Source: an uncultured Verrucomicrobia subdivision 3 bacterium (lineage in GTDB: Bacteria > Verrucomicrobiota > Verrucomicrobiia > Limisphaerales > UBA11358). Taken from it: a DNA stretch of 47,148 nt. The notes under the pieces were generated by a model, which was given only the letters and a program-made list of their open reading frames with translations, did not search any database and was not told the DNA's origin. Below, piece by piece: positions 1 through 47,148 of this stretch (within the stretch, counting starts at the first letter, position 1; every line of letters begins with the position of its first letter). Made by a program: the position numbers and the translations under genes. The DNA is taken from NCBI GenBank assembly GCA_903944085.1, contig CAJAQO010000192.1, positions 1 through 47,148 on the forward strand, given 5' to 3'.

Positions 1-1140
1 CGCGTGCGTCCGCAATTTCCCGCGCTGCCGGTGCTGCTCGTCACCGCCTATGCCGACATCCGCGACGCGGTGATCGCGATGCGCGACGGCGCGCTGAATT
101 ATCTCGCCAAGCCGGTGGATCTCGATGAATTGCTGGCGACGGTCCGCCTGGCCACGGGCATCGCGCCGCTCGCGCCTTTGAATTTGGGTGCGGAAAAAAA
201 ACTGCCGCCGGAGGTTATCGCGCACAGCCCGCTGACGGTGGCGCTGTTTCAGGAAGCGGCTTTGGTCGCGCCGTCGGAAGCGCGGGTTTTGATCACCGGC
301 GAAAGCGGCACGGGCAAAGAAGTCGTCGCCGATGTCATCCACGCGTGGAGCGCGCGGGCGCATGGGCCGATGGTCAAGGTGAACTGCGCCGCGATTCCCG
401 AGACGCTGCTGGAAAGCGAATTGTTCGGCCACGAAAAAGGTTCGTTCACCGGTGCCAGCGCGATGCGCATCGGCCGGTTTGAAGAAGCGGACGGCGGCAC
501 GATTTTTCTGGATGAAATTGCGGAGATGTCACCAGGCTTGCAGGCAAAGCTGCTGCGCGTGACGCAGGACGGACGATTTCAGCGCATCGGCTCCAACCGC
601 GAAATCCGCACCAACGCGCGCATCCTGGCGGCGAGCAACCGCAATCTGGAAGACGAGGTGAAACACGGGCGGTTCCGCGAGGATCTCTTTTACCGGTTAA
701 ATGTGGTGGAGCTGCACCTGCCGCCGTTGCGCGAGCGGCGCGAAGACATTTTGCCGCTGGCGAATTTTTTCATCGGCAAGCTGGCGCGGAACCGCGCGCG
801 GCTGGCGGATGGCGCGGTGGTCTGCCTGCAAAATTATTCCTGGCCCGGCAACGTGCGCGAATTGCGCAACGCGATCGAGCGCGCGGTGCTGTTGTCGCAA
901 AGCGAATTGATTTTGCCGGAGCATCTGCCGGCGAAATTCCGTGAAGCCTTGAAATCAGCGGTGCCGGCATCGGCGATTGACGCGCAGCAACTGGACGACA
1001 TCGAGCGGCAGGCGATTCTCGCCGCGTTGGCGCAGCACAAGTTCAACCGCACGGAGACGGCGAAGGCGCTGGGCATCAGCCGCCGCGCGCTGATCTACAA
1101 ATTGCAGCGCTTCCGGCAAATGGGTTTGTCGGTGGACTGA
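1..1140 (+). CDS. Sigma-54-dependent response regulator, NtrC family (5' partial)
   Basis: This is an enhancer-binding activator for sigma-54 RNA polymerase; the reading frame is open to the left edge, so the N-terminus is missing. What remains of the receiver domain (about residues 1–55) includes the beta-4 VTA and beta-5 Lys-Pro (AKP) signatures, but the phosphoacceptor Asp lies outside the window. The AAA+ domain shows Walker A GESGTGKE (visible residues 100–107), the sigma-54 contact loop as GSFTGA (147–152) instead of the usual GAFTGA, Walker B GTIFLDEI and the arginine-finger region RFREDLFYRLNV. The C-terminus carries a Fis-type helix-turn-helix (ETAKALGISRRALIYKL). Such regulators usually pair with a histidine kinase, which would lie upstream of this window. 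The target genes cannot be read from this sequence; I saw no convincing -24/-12 promoter nearby. Confidence 0.95.
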   Translation, partial: RVRPQFPALPVLLVTAYADIRDAVIAMRDGALNYLAKPVDLDELLATVRLATGIAPLAPLNLGAEKKLPPEVIAHSPLTVALFQEAALVAPSEARVLITGESGTGKEVVADVIHAWSARAHGPMVKVNCAAIPETLLESELFGHEKGSFTGASAMRIGRFEEADGGTIFLDEIAEMSPGLQAKLLRVTQDGRFQRIGSNREIRTNARILAASNRNLEDEVKHGRFREDLFYRLNVVELHLPPLRERREDILPLANFFIGKLARNRARLADGAVVCLQNYSWPGNVRELRNAIERAVLLSQSELILPEHLPAKFREALKSAVPASAIDAQQLDDIERQAILAALAQHKFNRTETAKALGISRRALIYKLQRFRQMGLSVD

Positions 1141-1199
1141 ATTTTTTTGGGCATTGGCCAATGTCATTGATCGCCGCCACGGCGCGTCGTCCCGGCCGG

Positions 1200-1679
1200 T
1201 TATTCCACGCGCAAAATCTTCGCCGCCTGTTTCGTGCCGCTGAAAGTGAGCTGCGGCTGGTCGCCGGCCTTTTTACCCATGAGCTGTTCGCCGAGCGGCG
1301 AGTGCGGGGTAATGACGAGAATTTCCTGCCGGTCGTGCAACACTTCCGTGCCGCCGGCGCGCGGGCCGACAAAATAAACCGAATTTTCACCGCCGTGCTC
1401 CAGTTCCACCAGCGCGCCGACGGCAATGGCGTCGGCGGCGGCGAAGGGTTTTGCCGCGAGCTTTTGAAATTCGGCAATGGCCGCTTCGAGTTCCGCCGCC
1501 TGTTTGGACTGGCCGCGCGCAAGGTAGGAGGCTTCGAGGCCGCGCGTGTCGTATTTGTTCTCGGCCTTGCTGGATTCGTGCGTGGCCTCGGTGCGCGAGG
1601 CGTGGGCGGCGCGGAAATAAACCTCCAGCTCTTCCGTGAGCCGGGTGATGATTTTTTTGATGATGGCGCGTTTGTTCAT
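1200..1679 (-). CDS. GreA/GreB-family transcription elongation factor
   Basis: The 159-residue protein has the Gre layout: an N-terminal coiled coil (about 1–75) and a C-terminal FKBP-like domain (about 80–159). Family members enter the RNA polymerase secondary channel and promote cleavage of backtracked transcripts. The segment AENKYDTRGLEASYL (39–53) sits where the acidic tip of the coiled coil is expected and has E40 and D44 as candidate metal-coordinating residues. It resembles the GreAB subgroup seen in proteobacteria more than classical GreA. I chose ATG at 1679 because the longer frame, up to 1727, adds only a basic tail without homology. It lies 96 bp downstream of the TMEM175-like gene on the same strand and converges with the NtrC-type gene. 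Confidence 0.88.
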   Translation of the reverse strand: MNKRAIIKKIITRLTEELEVYFRAAHASRTEATHESSKAENKYDTRGLEASYLARGQSKQAAELEAAIAEFQKLAAKPFAAADAIAVGALVELEHGGENSVYFVGPRAGGTEVLHDRQEILVITPHSPLGEQLMGKKAGDQPQLTFSGTKQAAKILRVE

Positions 1680-1775
1680 GCGAGCGGGGGCGACTGTATT
1701 TCGCCGGGCGCGGTTCGTCCAGCGCACTTTTGAATTGCGGATGCAAACTTTCGTCCCGGCAGCGGCGCCCCGGAA

Positions 1776-2375
<600 letters not shown>

Positions 2376-2427
2376 GCCGCGATTCTAACCGGGGAACCGG
2401 CGGCGCGGCAACTGCGACGCGAAGTTT

Positions 2428-2469
2428 GAAAAAATCTGTCTCTCCTGAAAACGGTTTCAGGAGAGACAG
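2428..2469 (-). terminator. Strong intrinsic terminator of the MGDKSPK mini-gene
   Basis: A perfect 15-bp stem (2436–2450 pairing with 2455–2469, loop of 4) is followed, reading the minus strand, by a run of six T. It lies 14 bp past the stop of the 41-residue gene at 2484. Confidence 0.9.
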
Positions 2470-2483
2470 GCAGCAACCGGTGG

Positions 2484-2609
2484 TTACTTTTTTTTGCCGG
2501 CGACCTGCTTGGCGGCGACGGCCGCGTTTTTTTTCTGGCTGGCGCTCGTGGCTTTGGCCTGTTTCTGGCCGGACTTTTTCTGCGTGGCTTTCGGGGATTT
2601 ATCGCCCAT
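2484..2609 (-). CDS. 41-residue Lys/Gln-rich small protein (MGDKSPK type)
   Basis: A very small, highly basic, low-complexity protein starting MGDKSPKATQKK and ending VAAKQVAGKKK. Short conserved hypothetical proteins beginning MGDKSPK are found in several bacterial phyla; no function is established that I know of. It is Ala/Lys/Gln-rich with no hydrophobic core, so it is probably disordered and might bind nucleic acid. The case for a real gene is unusually good for its size: ATG at 2609, a perfect intrinsic terminator just downstream, and a leader (2630–2667) closely matching the leader of the 26-residue gene at 3766–3846. The larger frame up to 2879 is rejected because the extension has no recognisable content and runs into the end of the dnaJ-like gene. 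Confidence 0.82.
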   Translation of the reverse strand: MGDKSPKATQKKSGQKQAKATSASQKKNAAVAAKQVAGKKK

Positions 2610-2629
2610 AACTTTTATTTTGGTTCTGT

Positions 2630-2667
2630 GGTTGACTCGCCTGCGGCATGACAGTTTCTCCGCCGGG
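2630..2667 (-). promoter_or_regulatory. Leader element A, shared with the second mini-gene
   Basis: These 38 nt match 3864–3901 at about 31 positions. Reading the minus strand, the conserved parts are CCGGCGGAGAAAC, then CCGC and GGC, then AGTCAACC. The ends can fold as a short stem (imperfect in this copy). It ends 20 nt before the ATG. It could be an RNA element or part of a promoter; the sequence alone does not decide. Confidence 0.6.
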
Positions 2668-2715
2668 TGATCCATCGTGCTTGCCGGCCTGCTGATTGTA
2701 AAGACGGACGCGATT

Positions 2716-3453
2716 TTATTTTCCGGGACGGGTGACCCGAACTTCAACGCGATAGGTGAGGCGCACCAGCAAATCGCCGCGGCCGCCGCGCGACCGGGGC
2801 AGGCCTTCGCCAAGGACACGGATAATTTCTCCGCGCGCCGCGCCGCGTGGAATCGGCACGCGCACCATCGCGCCGGCAAGTCCGCGCAACAATTCCAAGC
2901 CGCCTTGGGCCGCCCGCTCGGCTTTGATTTTCAAATCGCAGCGCAGATCCGAACCGCGCGGCTTGAACCGGAAATCGGGCAGCGCCTTGACGCGAAGCAG
3001 AACCACGCCGCCGGCGAAAGTCCCGGTGCGCGGCAGACGAAAACGCGTGTCCGGCGCGGTGTTTGGCGGAATGACCAGTTCGTAAATTTCCGCGCCGCCG
3101 GGATTGGCGGGATCATTGACACGGATTTCGCGCGTTGTGCCATGCAGAAAATCTTCGAGCCGAAGATTGATATCCTGTGAAAGGTTCCGCTGGATTTTTG
3201 CCGGGCGTTTTTCCGTGGAAGTTTTTTTTGGCGCGTCGAGTTCGCGGTCGTAAGCCGCGCGCTGCTCCGGGTCGCTTAAAATTTCATGCGCCGCATTGAG
3301 TTCCTGCGTGCGCGCGACGGCGGCGGGCGAGTGCGGATTTAAATCGGGATGGTGCTGTTTGGCCAGCCCACGGTAGGCGGCGCGAATTTGCGCCAGCGTG
3401 CAGCGGCGGTCCAGGCCGAGCGTGGCGTAATGATTTTTTTCAGCGCGTTGCAA
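2716..3453 (-). CDS. DnaJ/CbpA-like J-domain co-chaperone
   Basis: The 245-residue protein has an N-terminal J domain (about 7–70: NHYATLGL…, catalytic HPD at 35–37) and, after a short basic linker, a DnaJ C-terminal substrate-binding region (about 95–245, including the typical LPDFRFKPRGSDL stretch). It lacks the Cys-rich zinc finger and a long Gly/Phe region, so it is CbpA-like rather than full DnaJ. Expected role: stimulating DnaK ATPase and delivering clients in the cytoplasm. The start must lie close to 3453 because the J domain begins at once; the codon there is TTG, with no clear Shine-Dalgarno. It follows the 78-residue gene by 9 bp in the same reading frame, separated by a single TAA, which suggests translational coupling. 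Confidence 0.9.
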   Translation of the reverse strand: MQRAEKNHYATLGLDRRCTLAQIRAAYRGLAKQHHPDLNPHSPAAVARTQELNAAHEILSDPEQRAAYDRELDAPKKTSTEKRPAKIQRNLSQDINLRLEDFLHGTTREIRVNDPANPGGAEIYELVIPPNTAPDTRFRLPRTGTFAGGVVLLRVKALPDFRFKPRGSDLRCDLKIKAERAAQGGLELLRGLAGAMVRVPIPRGAARGEIIRVLGEGLPRSRGGRGDLLVRLTYRVEVRVTRPGK

Positions 3454-3462
3454 TTGGCCAAA

Positions 3463-3699
3463 TTACTTTGCGTCCGCGCTGGTGGCCGGGGTCGGTCCGG
3501 TCAATGGCTTTTTATCCGGCGACAGCAGGTGCGCGCCTTTGAGCAGTCGGCAGAAATCCTTTTTGCTGGTGGTCTGCGCGGTGCCTTCCTTGGTGGTGAG
3601 GCTGATCATGGCCTTGTATTGCACCGCGAGCCGCTCCAGCTTCACGATGCGGAGATATTGTCCATCTTTTTTCCAGACCTGGCCTTGGCAAAGTTTCAT
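3463..3699 (-). CDS. 78-residue conserved-looking hypothetical protein
   Basis: Starts MKLCQGQVWKKDGQYLRIV, continues with alternating polar and hydrophobic segments and ends with a Pro/Thr/Ala-rich tail. The first 60 residues look like a small beta-rich fold (the pattern GQVWKKDGQYLRIVKLERLAVQYKA-like resembles small SH3-type barrels), but I do not recognise a family and assign no function. ATG at 3699. It is directly upstream of the dnaJ-like gene: same strand, same frame, with a TAA and three codons between the end of this protein and the TTG start of the next. The two are therefore probably co-transcribed and coupled. Confidence 0.7.
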   Translation of the reverse strand: MKLCQGQVWKKDGQYLRIVKLERLAVQYKAMISLTTKEGTAQTTSKKDFCRLLKGAHLLSPDKKPLTGPTPATSADAK

Positions 3700-3711
3700 G
3701 CAACGCGTAAT

Positions 3712-3749
3712 TAGAAATCTGCCTCCTCTGACTTGAGACCACAGGAGAC
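3712..3749 (-). terminator. Imperfect hairpin downstream of the 26-residue mini-gene
   Basis: On the minus strand a 10-bp stem (3740–3749 with 3721–3730, one mismatch and one G·U) is followed by CAGATTTC. It sits in the same place as the strong terminator of the 41-residue gene and ends in a very similar sequence, but the T-run is weak, so read-through into the 78-residue gene and dnaJ is possible. Confidence 0.45.
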
Positions 3750-3765
3750 GGCTGTAAGCCGGCGA

Positions 3766-3846
3766 CTACTTTTTTTTCTTGGCGGCGACCTTTTTCTTGG
3801 GCGCGGGTTTCGTCGCGGGCTGCTTGGCTTTTGATTTGGTGGCCAT
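3766..3846 (-). CDS. 26-residue Lys/Ala-rich mini-protein
   Basis: The frame reads MATKSKAKQPATKPAPKKKV followed by AAKKKK and a TAG stop. Almost half of the residues are lysine; the composition resembles histone H1-like tails, but the peptide is far too short to call a family. Support for translation is indirect: its leader (3864–3901) and downstream hairpin match those of the 41-residue gene at 2484–2609, and the two proteins share an M-x-x-K-S start and a V-A-A-K…KKK end, so they look like diverged copies of one cassette. It was too short for ordinary ORF calling. Confidence 0.6.
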   Translation of the reverse strand: MATKSKAKQPATKPAPKKKVAAKKKK

Positions 3847-3863
3847 AGTTCTTATTCACTACG

Positions 3864-3901
3864 GGTTGACTTGCCGGCGGAATAATGGTTTCTCCGCCGG
3901 T
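3864..3901 (-). promoter_or_regulatory. Leader element B, shared with the first mini-gene
   Basis: This is the counterpart of 2630–2667. In this copy the ends form a perfect 7-bp stem, CCGGCGG with CCGCCGG, around a 13-nt loop that starts AGAAAC. It ends 17 nt before the ATG of the 26-residue gene. Confidence 0.6.
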
Positions 3902-4179
3902 GTGGCCGGCATCATGCGCCCTGAATGGAGAAATGCAAACTAAATGGTAAGCGCAGTTTATTTTCGGACGCCGCGCCGCCGCCGAAGCCCCCAAAGATAG
4001 TTGCCGATTGTTCTGGCTATTTGCGGCGGATCGGCAATACTGATCGCGTTCTGTTAGATAGCTAGTCTCTTTTCAGGCATGGTGAATCTTCAAGTGAACT
4101 TGGTTCAGTGATGATTTTAAACCCGAAGTTCGGGAACAGTCTGCGTAAAGTCACGGTTTGTCGGACAGTCAAACATCAC

Positions 4180-4515
4180 ATGAGCAATAAATTATTCGTA
4201 GGAAATCTTTCCTTCAATACCACTGAAAACGACCTCCAAGATGCGTTCGCGCAATTTGGCACGGTCACGGAAACCAACCTGATGATGGATCGCATGACCA
4301 ATCGCCCCCGCGGCTTTGGTTTCGTGACCATGAGCAGCGCCGAAGAAGCCCAGAAGGCCATCGAAGGCATGAACGGCAAAGACATGGACGGTCGCGCGTT
4401 GACGGTCAACGTCGCCCGCCCGCGTGAAGAACGCGCCCCCGGCGGCGGCGGCGGCGGTCGTCGTGAATTCGGCGGCGGCAGCGGCGGCGGCGGCGGTCGT
4501 CGTGAACGCTACTAA
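4180..4515 (+). CDS. RRM-type RNA-binding protein with Gly/Arg-rich tail
   Basis: The 111-residue protein has one RNA-recognition motif: RNP2 LFVGNL at 5–10 and RNP1 RGFGFVTM at 44–51, including the aromatic residues that stack on RNA bases. The tail (about 86–111) is Gly-rich with Arg pairs, similar to RGG-box tails. Bacterial proteins of this type (Rbp/RRM proteins in cyanobacteria and other phyla) are often cold-induced and bind single-stranded RNA. ATG at 4180 gives the usual [10 protein letters not shown] start; the frame upstream to 4108 has no domain content. A palindrome CCCGAA-G-TTCGGG (4119–4131) lies just upstream and a strong terminator follows, so it is probably a single-gene transcript. 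IF-1 and a DEAD-box helicase follow on the same strand. Confidence 0.93.
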
Positions 4516-4532
4516 GCTGTTTTAGATTTCAC

Positions 4533-4573
4533 GGCGGGGTTCGGTTTGAACCGGACTCCGCCTTTTCATTTTT
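4533..4573 (+). terminator. Intrinsic terminator of the RRM gene
   Basis: A 14-bp stem with two G·U pairs (4533–4546 with 4549–4562) is followed by TTTTCATTTTT. Confidence 0.85.
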
Positions 4574-4640
4574 ATCGCTGCGTCCTGAAGTTTGGTCTGT
4601 GTGGATGTCGCTTGTTCCACAGACCCGCAGTTATGCAGCT

Positions 4641-4856
4641 ATGAAAGAAGAACACATTGAAGTCGAAGGGCGCGTCCAAACCGTGCTGCCCGGCACCATG
4701 TTCCGCGTCGAACTCGAAAACAAGCATCTCGTCCTCGCCACCATCTGCGGCAAAATGCGCAAGCGCTGGGTGCGCCTCACCGTCGGCGACCGCGTCAAAA
4801 TGGAAATGTCGCCCTACGATTTGAACAAGGCGCGCATCACCTGGCGGTTGAAATAA
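4641..4856 (+). CDS. infA: Translation initiation factor IF-1
   Basis: The 71-residue protein is the right length for IF-1, a single OB-fold that binds the ribosomal A site during initiation. Diagnostic segments are [36 protein letters not shown] and [15 protein letters not shown], aligning end to end with the family. The ATG at 4641 ([10 protein letters not shown]) is chosen over the upstream frame start at 4599 because it yields the canonical N-terminus. The gene is preceded by the terminator of the RRM gene and followed 84 bp later by the DEAD-box helicase gene. Here infA lies outside any ribosomal-protein cluster, beside other RNA-handling genes. Confidence 0.95.
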
Positions 4857-4940
4857 ATTTTCCTCTCGCGGCGGCGGTCTGGCGCTGCGCCGCAAATTTG
4901 CGCGTGCCAAACTGCACGCAAATCTTAAACTTTCTCCGTC

Positions 4941-6362
4941 ATGTCATTTTCCGTTCTCGGTCTCGATCCTAAAGTTTTACAAGCCGTCAAAGAAGCCGGC
5001 TACACCGAACCCACGCCGATTCAGCTTGCGGCCATCCCGCCAATTCTGGCCGGCCAAGATCTCATCGGCATCGCGCAAACCGGCACCGGCAAGACGGCGG
5101 CGTTCACGCTGCCGATGCTCACCAAGCTGGCGAGTGTTCTCGGCGACGGCCGCCAGCGCGGCACCCGCGCGCTCGTGCTCGCGCCCACGCGCGAACTGGC
5201 TTTGCAGATTGAGGAGAACGTCAAAGCTTACGGCAAACATCTGCCGTTCCGCGTCGCCTGCATTTTCGGCGGCGTCGGCGAACATCCGCAAATCAACGCG
5301 CTCCGCACTGGCACGCATTTGATCATCGCCTGTCCCGGCCGCTTGATGGATTTGATGCAGCGCCGCTACGCCGATTTTTCGCAGTTGCAATATCTGGTGC
5401 TCGACGAAGCCGACCGCATGTTGGACATGGGTTTTCTTCCGTCCATCCGCCAGATCGTCCGCTCGCTGCCGCAGAAACGCCAGACGCTGCTTTTTTCCGC
5501 CACGCTCTCGAAGGAGATTGAAACGCTCACGCATGAATTTCAGCGCGCGCCCAAATTGATTCAAATCGGCCGCCGCTCGAATCCCGCCGAGACCGTCACG
5601 CAACTGGTTTATGAGGTGCCGAAACATTTGAAGACCGCGCTGCTCGTGCATCTGCTGAAAGATCCCGCCATGAACATGGTGCTGGTTTTCTCGCGCATGA
5701 AACACGCGGCCGACCGCCTCGCGCGGCAGTTGGAACAAGCGGGCATCAAGACCGCCACGCTGCATTCCAACCGCTCGCAAAACCAGCGGCTCAAGGCACT
5801 GAAAGATTTCAAGGACGGCATCGTGCGCGTGCTCGTGGCCACGGACATCGCCGCGCGCGGCATTGACGTGGACGGCATTTCGCATGTCGTGAATTATGAT
5901 TTCCCGATGCACTCTGAAGATTACGTGCATCGCATCGGCCGCACCGGTCGCGCGCACGCCGTCGGCGACGCGATCAGTTTTGTGACGAACGAAGATCACG
6001 GCGAACTCCGCGCGCTCGAGCGTTTCATCGGCCGCGGCATCGTGCGGAAAAAAGCGGAAGGATTTAATTACACCGCCGCCGTGCCGGCCTACAATCCCGC
6101 CGAAGAGGAACGTCGTCATCCGCGCCAGCAGCAACGCGGCCAGCGTCCGCCACGCCGCGAACAGCGTTCTCACAGTTCATCCTCGCAATCGCGTCCGCCG
6201 CAAAATGGGCGTCCGCAATACGGCGGTGGTGGCCGGCCACAACAAAATCTCCGCGGCGGATCGCAACCGGTGAGCGGCAATCGTGAGGGTGCCAATTTGC
6301 GCACCACCACCGGCCGGCCACCGGCACCCAGCGGCCAGCGCCGCCGTTTCAGCCCGCGTTGA
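4941..6362 (+). CDS. rhlE: DEAD-box ATP-dependent RNA helicase, RhlE-like
   Basis: The 473-residue protein has all the core motifs: Q motif with Q28, Walker A AQTGTGKT (45–52), PTRELALQ, DEAD at 155–158, SAT (FSATLS), the ATDIAARGIDVDGI segment and HRIGRTGRA. The two RecA-like domains end near residue 375. The remaining 100 residues are Arg/Gln/Gly/Pro-rich and presumably bind RNA without a fixed fold. This layout is typical of RhlE, which remodels structured RNA and ribosome precursors and often helps at low temperature. Distinguishing RhlE from other short DEAD-box proteins rests on overall resemblance, so the symbol is a best guess. It follows infA on the same strand. Confidence 0.93.
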   Translation: MSFSVLGLDPKVLQAVKEAGYTEPTPIQLAAIPPILAGQDLIGIAQTGTGKTAAFTLPMLTKLASVLGDGRQRGTRALVLAPTRELALQIEENVKAYGKHLPFRVACIFGGVGEHPQINALRTGTHLIIACPGRLMDLMQRRYADFSQLQYLVLDEADRMLDMGFLPSIRQIVRSLPQKRQTLLFSATLSKEIETLTHEFQRAPKLIQIGRRSNPAETVTQLVYEVPKHLKTALLVHLLKDPAMNMVLVFSRMKHAADRLARQLEQAGIKTATLHSNRSQNQRLKALKDFKDGIVRVLVATDIAARGIDVDGISHVVNYDFPMHSEDYVHRIGRTGRAHAVGDAISFVTNEDHGELRALERFIGRGIVRKKAEGFNYTAAVPAYNPAEEERRHPRQQQRGQRPPRREQRSHSSSSQSRPPQNGRPQYGGGGRPQQNLRGGSQPVSGNREGANLRTTTGRPPAPSGQRRRFSPR

Positions 6363-6466
6363 CGGCAATTCTTCCGAACAGTTCAAACCGGAGACGGGAA
6401 CAAGCTACCCGGCTAGATTTTTTGCGGGAGTCCGTTGGCGCGCCCGCGCGCCGCCGTGTCTATGCC

Positions 6467-6631
6467 TCAATGATCCTTGGGCCGATGCCGTTTTTTTTGA
6501 TTTTTTTTGCGGTAACAATGGGTGTCAATCACGGAGAAAATGAAAACCGCCAGCCCGGCAACCAGCAAAATGATGATGATGGGTTTATACCGCCAGATTT
6601 CGCTGATAAATTTGGACAGATTGGAATCCAT
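6467..6631 (-). CDS. 54-residue single-span membrane protein
   Basis: The minus strand encodes MDSNLSKFISEIWRYKP, then a clean hydrophobic stretch (about residues 18–36: III ILLVAGLAVFIFSVI), then a strongly basic tail (RKKNQKKRHRPKDH). Acidic/neutral N-terminus, one membrane span and positive C-terminus predict N-out/C-in topology. It resembles the small DUF5989-like proteins in layout, but I cannot assign it. In-frame ATGs at 6643 and 6646 give slightly longer forms; none has an obvious Shine-Dalgarno. It lies between the helicase and the next membrane protein gene, facing the former. Its weakness as a call is its size. Confidence 0.55.
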   Translation of the reverse strand: MDSNLSKFISEIWRYKPIIIILLVAGLAVFIFSVIDTHCYRKKNQKKRHRPKDH

Positions 6632-6785
6632 GCCAAGCGACATCATACCACATTCGCCAAAAAATGTAACGTTTTAGAATTTGGGCGGTATCGGGCGTTG
6701 CTCCGGTCGGCTGCGTCCAGCCGCTCTCGGCCGTTTAATTGCTGGGAATCCGCTTGTTTTTGGCTAAATTTCTCCCGCCACCGAA

Positions 6786-7490
6786 ATGACCTACCGCTTT
6801 CAAAATCAAGCTGACCCGCTCGAACGCGCGCGGCTGCGCATTGTGCTGGCCACCCTCGTCATCAACGTCGCCGCCGTCGCGCTGCTTGTGTTTGCGCCAT
6901 GGTCCAACTGGCGCACCGGTCTCGCGCTGAATCTATTCGATAATTTTCTCCTGCTAAGTTTCGTTTTTCTGCGCCGTGATATTTTGATCGCGCGGCTGCT
7001 GCTCTTCGGTCTCGCGGTCGGATTCGCCGAACTGCCGGCGGATGCGTGGCTGGTGCTCCACACGCGCACGCTGAATTATTCCGTCGGCGGCGGCCCGCGG
7101 TTGTGGTGTTCGCCCATTTGGACGCCGTTCGCATGGCAAATTGTCGCCGTGCAATTCGGCTATCTTGGTTTGCGTTTGCGCGAACGTTTCGGCGGTGCGG
7201 GCTTGCTCCTCATCGGCGCGCTGGGTGCGGTCAACATCCTCTACTATGAGGAAATGGCGCGGCGCATCCACTGGTGGACTTACAGCGGCTGCCGGATGAT
7301 TTCCTTCACGCCGTATTACATTGTGCTCGGTGAATTTGGCATCGCTGTGGCGCTCACGCTGCTGGCTTTGCCGCTCCGGCGCGTTTCCCAGACGCAGGCG
7401 GTCCTGCTCGGCCTCGCGGGCGGTGTGGCCATTTTCATTTGTTACGCGCTCGCGTATCTGGTGACGGATGTTTTGCGGCGAGCACGGTAA
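6786..7490 (+). CDS. Multi-pass membrane protein of unknown function
   Basis: The 234-residue protein has six or seven hydrophobic segments (about 18–42, 46–66, 66–88, 112–135, 138–155, 178–198 and 206–228) and short charged loops. A polar central loop contains HTRTLNYSVGGGPRLWCSPI and the sequence YYEEMARRIHWWTY, whose acidic and aromatic residues could form a site in or near the membrane. I recognise no named family with confidence. ATG at 6786 has no strong Shine-Dalgarno, in keeping with most genes here. It precedes lptD on the same strand by 245 bp, but that spacing does not prove an operon. Confidence 0.75.
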   Translation: MTYRFQNQADPLERARLRIVLATLVINVAAVALLVFAPWSNWRTGLALNLFDNFLLLSFVFLRRDILIARLLLFGLAVGFAELPADAWLVLHTRTLNYSVGGGPRLWCSPIWTPFAWQIVAVQFGYLGLRLRERFGGAGLLLIGALGAVNILYYEEMARRIHWWTYSGCRMISFTPYYIVLGEFGIAVALTLLALPLRRVSQTQAVLLGLAGGVAIFICYALAYLVTDVLRRAR

Positions 7491-7735
7491 AAAAGTTTTG
7501 CGCGGATTCGGCAAGAAAATTGGAGGCGGGTGCGCCGGACAAATTTGCTTTTCTCTGAAAACCTGTAGTTTTTAAGGCTTCGCGCCCCGCGCCGGCCGGC
7601 CGCAGTTGGCGTAATCTGCTTGGTGTTTTGCGTGGAAACCTGATGCCGGTCAGGCTGCCGGTTGCAAATAAGGCCGCCGGGACGAGAAAACTCGCTTGGC
7701 ACGCGGGGGACATTCTGTTTAATTGGCCACGCCCG

Positions 7736-10069
7736 ATGACAAAATTACCCGCCATTCTTGCGTTGATTTTCTGTGCCGCGATTTTTTCACCGGTTGCTTT
7801 CGCGCAAGACGCGACGGACACGGGGGAATGGGAAGTGAAGGCGCTTAACCAAGTCATCCCTGGCACGGTGGAAGGCAAGGTGGACTACGACTTCGCCACC
7901 GGCACGGCCACTTATTCGAATGGCGTGTTCGTCCACTACGCCGACGCGGCGCACGGCGAAGTGGTGCTGACGGCCGACAGCGCCTCGGTCAACACCAAGA
8001 CCGGCGACGTGGATGCCGACGGCAACGTGCGCATCGAATCGGGCAAGCAGATCTGGGTCGGGGAGCACATTCATTACAATTTTCTCAACCACCAGATGCG
8101 GAGCGAGCAGTTCCGCACCGGCCGCGCGCCGGTGTTTGTGGCCGGCACCCGGTTGACCGGTTTCATTGACCACAAAAAAAATGCGACCAATGAAGTGACG
8201 GCGGCGCAGGCGTTTGTCACCACGGATGATTATGCCGACCCGGCGTATCAGGTCCGCGCCAGCAGCATCAAGGTCATTCCCGGCAAGTCAGTGCAGATGT
8301 GGAACGCGGTCATGTATGTCGAGGGCGTGCCGGTATTTTATTTTCCGTATTACGAGCGCAACCTCGGCCCGCATGCGAACAACTTCACCACCACGCCCGG
8401 CTACCGCAGCCGCTACGGCGCGTATCTGCTGAACACTTACAACTGGTATCTGGGCGATGTCGCGAATGGAAAAATTCACCTGGACTACCGCGAGCGGCGC
8501 GGGCCGGGCGTGGGGCCGGATGTGAACCTGAACCTGGGCCGGTGGGGCGAGGCATCGCTGAAATATTATTATATCAACGACGAACGCGCGAACATCAGTT
8601 CAGGCATGTTCAACGTCACGAATGGCGTGAATGGAACCAATGTTGTTCCGCGGTTCGGCAATATTCCGCGAAACCGCCAGCGCTTCTTCCTCGGCTGGCA
8701 GGCGACGCCCGCGACGAATCTGAACCTGAAGGCGCTGGTGAATTACCAGAGCGACCCGCTGGTGCTGCATGATTTTTACCAAGGCGAATACACCGCGAAT
8801 CCGCAGCCGAACACCTTTGTCGAGGCCAACAAATACTGGGACAACTGGAGCCTCGACGCGTTGACCACGCCGCGCGTGAACAGTTTTTTCAACCAGGTGG
8901 AGCGGCTGCCGGATGTGAAGCTCACCGGCTACCGCCAGCAGGTTTTCGACACGCCGTTTTATTATGACAGCGAAAGTTCGGCGGGCTGGTATCGCTCGTT
9001 TGTCTCGTATGCCAATAATACCAACGGAATGTATGCCGGCACGAACGGTTTCTACGCCGACTCCGGCAGCCGCGCGGACACTTATCATCAATTCACCTTG
9101 CCGTGGACTTTTTTCCACTGGCTCAACATCACCCCGCGCGTGGGCGGCCGCCTCACTTATTACAACGCGCAATACAGCGCGCAAAGCGGCGTCGCGGGCA
9201 CGAACAGCGAAATGTATCGCGGCGTGTTTAACACCGGCATCGGCACGTCATTCAAAGCCTCGCGCCTGTGGGCGGACGCCACCAATTCATTTTTTCAAGT
9301 GGACGGCCTGCGCCACGTCATTGAGCCGTCGGCGGATTACGTTTACGTTCCCGACCCCAGCCGGCCGCCGGCGCAACTGCCGCAGTTCGACGGCGAAATT
9401 CCCGCGCTGATGCTTTCGCCCGTGCAGTTTCCGGATTACAACAGCATTGACTCGATTGACACCATGAACGTCATCCGCTTCGGTCTGCGAAATCTGCTGC
9501 AGACCAAGCGCAACGGCCAGTTGGAAGATCTCGTGAACTGGAATGTCATGCTCGACTGGCGGCTCGATCCCAAGCCCGGCCAGAGCGACTTGAACGATCT
9601 GTATTCCGCGTTCGTGTTGCGCCCGCGCTCATGGCTCTCGGCGGAATCGCAACTGCGTTACGACTTGGATCGCGGCGACCTGAACCTCGCGTTTCATCAG
9701 TTGACCTTCTCGCCCAACGACCGCTGGAGCTGGGGCATCAGCCACTGGTATTTGCGCGGCGGCGATTGGGCCAATGGTGCCTGGACGGAAAATAATTTCA
9801 TCTCCAGCACCTTGTTTGTGCGTGTGGATGACAACTGGGGCGTGCGCGCCACGCACAGTTTCAACGCGCAAAACGGCCGCTTGCAGGAACAGGCTTACAC
9901 GCTTTACCGCGATCTCCGCAGTTGGACCGGCGCGCTGACGTTCCGCGTGGAAGACAATGTCGGCAGCTCGCCCGATTTCACCATCGCGTTTCAACTCTCG
10001 CTCAAGGCCAATCCGGCCACGCATGTCGGCGAGGATGTCGTGAACCCCACGCATCTCGTCGGCGAATAA
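7736..10069 (+). CDS. lptD: LPS-assembly outer-membrane protein LptD
   Basis: The 777-residue protein starts with a signal peptide (MTKLPAILALIFCAAIFSPVAFAQ), continues with an OstA/LptA-type beta-jellyroll region (about 30–130; repeated short strands such as ADSASVNTKTGDVDADGNVRI) and then a long C-terminal region rich in aromatic beta strands, the LptD barrel. LptD with LptE inserts lipopolysaccharide into the outer leaflet of the outer membrane. Mature LptD of Escherichia coli relies on disulfides; here I find no cysteine after the signal peptide, so folding control must differ. I chose ATG at 7736 over the longer frame from 7628 because only the former begins with a signal peptide. Presence of this gene implies a diderm LPS envelope. 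Confidence 0.92.
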   Translation: MTKLPAILALIFCAAIFSPVAFAQDATDTGEWEVKALNQVIPGTVEGKVDYDFATGTATYSNGVFVHYADAAHGEVVLTADSASVNTKTGDVDADGNVRIESGKQIWVGEHIHYNFLNHQMRSEQFRTGRAPVFVAGTRLTGFIDHKKNATNEVTAAQAFVTTDDYADPAYQVRASSIKVIPGKSVQMWNAVMYVEGVPVFYFPYYERNLGPHANNFTTTPGYRSRYGAYLLNTYNWYLGDVANGKIHLDYRERRGPGVGPDVNLNLGRWGEASLKYYYINDERANISSGMFNVTNGVNGTNVVPRFGNIPRNRQRFFLGWQATPATNLNLKALVNYQSDPLVLHDFYQGEYTANPQPNTFVEANKYWDNWSLDALTTPRVNSFFNQVERLPDVKLTGYRQQVFDTPFYYDSESSAGWYRSFVSYANNTNGMYAGTNGFYADSGSRADTYHQFTLPWTFFHWLNITPRVGGRLTYYNAQYSAQSGVAGTNSEMYRGVFNTGIGTSFKASRLWADATNSFFQVDGLRHVIEPSADYVYVPDPSRPPAQLPQFDGEIPALMLSPVQFPDYNSIDSIDTMNVIRFGLRNLLQTKRNGQLEDLVNWNVMLDWRLDPKPGQSDLNDLYSAFVLRPRSWLSAESQLRYDLDRGDLNLAFHQLTFSPNDRWSWGISHWYLRGGDWANGAWTENNFISSTLFVRVDDNWGVRATHSFNAQNGRLQEQAYTLYRDLRSWTGALTFRVEDNVGSSPDFTIAFQLSLKANPATHVGEDVVNPTHLVGE

Positions 10070-10183
10070 ATTTTCAGTCGGATTCCGGCGGCGGGAAAAA
10101 ACGAGCGGAAAATTTCTGGCGACGACGACCCTCCTTTGGCCGGCTGAATTTCAGTTCCGGCCCGGCTTAAAATTATTAGCGGC

Positions 10184-10212
10184 TTGAGGAAGCCGGAACC
10201 TTCGACTAAGCT
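10184..10212 (+). promoter_or_regulatory. Possible rnpB promoter
   Basis: TTGAGG (10184–10189), a 17-bp spacer and TAAGCT (10207–10212) place a transcription start at about 10219, where the first helix of the RNase P RNA begins. The -10 match is weak. Confidence 0.35.
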
Positions 10213-10216
10213 TCAA

Positions 10217-10618
10217 TTGGTTTTGGCCGGGCGGAGAATCGCTCCGGGCGCAAGTCCGGGGAGGAAAGTCCGAACTCCGCAGGGCACGATGCTGCGTAAC
10301 CCAAGTCTGTTTGATTGGGATACACGCAGGCGGAAAGTTGGAAGACTTTCCGACGGAAAGTGCCACAGAAAATTAAACCGCCTTTGAGCGCAAGTTCAAC
10401 GGTAAGGGTGAAAAGGTGCGGTAAGAGCGCACCGCGCGAAGCGCAAGCGACGCGGCACGGAAAACCCCATCGGGTGCAAGGCCAAATAGGAAACCGAGGA
10501 GCGGCCCGCTCCGCGTTTCGCGAAAGCGAACAGGTTTCGGGTATCGGTCGCTAAGACAAATGATTCTCTCCGCCGCAAGGCGCAGACAGAATTCGGCTTA
10601 CAGCCCGGTCAAAACCAA
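10217..10618 (+). ncRNA. rnpB: RNase P RNA, bacterial class A
   Basis: This is the catalytic RNA that trims the 5' leader from tRNA precursors. The ends pair as helix P1: 10217–10231 with 10604–10618, 15 bp with one G·U. Inside are the universally conserved blocks: GAGGAAAGTCCGAACTCC near 10260–10278, AGGGTGAAAAGGTGCGGTAAGAGC near 10404–10429, TGCAAGGCCAAATAGG near 10477–10492 and the 3' CAGAATTCGGCTTACAG near 10586–10603. A length of about 402 nt is normal for class A. Short reading frames crossing it are artefacts. It lies between lptD and the convergent GHL10 gene. Confidence 0.96.
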
Positions 10619-10634
10619 CTTCACCCCTTCACCC

Positions 10635-10720
10635 GAATGATGAAGGATGAATGCAGAATGATGAAGTGAAACCGCCGGGTGGAGTTTTCGTAATTCATCA
10701 TTCTTACTTCTTCATTCGCT
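10635..10720. repeat. Inverted/direct short repeat block (GAATGATGAA type)
   Basis: GAATGATGAA occurs at 10635–10644 and 10656–10665 and inverted at 10694–10703, with a further CTTCATTC afterwards, so the block can form a hairpin. It overlaps the last codons of the GHL10 gene. It looks like a dispersed intergenic repeat rather than a regulatory site, but other copies would have to be found to prove that. Confidence 0.55.
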
Positions 10721-12224
10721 CCGCTCCGCGGCTCGTGTCCGGCGGCGAAAACTTTTTCGGCGTCCAAATGGCCGGCTCGCTTAAATTTTCCACCCGGTCA
10801 ACGGCCCGCACGGCAACCACCTCCGGCGTGACGTTGTCCACATAACAATCCGTCCGGGCGGCGGGAAAAATTTGCGTGGCCCAACTGCCGTTGGTGCGCG
10901 TTTGCACAACCCAGTCGCTGGCCGGTTTGCCGGCGCTGCGCTGCCATTGCACGTGCGCGGATTTCGCGCCGATAGTCACGGACAATTTTGGCGGCGCGGG
11001 CAGGGTGGCGTCCAGCCACGGACTCGCCGGAATGAGCGCGGGCTGGCGATAAGCTTCCTGGGTGAGCGCGGCGTCGAGCGCAGTATTCTTCATCAGCGCC
11101 ATCACGCTCCAATGGATTTGCCCCGCGTCGGCCAGGTGATGCGTGAAGTTGATTTGGTTCACGATTTCGTTTGGCTGCCATTTGCCGCCGACGTTGAGGG
11201 AATTCATGCCGGGCCAGAGGTGGCGGTGGCGGACGTTCTCGCCGTTCCACCAGTCCAGCAGCGTGGCGAAGCTCGTCGTCGTCGGCTGGATGCCCCAGTA
11301 AAGCTGCGGGGAAAAATAATCGCACCAGCCTTCGCGCAGCCATTTGCGCGAGTCGGCGTAAAGCTCGGCGTAGGAATCGAAGCCGCTGATGGCCGGCGGG
11401 TTTTTGGGCCGCCAGATGCCGAAGGGGCTGATGCCGAATTTCACCCACGGCTTCTCGGTTTTGATGGCTTGATAAACCTGCTGCATGAACGCATTCACGT
11501 TGGACCGCCGCCAGTCATCGCGCGCCAACCCGCTCTTGGCGCCATATTTTTTCCAGCTCACGGCATCGGGAAAATCCATTTCCAGGCCGGCAAAATTTTT
11601 CTCGCGATACGGATAAAAATAATCGTCGAAATGGACGCCATCCACGTCGTAGCGCTTCACCACATCCATCACCACGTGCAGCGAATACTCGCGCACGGCG
11701 GGTTCGCCGGGATCGAGCCAGAGATATTTGCCGTAGCTGCGGACCAGATCCGGGCGGACTTTGCTGATGTGGTTCGGCGCGATCGGCGACACCGCTTGAA
11801 AATGATGCGCGCGAAACGGATTGAACCACGCGTGCAGCTCCAACCCGCGCTGGTGCGCTTCGGCGATGGCGAAGGCGAGCGGATCGTAAAATGGCGACGG
11901 CGCGCGGCCCTGCACGCCGGTGAGATATTCCGACCACGGCTCCAGGCTGGACTGGTAAAGCGCGTCGCACGCTGGCCGCACTTGAAAAATGACGGCGTTC
12001 AATTTCAGCGCCGCCGCGCGGTCGAGGATGGCAATGAGTTCCGCTTTTTGCTGCGCGGTGGAAAGGCCGGGCTTGGACGGCCAGCAGGAATTGCCGACGG
12101 TGGCGACCCACGCGGCGCGGAACTCGCGCGCGGGCGGCGGCGGGACAATGACTTCCTCCGCCGCGAATAAAATCGTCGGCAGCAGCAACAAGCTTGCCGC
12201 CACAAATAAACAGCTTCGAAACAT
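10704..12224 (-). CDS. GHL10-family (DUF187) glycoside hydrolase-like secreted protein
   Basis: The 506-residue protein has a signal peptide (about 1–21), a GHL10 TIM-barrel domain (about 34–350; REFRAAWVATVGNSCWP at its start, QVRPACDALY, HAWFNPFR and VDGVHFDDYFYPY near residue 195) and a C-terminal fibronectin-III-like domain (about 400–490). The family includes the YngK-type proteins and is thought to cleave glycosidic bonds in cell-surface or extracellular polysaccharide; the acidic residues in the VDGVHFDDY strand are candidates for catalysis. The substrate is unknown. The last few residues (…GAERMKK) are encoded by the repeat block at 10635–10720, so the native C-terminus has probably been altered. 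The gene stands alone and faces rnpB. Confidence 0.9.
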   Translation of the reverse strand: MFRSCLFVAASLLLLPTILFAAEEVIVPPPPAREFRAAWVATVGNSCWPSKPGLSTAQQKAELIAILDRAAALKLNAVIFQVRPACDALYQSSLEPWSEYLTGVQGRAPSPFYDPLAFAIAEAHQRGLELHAWFNPFRAHHFQAVSPIAPNHISKVRPDLVRSYGKYLWLDPGEPAVREYSLHVVMDVVKRYDVDGVHFDDYFYPYREKNFAGLEMDFPDAVSWKKYGAKSGLARDDWRRSNVNAFMQQVYQAIKTEKPWVKFGISPFGIWRPKNPPAISGFDSYAELYADSRKWLREGWCDYFSPQLYWGIQPTTTSFATLLDWWNGENVRHRHLWPGMNSLNVGGKWQPNEIVNQINFTHHLADAGQIHWSVMALMKNTALDAALTQEAYRQPALIPASPWLDATLPAPPKLSVTIGAKSAHVQWQRSAGKPASDWVVQTRTNGSWATQIFPAARTDCYVDNVTPEVVAVRAVDRVENLSEPAIWTPKKFSPPDTSRGAERMKK

Positions 12225-12295
12225 GAATCTACCAGATGAGACGCGGATCGCGCGGCTTTGGCAATGGATTTTTGCAGGTTTGTGTCGGCCGGCAA

Positions 12296-12344
12296 ATCGT
12301 GATCCTAAGCTTAATCACGGTTCGACGCTGATTAGGATTACGAT
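12296..12344. repeat. Imperfect inverted repeat (CCTAATC type)
   Basis: The right arm 12329–12344, a run of TTAGGATTACGAT-like sequence, is nearly complementary to 12296–12317 apart from a 5–6-nt insertion. Together with 12225–12295, in which I see nothing, it fills the gap between the GHL10 gene and the riboswitch promoter. It resembles simple dispersed intergenic repeats. Confidence 0.5.
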
Positions 12345-12383
12345 CAGGGTCAGGCCTGAAACATCATCCGTTCTGTCCGCAAA

Positions 12384-12412
12384 TTGACAAGACGTCGCGG
12401 ATTTGCTTGAAT
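12384..12412 (+). promoter_or_regulatory. Predicted sigma-70 promoter for the riboswitch transcript
   Basis: A perfect TTGACA (12384–12389), a 17-bp spacer and TTGAAT (12407–12412) predict transcription starting at about 12418–12420, immediately at the riboswitch aptamer. Confidence 0.6.
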
Positions 12413-12414
12413 TA

Positions 12415-12560
12415 TGCCGTTGCAGCCTAAGTCCGGTTTGCTTTCCTCAAGCCGGATGCGGGGGAACCGAACTCCCAGTGATGGGACGGGGCGAACGGCT
12501 CGCGGCGACGCGCGCCAAGGCCACTTTCCAGGCCAAGCCCGTCAGCTAACCTCGTCGGCA
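12415..12560 (+). ncRNA. c-di-AMP riboswitch (ydaO-yuaA type)
   Basis: The diagnostic 3' core of the ydaO motif is present: CCCGTCAGCTAACCTCGT at 12538–12555, followed by GGC. The 5' half has the expected CCTAAGTCCGG stem (12426–12436) paired with CCGGAT (12452–12457), then the purine-rich GCGGGGGAACC (12458–12468), and a second GGGGCGAACGG (12488–12498) marks the pseudo-symmetric half. A variable GC-rich stem follows. Known ydaO aptamers bind two c-di-AMP molecules and usually turn expression off when the ligand is high, mostly upstream of potassium transporters and cell-wall hydrolases. The gene downstream is a KimA-like potassium importer, which fits that rule. About 76 nt remain to the start codon for an expression platform; I did not resolve its fold. 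Confidence 0.9.
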
Positions 12561-12636
12561 ATGGGCAGGGCGATCCTCTGGCATCCGCGCGTCGCGGCGG
12601 CCACGTTCTCCTGAATTTGAACGCAGTGTCGAAAAT

Positions 12637-14607
12637 ATGAATGTGTTTCGTTTGGCCAAAGACTTGGTCATTGGCCGGGCCAGAAATATTTCGGATAAAA
12701 GCATTTTCCACCACATGTCACTGGTGGCGCTGCTGGCGTGGGTGGGGCTGGGCGCGGATGGCTTGTCGTCCTCGTGCTACGGCCCGGAAGCAGCGTTTCT
12801 CGCGCTAGGCAGTCACACTTACTTGAGCCTGTTCGTGGCGCTGGCAACGGTGCTGACCATTGTCATCATCTGCATCAGCTATTCGCAAATCATCGAGGCG
12901 TTTCCCACCGGCGGCGGCGGCTATCTGGTCGCAAGCAAATTGCTTTCGCCGACCGTCGGGGTCGTGTCTGGCTGCGCGCTGATTGGTGATTATATTTTGA
13001 CCATCGCCTTAAGCGTGGCCAGTGGCGCGGACGCGGTCTTCAGCATGTTGCCGGTGGAAATGCAGGTGTGGAAACTGAAATTCTCCCTCGGCATGGTGGT
13101 GTTTCTCACGCTGCTGAACTTGCGCGGGGCGAAAGAATCCGTGGTGCTCTGGGTGCCGGTGTTTTTCGTGTTCGTCCTGACTTACACGTTCGCCATCATT
13201 TACGCGGTTTCCGCGCACTTCGGTGAATTGCCCGACATCGCCCACGGCATGGCGACCGATGTGCAATCTGGCGCGGCGGACCTGGGCTGGCTGGGACTCG
13301 TCGCCGTGGTGCTGCGCGCCTACAGCCTTGGCGCGGGCACTTACACCGGCATCGAAGCCGTCAGCAACGGCCTCAACACGCTGCGCGAACCGCGCGTGCA
13401 AACCGGCAAGCGCACGATGATTTACATGGCGGTGTCACTGTCGTTTGTCGTCGGCGGTTTGCTCCTGGCATATCTGCTGTATCACGTCACGCATGTGGAA
13501 GGCAAAACATTGAACGCCGTGCTGTTTGAAAAAATCACCGCCGCTTGGCCGCCACTCGCGGCCAAAAGTTTTGTCATCGCGGCGATGGCGTCGTCCGGCG
13601 CGTTGCTGATCATCGCCGCGCAGACGGGATTTTTCGGCGGCCCGCGCGTGCTGGCCAACATGGCGGTGGACCGCTGGATGCCCACGCGCTTCGCCACCTT
13701 GAGCGACCGGTTGGTTACGCAAAACGGCGTGCTGCTCATGGGCGGCGCGGCGCTGTTGCTGCTGTTTTTCACGGCGGCCGCCGTCAATCTGCTCGTGGTG
13801 CTTTACAGCATCAACGTCTTCATCACCTTCAGCCTTTCGCAGCTTGGCATGGTGCGGCACTGGTGGATTGAGCGCGCCAAGGAGCCGAAATGGAAAACCC
13901 GGATTTTCATCAACGGCTTCGGCCTGCTGCTGACCGGCGGCATTTTGATTTCGCTCTGCGTCGTGAAATTTTTTGAAGGCGGCTGGGTCACGCTGTTTGT
14001 CACCGGCCTCCTGATTGGCGTCGCGTTCTGGGTGAAAAATCATTACCGCCACACGCAAAAAAAACTGCATCGCCTCAACGAACTCGTCGCCGCCGCGCTG
14101 GCGGACGACGCTTTAAACACCGTGGAAAAAGCGCCCGCGCCGTGCAACCCCAACGCCCGCACCGCCGTGTTTCTCGTCAACGGCTTCAACGGCCTGGGCC
14201 TGCACACGCTGCTCGCCGTCGTGCGGATGTTTCCGAAAGTTTATCAGAATTTCGTCTTCGTGCAGGTCGGCGTGCTGGACGCGGGCAATTTCAAAGGCGC
14301 GGCCGAGGTGGAAAATTTGCGCGAGCACTCGCGCGCCGAGGTGGAGCGCTACGTCGGCTACATGAGCCGGCGCGGCTTTCACGCCGAGGCGCATTATGCG
14401 CTCGGCACGGACATCGTGGAAGAGGCGGCCAAGCTGTGCGATGGCATCGCCGAGAAATTTCCGCAGGCGCAGTTTTTCGCCGGCCAGCTCGTGTTCAAAG
14501 ACGAAAGTTTTGTCACCCGCTGGCTGCACAACCACACGGTCTTTGAATTGCAACGCCGCCTGTATCAAAACGGCCGCGCGATGCTGATCTTGCCAATCCA
14601 GGTTTGA
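12637..14607 (+). CDS. KimA-like APC-superfamily potassium importer
   Basis: The 656-residue protein has about 12 membrane spans (residues 28–470) and a soluble C-terminal domain (about 500–656). The segments GADGLSSSCYGPE (39–51), FPTGGGGYLVASKLLSP and DYILTIALSVASGADAVFS closely follow KimA (YdaO), a high-affinity potassium/proton symporter, more than classical amino-acid permeases of the same superfamily. The cytoplasmic domain has a Rossmann/USP-like beta-alpha pattern (TAVFLVNGFNGLGLH…NFVFVQVGV). The c-di-AMP riboswitch directly upstream supports a potassium role: in other bacteria c-di-AMP lowers potassium uptake both through RNA and by binding the transporters. Amino-acid transport cannot be excluded. 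ATG at 12637 gives the expected N-terminus. Confidence 0.88.
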   Translation: MNVFRLAKDLVIGRARNISDKSIFHHMSLVALLAWVGLGADGLSSSCYGPEAAFLALGSHTYLSLFVALATVLTIVIICISYSQIIEAFPTGGGGYLVASKLLSPTVGVVSGCALIGDYILTIALSVASGADAVFSMLPVEMQVWKLKFSLGMVVFLTLLNLRGAKESVVLWVPVFFVFVLTYTFAIIYAVSAHFGELPDIAHGMATDVQSGAADLGWLGLVAVVLRAYSLGAGTYTGIEAVSNGLNTLREPRVQTGKRTMIYMAVSLSFVVGGLLLAYLLYHVTHVEGKTLNAVLFEKITAAWPPLAAKSFVIAAMASSGALLIIAAQTGFFGGPRVLANMAVDRWMPTRFATLSDRLVTQNGVLLMGGAALLLLFFTAAAVNLLVVLYSINVFITFSLSQLGMVRHWWIERAKEPKWKTRIFINGFGLLLTGGILISLCVVKFFEGGWVTLFVTGLLIGVAFWVKNHYRHTQKKLHRLNELVAAALADDALNTVEKAPAPCNPNARTAVFLVNGFNGLGLHTLLAVVRMFPKVYQNFVFVQVGVLDAGNFKGAAEVENLREHSRAEVERYVGYMSRRGFHAEAHYALGTDIVEEAAKLCDGIAEKFPQAQFFAGQLVFKDESFVTRWLHNHTVFELQRRLYQNGRAMLILPIQV

Positions 14608-14690
14608 ACCGGCCTAAAACGATTCAACTTCGAAGTCGCGACCCGGCCACATTCGCTTTTCGAATTCTTTCCGCCCAAGGGGGCTGCCAC

Positions 14691-14722
14691 AAAAAACCCC
14701 GCCGGCATGAACCAGCGGGGTT
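14691..14722 (-). terminator. Intrinsic terminator of the ferredoxin gene
   Basis: On the minus strand an 11-bp stem with one G·U (14712–14722 with 14695–14705, 6-nt loop) runs into six T. It starts 21 bp after the ferredoxin stop codon. Confidence 0.88.
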
Positions 14723-14743
14723 GACTTTGAAAGCTGAGGCGGA

Positions 14744-14977
14744 TTATTCGCCGTTGTCGCCAATGGCCTCGACGGGACAGGCTTCCTTGGCTTCCTTGCA
14801 GCGCGCTTCCTCGTCGGGCGAGGCGGGTTGCTTGAAGACGAAGGAGTAGCCGCCATCCTCGTTGCGTTTGAAATTGTCCGGGGCCGTCTCGCGGCACAGG
14901 TCGCAATCAATGCACTGGTTGTCCACGTAATATTTTCCGGCGATGTTTTCGGCGTATTTGTTTGCTGCGTCAGCCAT
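14744..14977 (-). CDS. Single-cluster [4Fe-4S] ferredoxin
   Basis: The 77-residue acidic protein has the ligand pattern C22-x2-C25-x2-C28 and a distant C67-Pro, as in one-cluster [4Fe-4S] ferredoxins; an extra Cys60 may form a disulfide or be unrelated. The second cluster motif of 2[4Fe-4S] proteins has been lost and its place is taken by a helix-rich insert. It is a small cytoplasmic electron carrier; the partner enzyme is not identifiable from the neighbourhood (convergent with the potassium importer, divergent from pyruvate kinase). ATG at 14977, a clear terminator downstream and compact length make this a secure single-gene unit. Confidence 0.92.
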   Translation of the reverse strand: MADAANKYAENIAGKYYVDNQCIDCDLCRETAPDNFKRNEDGGYSFVFKQPASPDEEARCKEAKEACPVEAIGDNGE

Positions 14978-15100
14978 AAATTTAAATTGTTAAAGTGAAG
15001 TGAAAATATGTCCGTCCGGGCCGGATTTGGCAAGCTGATTTTCCGACAATCGGGCGATTAAATGCTTTTTAATTGGTGGTAGTAGAATTATTTTTAGCCC

Positions 15101-16519
<1,419 letters not shown>

Positions 16520-16617
16520 CCGCGCACAAAATCTGCGGGCGCTCCTTTCAAATCGAATTGCGCAATAACCAAAACGGTGGATGGTGACGGGCGGAATTTA
16601 TCGGGTAAATTGCCGGC

Positions 16618-19600
16618 ATGAATCCCCCTGTGCCGGACGGACATTGGCGGCGGCAACTTTTCAATTTCTTTTTTTTGGCGGCTTGGCTGCTGATCCGCTG
16701 CGGACAGGCGCAAACGCCGGCGTTTCCCGGCGCGCTGGGTTTTGGTGCCAGCGCCACCGGCGGGCGCGGCGGCACGGTGTATCACGTCACCACCCTCGCC
16801 GACAGCGGCACCGGCTCGTTCCGCGATGCAGTGAGCCATAGCGGACGCATCATCGTTTTTGACGTCGGCGGCTACATCAATTTGCAGACCGCAGTCAGTT
16901 GCAGCAGCAGTCTCACCATGGCGGGGCAAACGGCTCCCGGCGGCGGCATCGGCATCATGGGCGCGGAAGTTTCATTCTACGGCCGGAACAATATCATCTG
17001 CCGGCACGTCCGATTTCGGCAGGGCGACATTCACAATTCCAGCAACAGCAGCAACCAGGGTGAAAGCGCGCTCAGCCTTGGTGCCGACACCAGCACCAGC
17101 CCGGCGACGAACATGATTTTTGATCACATCTCCGTCGGCTTCGGTTCGTGGGACAGCGTGGACGCCGTCAACACCGCTTTTTTCACCGTGCAAAATTCCA
17201 TCATTGCCGATCCGATTTACCAGCGCTTCGGGGCGCATCACGAAGGCGACAGCGCGAGCTGGATTCGCAACCTCTGGGTTAACGGCCACAATCGCCAGCC
17301 GCTCGCCAAGGCCAACACGATTTACATCAATAATGTTATTTATAATTATCAGGCGGGCTATACCTGCGGCGACACGGGCGGATTTTTCTCGCACGACATC
17401 ATCAATAATTACTTCATCACCGGCCCGTCCACGTCGAGCGCGAGCGATGATTTTTACCAGATTGACGCCAACCAAAGCACTTACGCCTACGGCAATCTGC
17501 GCGACAGTTCCGCCGACGGCACTTTGGGCGGCAGCACGACCGACCCGAATGAAGGCGGCCCGGTGCTGACCGCGCCGTGGTCGCCGGTCACGACGACGAT
17601 TCCGACTTATTCGCCGGTGGCGGCGTATCGGATTGACGTCTCCATCTCCGGCACTTTTCCGCATGATCAAGTTGACCAGCAGGTCGTCGGCAACGTGATT
17701 TCCCTCGGCACGGCGGGCCGGATGTTCAACAGCGAAGGCGACACCGGTCTGGGCAACAGCGGCTACGGCATTATCAACGGCGGCATTGCCGCGCTTGACA
17801 CCGACGGTGACGGCTTGCCCGACTATTGGGAAAAAGCAGTTGGGCTCGACCCCAACAGCAGCAGCGACGCCATGACCATCGCCGCCGATGGCTACGCGAA
17901 TCTCGAACATTATTTGAACTGGCTCGCCGACCCGCACGCGCTCACCGGCACAAATAGCCCCGTGGATATTGATCTTTGGCAATTCACCGGCGGCTTCACC
18001 AACGCCAGCCCGGTTTATGCCGTCATGATTTTGAGCAACGGCGTGGTCACGCTGAACAGCAGCCACATTGCGCACTTTGTTCCACCGGCGAATTTTTCCG
18101 GCCTCGGCAGCTTTCAATTCACCGTCACCGCGAACGACGGCAGCAGCTACACGAACTCGGTAAATGTGCTGATGACGCCCATCACGACGCCGGCAAATTT
18201 GATCTGGCAGGGCGACGGCTTGGCAAATGTCTGGACCAACGGCGGGCCGGCCAATTGGAACAACGGATCCAATCTCGTCGCGTTTGCGTCCGGCGACAAC
18301 GTGACGTTCGACGACACCGGCTCGAACATGCCGGCGATCAATCTCAGCGGCCTCATTTCCGCCGGCACGGTTTATGTGATCGCGGACAATCAGGATTACA
18401 CCTTTGGCGGGAGCGGTTATTTGTCCGGCGGCACGGCGTTGTTCAAAACTGGCAACGGTCAACTGACACTGGCCACCACCAACAGCTTCGTGGGCGGCAC
18501 GACCATCAACGACGGCACCGTGCAGGTCGGCGATGGCGTGTCGTTCAATGGAAATCTCACCGGCAACGTGACGAACAACGGCACGCTGGTTTACGCCACG
18601 CCCGGCGCGCTGACGAGTTCCGCCAACATCACCGGCAGCGGCACGCTGACGGAAACTGGTCCCGGCGCATTAATTCTGAGTGGCACGCAAACTTACACCG
18701 GGACCACCGCTGTCGCCGCCGGCGCGCTGACTTTCAGCGGCACACTGCCGTCCAGTGACATCACCAACAACGGCTCGCTCACGCTCTCGCCCGCGACCTC
18801 ACAAATTTATAGCAATACCTTAAGCGGACCGGGCACCGTTTCAATCAACGCAGCCGGCGTGCTCGCGTTGACCGGGACAAACACCTTTGCCGGCAACCTG
18901 ACGAATAACAGCGGATTTTTAATTCTTTCAAACAGCCAGGCCGCTGGCGGCGGCACGGTGGTTTACCTCGGCGGCTTTGTGGTGCCGGCCAATGGCGTCA
19001 TTATCACCAATAATTTTGATGTGCCAGCCTCCGCCGCTTCCGATCTGAACATGATGGCCACCAACAGCGGCACGGCCATCTGGGCGGGCAATGTCATCAT
19101 GGGTGGCAGCGCGCAATGGCGGCCCGGGAGCGACGGCGGCACGCTGGAATTTGTCGGCAATGCTGTGCAGCAAAATCACATTTTTATCGTGCCGCGCGGC
19201 GCGGTGATCTTTGCCTCCAACGCCGTCGTCAGCTCAACGACAAGTGGTTTTCTCGGCCGCGACGGCAGCGCCAACAAGCGCAGCTCGAATATCACCATCC
19301 GTGACAACGCCTCGGTGGCCATGGCCGGCTGCTCCATTGGCGGCGGCAAGGTCGGCGGCTCCGTCACCATCACGGTTCAAAATAGCGGCGCGCTTTCCTT
19401 GGGCACGAATGTGGATCTGCACAACATCGCCAACTCCGCCGCCATTTCCACCCTGCGGCTCAATGGCGGCACGTTGACTGTCGGCGGCTTTACAAAATCG
19501 CTCGGCAGTTACACGAATGTCATTGATTTCAACGGCGGGATTTTGAAAGCGAACACAAACAATTCCGCGTTCCTGCCCGCATTCAACGTCACCACGAACG

Positions 19601-20520
19601 CCGTGCAGGCCGGCGGCGCGATTATTGACGACGGCGGTTTTGCCATCACCATCCCGGGCCCGTTGATGCACGATTCCGGTCTCGGCGCGACTTCGGACGG
19701 CGGGTTGGTAAAACTTGGTGCGGGCACACTCACGCTCGGCAGTTTTGTTGCGGGCGTTCAACAAACCTACACCGGCCCAACCATGATCAACGCCGGCACC
19801 CTCGTGCTCATCAGCAGCATCACGAACTCGGCGAGCATTTATATTGGTTCCGGCGCATCGCTCAATATTCCCGTTGGATCTTTCAGCGTCGCCGGTGGCC
19901 GCACCTTGTGGGGCAATGGTTTGGTGACGGGCAATTCCATTGCCATCGGCAATGGCGCGACGCTCGCGCCCGGCAGCAATTCCATCGGCACACTCACTTT
20001 CAGCAATTCCCTCACGCTCGCATCCGGCAGCACGAACATTTTTGAAATCAGCCATTCACCGCTGACCAATGATTTGGCCATTGTTTTCGGTGCCTTGACG
20101 AACGGCGGCACGCTCATCGTCACCAACATCGGCGGCGCGCAACTCGCAGCGGGTGACAGCTTCAAACTGTTCAATGCGGCGAGTTACGGCGGCGCTTTTT
20201 CCAGCGTAAAACTTTCGTCGCTGCCCTTCGGCCTCGCGTGGAACATCGATTCGCTGAACACCGCCGGGACGATTGCCGTCGTCCTCACCACCACGCCGGT
20301 CATCGGCAATATTTCAATTTCAGGAAGCGGCCTTGGTTTGAGTGGCACGGGCGGGGTGGGCAACGCCAGTTTTTATTTGCTGGGCTCCACCAACATTGCT
20401 GCGCCGTTGAGCAATTGGACCCGACTGCTGACGAACCAGTTTGACGGCGGCGGGAACTTTAATTTCACCAATGCCACCGGCCCAAACGGCCAGAATTATT
20501 TTCGGCTGCAACTGCCGTAA
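16618..20520 (+). CDS. Large secreted pectate-lyase-like protein with passenger-type repeats
   Basis: The 1300-residue protein has a signal peptide (about 1–32), a right-handed beta-helix domain resembling polysaccharide lyase family 1 (about 34–380; GFGASATGGRGGTVYHVTTL at its start, NNIICRHVRFRQGD and MIFDHISVGFGSWDSVDA where the Asp-rich calcium site is expected), a calcium-binding-like DTDGDGLPDYW motif near 394–404, a possible Ig-like segment (about 440–525) and then autotransporter-type repeats (around 611, 683, 740 and 1034; ALILSGTQTYTGTT and similar). There is no beta-barrel translocator. The C-terminus carries WTRL…GNFNFTN…YFRLQLP, an ending I associate with Verrucomicrobiota. Probable role: cell-surface or secreted pectin or related polysaccharide degradation; activity is inferred. 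Confidence 0.85.
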   Translation: MNPPVPDGHWRRQLFNFFFLAAWLLIRCGQAQTPAFPGALGFGASATGGRGGTVYHVTTLADSGTGSFRDAVSHSGRIIVFDVGGYINLQTAVSCSSSLTMAGQTAPGGGIGIMGAEVSFYGRNNIICRHVRFRQGDIHNSSNSSNQGESALSLGADTSTSPATNMIFDHISVGFGSWDSVDAVNTAFFTVQNSIIADPIYQRFGAHHEGDSASWIRNLWVNGHNRQPLAKANTIYINNVIYNYQAGYTCGDTGGFFSHDIINNYFITGPSTSSASDDFYQIDANQSTYAYGNLRDSSADGTLGGSTTDPNEGGPVLTAPWSPVTTTIPTYSPVAAYRIDVSISGTFPHDQVDQQVVGNVISLGTAGRMFNSEGDTGLGNSGYGIINGGIAALDTDGDGLPDYWEKAVGLDPNSSSDAMTIAADGYANLEHYLNWLADPHALTGTNSPVDIDLWQFTGGFTNASPVYAVMILSNGVVTLNSSHIAHFVPPANFSGLGSFQFTVTANDGSSYTNSVNVLMTPITTPANLIWQGDGLANVWTNGGPANWNNGSNLVAFASGDNVTFDDTGSNMPAINLSGLISAGTVYVIADNQDYTFGGSGYLSGGTALFKTGNGQLTLATTNSFVGGTTINDGTVQVGDGVSFNGNLTGNVTNNGTLVYATPGALTSSANITGSGTLTETGPGALILSGTQTYTGTTAVAAGALTFSGTLPSSDITNNGSLTLSPATSQIYSNTLSGPGTVSINAAGVLALTGTNTFAGNLTNNSGFLILSNSQAAGGGTVVYLGGFVVPANGVIITNNFDVPASAASDLNMMATNSGTAIWAGNVIMGGSAQWRPGSDGGTLEFVGNAVQQNHIFIVPRGAVIFASNAVVSSTTSGFLGRDGSANKRSSNITIRDNASVAMAGCSIGGGKVGGSVTITVQNSGALSLGTNVDLHNIANSAAISTLRLNGGTLTVGGFTKSLGSYTNVIDFNGGILKANTNNSAFLPAFNVTTNAVQAGGAIIDDGGFAITIPGPLMHDSGLGATSDGGLVKLGAGTLTLGSFVAGVQQTYTGPTMINAGTLVLISSITNSASIYIGSGASLNIPVGSFSVAGGRTLWGNGLVTGNSIAIGNGATLAPGSNSIGTLTFSNSLTLASGSTNIFEISHSPLTNDLAIVFGALTNGGTLIVTNIGGAQLAAGDSFKLFNAASYGGAFSSVKLSSLPFGLAWNIDSLNTAGTIAVVLTTTPVIGNISISGSGLGLSGTGGVGNASFYLLGSTNIAAPLSNWTRLLTNQFDGGGNFNFTNATGPNGQNYFRLQLP

Positions 20521-20537
20521 TTTTCCAGCGGACAAAT

Positions 20538-21998
20538 TTATTTTGAGAAGATGCCCGCGGCGAGATTGGTGATGTTCAAAACTGTGTTTGGAAACAAGCC
20601 AATCCAGAAGATGCCGCCGATGCAGGCCCAGATGGAAATTTTGGCGGGAGCCGAGAGTTCAATCGGCGACACATCGGCCGGGTCTTTGCTCCAGTAAATC
20701 GCGCGGATGACGCCGAAATAATAGTAGAGCGATATGATCACGCCGGCCAGCGCGGTGAACGCGAGGCAATAGTAGCCGTGGTTGCCAGTGGTCTGCGCGG
20801 CTTCAATCACCGCTTTGAGCAGTAAAAATTTTCCAAAGAATCCCGCGAGCGGCGGAATGCCCGCGAGCGAAACCATCGCGATGGTCAGCGTGGCGGCCAG
20901 CAGCGGCGAACGCTGGTTCAGGCCGGCGAGGCCGGAAATATCTTCCGTTGCCAGATGGCGCATAACTAATGTGATGACAAAAAAGGCCGCCATCACGGTG
21001 AACACATAACCGGCGAGATAATACAGCAACGCCGATTGTCCACTCGCGCTCAACGCCGCCACACCCAGCAGCAAATAGCCAGCGTGAGCGATACTGGAAT
21101 AGCCGAGCAGGCGTTTGAGATTCCGCTGCGGGATTGCACAAAGATTGCCGTAGAGAATCGTGATGGCGGAGATGACGATGAGCAAATTCGCCCAATGCGC
21201 GGTCACGCTCGGAACGGCGGTGAACAACACGCGCAGGAGCAAAACAAAACCGGCGGCCTTGGAACCGATGGCGAGAAAGGCGGTCGTCGGCGTCGGCGCG
21301 CCTTGATAGACATCCGGTGCCCAGATTTGAAACGGAAATGCGGCGATTTTGAAACCGAGGCCAACCAACACCAGCAGCACGCCCAGCAGAAAAATTTGGC
21401 TATCGGCAAACTGCGGCGCAACGGCGGCGAGCTTGGTGAAGTTCAATTCACCGGTCGTTCCCCAGATCAGTGCGATGCCGAAGACCAGGAATGATGACGA
21501 CAGCGCGCCAAGAATCAAATACTTCACGCCAGCTTCAAGTGATTGAAGTTTGCTTCGCTGGAAACTGACGAGGACGTAAAACGTGATGGTGATGAGCTCG
21601 ATGGAAACGAACAGCATCGTGAAATCGTTCGACGATGCGGCAAAAAGCATTCCCGCCAGCGCGAACAGAATGAGCGAATAATATTCCGCTACGCTGCCTT
21701 CAGCGAGTTTGTCGGAAAATTCTGCGGCCATGAACAAAACCAGAATCGCCGCAACAATGAACAATTGTTTGAAGAACAGCGACAGCGCGTCGTTGATGAA
21801 CATTCCGCCGAATGCGGTGCCGAACTGGCCGCAACTGCCGTTGCCGCTCAAGCTTGTGACCAGTAGCACGCCCAACGCCACGATGGCGGCGTAGCCGATG
21901 TAGCGTCGGCGCTCGGCTGGCACAAACAAATCCGCCAGCATCAGCACAAGGCCGAGGCCGATCACCGAAATTTCCAGCATTATCAGGGAGGAATTCAT
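20538..21998 (-). CDS. nuoN: NADH-quinone oxidoreductase subunit N
   Basis: The 486-residue membrane protein is one of the three antiporter-like proton-pumping subunits of complex I. It has about 14 spans and the typical segments SLFFKQLFIVAAILVL, ELITITFYVLVSF and FPFQIWAPDVYQGAPTPTTA, the last carrying the Lys/Pro region near the discontinuous helix. The start is ATG at 21998, sharing one base with the nuoM stop codon (TGATG), a strong sign of translational coupling; an upstream TTG at 22001 is less likely. It is the last gene of the operon and converges with the lyase gene, 17 bp away, with no visible terminator between them. Confidence 0.95.
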   Translation of the reverse strand: MNSSLIMLEISVIGLGLVLMLADLFVPAERRRYIGYAAIVALGVLLVTSLSGNGSCGQFGTAFGGMFINDALSLFFKQLFIVAAILVLFMAAEFSDKLAEGSVAEYYSLILFALAGMLFAASSNDFTMLFVSIELITITFYVLVSFQRSKLQSLEAGVKYLILGALSSSFLVFGIALIWGTTGELNFTKLAAVAPQFADSQIFLLGVLLVLVGLGFKIAAFPFQIWAPDVYQGAPTPTTAFLAIGSKAAGFVLLLRVLFTAVPSVTAHWANLLIVISAITILYGNLCAIPQRNLKRLLGYSSIAHAGYLLLGVAALSASGQSALLYYLAGYVFTVMAAFFVITLVMRHLATEDISGLAGLNQRSPLLAATLTIAMVSLAGIPPLAGFFGKFLLLKAVIEAAQTTGNHGYYCLAFTALAGVIISLYYYFGVIRAIYWSKDPADVSPIELSAPAKISIWACIGGIFWIGLFPNTVLNITNLAAGIFSK

Positions 21999-23584
21999 CA
22001 ATTTGGGATTGCGGATTGCGGATTGCCAATTGAAGCAGTGTTCAGTTTCAAGTTTTCAGTTTTCAGTGGAACCGTGCTTGCGGACTGAACACTTGAAATA
22101 TGAAACTTGAAACTCTCAACAATTTTCTGTGCGTCGGGATTGATTTTTTCCGTGAGCAGTTTCGGCACAAAACCGAAAATCAGCAGGCTCACGATCAACA
22201 GCGCGTAGGGCAGCTTGCGCCAGAGATTCGCGTCGGTCAGAGAGTTCCATTTTTCCGGCAGCGGGCCGTGCAAAATATTTCTGATGGCGCGCGTCATGTA
22301 AATGCCGCCGATGACCAGCGCGCCCCACAGTGCGATGACCGTGATGCTCGGAAACATTTTCCACGCGCCGAAGAATACCGTGGCTTCACCGACGAAATTT
22401 GCGAAGCCGGGCAAGCCGCAGCCAGCCATCGCCGCCATCAACAGCGCCGTGCCGATGAAAGGCAGCTTGCGGCAGAGGCCGCCGAGTTCGCTGATCTGCA
22501 GCGTGCCGGTCTGTTTGTAAATGTAGCCGCTTAATGCAAACGTTAGCGCCGCGAGAAAGCCGTGTGCGATCATGATCAACACCGCGCCGGTCACGCCAAT
22601 GAGGTTCAGACTCGCGATGCCGAGGAAGATGAAGCCCATGTGCGCCACGCTGGAATTACCGATGAGCAGGTTCAAATCTTTTTGGCGCATCGCGACCCAG
22701 CCGACATACAAAATATTTCCGACGCAGAGCCATGCGATGACGTGCGCCCAGCTTTGCGCAGCCTGCGGCGAGAGTGGCAGCGCGATACGGATCAAACCGT
22801 AGAGGCCGAATTTTTTCAGCACACCGGCGTGGAGCATCGCGGTCGGTGACGGCGCAACGCCGTAACCGAGCGGTGCCCAAGAATGAAACGGCCAGAGCGA
22901 AACCAAAATGCCGAAGCCGAATAGCAGCAGCGGGAAGATGAAATTCTGCGCGTTGACCGCGAGCGGATTCGCTTTGGCATGCTCGATGATTTTAGGGATG
23001 TCGAATGTGTTCGCGCCGGATTGCAGGTAAAGCGCGATAAGACCGATCAGCGCGATGAGCGCGCCGATGCTCAAATAGAGCGTGATCTGGAAGGTCGCGT
23101 AGTTCTTCTTTTCGCCGCGACCCCAGACGCCGATCATGATGAAGGTCGGCACCAGCGCCAGTTCGTGCAGGAAATAAAAGAAGAACAAATCCAGCGACGC
23201 GAACGCGCCGAGGATGCCGCCGGTCATCACGAGCAGCAGGATGTAAAATTCCTTTTCACGCGTTTGGATTTCCCACGAGCAGAGCGCGGCCGCGAACGCG
23301 ACAATTGCACCCATCAAAATCAGGCCGACGTTCAAGCCGTCCACGCCGACGTGATAGCTGATGCCGAGCGATTCGACCCAGGGAATTTGTTGCACGAAAC
23401 GATAACCGTCGGCATCCACCGGAGCACCGGCGAATTGGCAGAACATCTTCACTGCCAGCACCGCCGAAATGAGCGTGGCCAGCACCGCGATGGCGCGGAT
23501 GATGACGCGGTAATTGCGCGGCACGACGATGAGCGCCAACGCCGCCAGCAGCGGCCAACCTGCGATGTAAGTCAGTATGGACAT
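21998..23584 (-). CDS. nuoM: NADH-quinone oxidoreductase subunit M
   Basis: The 528-residue antiporter-like subunit of complex I has about 14 spans. Diagnostic segments include YHVGVDGLNVGLILMGA, FFYFLHELALVPTFIMIGVW (with the key Glu), FGFGILVSLWPFHSWAPLGY and HAGVLKKFGLYGLIRI, all as in NuoM. ATG at 23584 gives MSILTYIAGWPLL, one base after the nuoL stop; the upstream extension to 23626 lies inside nuoL. The last 40 or so residues are polar and low-complexity, ending GNPQSAIPN, and are encoded by repeat sequence (22003–22110), so the C-terminus seems to have been extended by a repeat. Confidence 0.95.
   Translation of the reverse strand: MSILTYIAGWPLLAALALIVVPRNYRVIIRAIAVLATLISAVLAVKMFCQFAGAPVDADGYRFVQQIPWVESLGISYHVGVDGLNVGLILMGAIVAFAAALCSWEIQTREKEFYILLLVMTGGILGAFASLDLFFFYFLHELALVPTFIMIGVWGRGEKKNYATFQITLYLSIGALIALIGLIALYLQSGANTFDIPKIIEHAKANPLAVNAQNFIFPLLLFGFGILVSLWPFHSWAPLGYGVAPSPTAMLHAGVLKKFGLYGLIRIALPLSPQAAQSWAHVIAWLCVGNILYVGWVAMRQKDLNLLIGNSSVAHMGFIFLGIASLNLIGVTGAVLIMIAHGFLAALTFALSGYIYKQTGTLQISELGGLCRKLPFIGTALLMAAMAGCGLPGFANFVGEATVFFGAWKMFPSITVIALWGALVIGGIYMTRAIRNILHGPLPEKWNSLTDANLWRKLPYALLIVSLLIFGFVPKLLTEKINPDAQKIVESFKFHISSVQSASTVPLKTENLKLNTASIGNPQSAIPN
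22003..22110. repeat. Repeat block inside the 3' end of nuoM
   Basis: Tandem GGATTGC units (22006–22027, plus strand) are followed by an imperfect inverted repeat: AGTGTTCAG with CTGAACACT near 22038 and 22084, and CAGTTTCAAG-like with CTTGAAACT-like sequence. These simple units are of a kind seen in intergenic regions of related genomes; here they are translated as the nuoM C-terminus. Confidence 0.6.
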
Positions 23585-23585
23585 T

Positions 23586-25448
23586 TTATTTTCCCAAAAC
23601 GAAATAGAGCAACAGTGCCACGCCAAGCACGAACAGGAAGGCGTAGGTCTGGAGGTTGCCGGTTTGCGCGAGGCGCAGCGCGCGTCCGCTCAAATCCGTG
23701 CCGCCGCGAATCGCGCCGATGATCGCGCCTTCCAAAATCCAGCGGTCAATCCAATCGGCCACCGCCGCGAGAAAATCATGCGCGCGAATGAAGGTGGCTT
23801 CGTAAAGTTCGTCGAAATAAAATTTGTTCTTCATCGCCGTCGCCAAGCCGCCGAGCTTGGCGGGCAGCGGATCGGTGGTGGAATTTTTGTAGAGCGACAA
23901 GGCCAGCAGAAAACCAACCGCGACGGCACCAAGGCCGCAGAGCATTGGGAAAACATTTTTGAAAGGTTCAATCGCCTGCTGAACCATGGAAAGCGTCTCG
24001 TGATCCGCAGTGAATTGCGAACCGTAGTTGTTCGTGATGCCGATGAAACCGCCGGCGAACGAGAATATCGCCAGCGCGATCAGCGGCAGCGTCATCACCA
24101 GCGGCGATTCATGCGCGTGCGCGCCGGCTTTGGATTTTTCCTTGCCCATGAAAACGACGAAGAACAAACGGAATGTGTAGAACGTCGTCAGCGCGGCCAC
24201 GAAAACTCCGACGCCGAAGAGCAGATAACTTTTTTGCGCCAACGCCTGCGCGAGAATCGCATCCTTGGAATAAAATCCGCTGAACGGCGGAACTCCGCAC
24301 AAGGCCAGTGTGCCGATGGTGAACGTCAGAAACGTGATCGGCATTTTCTTTCGCAGGTTGCCCATTTGCCAGATGTCCTGCTCGTGGTGCATGCCGATGA
24401 TCACCGAGCCGGCGGCGAGGAACAGCAGCGCCTTGAAAAACGCGTGCGTGGTCAGATGGAACATCGCGGGCGTCGGGCCGTTCAAGCCGACCGTCATCAC
24501 CATGTAGCCGAGTTGCGAGAGCGTCGAGTAGGCGATGATGCGCTTGATGTCGTTTTGCTGGACGGCCATGAGCGCGGCGAGCAGCGCGGTGAAACCGCCG
24601 ATGTAGGAAATGACGTGCAGCGAATCGGCGTTGAACAAAAACAGCGTGCGGCAGAGCATGTAAACACCGGCGGCCACCATCGTCGCGGCGTGAATCAAAG
24701 CGGACACGGGCGTTGGGCCTTCCATCGCGTCGGGCAACCAGACGTGCAGCGGGAATTGCGCGGACTTGCCCATCGCGCCGCAGAAAATCAGCAGGCCGGC
24801 AAGCGTCGCGCTGGTGCCGAGCAACGCAGGATTGGTCGCCAGCGCGGTTTGCAGTGTGGAAAAACTCAACGAACCCAGCAAACCCCAAACCATCAAAATG
24901 CCCGCGAGAAAACCAAAGTCGCCCAGGCGGTTGGTGATGAACGCTTTTTTTGCGGCGTCGCCGGCGCTGGGTTTTTCAAACCAGAAACCGATGAGCAGGT
25001 AGCTGGACACACCGACCAGTTCCCAGAAAATGAAGGTCATCAGGAAATTATTCGCGAGCACGATGCCGAGCATCGAGAACGTGAACAAACTCAAGAACGC
25101 GAAAAAGCGCGACTTGCCCGCATCTTCGTCCATGTAGCTGTAGGAATAAATGTGGATCAAGCCGCCGACGCCGGTGACGACAAACAACATCATCATGCTC
25201 AACGCGTCGAGCTTGAGGCCGAAGTCCACATTCAAGCCGCCGATGGTGAGCCAGTTGACGGACGTTTCACCGCTGAAATGAATTCCGTTGGCGTTGACGA
25301 ACAGGCAGGTCAGCACGAAGCCCGCCGCGACGGCGCCGATGGAGATGAGGCTGCTGACGGTTTTGCTCCGCAAAGTAAAAAGCGTTATCACCACCACTGA
25401 CAGCAGCGGCAGGAACAAAATCAGCCATGGAAAAAGTTCGTTTTTCAT
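23586..25448 (-). CDS. nuoL: NADH-quinone oxidoreductase subunit L
   Basis: The 620-residue distal antiporter-like subunit of complex I has about 15–16 spans and the long C-terminal lateral helix plus anchor. Family segments: MMMLFVVTGVGGLIHIYSYSYM, FIFWELVGVSSYLLIGFW, GKSAQFPLHVWLPDAMEGPT, HAATMVAAGVYM and IIAYSTLSQLGYMVMTVGL, which hold the proton-pathway Glu, Lys and His residues. Length is usual. ATG at 25448 is 3 bp after nuoK. It is the longest membrane gene of the operon and is followed one base later by nuoM. Confidence 0.97.
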   Translation of the reverse strand: MKNELFPWLILFLPLLSVVVITLFTLRSKTVSSLISIGAVAAGFVLTCLFVNANGIHFSGETSVNWLTIGGLNVDFGLKLDALSMMMLFVVTGVGGLIHIYSYSYMDEDAGKSRFFAFLSLFTFSMLGIVLANNFLMTFIFWELVGVSSYLLIGFWFEKPSAGDAAKKAFITNRLGDFGFLAGILMVWGLLGSLSFSTLQTALATNPALLGTSATLAGLLIFCGAMGKSAQFPLHVWLPDAMEGPTPVSALIHAATMVAAGVYMLCRTLFLFNADSLHVISYIGGFTALLAALMAVQQNDIKRIIAYSTLSQLGYMVMTVGLNGPTPAMFHLTTHAFFKALLFLAAGSVIIGMHHEQDIWQMGNLRKKMPITFLTFTIGTLALCGVPPFSGFYSKDAILAQALAQKSYLLFGVGVFVAALTTFYTFRLFFVVFMGKEKSKAGAHAHESPLVMTLPLIALAIFSFAGGFIGITNNYGSQFTADHETLSMVQQAIEPFKNVFPMLCGLGAVAVGFLLALSLYKNSTTDPLPAKLGGLATAMKNKFYFDELYEATFIRAHDFLAAVADWIDRWILEGAIIGAIRGGTDLSGRALRLAQTGNLQTYAFLFVLGVALLLYFVLGK

Positions 25449-25451
25449 CCG

Positions 25452-25757
25452 TCAGAGTTTCATCGAGGTCAAATCTTCAACGTGCGCCGATTGGCGTTTG
25501 CGGTAGAGCGCCACGATCAGCGCGAGGCCGACCGCCACTTCCGCCGCCGCCACGGTGATGATGAAAAACACCAGCACCTGGCCGTCGAGCTTGTTGTTGA
25601 ACCGCGAAAAGGAGACGAGCGCGAGGTTGGCCGCGTTGAGCATCAACTCGAGAGACATGTAAATCACCAGTAGGTTGCGGCGCATGATGACGCCGAGCAG
25701 CCCCAGGCTGAACAGCATGAAGCTCACGAACAAATAATGATGTAGTCCGACGTGCAT
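25452..25757 (-). CDS. nuoK: NADH-quinone oxidoreductase subunit K
   Basis: The 101-residue subunit has three spans and is homologous to MrpC. The segments FSLGLLGVIMRRNLLVIYMS, LELMLNAANLALVSF and AAAEVAVGLALIVALYR contain the two membrane Glu residues that form the proton channel with NuoJ and NuoN. The length is exactly typical. ATG at 25757 is one base after the nuoJ stop. Confidence 0.96.
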   Translation of the reverse strand: MHVGLHHYLFVSFMLFSLGLLGVIMRRNLLVIYMSLELMLNAANLALVSFSRFNNKLDGQVLVFFIITVAAAEVAVGLALIVALYRKRQSAHVEDLTSMKL

Positions 25758-25758
25758 A

Positions 25759-26292
25759 TTATTCGAGTTTCTTTTTGCTCAACAGAATCACGCCGACCAT
25801 CGCCACGAGCAGCAGCACCGAGACGATTTCAAACGGCAGCGTGTATTGCGTGAATAAGAGTTTGCCGAGCGCGTAGGTTTCGCCTTCGAGCATGGGCTCG
25901 GCGGCGGTGGGTTTGATGGACGCGAGCGATTTGACAAAAATGCTGACGACGATGCCGACGGAAACCAGGCCGGCGGCGAGGCCGAAGAATTTAATTTTAC
26001 GGCGCTGCTCTTCTTTCAAGTCGAGCAGCATGATGACGAAAATGAACAGCACGATGACTGCGCCGGCGTAAACCAGAATCTGCACCGCCGCGAGAAAAAA
26101 TGCGTGCAACAGCAGGAACAAACCGGACATCGAGATGATTGTCAGCACCAGAAACATCGCGCTCGTGACCGGATTGCGGCTGAACGGATTCGCGACCACG
26201 AGAACGGCGCACAGCAGCGTCAGCGCCGCGAAGACGTAAAACAAAACATCTTCCACCGCGCCACCACTGACCAAGTTGTTGATTTGTTCCAT
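25759..26292 (-). CDS. nuoJ: NADH-quinone oxidoreductase subunit J
   Basis: The 177-residue membrane subunit of complex I has five spans. VLFYVFAALTLLCAVLVVAN, NPVTSAMFLVL and QILVYAGAVIVLFIFVIMLL are characteristic; the last is the helix with the pi-bulge and a Tyr thought to control the proton path. A charged loop follows at DLKEEQRRKIK. ATG at 26292 is 6 bp after nuoI. Confidence 0.95.
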   Translation of the reverse strand: MEQINNLVSGGAVEDVLFYVFAALTLLCAVLVVANPFSRNPVTSAMFLVLTIISMSGLFLLLHAFFLAAVQILVYAGAVIVLFIFVIMLLDLKEEQRRKIKFFGLAAGLVSVGIVVSIFVKSLASIKPTAAEPMLEGETYALGKLLFTQYTLPFEIVSVLLLVAMVGVILLSKKKLE

Positions 26293-26298
26293 TGCTGA

Positions 26299-26862
26299 TT
26301 AGAGCTTCACCGGAAAGTTTTCCTGCGCCTTCGCTTCATCCAATTTCAATTTCCATTTTTGAATGCCGCCGACTTCTCCGCCAAGCGAAAGGAGTTTTTC
26401 TTTGTTGTAAATCATCTCGCTGCGGCTGAGGCCGGTGAGCGAATAATCCTTTTGCAGAAAAATCGCTTCCTCCGGGCAGACTTCCTGGCAGAAGCCGCAG
26501 AAGATGCAACGCAGCATGTTGATCTCAAATTCCGCCGGCATTTTCTCGGCGTTCGTGCGATCGGCCTTCTGGCCGTGTTCGCCGGGCGGCGTGATGCGGA
26601 TGGCTTTTGGCGGACAGACAAATTCGCAGAGCTGGCACGAAACGCATTTCGTGCTGTTGTCCTGATCCTTCACCAGATATGGCGCGCCGCGATAGCCCGT
26701 CGGCAGCGTCCATTTCTGCTCAGGATATTCCATCGTCACGACCTTGCCGAGAAACAACGTGTTGTAGGCGTGCTTCAGCGTGACTTTCAATCCGCCGACA
26801 ATGGCCGGCAGATAAAGTTTTTCCCAAAACGTCAGTTTCTTGCGGTTGACAGTAATTGCCAT
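26299..26862 (-). CDS. nuoI: NADH-quinone oxidoreductase subunit I
   Basis: The 187-residue peripheral-arm subunit carries clusters N6a and N6b. Two complete [4Fe-4S] motifs are visible: CVSCQLCEFVCPPKAI and CIFCGFCQEVCPEEAI. The N-terminal amphipathic segment (KLTFWEKLYLPAIVGGLKVT) attaches it to the membrane arm beside NuoH. It relays electrons from NuoG to NuoB. ATG at 26862 is one base after the nuoH stop. Confidence 0.97.
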   Translation of the reverse strand: MAITVNRKKLTFWEKLYLPAIVGGLKVTLKHAYNTLFLGKVVTMEYPEQKWTLPTGYRGAPYLVKDQDNSTKCVSCQLCEFVCPPKAIRITPPGEHGQKADRTNAEKMPAEFEINMLRCIFCGFCQEVCPEEAIFLQKDYSLTGLSRSEMIYNKEKLLSLGGEVGGIQKWKLKLDEAKAQENFPVKL

Positions 26863-26863
26863 A

Positions 26864-27925
26864 TCAACTCCTCAGCCACAGCCAGACGGCCGTGATTAAA
26901 ATGTTTACCAACGCGAGCGGCAGGAATCGCCGCCAGCCCAGGTCCATCAACTGGTCATATCGAAAACGCGGGAACATCCAGCGCACCCAGATGAAAACAA
27001 CCATGAAAAACAGCATCTTCGCGAGGAAGACAAAAATCTGCGCGATGCCCATGCCGAACGAGGTCGCCGCGTGATCCAATCCCCAAAACGGCAGCGTCCA
27101 GCCGCCGAAAAACAGCGTCACCATCATCGCGGACGAGGAAACCATGTTGGAATATTCCGCGAGGAAAAACAGTGCGAACTTCATCGAGCCGTATTCCGTG
27201 TGATAGCCGCCGACGAGTTCAGTTTCCGCCTCGGGCAAATCGAACGGCGTGCGGTTCGTTTCCGCGAACGACGCGACCATGAAAATGATGAATGAAATCG
27301 GCGCATACGCCACCATCCAGCCGTGCGTGGATTGCCACGAAATAATTTGGCTCAGATTCAAATTCCCGACGATGAGCAGCACCGGGATGACCGACATGCC
27401 CATCGAAATTTCATACGAGATCATCTGCGCGCTCGAACGGATGCCGCCGAACATCGGATACTTGGAGTTTGCCGCGTAGCCCGCGAGCACGATGCCATAA
27501 ACGCCCATCGAGACGATGCCGAACGTGTAGAGAATGCCGACGTTTAAGTCCGCGATGACCATTTTTTGCGCGCCGATGTTCGAGCCGAACGGAATCACGG
27601 CGATAGTCAACATTGCCGGAATCACCGCCAGTGCTGGCGCGATCCAGAAATAAATTTTCTTCACGCCGCCTGGTGTGAAATCCTCCTTGACCAGAAATTT
27701 CAACCCGTCCGCCAGCGGCTGAAAAACCCCGAGCCGGGTCAAAAACGGTCCGACCACCGGAATATATTTTACAAACGGCGGCGCCGTGCGGTTCGGTCCC
27801 ACGCGATCTTGAATCCACGCGGAAATTTTACGCTCGGCCAGCACTGAATACATGACAATGCCCTGCACCACGCCGATGGCGATGGCGATCTTGACCAAAC
27901 TGAAGATGATGAAATTCCAGTTCAT
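26864..27925 (-). CDS. nuoH: NADH-quinone oxidoreductase subunit H
   Basis: The 353-residue membrane subunit has about eight spans and forms part of the quinone chamber. Family segments: AERKISAWIQDRVGPNRTAP, GVFQPLADGLKFLVKEDF, SYEISMGMSVIPVLLI and ETNRTPFDLPEAETELVGGY, the last being the conserved acidic loop near the quinone path. The length is normal. ATG at 27925 is one base after nuoG. Confidence 0.97.
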   Translation of the reverse strand: MNWNFIIFSLVKIAIAIGVVQGIVMYSVLAERKISAWIQDRVGPNRTAPPFVKYIPVVGPFLTRLGVFQPLADGLKFLVKEDFTPGGVKKIYFWIAPALAVIPAMLTIAVIPFGSNIGAQKMVIADLNVGILYTFGIVSMGVYGIVLAGYAANSKYPMFGGIRSSAQMISYEISMGMSVIPVLLIVGNLNLSQIISWQSTHGWMVAYAPISFIIFMVASFAETNRTPFDLPEAETELVGGYHTEYGSMKFALFFLAEYSNMVSSSAMMVTLFFGGWTLPFWGLDHAATSFGMGIAQIFVFLAKMLFFMVVFIWVRWMFPRFRYDQLMDLGWRRFLPLALVNILITAVWLWLRS

Positions 27926-27926
27926 T

Positions 27927-29672
27927 TTAGATTTGCACCGTCACGCCGGTGTCGCCGAGGGCTGACCAAGTCAGGCCGTTGAAGGCGGAAACTTCTTTCG
28001 CCATTTGGTTGAACAATCCTTCAATCGTCACAAAACCATTTTGGCCGGTGACGTTGTGGACGAGGTCATGCAAAAATTCCCATTCAGCACGCGCGTCGCC
28101 GGGCGCTTCGACCGCTTTCATAAATTTTTGGACGCGACCATTGGTATTGGTGAACGAGCCGCGTTTTTCGGCATGAGCGCAACCGGGCAAAACGTAGTGC
28201 GCCAGCTTCGTGGTCTCGTTCGGCAAAATGTCGCTGACGATGAGCGTGTCAAGTTTGGCGAGTAATTCCGCCGTCAAACCGTGCTGTTCCACCACCTCGG
28301 AAACGGTTTCTTTTTCGCTCAAAGTCTTGGCGCTGACGCCGTGTTTGACAAGATTTTCTCCGAAAACAATCAGCGTCTTGATTTTGCCCGACTCGATGCC
28401 GTCCGCAATTTTAACCAGATTAATGCCGACTTCCGTGAAGCACATGCCGGTAAGGCGCGCGCCATTAATATTCGGATTCTTGTCGTCGCAAACCAGCAGC
28501 TTGTCTTCCGCGCCGCTGCGCGCGATGGAATCGCTGATCGCACTCAGCTTCGCCTTGAGTTTGCTCAACAACCAAAGTTCTTCGTTGGTCTGACGCGCCG
28601 AAGCGATGATCGCTACGGAACCGGCCGGTGCTTTCTTGAGCTTGTCGGAAATTTCGTTGAGCGCCGCCGTCCAGGTGGATTTTTGACCGCGCACGAGAAC
28701 GTCTTTCAAACGATCGGCGCGCCCGATCCACTTGTAATTCAAGCGACCCGCATCGCACATCCACGAGGCGTTGACCGCGTCGTTGTCGCGCGGCGTGTAG
28801 CGGTAAATTTTTTCTTCGCGCGAACCGATCAGAATATTGCAGCCCGTCGCGCAACTCGTGCAGACACTCTTGGTTTCCTTGAGGAACCAGGCGCGCATCT
28901 GGAAACGAAAATCTTTCGACGTGAGCGCGCCGACCGGGCAAACGTCCACGGTATTCAACGTATAATTATTGTCGAACGGCATGCCCGGGAACGTCGCGAT
29001 GGTGTTGTAGCTGCCGCGATTGATGATACCGAGCGCGTCGTCGCCCGCGATGTCGCGCGTGAAACGAATGCAGCGCGTGCAGAGAATGCAGCGTTCCGCG
29101 TCGAGCATGATGCGCGGTCCAAGATCAACCGCTTTCGGCTTGTGAACTTTTGCTTCGACGAAGCGGCTCGCGCTCTGACCGTAGTCCACTGAATATTCCT
29201 GCAACTTGCATTCACCGGCTTGATCGCAAATCGGACAGTCCAGCGGATGGTTGATGAGCAGCGATTCGAGCACGCCTTCGCGCATCTGCTTCACCGCCGG
29301 CGTCTTCGTGTAAATTTCCATTCCCGGCGAAATCGGCGTCGCGCAGGAAATTGCGGGACGCGGCGACTTGGCGATTTTTGGCGTGCCGTCGGGATTCATC
29401 ACCGGCTTGCGGTCCGGTCCCATCGCGGGCGTGCCGAATTCCACGAGGCACATGCGGCAGTTGCCAACGACCGGCAATTTGGGATGCCAGCAATAATGCG
29501 GCACATCCGTCTTGGCCAGCTCGCACGCCTGGATCATCGTCGTGGGCGTGAGCTTGCCCGACCAGTCGGCCGTGAGGCGCGGCACTTCAATTTCGCGCCC
29601 GTCCACCTTGACCTTGATTTTTTCAATCGCGGGCGCGGCGGGCTTAGTTTCAGTTGTGGCGGCGGTTGACAT
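27927..29672 (-). CDS. nuoG: NADH-quinone oxidoreductase subunit G (short form)
   Basis: The 581-residue subunit is much shorter than the 900-residue enterobacterial form: the N-terminal cluster region is complete, while the molybdopterin-oxidoreductase-like C-terminal part is reduced. Ligands visible in order: the [2Fe-2S] set (HYCWHPKLPVVGNCRMC), the His-Cys3 [4Fe-4S] set (HPLDCPICDQAGECKLQ), CILCTRCIRFTRDIAGDD, and CTSCATGCNI with a later Cys for the remaining cluster. It conducts electrons from NuoF to NuoI. ATG at 29672 lies 5 bp after nuoF. Its first 15 residues are a Pro/Ala/Thr-rich leader (STAATTETKPAAPAIEK). Confidence 0.95.
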   Translation of the reverse strand: MSTAATTETKPAAPAIEKIKVKVDGREIEVPRLTADWSGKLTPTTMIQACELAKTDVPHYCWHPKLPVVGNCRMCLVEFGTPAMGPDRKPVMNPDGTPKIAKSPRPAISCATPISPGMEIYTKTPAVKQMREGVLESLLINHPLDCPICDQAGECKLQEYSVDYGQSASRFVEAKVHKPKAVDLGPRIMLDAERCILCTRCIRFTRDIAGDDALGIINRGSYNTIATFPGMPFDNNYTLNTVDVCPVGALTSKDFRFQMRAWFLKETKSVCTSCATGCNILIGSREEKIYRYTPRDNDAVNASWMCDAGRLNYKWIGRADRLKDVLVRGQKSTWTAALNEISDKLKKAPAGSVAIIASARQTNEELWLLSKLKAKLSAISDSIARSGAEDKLLVCDDKNPNINGARLTGMCFTEVGINLVKIADGIESGKIKTLIVFGENLVKHGVSAKTLSEKETVSEVVEQHGLTAELLAKLDTLIVSDILPNETTKLAHYVLPGCAHAEKRGSFTNTNGRVQKFMKAVEAPGDARAEWEFLHDLVHNVTGQNGFVTIEGLFNQMAKEVSAFNGLTWSALGDTGVTVQI

Positions 29673-29677
29673 TGAAA

Positions 29678-31117
29678 TCAGTGGTGCGCGGCTTCCAATT
29701 GTTTTTGTTCAGCGTCGGCGGGCGCAGAAATTTCTTTCGCACGGCGAGCTTCGTCGGCGGCACCTTTGGCGACAAATTCGTCTTTGAACTTCGCGACGAA
29801 ACTTTGCACCGGCCAGGAACAGGCTTCGCCGAACGCGCAAATTGTGCGGCCGCCGGGAATGTTGTCGGCGATTTTCACAAGATAATCCGCGTCCTGCGCG
29901 CGGCCTTCGCCGTGCGTGAGACGCTGGAGCGTCTTGTTCATCCACAGCGAACCTTCGCGGCACGGTGTGCACTGCCCGCAGCTTTCGTGCGCGTAAAATT
30001 CGGACAAGTTCGCAAGCGCTTTGACAATGTCCACGCTGTCGTCCATTACGATGATCGCGCTGGAACCCGACATCGTGCCCGCCTGCGCGAGCGAATCAAA
30101 ATCGTAAGGCAAATCGAGCATGTCGGTCTCGACCAAAATTTCTTTGCCCTCGGCGTCTTTTTTCTTGAGTTTAAATTTTTCGCCTGCCTTCAAAACTTTC
30201 GAGGATGAACCGCCAGGAATAATCGCTTTGAGCTGACGACCATCAAGCAGACCACCACCGAAATTTTTGTCGTAAAGCAGTTCACGGAGCGTCGCCTTGC
30301 CGACTTCGATTTCGTAATAGCCGGGACGTTTGACGTGACCGCTCAAGCTGACGATGCGCGTGCCGGTGTTGTTCGGCGTGCCGAGCTTGGCAAATTCCGC
30401 ACCACCCATCGCGACGATGTGCTTCACGTTGCAGAGCGTCTCGACATTATTGACGATTGTCGGGCACATCCACAAACCGAGGATCGCCGGAAAATACGGC
30501 GGCTTGATGCGCGGATACGGGCGCTTGCCTTCGAGCGATTCGATGAGACCAGTTTCTTCGCCGCAGATATAGGCACCCGCGCCGCGATGAACGTAAATCT
30601 CCAGATCGTAGCCCGTGCCAAGAATATTTTTGCCGAGGAAATTTTTCGCGCGCGCTTCCTTGATGGCGCGATTCAGAATCTTCGCTCCTTCCGGCATTTC
30701 GCCGCGGATGTAGATGTAGGCGAGCTTCACGTCGTTCGCGAAGCAGGAGATGATCATGCCTTCGATCAGCTGATGCGGATCCTTGTGCATGATCTGCCGA
30801 TCCTTGAACGTGCCCGGCTCGGATTCGTCGGCGTTGCAAATGAGATAAATCGGTTTGCCGCTCTTGCGGTCAACGAAGCTCCACTTCAGTCCGCAGGAGA
30901 AACCAGCGCCGCCGCGACCGCGCAGGCCGGAGACTTTCACGTCCTCGCGGATTTGTTCCGCGCCGGAAAGTTTTTTGCCGTCGGCCAAATCTTTCGGCTG
31001 GATGGCGAGCGCCTTCTTCAGCGCGTCGTAGCCACCATGACGCAAATAGCATTCAATGTCCGGTGTGTAACCGGGTTCATCGGCGTGCTTCAAAATTAAT
31101 TTGTATTCTTGCGCCAT
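29678..31117 (-). CDS. nuoF: NADH-quinone oxidoreductase subunit F
   Basis: The 479-residue NADH-binding subunit carries FMN and cluster N3. GLRGRGGAGFSCGLKW is the FMN/NADH glycine-rich loop, YICGEETGLIESLEG lies over the flavin, and SCGQCTPCREG with a later Cys (GRTICAFGEACSWP) binds [4Fe-4S]. It is about 40 residues longer than usual because of a Lys-rich insert near residues 315–345 (KLKKKDAEGKEILVE) and a charged tail. ATG at 31117 has no obvious Shine-Dalgarno. Unlike its neighbours it is separated from the preceding nuo gene by 127 bp, which hold a tRNA gene on the other strand. Confidence 0.96.
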   Translation of the reverse strand: MAQEYKLILKHADEPGYTPDIECYLRHGGYDALKKALAIQPKDLADGKKLSGAEQIREDVKVSGLRGRGGAGFSCGLKWSFVDRKSGKPIYLICNADESEPGTFKDRQIMHKDPHQLIEGMIISCFANDVKLAYIYIRGEMPEGAKILNRAIKEARAKNFLGKNILGTGYDLEIYVHRGAGAYICGEETGLIESLEGKRPYPRIKPPYFPAILGLWMCPTIVNNVETLCNVKHIVAMGGAEFAKLGTPNNTGTRIVSLSGHVKRPGYYEIEVGKATLRELLYDKNFGGGLLDGRQLKAIIPGGSSSKVLKAGEKFKLKKKDAEGKEILVETDMLDLPYDFDSLAQAGTMSGSSAIIVMDDSVDIVKALANLSEFYAHESCGQCTPCREGSLWMNKTLQRLTHGEGRAQDADYLVKIADNIPGGRTICAFGEACSWPVQSFVAKFKDEFVAKGAADEARRAKEISAPADAEQKQLEAAHH

Positions 31118-31126
31118 ATCAGCAAC

Positions 31127-31154
31127 TTGACTCTTAATAAATTATCTCTAGCTT
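31127..31154 (+). promoter_or_regulatory. Possible promoter of the tRNA-Gln gene
   Basis: TTGACT (31127–31132), a 16-bp spacer and TAGCTT (31149–31154) give a start near 31161, 8 nt before the mature tRNA. It faces against the nuo operon and begins only 9 bp from the nuoF start codon. The -10 match is modest. Confidence 0.4.
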
Positions 31155-31168
31155 AGTGCGTCCCATCC

Positions 31169-31242
31169 TGCCCGATGGTGTAACGGTAGCACAGCAGACT
31201 CTGAATCTGTTTGTCGTGGTTCAAATCCACGTCGGGCAACCA
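31169..31242 (+). tRNA. tRNA-Gln (anticodon CUG), CCA encoded
   Basis: The acceptor stem TGCCCGA pairs with TCGGGCA, the anticodon stem GCAGA/TCTGT encloses the loop CTCTGAA with anticodon CTG, and the T arm is GTGG-TTCAAAT-CCAC. The weak U1–A72 end pair is a known recognition feature of tRNA-Gln. CCA is encoded at 31240–31242. The gene lies between nuoF and nuoE but on the opposite strand; its 3' end is 2 bp from the nuoE stop codon. Confidence 0.96.
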
Positions 31243-31244
31243 TT

Positions 31245-31730
31245 TCATTTGCATCCACCCACGATTTCGTCTGCTTTCGCGTGTGAAACACCTTCGTAAA
31301 ATTTATCGCCGACCATCATCACCGGCGCGGTGCCACAGCTCGCGAGGCATTCAACAAATTCAACGGTGAACTTTCCGTCTTTCGTCGTCTGCGGACCGTG
31401 CTTGTGCGCGTCTAGGCCGAGCTTCTCACAAAAGTGATGATGCAATTCATACGCGCCACCGAGCGCACAACTCAATGTGCGGCAAACCTTAATCGCATAT
31501 TTTCCCTGCGGCTCTTGGCGGAGCATCGGGTAAAACGTCAGGATTTCAAAAACGTTGATGGGCTGGAGTTCCAGCTTCTTCGCCGTCCATTGAACCGCTT
31601 CGGATGAAATCCAACCGAACTGTTCCTGGATGGCGTGCAATACCATGAGCGACGCCGCGCGCTTCACCGGATAGTGCGTGATCAACTCATTCACTTCCGC
31701 TTCCAGTTCAGGTGTCGGTTGAAAACTCAT
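31245..31730 (-). CDS. nuoE: NADH-quinone oxidoreductase subunit E
   Basis: The 161-residue thioredoxin-like subunit holds the [2Fe-2S] cluster N1a through four cysteines in the usual pattern, CRTLSC and, about 40 residues on, CLASC. AIQEQFGWISSEAVQWTAKK and the NVFEILTFYPML segment are family hallmarks. A His-rich stretch (YELHHHFCEKLG) lies between the ligands. It forms the NADH dehydrogenase module with NuoF and NuoG. ATG at 31730 overlaps the nuoD stop (ATGA). Confidence 0.96.
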   Translation of the reverse strand: MSFQPTPELEAEVNELITHYPVKRAASLMVLHAIQEQFGWISSEAVQWTAKKLELQPINVFEILTFYPMLRQEPQGKYAIKVCRTLSCALGGAYELHHHFCEKLGLDAHKHGPQTTKDGKFTVEFVECLASCGTAPVMMVGDKFYEGVSHAKADEIVGGCK

Positions 31731-32995
31731 CGGTCAGATTCTCCCATCACAAAGTCGAGTGAACCCAGCACGACGGGCACGTCGCTGATCATGCAGCCGG
31801 GCAGCAATTCGCCAAGAATGCTCAAATTGATAAATGAGGGCGCGCGAATCTTCAGGCGATTCGGCGTGCCGCCGCCCTTGCTGTTGATGTAAAAACCAAG
31901 TTCGCCCTTCGGATTTTCATGGCCGAAATAGGTTTCACCGGGCGGACAATTCACGCCTTCGGTGACGAGCATGAACTGATGAATCAGTTCTTCCATGCTC
32001 GTCAAAACTTTTTGCTTGGAAGGGAGCGTGATCTTGCCGTCCTGAATGCTGACCGGTTCGTGCGACGCGTTTTCGGCGCCACCAGGAATCTTGTTACAGC
32101 ACTGCTCCAAAATGCGCATGCTCTGCTTCATCTCTTCCATGCGCACGAGGTAACGATCATAACAATCACCGGTCGAACCCACCGCGATATCGAAATCCAA
32201 ATCCTTGTAGCAAAGATAAGGCTGGTTTTTGCGGAGATCGAATTCCACGCCGCTGCCGCGCAAATTCGGGCCGCTCAAAGCGTAATCAATCGCCATTTCC
32301 TTCGAGACGACGCCGAGATCGCGCAGACGATCCACCCAGATACGATTGCGCGTGAGCAACGTGTTTGCTTCGTCGAGCGCGACGGCAAATTCTTTCAGGA
32401 ACACGCGGATCATGTCCACCCAGTTGGGCGGCACGTCACGCATCAAGCCGCCGATGCGGGTGTAGCTGTTCGTTAAACGCGCGCCGCTGGCAGCTTCGGC
32501 GATGTTGTAAATTTTTTCGCGCTCCGTAAAAGTGAGCAAGAAAACCGTGACCGCACCGGTGTCCATCGCGAACGCACCAAGACCCAGCAAGTGCGAGGAA
32601 ATACGGGCCAGTTCGGCGCACATCACGCGGATGTATTGGCAGCGCGGCGGCAATTTGTCATGAATGCCGAGAAGTTTTTCGACCGCAAGTGCGTAGGCGA
32701 CGTTGTTCGCCAGCGGCGCGAGATAATCCAGCCGATCCGTGTAAGGGATGAACTGGGTGTAGGTCATGTTCTCGGCGATTTTTTCGTCGCCGCGATGCAG
32801 ATAACCCACGTCCGGATCCGCTTTGGTGATGACTTCTCCGTCCAGCTCCAACACGATGCGCAACACGCCGTGCGTGGCCGGATGCGATGGCCCCATGTTC
32901 AGAACCATTTTCTCGCCCTGAATATCCTGCGCCTCTTCAACCGCCGCAGCGCGCGCGGCGGAATCAGGAATTTCAATGTCTTGAACAGTGGCCAT
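31727..32995 (-). CDS. nuoD: NADH-quinone oxidoreductase subunit D
   Basis: The 422-residue 49-kDa-type subunit forms the quinone-reduction site with NuoB. MGPSHPATHGVLRIVLELDG contains the His of the quinone-binding loop; GYLHRGDEKIAENMTYTQ, PYTDRLDYLAP and RIGGLMRDVP follow as expected. It is a separate nuoD, not the fused NuoCD of enterobacteria. It starts with an extra 25–30 residues rich in Ala/Glu before the conserved part. ATG at 32995 lies 5 bp after nuoC. Confidence 0.97.
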   Translation of the reverse strand: MATVQDIEIPDSAARAAAVEEAQDIQGEKMVLNMGPSHPATHGVLRIVLELDGEVITKADPDVGYLHRGDEKIAENMTYTQFIPYTDRLDYLAPLANNVAYALAVEKLLGIHDKLPPRCQYIRVMCAELARISSHLLGLGAFAMDTGAVTVFLLTFTEREKIYNIAEAASGARLTNSYTRIGGLMRDVPPNWVDMIRVFLKEFAVALDEANTLLTRNRIWVDRLRDLGVVSKEMAIDYALSGPNLRGSGVEFDLRKNQPYLCYKDLDFDIAVGSTGDCYDRYLVRMEEMKQSMRILEQCCNKIPGGAENASHEPVSIQDGKITLPSKQKVLTSMEELIHQFMLVTEGVNCPPGETYFGHENPKGELGFYINSKGGGTPNRLKIRAPSFINLSILGELLPGCMISDVPVVLGSLDFVMGESDR

Positions 32996-33000
32996 GAAAA

Positions 33001-33627
33001 TTATTTAAGCTTTCCATCAATGAGCCGTTGGTCGCTGATCGCTCGCTCGGCGCCTTCAGGCACGCGCACACGCGGTTCACGAGCAATCGAATCGCTGCTG
33101 CTCGGCAAAGTCACGAACGGTCCGCCTTCCATCGGCGTCACTTTCGTGAATGCCACGCCGGGCAAATCCGTCGGCTTGCCGGCCAGCGGGAAATCTTTCC
33201 GCAACGGATGATACGGATAACCTTCCCACATCAAAATGCGGCGCAAATCGGGGTGACCGCTGAAGCGGATGCCCATCAAATCGTAAACTTCGCGCTCGTG
33301 CCAATTGGCGGTGCGCCAGACGGGCAAAACACTCGGCAATTCGGATTTTTCCTCGCTGACGTCGGTTTTGATGCGCAATTCATGGCCGCTGGCCACACCG
33401 CGCAAATGATAAATCACCGTCCAGCGCGGGTCTTCGCCGTAATTATCCACGCTGCAAATATCCACCAGATAATCGAAGCCGAGCGAACGCTTGGCAAAGT
33501 GGCAGACGTCAAAAACCTTTTCCGCATCGGCAAGTTTCAGGGTGATTTCGCCGCGAAACTCCGTTGGTTCGGCGATTAAATCACCGAACTTGGCCTTGAT
33601 TTTATTGGCGGATTCGAGAGCGGACAC
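33001..33627 (-). CDS. nuoC: NADH-quinone oxidoreductase subunit C
   Basis: The 208-residue 30-kDa-type subunit shows the family signature WHEREVYDLMGIRFSGHPDL followed by RILMWEGYPYHPLRKDFPL. It helps attach the peripheral arm and has no cofactor. The tail of about 45 residues after the signature is longer than in many homologues. The start codon is GTG at 33627 (protein MSALESANK…), 3 bp after the nuoB stop; no better start lies nearby. Confidence 0.96.
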   Translation of the reverse strand: MSALESANKIKAKFGDLIAEPTEFRGEITLKLADAEKVFDVCHFAKRSLGFDYLVDICSVDNYGEDPRWTVIYHLRGVASGHELRIKTDVSEEKSELPSVLPVWRTANWHEREVYDLMGIRFSGHPDLRRILMWEGYPYHPLRKDFPLAGKPTDLPGVAFTKVTPMEGGPFVTLPSSSDSIAREPRVRVPEGAERAISDQRLIDGKLK

Positions 33628-33630
33628 AGA

Positions 33631-34161
33631 TTATTTTTCTTCGAGGTGCAACAGCTTCGCCGCCACCGTTCCCTGCAAAATCGGCTGCGTGCCGATCTTG
33701 TTCTGGATCTTGATGAGCGCGTCGAGCACGGCTTCGGGGCGCGGCGGGCAGCCCGCGACATAAACATCCACCGGTATGATATTATCCACGCCTTGCAGCG
33801 TAGCGTAGCTGCGATACATGCCGCCCGTCGAGGCGCACGCGCCCATCGCGATGCACCATTTCGGCTCGGGCATCTGGTCCCAAATGCGTTTGACGGAGCC
33901 AGCCATTTTATAAGTGACGGTGCCGGCCACAATCATGCAATCGGACTGGCGGGGGGAAAAACGCATCACTTCGGAACCAAAACGGGAAATATCAAAACGG
34001 CTCGCGCCGACGGCCATCAACTCGATGCCGCAGCAAGCCAATCCCATGGGCATCGGCCAGACAGAATTTTTGCGGAACCACGCGAGCGCGGCGTCAACGG
34101 TCGTGAGGACGACGTCGCCTTCGATCTTCGAGTTGTAGCCGTATTCAGTTTGAGCCTGCAT
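33631..34161 (-). CDS. nuoB: NADH-quinone oxidoreductase subunit B
   Basis: The 176-residue subunit carries the terminal cluster N2. The adjacent Cys pair in [20 protein letters not shown], the later Cys in [10 protein letters not shown] and [15 protein letters not shown] supply the four ligands. It passes electrons to quinone at the interface with NuoD. AAGGAA lies just before ATG 34161, an unusually clear but close ribosome site for this window. It is the first gene of the operon here; the customary nuoA is not upstream. Confidence 0.97.
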
Positions 34162-34237
34162 TTCCTTAAAAAAATATGCGCCCGAAACAAGCGCAAACCA
34201 AGCCTAGCCTCCGGTCAAAAAACGGGCAAGTTCAAAT

Positions 34238-34255
34238 TTGTGATTTTTTTCACAA
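34238..34255. promoter_or_regulatory. CRP/FNR-family operator-like palindrome
   Basis: TTGTGA-N6-TCACAA, with six T (or A) as spacer, is an exact inverted repeat and matches the CRP consensus TGTGA-N6-TCACA in full. It is 76 bp upstream of nuoB and 112 bp upstream of the divergent kinase-like gene, so it could control either or both. The binding protein is not in this window. Confidence 0.6.
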
Positions 34256-34315
34256 GCAAAACTATTTAACCGGATTTTAACCATCAGATGACAAAAAAGT
34301 GCCATAAACTTGGGC

Positions 34316-34343
34316 TTGTGACGCGGGCAAAAGTAACTAGATT
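34316..34343 (+). promoter_or_regulatory. Possible promoter of the kinase-like pair
   Basis: TTGTGA (34316–34321), a 16-bp spacer and TAGATT (34338–34343) lie 24 bp before the start of the first kinase-like gene. Confidence 0.35.
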
Positions 34344-34367
34344 TAACAAACGCGCCTGACGTGAACC

Positions 34368-35117
34368 ATGAAAACATTTGCCGAATCCAATTTTCCGGGG
34401 CGACTGATCGCCGTCGAGGGCCTCGACGGCTCGGGTAAGTCCACGCAGATTTACTTGCTCAAACGCTGGCTGGAGGCGGAGGGCATCAAGGTTTATTTCA
34501 GCGAGTGGAACTCATCCGAGCTGGTGAAATCCGCGACGAGCAAGGGTAAAAAACGCGAACTACTGACGCCGACCACTTTCAGTTTGATTCACGCGACGGA
34601 TTTTGCCGACCGTTACGAACGGCACCTGATGCCGCTGTTGCGCGCGGGCTACATTGTATTGTGCGACCGTTATATTTTCACGGCGTTCGCGCGCGATGTG
34701 ACGCGCGGCTGTCCGCCGGACTGGGTGCGCGGGAATTACAGTTTCGCCTGCGCGCCGGATTTGACGATGTTTTTCAAGGCGGATTTGGAAGTGTCCTTGA
34801 ACCGGATTTTGGAAGGCCGGCCGAAATTGAAATTTTTCGAAGCGGGCATGGATTTGCGGCTGTCAACCGATCCGTATGAAAGCTTCAAGATTTTTCAGGG
34901 TCGCATTCTTGAGCAATACATGGCGATGAGCAAAGAGTTTCATTTTGTGACGATGGACGCGAATGAAAACGTCGAAACCCAGCAGGTCATTGTCCGCAAG
35001 CTGGTGAGTGAAAAAATTGACCTGAAAAAATTCAAGCGCCGCAGCCCGCTGCCGTTGCCGCCGTCGTTGCGCGATGACCACGCGGATCATGAAAAGGAAG
35101 AAGACAAAGCCGCATGA
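34368..35117 (+). CDS. Thymidylate kinase-family protein (first of a pair)
   Basis: The 249-residue protein has an intact P-loop GLDGSGKST (18–26, Lys24), the DRY signature (CDRYIFTAFARDVTRG) seen in dTMP kinases and the alpha/beta order of that family. The REPGGT segment that contacts dTMP in typical Tmk is replaced by SEWNSSE, and a basic loop SKGKKRE follows, so the true substrate is open. A 30-residue charged tail (…SLRDDHADHEKEEDKAA) is unusual. Family activity is phosphorylation of dTMP to dTDP. The stop codon overlaps the start of the second, related gene by ATGA. It is divergent from nuoB across a 206-bp intergenic region. Confidence 0.85.
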   Translation: MKTFAESNFPGRLIAVEGLDGSGKSTQIYLLKRWLEAEGIKVYFSEWNSSELVKSATSKGKKRELLTPTTFSLIHATDFADRYERHLMPLLRAGYIVLCDRYIFTAFARDVTRGCPPDWVRGNYSFACAPDLTMFFKADLEVSLNRILEGRPKLKFFEAGMDLRLSTDPYESFKIFQGRILEQYMAMSKEFHFVTMDANENVETQQVIVRKLVSEKIDLKKFKRRSPLPLPPSLRDDHADHEKEEDKAA

Positions 35118-35809
35118 AAAAAACGCATCAATTTTACGGCCACGGCATCCCGCGCGTCAAAGCCGCCGACCTCGGCGGCAAGCTGATTGTCATCGAAGGC
35201 GCGGACGGTTCGGGCCGTTCCACGCAAATCGCCGATCTGGTCAACTGGCTGGAAACCAGCGGGCGGCCGACGGTGCAAGTGGGCTTGAAACGCTCGACGC
35301 TCGTCAGCGAGGAACTCGAACAGGCGCAGGACGGAAATGTTTTGAGCCGGACGACGTTGAGCCTGTTTTACGCGACGGATTTTGCCGACCAGTTGGAAAA
35401 CATCATTTTGCCGGCGCTCAAGGCGGGATTCATCGTGCTGGCCGACCGCTACATTTACACGCTGATGGCGCGCGACATGGTGCGCGGGATGGACGAGGCG
35501 TGGCTGAAAAATCTTTACGGCATCGCGCCGGTGCCGGACGCGGTGTTTTATCTTTCCGTGGAACCGGAGGAACTCGTGCAGCGCAACCTTTCCAAAAACG
35601 CGACGCTGGATTATTGGGAGAGCGGCATGGATCTCGGGCTGTCGCGCGACGTGTTTGACAGCTTCCTCAAATATCAGGGCGCGATGCAAAACGCTTTCAA
35701 GACGCTGCAAAAAACCTACGGCTTCGACATTGTGGACGCCAACCGCTCGGTGAATTCCGTCACGAAGGAACTGCGCAAAAAAATCGGCGCGCTGCTCGAG
35801 GAAAAATAA
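35114..35809 (+). CDS. Thymidylate kinase-like protein with altered Walker A (second of a pair)
   Basis: The 231-residue paralogue of the preceding protein shares the motif order: GADGSGRST (29–37), FYATDFADQLE, ADRYIYTLMARDMVRG and DYWESGMDLGLSRD. The invariant Walker A Lys is Arg35 here (codon CGT, so not a reading slip), which in most P-loop kinases severely lowers activity. It could be a non-catalytic partner, have moved to another substrate, or use Arg in a compensating way. Translational coupling (ATGA) with the first gene fits a heteromeric complex, an inference. It converges with the Spy-like gene, 3 bp away. Confidence 0.82.
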   Translation: MKKTHQFYGHGIPRVKAADLGGKLIVIEGADGSGRSTQIADLVNWLETSGRPTVQVGLKRSTLVSEELEQAQDGNVLSRTTLSLFYATDFADQLENIILPALKAGFIVLADRYIYTLMARDMVRGMDEAWLKNLYGIAPVPDAVFYLSVEPEELVQRNLSKNATLDYWESGMDLGLSRDVFDSFLKYQGAMQNAFKTLQKTYGFDIVDANRSVNSVTKELRKKIGALLEEK

Positions 35810-35812
35810 AAA

Positions 35813-36457
35813 TTACGGCGTGTTGGTGAATGCCGGCGGCGGCAACGGTGGCAGCACGCCCGGTGCCGCTGATTGGGCTTTTAGCCGCTCGGCCTCGAGT
35901 AAAAGCACTTGCGCTTCAGGCGACGTCGGGGCACGGGGCGGAGTCGGAACCGTTTCGTCGCCACTGGCCCGCTGCGCCGCCACGATTTTTTCCAGCCGGG
36001 TTTTGAAGTCGCTTTCTGCGGCGGCGGGCGCGTTCGTGTCAAAGATCGGCTTGTGAAACGGTCGTTTCACCAGATCATCGAACTGTTTGCGCTGTTGCGG
36101 CGTAAGCACTTCACGGATTTCCAGCCGCGCATCTTGGACGACCTTGCGCATCAGGTTCTGACCGTCGTTGATGATTTTTTGAACCGTCTCATGCTGGTCA
36201 GGCGCGAGGTGCAAAGATTCGTCGAGCTGCTGCAAAAAGGGCTTGCTCAAAATTTCCGGCAGGCGCGGCGGCTTGGCGGCTTCCGCCGTGCGCGGCGGCT
36301 GGTTGGTGGCTGGCGAATGGGTTTCCGCCGTGGCGGCGGGCCGCCGGGGATTGTTTTTGGGATGCGAATAGGTGACGTAATTCACCAGCAGGCCGCCAGT
36401 CACGACGCCCGCGCCGAAAATGACGGCGGTGGCAAAAATGACTTTCCAGTTGTTCAC
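35813..36457 (-). CDS. Spy/CpxP-like membrane-anchored periplasmic protein
   Basis: The 214-residue protein has an N-terminal membrane anchor or uncleaved signal (about 7–29: FATAVIFGAGVVTGGLLVNYV), a Pro/Ala/Thr linker, and a helical domain (about 75–135) with LHLAPDQHETVQKI and VLTPQQRKQFDDL, the paired LTxxQ-type motifs of Spy, CpxP and related metal- or stress-sensing periplasmic proteins. The C-terminal third is Pro-rich. Likely role: sensing or buffering envelope stress alongside the sigma factor of the same operon. The start codon is GTG at 36457, overlapping the preceding stop (GTGA), so the two genes are coupled. Confidence 0.7.
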   Translation of the reverse strand: MNNWKVIFATAVIFGAGVVTGGLLVNYVTYSHPKNNPRRPAATAETHSPATNQPPRTAEAAKPPRLPEILSKPFLQQLDESLHLAPDQHETVQKIINDGQNLMRKVVQDARLEIREVLTPQQRKQFDDLVKRPFHKPIFDTNAPAAAESDFKTRLEKIVAAQRASGDETVPTPPRAPTSPEAQVLLLEAERLKAQSAAPGVLPPLPPPAFTNTP

Positions 36458-36759
36458 GGCGCAACGTCTGCCTGGTCCACTGAGGCCAGCAGCGTGTTTT
36501 CAAAATCCTGCGACAGATCCTTGCTGTTGTCCGCCGTCGCCGGCACGAAAAATGAAACCGCGCCGCAGACCACCGCCACGGCCACGCAGGAAGCCGCCGC
36601 GCGCCAGAGTCCGCGGGTCCAAAACAGCCAGCGGTCGGCGGCGGACCGGGCCGCAATGAGCGCCGTGATCCGCTTTTCAAAGGCGTAGGGCACCCGGTCG
36701 TCCGGCGGGTTCAACCGGGCGGCGGCGATCAACTTTTCCTGCAATTCTGCGAGATTCAT
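36454..36759 (-). CDS. Short single-span membrane protein, candidate anti-sigma factor
   Basis: The 101-residue protein has a cytoplasmic-looking N-terminus (about 1–45, helical, charged), one hydrophobic span (about 50–70: GLWRAAASCVAVAVVCGAV) and a periplasmic acidic tail (DNSKDLSQDFENTLL). Its place directly after an ECF sigma gene is that of an anti-sigma factor, but it lacks the zinc-binding HxxxCxxC motif, so the assignment rests on context. ATG at 36759 is preferred to a GTG two codons upstream. Co-transcribed with the sigma gene (39 bp gap) and overlapping the Spy-like gene. Confidence 0.65.
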   Translation of the reverse strand: MNLAELQEKLIAAARLNPPDDRVPYAFEKRITALIAARSAADRWLFWTRGLWRAAASCVAVAVVCGAVSFFVPATADNSKDLSQDFENTLLASVDQADVAP

Positions 36760-36798
36760 AAACACTCTGTTTTATCAGACGAGCTACCGTTTTGGGGG

Positions 36799-37398
36799 TT
36801 ACAAATACTTGTCCTGGGTGATGCGCGAAAGGATTTTCCGCATTTCGCCGCGGGCGCGGAAGGCGCGGACTTTCACCAGCGGCACCGACCAGCCGGTGAT
36901 TTCGGCGATTTCCTTCACCGAACGATCCTCGATTTCCAGCAACTGGATGACCAGCCGCGCCGACGGGGAAAGTTTTTCCAGCACGCGTCCGATCAAAAGC
37001 CGGGCGGCATCCGCATCCTCGGCGGCGCTGCCGGGATCGGCCACGAACCGCTCCAGCCAATCCTCCTCCGGCTCGGAAATTTCGCTGAACGACGACTCGC
37101 GGTTGCGCTGGTGGCCACGCAAAAAATCGTAGCACGTCCGCACCGCCAGCCGCATCAGCCAGTGCTCGAACGGTGCCTCGGCGCGGAAAGTTTTCAGCTT
37201 GTCAAACGCCTTGAGCCAGACTTCCTGCACGATGTCTTCGATCTCGCTGTCGCGCCGCGCATAGCGCCGCGCCGTGGCGAACACGCGCGGGGAATATTTC
37301 GCGACGAGCGGCTCAAAGCTGGCGCTGTCGCCCTTCAACACGGCGGCAATGAGTTCAGCTTCGGACCGTTCCATCGGACAAAAATTTTCCGGCGTCAC
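36799..37398 (-). CDS. ECF-type RNA polymerase sigma factor
   Basis: The 199-residue protein has sigma region 2 (about 15–85: FEPLVAKYSPRVFATARRY and IEDIVQEVWLKAFDKLKTF, with the -10 recognition helix) and region 4 (about 140–195: LSPSARLVIQLLEIEDRSVK, ITGWSVPLVKVRAFRAR, the helix-turn-helix for -35). Regions 1 and 3 are absent, as in the extracytoplasmic function group. A 25-residue acidic linker (SEISEPEEDWLERF) joins the domains. The start is GTG at 37398, overlapping the preceding stop (GTGA) with GAGG upstream; ATG at 37374 (MERSEAEL) is an alternative. The membrane partner gene and Spy-like gene follow, suggesting an envelope-stress circuit. Confidence 0.93.
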   Translation of the reverse strand: MTPENFCPMERSEAELIAAVLKGDSASFEPLVAKYSPRVFATARRYARRDSEIEDIVQEVWLKAFDKLKTFRAEAPFEHWLMRLAVRTCYDFLRGHQRNRESSFSEISEPEEDWLERFVADPGSAAEDADAARLLIGRVLEKLSPSARLVIQLLEIEDRSVKEIAEITGWSVPLVKVRAFRARGEMRKILSRITQDKYL

Positions 37399-37658
37399 GC
37401 CCGCCTCAGGTCGAACGCCGATTCAAACTCCCGCGAAAATTCGGTGATGGCCGCCGACGCGCGGTGCGGCTGCTCCAGCAGGATCTGTAACCGTTCCGCC
37501 GCCGACTCCGGGCGCATGCGCAGCAATTCTGCCGCCGCGACGATAATGGCCAGCCGACCGTTCACGTCGTGGCGCATGGTGCGCAGCTTTTGGTGCAGAG
37601 CCAGGATCTGTTCCTCGTTCAACGTCACCGGGCCGCCGGGTGTGTAATTTGCAGACAT
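37395..37658 (-). CDS. Small DHp-like protein with histidine-kinase H-box resemblance
   Basis: The 87-residue protein is almost entirely helical: EEQILALHQKLRTMRHDVNGRL-type helix (split here only for reading), a second helix AAERLQILLEQPHRASAAI and a short acidic tail. The H30-D31-x-N33 motif (MRHDVNGRLAIIVA) resembles the H-box of some histidine kinases, but there is no ATPase domain. It could be a phosphotransfer helix bundle, a dimerisation domain or an unrelated helical hairpin. ATG at 37658 has a good GAGGAT ribosome site; longer frames to 37742 lack one. It is the first gene of the sigma-factor operon, overlapping the sigma gene by 4 bases. Confidence 0.65.
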   Translation of the reverse strand: MSANYTPGGPVTLNEEQILALHQKLRTMRHDVNGRLAIIVAAAELLRMRPESAAERLQILLEQPHRASAAITEFSREFESAFDLRRA

Positions 37659-37892
37659 GCGGGAATCATCCTCGAAATGCCGACGCAAACGCAAGCGGCT
37701 TTCAGCCCAAGTCCGAAACTTATACGTAATCCGATTCTCCATCTTCGCCCTGGCCGATCAAGTTTAAGTGCCGGATTCTGATCCAGCAGCAACCATGGGA
37801 ATTTCATAATGATGCGGGTGCGGCGGCGGCGGCCCAAACCTTTGAGTTGCAGTTGAACCGCTGGTGGAGAAAAATGGGGTGCCAAACCGCCA

Positions 37893-40800
37893 ATGAAAAT
37901 CAAGCCCGCCCGCAACCTTTGCCAACGACTGGCCGCCACGCTCACCGGCTGTCTCGTCCTCGCGCCGACACTGTTGTCCGCCGCCGACCACGCTGATTGG
38001 ATTGGCGGGATGCAGCGGATCGTGCCCAAGAATTATCTTTGTCAGCGGGCAAGCGCGCCCATTGTGATTGACGGAAAACTGGATGACCCCGCGTGGAAAA
38101 CGGCCGCGTGGACGGATGATTTCGTGGACATTCAAGGCGACGCCAGGCCGAAGCCGCGCTTTCGCACCCGCGCCAAAATGCTGTGGGATGATGACTATCT
38201 TTATATCGCCGCCGAAATCGCGGAGCCGCACGTCTGGGCCACGCTCACAAATCACGACGCGGTCATTTTCCGCGACCCGGATTTCGAAGTGTTCATTGAT
38301 CCCAAAGGCGAGACGCAGCCGTATTACGAATTTGAAATGAACGCGCTCAACACCACTTGGGATTTGCGGCTGAACAAACCTTACATGGATGGCGGCCAGC
38401 CGCACAATGAATGGGAAATTCCCGGCGCGAAAACCGCCGTGCAAATTCACGGCACGCTGAATAATCCTGCCGACACCGACAAAGGCTGGACCGTGGAAAT
38501 AGCCTTCCCGTGGAAAGTGCTCGCCGAACACGCGCGCCACGCCGGCCCGCCGAACGAGGGCGAGCAGTGGCGCCTCAATTTTTCGCGCGTCGAATGGCAG
38601 ATCACCCACACGAACGGCGCCTATCAAAAAATCCAGGACATGCCGGAAGACAATTGGGTTTGGTCGCCGCAAGGCGTGGTGGATATGCACCGGCCCGAAA
38701 TGTGGGGCGTGGTGCAATTCACCAGCCGGCCGGCGAAGGGAAAAATTCCCGTCGCAAAAATTCCCGGCCTGCCCGCGCGCAACTTGGCGCTGGAAATTTA
38801 TTACGCGCAGCGCGATTTCTGGACGGCGCACAAAAGCTGGGCAACCAACTTGGTTGAACTCGGTTTGCCTTGGCAAACATTTCCGGCCGGCGTCGAAACG
38901 GCCACGCTCGAAATGACAGCGGATGGTTTTACCGGCACCGTCGCGTTCAAGGACGGCACGCAGCAGCGCGTCTGGCGCGTCCGCCAGGACCGGCTGCTCA
39001 AGCTGGACGAGCCAATGCCAGTCGAATCCGAATTATTTATTGCGCAGGCGGCGGAAAAATTTGGCGACGTTGGCCGGCGCGCGGCGTTTTTCCTGGTGGA
39101 CAACATGCCGGCGGGCGACCGCGCCAAGTTGGGCGGCGATTTTCTGCTAGAAGATCTTGGGCTGGCGCTGGCGGCGCGCGAAAAATTTCCGTGGGCCAAA
39201 AACGTGCCGGAGCGGATTTTTTTCAACGACGTGCTGCCGTATGCCTCGCTCGACGAGCCGCGCGATCCGTGGCGCGCGGATTTTTTCACGCTGGCTTCGG
39301 AAATCGTCCGCGACTGCACCAACGCCACCGACGCGGCCCAGGCGTTGAACCGCGAGCTGTTCAAAAAAATCAACGTCCATTACAACACCGCCCGCAAGCG
39401 CAACAACCAAAGCCCGGCGGAATCCATCGCGCAAGGCAAGGCCACTTGCACCGGGCTTTCCATCATTTTGGTGGACGCCTGCCGCGCCGTCGGCGTGCCC
39501 GCGCGCATCGCCGGTGTGCCGGAATGGGCGCAAAAGGAAGGCAATCACACCTGGGTGGAAATTTGGGACGGCGACTGGTTTTTCACCGGCGCGGATGAAT
39601 ACGACCCCAAAGGCTTGAACCGCGGCTGGTTCAACCATGACGCCGCGATCACCGCGCGCAGCACCAATTCGGTGAACCAGATTTATGCCACCAGTTGGCG
39701 GCGGACCGGCGAGCATTTTCCGCTGTCGTGGGATTGGGCCGCGCGCGAAGTGCCGGCGGTGAATGTTTCCGCCCGTTACGCCGCGCTGGCGACGGACACC
39801 AACCCAGCCGACGCGATGATCCATGTTCGTCTGCGCGAAAAGGGTGACGGCGAGCGCCTGGCTGCCGAGGTGGAACTGCGCTCGGCCAGCGGCGAACTTT
39901 TGGCCCGCGATCACACCCGCGCCGGCACCGCCGATATGAACGACATGGCGGATTTCAAATTGCCGGACGCGGCTACGAGCGTGAGCTTCCGTTTTGAGCG
40001 CGGCGGCGAGGCGCGGGAAAAAATCGTCCCATGCGTGGTGTGCATGAAATCACACACGCTCGATTTCGTGTGGAGCGAACTGACGCCGGTGACGCCGGCG
40101 GTTCTGGCGGCCGAAGCGTGGCTGGCGCGTCCGGTGGCTGAGCGCGGGGCGGCACCGCAAATTTCACTTTCCCGACCGGAAGCAGACCGCCTGATTTCGC
40201 TGGCCTGGGCGGACGTCAAAAAAATGCGTGCGGAATCCGCCGCGTCGGAAGTGTCCGCAAAAAAAATTGTTCTCGGCGACAAAACTTTGAAATGGCTGGA
40301 AAAATCTTTCGGCGACGCGCCCGGCGGCAAGCACAGTCTCTGGATCACGCTGCATGGCGGCGGCGAGGCGACAGCGGAAGAAAACGACCGCAACTGGACC
40401 GGTTATTTTGGGCGCTACGAATTTCCGCCGGGTGCCATCAATGTCGCGCCGCGCGCGCCGGCCAACACTTGGGACATGTGGCACGTCGCGTGGGTGGACG
40501 ATTTGTTCGACCGACTCATCGCCGATTTTGTATTGCAACGCGGCGTGGATCCAAACCGCGTTTATCTCATCGGCTACTCCGCCGGCGGCGACGGCGTGTA
40601 TCAACTCGCGCCGCGCCTGGCCGACCGCTTCGCCGCCGCCGCGATGTGCGCGGGACATCCGAACAAGACGACGCCGGAAGGCCTGCGCAATCTGCCGTTC
40701 TTGCTTTACATGGGCGGCGCGGATTCGGCTTACAACCGGAATGTGATTGTCGGCGAATTCAGCGCGAAAATGGACGCGCTACAAGCCGATGATCCGGCGG

Positions 40801-41234
40801 GCTATCCGCACCGGCTCACGGTCTTTCCCGGCTTGCCGCACAACATGCAAAGCCGCGAGGCGGAAATGATTCCGCGCATGTCGCCGACGTCGCGCGCGAC
40901 CTGGCCGAAGCGCGTCGTTTGGAAACAAGATGACGTCACGCATACACGTTTTTACTGGCTGGAACGCGCGCCTGACGCCGTGAAGCCTTACGAAATTTAC
41001 GCCGCGCACGTTGCCGGCCAGACCATCACCATCGAAAAACCCGCCACCGGAAATCTGACTTTGCGCCTGGCCGATGCGCTGCTTGATCTCGACCAACCGG
41101 TCCGCGTGGTGGCGGATGGAAAAACGGTTTTCGAGGGCAAGGTTCCGCGGTCGTTTGCGGCGATTGTGCAATCGCTGCGCGAGCATGAAGATCCGGATAC
41201 CATCGCCACGGCGCTGCTGCCGGTTTCCTGGTAA
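37893..41234 (+). CDS. Secreted CBM9–transglutaminase–alpha/beta-hydrolase fusion
   Basis: The 1113-residue protein starts with a signal peptide (about 1–30). Residues about 50–280 resemble carbohydrate-binding module 9 (APIVIDGKLDDPAWKTAAW; MLWDDDYLYIAAEI; DPDFEVFIDPKGE). About 460–590 is a transglutaminase-like cysteine hydrolase domain with Cys519 (KATCTGLS), His552 (NHTWVEIW) and Asp568 or Asp571. About 780–1010 is an alpha/beta-hydrolase of the esterase/PHB-depolymerase type: LWITLHGGG oxyanion region, nucleophile Ser896 in GYSAGG and a late His983 (LPHN). A short beta-rich domain ends the protein. Probable role: binding and deacylating or cleaving extracellular polymers. The GxGYxYP-type gene follows 13 bp downstream. 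Confidence 0.85.
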   Translation: MKIKPARNLCQRLAATLTGCLVLAPTLLSAADHADWIGGMQRIVPKNYLCQRASAPIVIDGKLDDPAWKTAAWTDDFVDIQGDARPKPRFRTRAKMLWDDDYLYIAAEIAEPHVWATLTNHDAVIFRDPDFEVFIDPKGETQPYYEFEMNALNTTWDLRLNKPYMDGGQPHNEWEIPGAKTAVQIHGTLNNPADTDKGWTVEIAFPWKVLAEHARHAGPPNEGEQWRLNFSRVEWQITHTNGAYQKIQDMPEDNWVWSPQGVVDMHRPEMWGVVQFTSRPAKGKIPVAKIPGLPARNLALEIYYAQRDFWTAHKSWATNLVELGLPWQTFPAGVETATLEMTADGFTGTVAFKDGTQQRVWRVRQDRLLKLDEPMPVESELFIAQAAEKFGDVGRRAAFFLVDNMPAGDRAKLGGDFLLEDLGLALAAREKFPWAKNVPERIFFNDVLPYASLDEPRDPWRADFFTLASEIVRDCTNATDAAQALNRELFKKINVHYNTARKRNNQSPAESIAQGKATCTGLSIILVDACRAVGVPARIAGVPEWAQKEGNHTWVEIWDGDWFFTGADEYDPKGLNRGWFNHDAAITARSTNSVNQIYATSWRRTGEHFPLSWDWAAREVPAVNVSARYAALATDTNPADAMIHVRLREKGDGERLAAEVELRSASGELLARDHTRAGTADMNDMADFKLPDAATSVSFRFERGGEAREKIVPCVVCMKSHTLDFVWSELTPVTPAVLAAEAWLARPVAERGAAPQISLSRPEADRLISLAWADVKKMRAESAASEVSAKKIVLGDKTLKWLEKSFGDAPGGKHSLWITLHGGGEATAEENDRNWTGYFGRYEFPPGAINVAPRAPANTWDMWHVAWVDDLFDRLIADFVLQRGVDPNRVYLIGYSAGGDGVYQLAPRLADRFAAAAMCAGHPNKTTPEGLRNLPFLLYMGGADSAYNRNVIVGEFSAKMDALQADDPAGYPHRLTVFPGLPHNMQSREAEMIPRMSPTSRATWPKRVVWKQDDVTHTRFYWLERAPDAVKPYEIYAAHVAGQTITIEKPATGNLTLRLADALLDLDQPVRVVADGKTVFEGKVPRSFAAIVQSLREHEDPDTIATALLPVSW

Positions 41235-41247
41235 AGTTTTATTGAAA

Positions 41248-43245
41248 ATGAATTTTCAGGCGCTCAACCCAATGCGCACGCTCGGCTTGTCGCTGTGGGT
41301 TGCATTTTGGTTTAGCCTCACCTTTGCGCCAGGATTGCGGGCGGAACAAATCACTGGCGACACAAATTCAAAGAACGCGTCGGCTGAACCGATCGTTTTG
41401 TTTGATCTGACTTATTTATTTCGGCTCGACTTAAATGACGCGCATCAGCGCCGCCGGTTTTGGGATGAATCTCATTTGGTCGCCGCCTTGGAAGGATTGG
41501 TGAACCGCGATCAGCCACGGCTTTTTATTCGTTACCTCAAAGAACCGGATGATTTTTGGTGGGGCCAGATGACGCAGCCGGGCGGCTGGCTTGCCCAGCG
41601 CACGATTGTGCGGGTGGCGAGGCTGGATGAATTGTTGAAACGGTTTCGGAAATTTTATCACGGAGCCGTGGTGTGGGATGAGCGCGTTCCCGCCACATCA
41701 AATTTGGCGTCCACCATTGCCGGTTGCGACGACTTGCTGCCATTACGGTTTGATCCGCAGCCAGATTCACTTTATCAACAGCTTGCCAACGGCCAAGACG
41801 CCATGCCGGTCAAAGCGAGGTTATTTCAGGCCGACGGTTCGCGGCTCTTTACCGGAACCGGCCGGATTCCCGGCACCAGTGAAGCAACTTCCGGCAGCGC
41901 CAAATGCGACGCCTATCGGTGGCTGATTGAAAACTACGTTCGCACCGGCAAAGCCAATCCGCTTTGCCTGGGCTACTATCTTGACGCGTTCTGGCTGAAT
42001 TGCTGGTCGGCGGCGGCGCCGGAAAACCATACGTTGTGCAACCAGGATTTTGTGATCGCCCGGCGCGGCGTGGTGTTTGATTTGGGCGTCTGGGACGATG
42101 AAACTCCGGTGGACGATCCGCAACAGCGGCCGGGCACTGATCCCGACACGTTGAAAAAATTGCTGCGCGCCGCGTATGACCGCTTTCACGGGAACGGAGT
42201 TGTTCATGTGGCCGGCTTTGTTCCGTGGGCCTACAAATATACTTCGTGCCGGAGTCCCGCTTGGTTCGCCGGCGGCCAGCACGACGGGGTGCCGACGGAA
42301 TGGCATTACGCCGAAATCCTTTCCTGCTTCAACGCCTTCATGGATGCCGACGCGCTCGGACTCGGCGCGATGGCGAACGCTTCGTTTTACCAGCATTATC
42401 CCCTGGCCGCCCGCTATCCGCAGAATCCCAAGCCGGACCGGGCAACGCTCGCGGCGCAAGGTTTGCTCGATGCCCGGGGCCGGCTGGTGCCGCGCAAGTA
42501 TGTTGCGTTTTATGTGGGCGATTATGATTCGGCAGCGTGGCTTTACCGGATGCTGCCCGCCATGTGGCGCGATCCGGCTCGCGGCCACACGCCGCTCTCG
42601 TGGGCATTCAATCCCAATCTTTGCGAACGGTTCCCGCTCGGCATGGCCTGGGCACGGGAACGGCGCACGACCAATGATTGGTTTGTCGCAGGTGATTCCG
42701 GCGCCGGCTATCTGAATCCCGGAAGTTTGTCGCCGCCCCGGCGTTTCTCCGGCCTGCCTTCCGGTTTGGCTGCGTGGGAAAAACATTGTGAACGGTTTTA
42801 CAAACAATGGGACATCAGTCTCACCGGATTCATCATCGACGGCGACGGGCCAAAACTCACGACTGAGGGATTGGATGCTTACGCGCGCTTTTCGCCGGAC
42901 GGAATTGTCGCCTACCAACCCGACTACGCAGGCGTGCATCAGAACATGCCGTATCTCGCCATGCGCGCGGATCTCGACGGCAGCCCGGCGGAAGCCGCGC
43001 GCGCCATTCGCAAACAAACTGGCGGCTCCACACAACATTTTTTTGTGTTCCGGTCCATTCTCAAAACGCCGACCTGGCATGCGGCGGTCGCGCAGGAACT
43101 TCAAAGCCTGGCCGGTGACGATATCAAAGTGGTGGATCTCTATTCGCTCATGTGGCTCGTGCGCGAATTTGAAACAAACACTCTCGCCCAAGGCAAGCGC
43201 ATGGCGGAAAGTGCGGCGGAAAAATCCGGAAGCCGTTCCCGGTAA
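41248..43245 (+). CDS. GxGYxYP-type putative glycoside hydrolase, secreted
   Basis: The 665-residue protein has a signal peptide (MRTLGLSLWVAFWFSLTFAP) and a long domain like the GxGYxYP putative glycoside hydrolases: an N-terminal part with LVNRDQPRLFIRYLKEPDDF, a central part with VAFYVGDYDSAAWLYRMLP and LSWAFNPNLCERFPLGMAWA, and the signature region near 482–491, which reads GDSGAGYLNP, so the second Tyr of GxGYxYP is Asn490. Enzymatic activity of the group is largely inferred. ATG at 41248 is used; an in-frame ATG 24 bases further on would give an equally good signal peptide. It lies 13 bp after the CBM9 fusion gene and is probably in one operon with it. Confidence 0.82.
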   Translation: MNFQALNPMRTLGLSLWVAFWFSLTFAPGLRAEQITGDTNSKNASAEPIVLFDLTYLFRLDLNDAHQRRRFWDESHLVAALEGLVNRDQPRLFIRYLKEPDDFWWGQMTQPGGWLAQRTIVRVARLDELLKRFRKFYHGAVVWDERVPATSNLASTIAGCDDLLPLRFDPQPDSLYQQLANGQDAMPVKARLFQADGSRLFTGTGRIPGTSEATSGSAKCDAYRWLIENYVRTGKANPLCLGYYLDAFWLNCWSAAAPENHTLCNQDFVIARRGVVFDLGVWDDETPVDDPQQRPGTDPDTLKKLLRAAYDRFHGNGVVHVAGFVPWAYKYTSCRSPAWFAGGQHDGVPTEWHYAEILSCFNAFMDADALGLGAMANASFYQHYPLAARYPQNPKPDRATLAAQGLLDARGRLVPRKYVAFYVGDYDSAAWLYRMLPAMWRDPARGHTPLSWAFNPNLCERFPLGMAWARERRTTNDWFVAGDSGAGYLNPGSLSPPRRFSGLPSGLAAWEKHCERFYKQWDISLTGFIIDGDGPKLTTEGLDAYARFSPDGIVAYQPDYAGVHQNMPYLAMRADLDGSPAEAARAIRKQTGGSTQHFFVFRSILKTPTWHAAVAQELQSLAGDDIKVVDLYSLMWLVREFETNTLAQGKRMAESAAEKSGSRSR

Positions 43246-43323
43246 AAAACCATTGCTCGCGTTCGGCTTTGTCAAAGTCAAAGCCTCACCGCCGTGCAGC
43301 GCCGGCCTTGCCACTCAGGCCGA

Positions 43324-46300
43324 TCACCGTTCGAGAGTCACGCTCATCAACCCGATCACCACTTCGTTGGCGCGGGCGCGGAGAGTCAGCGTCCGCAATT
43401 CCTTGCTGGCATCCAGCGGCAAGTCCAGCACCGTCGCCGCGCCGCCGGCAATTTTTCCGCCATGGCCCTTGAATGAGTTCATTTCCAGCACGCGCACCCG
43501 GCCGGTCTGCAAATCCACGCGCACCGGCAGCGGCTCGGGCCGCGCAAAAGCGAAATCGTCAATGTAATAATCCTGGTCTATCGGCCACCACGTCGTCGGG
43601 TTTTGCAACGCCAGCCGCGCCGTCGAACCGTCGGTGTAGGTCACCACCACTTCGCCGTTGTCAAACCGGGACTGCATTGCGCTCGTCGAGCCGGCCAGCA
43701 GCAAAAAAGCGTGCGCCGATTTGCCGTTCAGCGGCACGGAAATTTCGCGCGGAAAATTATTCCACTGGGAAACGAACGCGATGTTTTTCGCGTCCGCCCC
43801 GCCGGGCGTGGCGAGCGGAATGCCGTTCGGCAAAATAATTTTGCCGCCGGATTTTGCCGCCGCCGCGCGCAGGCCGGTGTCATCCACGTCAAACTTGTCC
43901 TGCGGATGGCACCAACTGCCAAGGCCCTGTTTCGGCGTGGCCAGCGAACAAAACGGCGAGCGCGGCGAAAGATATTCGTGGCGGAAAATCTGCGTGACCT
44001 GGTCGTTGAAAAACGCATCCAGCTTGACGGTTTCCAGTTTTCCGGCGACCGGCTGGTGCCAATCCATCGGCGCGGCGGCGGTTGGCGGCGCGGCAATTTC
44101 AAAACCCACCGGCTGCCACCAGCGCAGCCGGCCCTGCGCGACACGCGCAAAAACGGTGCGGTGTCCCGGCCGGCCGGTCGCCGCCCCCTGCAGCGAGCCG
44201 CCGGCAAAGGTCGCCGCGCTCAACGCGCCTTGCGGGTCGGAGAGTTCAACAATGTTTGCAGCCAAATCGCGGTGCAGCTCCGCGTTTTGCGCCACGCCAA
44301 ATTCCGCCGGCGGCGGCGCGGGCAGTTTTCCGCGCCATTCAATTTCAACCGACTGCGACCGGGACGCGGCGGTTTGAATTTCGATGCGCGGCGTGCCGAC
44401 GGAATCTTCGCACGCGCGCCAGCTTGCCGGCCGGCCGTTGATGGTCACGGCCGCCACGTCGTCGCGCAGCGCGGGGATTTGCAGCCGCAATTTCACCGGC
44501 TCGCCAAACCGCGTTTCGACCGAATACGTTTCGCGCAATCCCGCCCGGTGAAAAATGAAATTGAAATCGGGATGGCGGAGGCTTGCGTCATTCCATTCCG
44601 CCGGCAGGCCGGGCCGGATTTTGATTTCGCCGGCCAGCAAATCCGGTTGCACGCCGAACAGTCCTTCCACCAGCGCGCGCGCCGTGGCGCCGGAGCCATC
44701 GCCGAAATCGCGCTGCGACTCGCGGCGGTTGGCGTCGAAATAAGTGCACATGCCGACGTTGCCGGGACAGAGGCCGAGATACATCGAATCCAGCAGCGCG
44801 CCCTTGAACAACGCAAACGCCTGATCCGCCCGGTTCGCCTGCCAATACGCCAGCGCGGTGTGCGTGGATTCCGCCATCACGACGTTGTTGAGCGACCAGG
44901 TGTAAGGCATCCAACTCGTGGTCGGCAGCGTGAAATTTCCCGCCGGCACGCCCGCGCCGCGCAGCGGAATGTGCGCGATCTGCGTGTCCACGAAGCGCGA
45001 CATCTGCCACGCTTCGAGCGGCGTCGGCACTTCGGAATCCACGGTGTGATAAAATGTCCACAGCGCGGCATTCGGGTGAACGAGTTGCAAGCCGAGCCAG
45101 TCTTTCCATTCCGCGAACCAGCCGTCGCCGGGCAGCCAGAGATTTTTCTGCATTCCGCGCGCTATCAAATCCGCCTCGCGTTCATAGAGCGAAGCATCTT
45201 TGCCCAATAATTTCGCGACGCGCGCCGCCATGACGTTGTGATAATAATTGTAAGCGGACGAATGCGTCGCGCCGCCGCCGTTGTAAGCGAGGTCGTCGCT
45301 CGCCCAAATGCAGCAATAAGCTTCGTAGAGCGGCAGTTTTTCCGCGCCAAACTCGCGGCGGAACAACCGGCGCTCCCACGCCAGATGCCGCTCGATGACC
45401 GGCCACATTTTTCGCGCGTAAGCCAGATCGCCGGTCCAGAGCAGATGCCGGAAAAACGCGTCCACGCCGACGAGATTCATGTCATAGTGCGTTTTGGTCA
45501 GGTCGCCGTTGGAATGCAGCGCCGTTTCGTTGCGGGAAAGATTGGCGCTCTCGTCGGCAGCCGGCATTTCCGCCGGCACCGGATTTTCATTCTGCTGTTG
45601 GGCGAAGCCTGCAAAATGTTTGGCCGTGCGGTCGTGCCAGCCCAGCGCATCGCCCGCGTAACTGACCCGCCAGCCGAGCAGCCGCGTGCGCCAGGCCACG
45701 CCGCCGTGCAAATAAGCGTCCTGCCGGTCGTCCCAAACCGCGTCCGCCGCGACGTTCAACGCCGCCGCTGCGGCATTAATGAATGGGTCGGGCGTTTCCA
45801 CCACGACGCGTTCCGCCAGCGCGCGGCGTTTTTTTTCTTCTTCCGCAAAAATCTGCGGCATATCCGCCGGCAAAATCTTCGCCGGCCGGTTGCGATCAGC
45901 GGCCAACTTCGCCTCCGCATCCTTGCCACTCGGCAGCCGTTGCAGGCCGAGAAAAAACGGCTGACCGGCGGGAATCAACGCCCGGCCCGCGACCAGCGGC
46001 GCGCGCGGTTGCGCGGCGGCGGCAATCAGCAAGCCAGCCGGATCATCCCAATTAGTCGCGTCGCCAACGACCAGGCTGGCGGCGGCAGAAACGATGCCGG
46101 CGATGGTTCCCGGTTTGCCGCGGATCTGAAAGCCGTTCGCGGAAATCGTCACGACATTGCCGGCACATTCGCCGGCGCGCAGTTGGAAAAGTTTTCCGAC
46201 CGGTTCCGTCTCGCAGCCGATGTCGCCATCGCGCCGGCCCTTCATGCCATCCACGCCGCCGAAAGCCCAGACGAGTTCCACGGGCGCCACGCCGGCAAAT

Positions 46301-46725
46301 TCCGCGCGCACGATGACGCCTTCGGTTCGAGTCAGCGCCAGCGTGGTGAGTTGCAGCGTGCCGTCGCCGAGCAGCGGGTCGCGCACTTCATGCACGAGCG
46401 AGCCGGGCCGGTAACGCGTGATGACTTGTGCCGCGTCGTTGAGCCATTTCACGCCGCGGGCGGTTTTGAAACCCAGCCGCAAGTTGCCGCCGCGTCCCGG
46501 CAGATACAGCGAGAATTCTGGCTTGTCGCCGCCGTCCACGCGAAAGGGCGAACTGCCGCCGTAAAGCGGCCGGTTGAAAAATTCCGCGCCGTTGGTGATG
46601 ACGAAATCCGTGCCGACCGGCGTGTAACGCAGCGGCCGGTCCAGATTGTCCGCCAAAAAAACCACCGGCAGCGCCGAAGCGGTCAAGCCGATGAGCAGCG
46701 AGCCAATCGCCCAAGCCGGACGCAT
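43324..46725 (-). CDS. DUF4450-like (alpha/alpha)6-barrel glycosidase, secreted
   Basis: The 1133-residue protein has a signal peptide (about 1–25: MRPAWAIGSLLIGLTASALP), an N-terminal beta-sandwich (about 30–330), an (alpha/alpha)6 barrel (about 330–700) and beta-rich C-terminal domains. The barrel holds glycosidase-like acidic/aromatic segments: LHGGVAWRTRLLGWRVSY, WERRLFRREFGAEKLPLYE, YCCIWASDDLAYNGGGATHS and FYHTVDSEVPTPLEAWQMSR. I relate it to DUF4450 proteins of polysaccharide-degrading bacteria from memory of the family, so the name is tentative. A longer form from ATG 46824 would add 33 basic/hydrophobic residues; neither start has a clear ribosome site. It converges with the GxGYxYP gene. 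Confidence 0.78.
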   Translation of the reverse strand: MRPAWAIGSLLIGLTASALPVVFLADNLDRPLRYTPVGTDFVITNGAEFFNRPLYGGSSPFRVDGGDKPEFSLYLPGRGGNLRLGFKTARGVKWLNDAAQVITRYRPGSLVHEVRDPLLGDGTLQLTTLALTRTEGVIVRAEFAGVAPVELVWAFGGVDGMKGRRDGDIGCETEPVGKLFQLRAGECAGNVVTISANGFQIRGKPGTIAGIVSAAASLVVGDATNWDDPAGLLIAAAAQPRAPLVAGRALIPAGQPFFLGLQRLPSGKDAEAKLAADRNRPAKILPADMPQIFAEEEKKRRALAERVVVETPDPFINAAAAALNVAADAVWDDRQDAYLHGGVAWRTRLLGWRVSYAGDALGWHDRTAKHFAGFAQQQNENPVPAEMPAADESANLSRNETALHSNGDLTKTHYDMNLVGVDAFFRHLLWTGDLAYARKMWPVIERHLAWERRLFRREFGAEKLPLYEAYCCIWASDDLAYNGGGATHSSAYNYYHNVMAARVAKLLGKDASLYEREADLIARGMQKNLWLPGDGWFAEWKDWLGLQLVHPNAALWTFYHTVDSEVPTPLEAWQMSRFVDTQIAHIPLRGAGVPAGNFTLPTTSWMPYTWSLNNVVMAESTHTALAYWQANRADQAFALFKGALLDSMYLGLCPGNVGMCTYFDANRRESQRDFGDGSGATARALVEGLFGVQPDLLAGEIKIRPGLPAEWNDASLRHPDFNFIFHRAGLRETYSVETRFGEPVKLRLQIPALRDDVAAVTINGRPASWRACEDSVGTPRIEIQTAASRSQSVEIEWRGKLPAPPPAEFGVAQNAELHRDLAANIVELSDPQGALSAATFAGGSLQGAATGRPGHRTVFARVAQGRLRWWQPVGFEIAAPPTAAAPMDWHQPVAGKLETVKLDAFFNDQVTQIFRHEYLSPRSPFCSLATPKQGLGSWCHPQDKFDVDDTGLRAAAAKSGGKIILPNGIPLATPGGADAKNIAFVSQWNNFPREISVPLNGKSAHAFLLLAGSTSAMQSRFDNGEVVVTYTDGSTARLALQNPTTWWPIDQDYYIDDFAFARPEPLPVRVDLQTGRVRVLEMNSFKGHGGKIAGGAATVLDLPLDASKELRTLTLRARANEVVIGLMSVTLER

Positions 46726-46883
46726 GGCCAATCTGAATTTGAGAAACACTTGAAGCAGCCAGTTAATCTGGAATCCCAAAACAAATGCCCGCGCGCGGCG
46801 GGCGGGATTGGGCGGGATGCTCATGCAAAAAATTAACAGCGCCGCGCCCGCAGTGCAACCACCGGAACGGCGGCGCTTGCTTC

Positions 46884-46911
46884 GGAGCGCGGCGACATGT
46901 CGCCGCGCTCC
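46884..46911. repeat. Perfect 28-bp palindrome
   Basis: GGAGCGCGGCGACA (46884–46897) is followed directly by its exact reverse complement (46898–46911). It lies in the divergent region between the DUF4450-like gene and tadA. The absence of a T-run beside it argues against a simple terminator; it looks like a dispersed GC-rich palindromic repeat. Confidence 0.75.
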
Positions 46912-46989
46912 AAATCGCGGCCAGCCGGTCGGCGGTTTTTTTTAATTTTGTTTCCGCCGGCTTCAGCCTACCTTTGGCCGCTCCCGATT

Positions 46990-47148
46990 ATGAGCGATCC
47001 CATCATTGATTTGCACAGCGACGATTATTTCATGGGCGAGGCATTGCGTCAGGCGGCGCGGGCTTATGCCTTGGGCGAGGTGCCCGTCGGCGCGGTCGTG
47101 GTGCAGGCCGGCCGCATCATTGCCCGCGCGTTCAACCAAGTGGAGACG
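46990..47148 (+). CDS. tadA: tRNA-specific adenosine deaminase TadA (3' partial)
   Basis: The 53 residues visible begin MSDPIIDLHSDDYFMGEALR and run into ARAYALGEVPVGAVVVQAGR, the highly typical start of TadA: a helix, then GEVPVGAVVV (29–38). The zinc-binding HAE and PCxxC motifs lie outside the window. TadA changes A34 to inosine in tRNA-Arg(ACG) and is essential in most bacteria. ATG at 46990 gives a family-like N-terminus with about ten extra residues. Other cytidine-deaminase-like enzymes (such as guanine deaminase) share the motif, so the call is likely but not certain. Confidence 0.88.
   Translation, partial: MSDPIIDLHSDDYFMGEALRQAARAYALGEVPVGAVVVQAGRIIARAFNQVET

Follow-up and report, generated by a model that had tools for sequence, protein, structure and literature searches.

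How might a c-di-AMP riboswitch turn off the gene of a potassium importer when the leader lacks the usual stop signal? The question is raised by a 47,148-nt stretch of DNA (the window) from a draft genome of a subdivision-3 Verrucomicrobia bacterium (5.79 Mb, 335 contigs, 95.9% complete), in which an aptamer of the ydaO/yuaA class (RF00379) precedes a gene for a KimA-like protein. The ydaO-kimA leader of Bacillus subtilis uses an intrinsic terminator. The window shares the aptamer class, the target family and the expected OFF logic with that system, and differs from it in its verrucomicrobial host and in a hairpin without a U-tract, here named H1, that stands in place of the terminator. The riboswitch probably lowers kimA expression at high c-di-AMP, which corresponds to ample K+ in the cell. 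The features on which this reading is built are as follows.

12384-12412, plus strand: promoter, TTGACA (12384-12389), 17-nt spacer, extended -10 TGC-TTGAAT (12404-12412)
12414-12575, plus strand: c-di-AMP (ydaO/yuaA) riboswitch aptamer, RF00379 (cmscan)
12425-12427, plus strand: 5' strand of P1, GCC (cmscan alignment)
12524-12530, plus strand: loop strand of the pseudoknot, CUUUCCA (complementarity with the 3' tail)
12557-12559, plus strand: 3' strand of P1, GGC (cmscan alignment)
12562-12568, plus strand: 3' strand of the pseudoknot, UGGGCAG, with H1's left shoulder as a possible alternative partner (complementarity)
12562-12581, plus strand: alternative hairpin, the pseudoknot strand with CCUCUGG, loop GCGAU (pairing counts, RNAalifold)
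12568-12612, plus strand: hairpin H1, with outer pairing GGG/CCU, then GAUC/GUUC, the internal loop CUCU and an inner variable stem (alignment, folds)
12637-14607, plus strand: kimA, a KUP-family (KimA subfamily) K+/H+ symporter of 656 aa (phmmer)

The aptamer and its promoter

The RF00379 covariance model matches the window over model positions 1-134 of 134 with 56.3 bits against a gathering threshold of 38 (E 1.6e-10, cmscan), which bears out the ydaO-type aptamer claimed in the first-pass annotation, and this is the sole match in the host draft genome. The score falls inside the span of the relatives (47.6-63.2 bits), and the window aptamer is expected to bind c-di-AMP. The loop and tail strands of the pseudoknot co-vary: their complementarity averages 6.10 over 77 distinct loci, compared with 4.80 (sd 0.11) when tails are swapped, and none of 500 swapped-tail controls reached the observed value. 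Two results count against the model: the pseudoknot of the window itself scores 4.5, with six of seven pairs and one U-C mismatch, against a mean of 6.1 in relatives, and a single-sequence fold of the window leader, by a method that excludes pseudoknots and ligand, does not contain the aptamer fold. That the mismatch marks a relic or a poor binder in this genome is nevertheless very improbable, since the score is typical of relatives and the core, the promoter and H1 are all kept.

The promoter TTGACA-N17-TTGAAT was located exactly where it had been placed before. It is missing from the output of the consensus promoter scan because the scanner's rule demands an A at position 2 of the -10 element; in the alignment of relatives the consensus -10 is extended (TGn-TTTAAT/TTTACT). 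In each of the 22 distinct related loci that are assessable, a perfect TTGACA precedes the P1 GCC by 40-42 nt (L095, whose upstream DNA is cut at the contig end, stands outside this count). Given this conserved spacing, the transcript is predicted to start at approximately 12418-12420, some 5-7 nt before P1. The short distance had suggested an altered P1 to the earlier reader, and this suggestion is rejected: P1 in the Rfam model is only about 4 bp, three of these pairs (GCC/GGC) are present in the window, and the same promoter spacing is kept in relatives.

The kimA product and the c-di-AMP enzymes of the host

The ATG of kimA lies 61 nt downstream of the aptamer end. The product aligns with B. 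subtilis KimA (PDB 6s3k) at E 5.3e-55 over residues 27-477 of 656 (phmmer), the C-terminal part lying outside the match, and no PDB protein other than KimA, represented by 6s3k and two more entries, is related to it at E<=0.001. Eight of eight KimA residues read off this alignment are identical, window D41, Y48, D118, T122, S126, T237, E240 and Y390 corresponding to D36, Y43, D117, T121, S125, T230, E233 and Y377; passages of PMC6994465 give roles in the K+ site and in proton coupling to residues that include D36, Y43, T121, Y377 and E233. The KimA-like target is thereby upheld. Pfam places the product in AA_permease_2 and NCBIfam returns no match to it. Most of its nearest relatives, with 71-89% identity, are found in MAGs that carry the label Verrucomicrobia subdivision 3 or Limisphaerales.

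The first-pass annotation had tied its reading to a good covariance score and to a diadenylate cyclase in the genome, and both are present. A single host gene encodes a DAC domain (E 2.4e-40), in a 330-aa ORF that also carries a CdaA_N domain and lies in the order folP-cdaA-ybbR-glmM; the ORF after the YbbR-domain ORF appears glmM-like, a name taken from its own sequence without a family search. Counting against the model, the draft genome has no match to the PgpH 7TM domain and no GdpP-like ORF among its five DHHA1 matches. Three of these look like RecJ, an alanyl-tRNA synthetase and a RecJ-like protein; the other two, with DHH and DHHA1 domains and a length of 315-327 aa, are candidate c-di-AMP phosphodiesterases.

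The locus had also been presented as a circuit known from Gram-positive bacteria in a cell with an LptD outer membrane. An LptD homologue is present at 7628-10069, although the match is modest (LptD_2, E 1.8e-6, above the Pfam cut-off; the NCBIfam LptD model gives 38.4 bits, far under its cut-off of 683). The novelty does not stand, as passages of PMC6488665 already predict c-di-AMP riboswitches before K+ transporters in Verrucomicrobia and Proteobacteria. Elsewhere in the window are a class A RNase P RNA (10223-10616, 229.6 bits) and an autotransporter-like ORF of 1300 aa with passenger-associated-transport repeats (16618-20520).

Conservation of the riboswitch-kimA pair

RF00379 was found upstream of kimA in 21 of 25 verrucomicrobial loci (L032-L053, L095, L105 and L108), with aptamer, promoter and target kept; L041, L043, L046 and L105 have no match upstream of kimA even at E<=0.5. 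Among 35 scanned loci of the 55 from other phyla, six have RF00379 upstream of the kimA-like gene (L058, L061, L078, L079, L080 and L085), and in L055 it lies downstream. The remaining 20 of the 80 kimA-like loci stood outside the Rfam scan (L089-L094, L096-L104, L106, L107 and L109-L111). Class-wide, RF00379 occurs in 63 of 286 genomes with 75 matches, two of them below the cut-off, and a DAC domain was detected in 270 of the 286 genomes, among them all riboswitch carriers but one (62 of 63). The exception, G101, counts against the model. Because such riboswitches had already been predicted for Verrucomicrobia (in passages of PMC6488665), the aptamer with its K+ importer target is an ordinary, well-supported added example.

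Several of these loci have peculiarities of their own. Five of the 21 loci (L034, L038, L042, L050 and L108) have a membrane-protein-like ORF of 140-156 aa between riboswitch and kimA; the L038 copy has no Pfam family above cut-off, and a homologue precedes Kup in two of the 75 class loci (L146 and L154). In L095 (12-3959) the riboswitch precedes two kimA copies, the first of which carries an internal deletion. L035 and L037 are Limisphaerales-like kimA loci in a MAG titled Methylacidimicrobium fagopyrum, a label or binning that looks wrong.

A conserved hairpin in place of the terminator

No terminator-like site was found between 12414 and 12637, so that the leader does not qualify as an intrinsic-terminator platform, and no U-tract follows H1 in the window. 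The four loci from Geobacteraceae and other phyla L078, L079, L058 and L080 share the aptamer and the kimA-like target and differ in having a G+C hairpin and then a T-run after the aptamer, which the window lacks; in total, five other-phylum loci have a T-run after the aptamer in the same region as H1. H1, which does not figure in the earlier reading of the leader, was defined on an alignment of 40 loci picked for the leader motif from 102 oriented loci (some of them duplicates). Downstream of the aptamer the conserved leader reads GGAAGGGCGAUCCUCUGG, a variable stem, CCAC and GNUCNCCC; H1 itself is near-invariant as GGGCGAUC-CUCU-stem-CCAC-GGUCaCCC and follows the pseudoknot strand. In these motif-picked loci the outer GGG pairs with CCC in 40 of 40 minimum-energy folds, and the outer helix is 91.4% paired, compared with 37-69% when the strands are slid. 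Hardly any sequence variation exists in the outer helix or in the alternative hairpin, and covariation is thin, with two double changes in 280 cells. Between 12 and 34 of 500 shuffles reach the covariation values observed for H1, which is counted against the model; the weakness is attributed to one arm that hardly varies.

Is H1 a part of the riboswitch or a hairpin of general use? At E<=1 a covariance model of H1 (R1) matches only the window site in the host genome, and in 113 genomes all ten matches at E<=0.002 are end-adjacent to an RF00379 match. Five weaker matches away from an aptamer (E 0.009-0.024) are about as many as chance would give at E 0.05 over 113 genomes. As the strong matches lie only beside RF00379, the idea that H1 is a general terminator or an independent element was rejected. 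On 53 loci outside the alignment R1 matched eight at E<=1, four of them at E<0.01, and most of the Kup and APC-permease-plus-USP loci searched gave no match. H1 is thus common but not universal; it is a lineage-specific variant of the expression platform, a conserved hairpin where the usual stop signal would be.

In some longer leaders (L038, L042, L108, L050, L122, L138 and L143) an A-rich linker (AAACGCG...) leads to a second hairpin, which has seemingly been lost in the genus of the window, where AACGCA remains.

Two possible exclusive states of the leader and the proposed OFF step

The left shoulder of H1 is a second possible partner for the 3' strand of the pseudoknot. Over the 40 aligned loci 92.9% of 280 cells of this alternative hairpin are paired, compared with 43-71% when slid by 1-3, and RNAalifold on 23 leaders chose the alternative hairpin too; in the window six of its seven pairs can form. 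The alternative hairpin is mutually exclusive both with the pseudoknot and with H1, and pairing of the tail with the left shoulder would explain why CUCU is kept in the internal loop of H1. A direct anti-aptamer pairing between the 3' arm of H1 (CGUUCACCC) and the aptamer core (GGGGCGAACG) was rejected: it is attractive in the genus of the window, but the fit across the 40 loci is 6.16, against 6.07 (sd 0.10) with swapped arms.

Given the two exclusive states, the leader probably works as an OFF switch. Transcription would begin a few nucleotides upstream of P1, and binding of c-di-AMP would lock P1 and the pseudoknot (loop 12524-12530 with tail 12562-12568). With the tail consumed by the pseudoknot, H1 (12568-12612) would be free to form and to act as the OFF signal, while without c-di-AMP the tail would pair with the left shoulder (12562-12581), H1 would be blocked and kimA would be made. 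A similar competition is described in passages of PMC9337991 on the tandem Na+/c-di-AMP riboswitch of Dehalobacter, where, as predicted here, the left shoulder of the platform stem would be contested, in that case by the pseudoknot and the 3' strand of P1; the Dehalobacter stem, however, acts as an intrinsic terminator and is backed by in-vitro data, whereas H1 has no U-tract and is predicted from sequence.

What the OFF step would be is constrained by two absences: H1 lacks a U-tract and no Shine-Dalgarno match precedes kimA, and therefore we infer that the step is neither a classical terminator nor masking of a Shine-Dalgarno site. It may be Rho-dependent or other U-less termination, or a block based on folding. 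A gap of 24 nt separates the end of H1 from the ATG in the window. Where a start could be estimated, in 30 of the 40 loci, the corresponding gap is 47-364 nt; the other ten include the window and leaders of the same group with an ATG close to H1. This wide spread favours an output at the level of the transcript over start-codon masking, and speaks against simple masking as the common mechanism.

Two further readings keep the riboswitch and change the output step. First, H1 itself may be an intrinsic terminator that dispenses with both the U-tract and Rho. It occupies the terminator position of the other-phylum kimA leaders with T-runs (L058, L061, L078, L079 and L080), and its varying distance to the start would fit; however, this is unlikely, given that at least six T in the 8 nt after H1 occur in none of the 40 loci, five in two and fewer than five in 38, that a neighbouring gene in the same window has a normal U-tract terminator (minus strand, 14722-14695), and that H1 was not found as a general terminator away from the aptamer in the host genome or in the 113 genomes. 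Second, H1 may lie close enough to the start codon to block ribosome loading on a leader without a Shine-Dalgarno site. The 24-nt distance in the window would suit such a switch, as would the scarcity of SD-like motifs, which a crude test on selected ORF starts found in 4 of 18 window genes, yet the distances of 47-364 nt in the 30 other loci, which have several kinds of target gene, make it doubtful. A conserved leader hairpin tied to a single aptamer class, in bacteria with few SD-like sites and with no U-tract behind it, offers a way to test riboswitch action where neither textbook output is available.

Targets across the class

The H1 platform and the targets found across the class matter more than the riboswitch-kimA pair. 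When the 75 class riboswitches were assigned targets by tblastn against one representative per kind, 18 preceded Kup, 17 KimA, 21 an SPFH protein, 9 an APC permease with a USP domain, 4 KdpA and 2 TrkH, with 4 left without assignment. All six SPFH representatives examined with Pfam have Band_7, and Pfam also confirmed KdpA, TrkH and K_trans, each in a single representative. The 21 SPFH targets fall into three subtypes (11, 4 and 6) at the following loci.

SPFH/Band-7: L007, L012, L017, L019, L023, L119, L122, L124, L130, L131, L134
SPFH/Band-7, continued: L135, L138-L141, L143, L147, L150, L152, L155

This raises the possibility, put forward tentatively, of a regulon in many Verrucomicrobiia in which a shared H1 would turn off K+ importers and SPFH/Band-7 scaffolds, with neither a U-tract nor masking of a Shine-Dalgarno site. 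If true, SPFH/Band-7 membrane-scaffold proteins, not previously known to answer to c-di-AMP, would do so, and their place behind 21 of the 75 riboswitches points to a membrane-organisation branch of the K+ and osmotic regulon. No report of SPFH/Band-7 genes under c-di-AMP riboswitches was found in the literature searched, to which the target table of Nelson 2013 did not belong.

The kdp genes extend a known case. Passages of PMC6488665 describe a c-di-AMP riboswitch before kdpFABC in Bacillus thuringiensis, a K+ importer under the same riboswitch class, and present this arrangement as seemingly restricted to Bacillales; in contrast, 4 of the 75 verrucomicrobial riboswitches precede kdpA (L009, L128, L144 and L157). 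The APC-permease-like proteins with a USP domain (Pfam, L142), found at nine loci (L025, L029, L114, L118, L123, L127, L137, L142 and L145), are possibly a further K+ importer.
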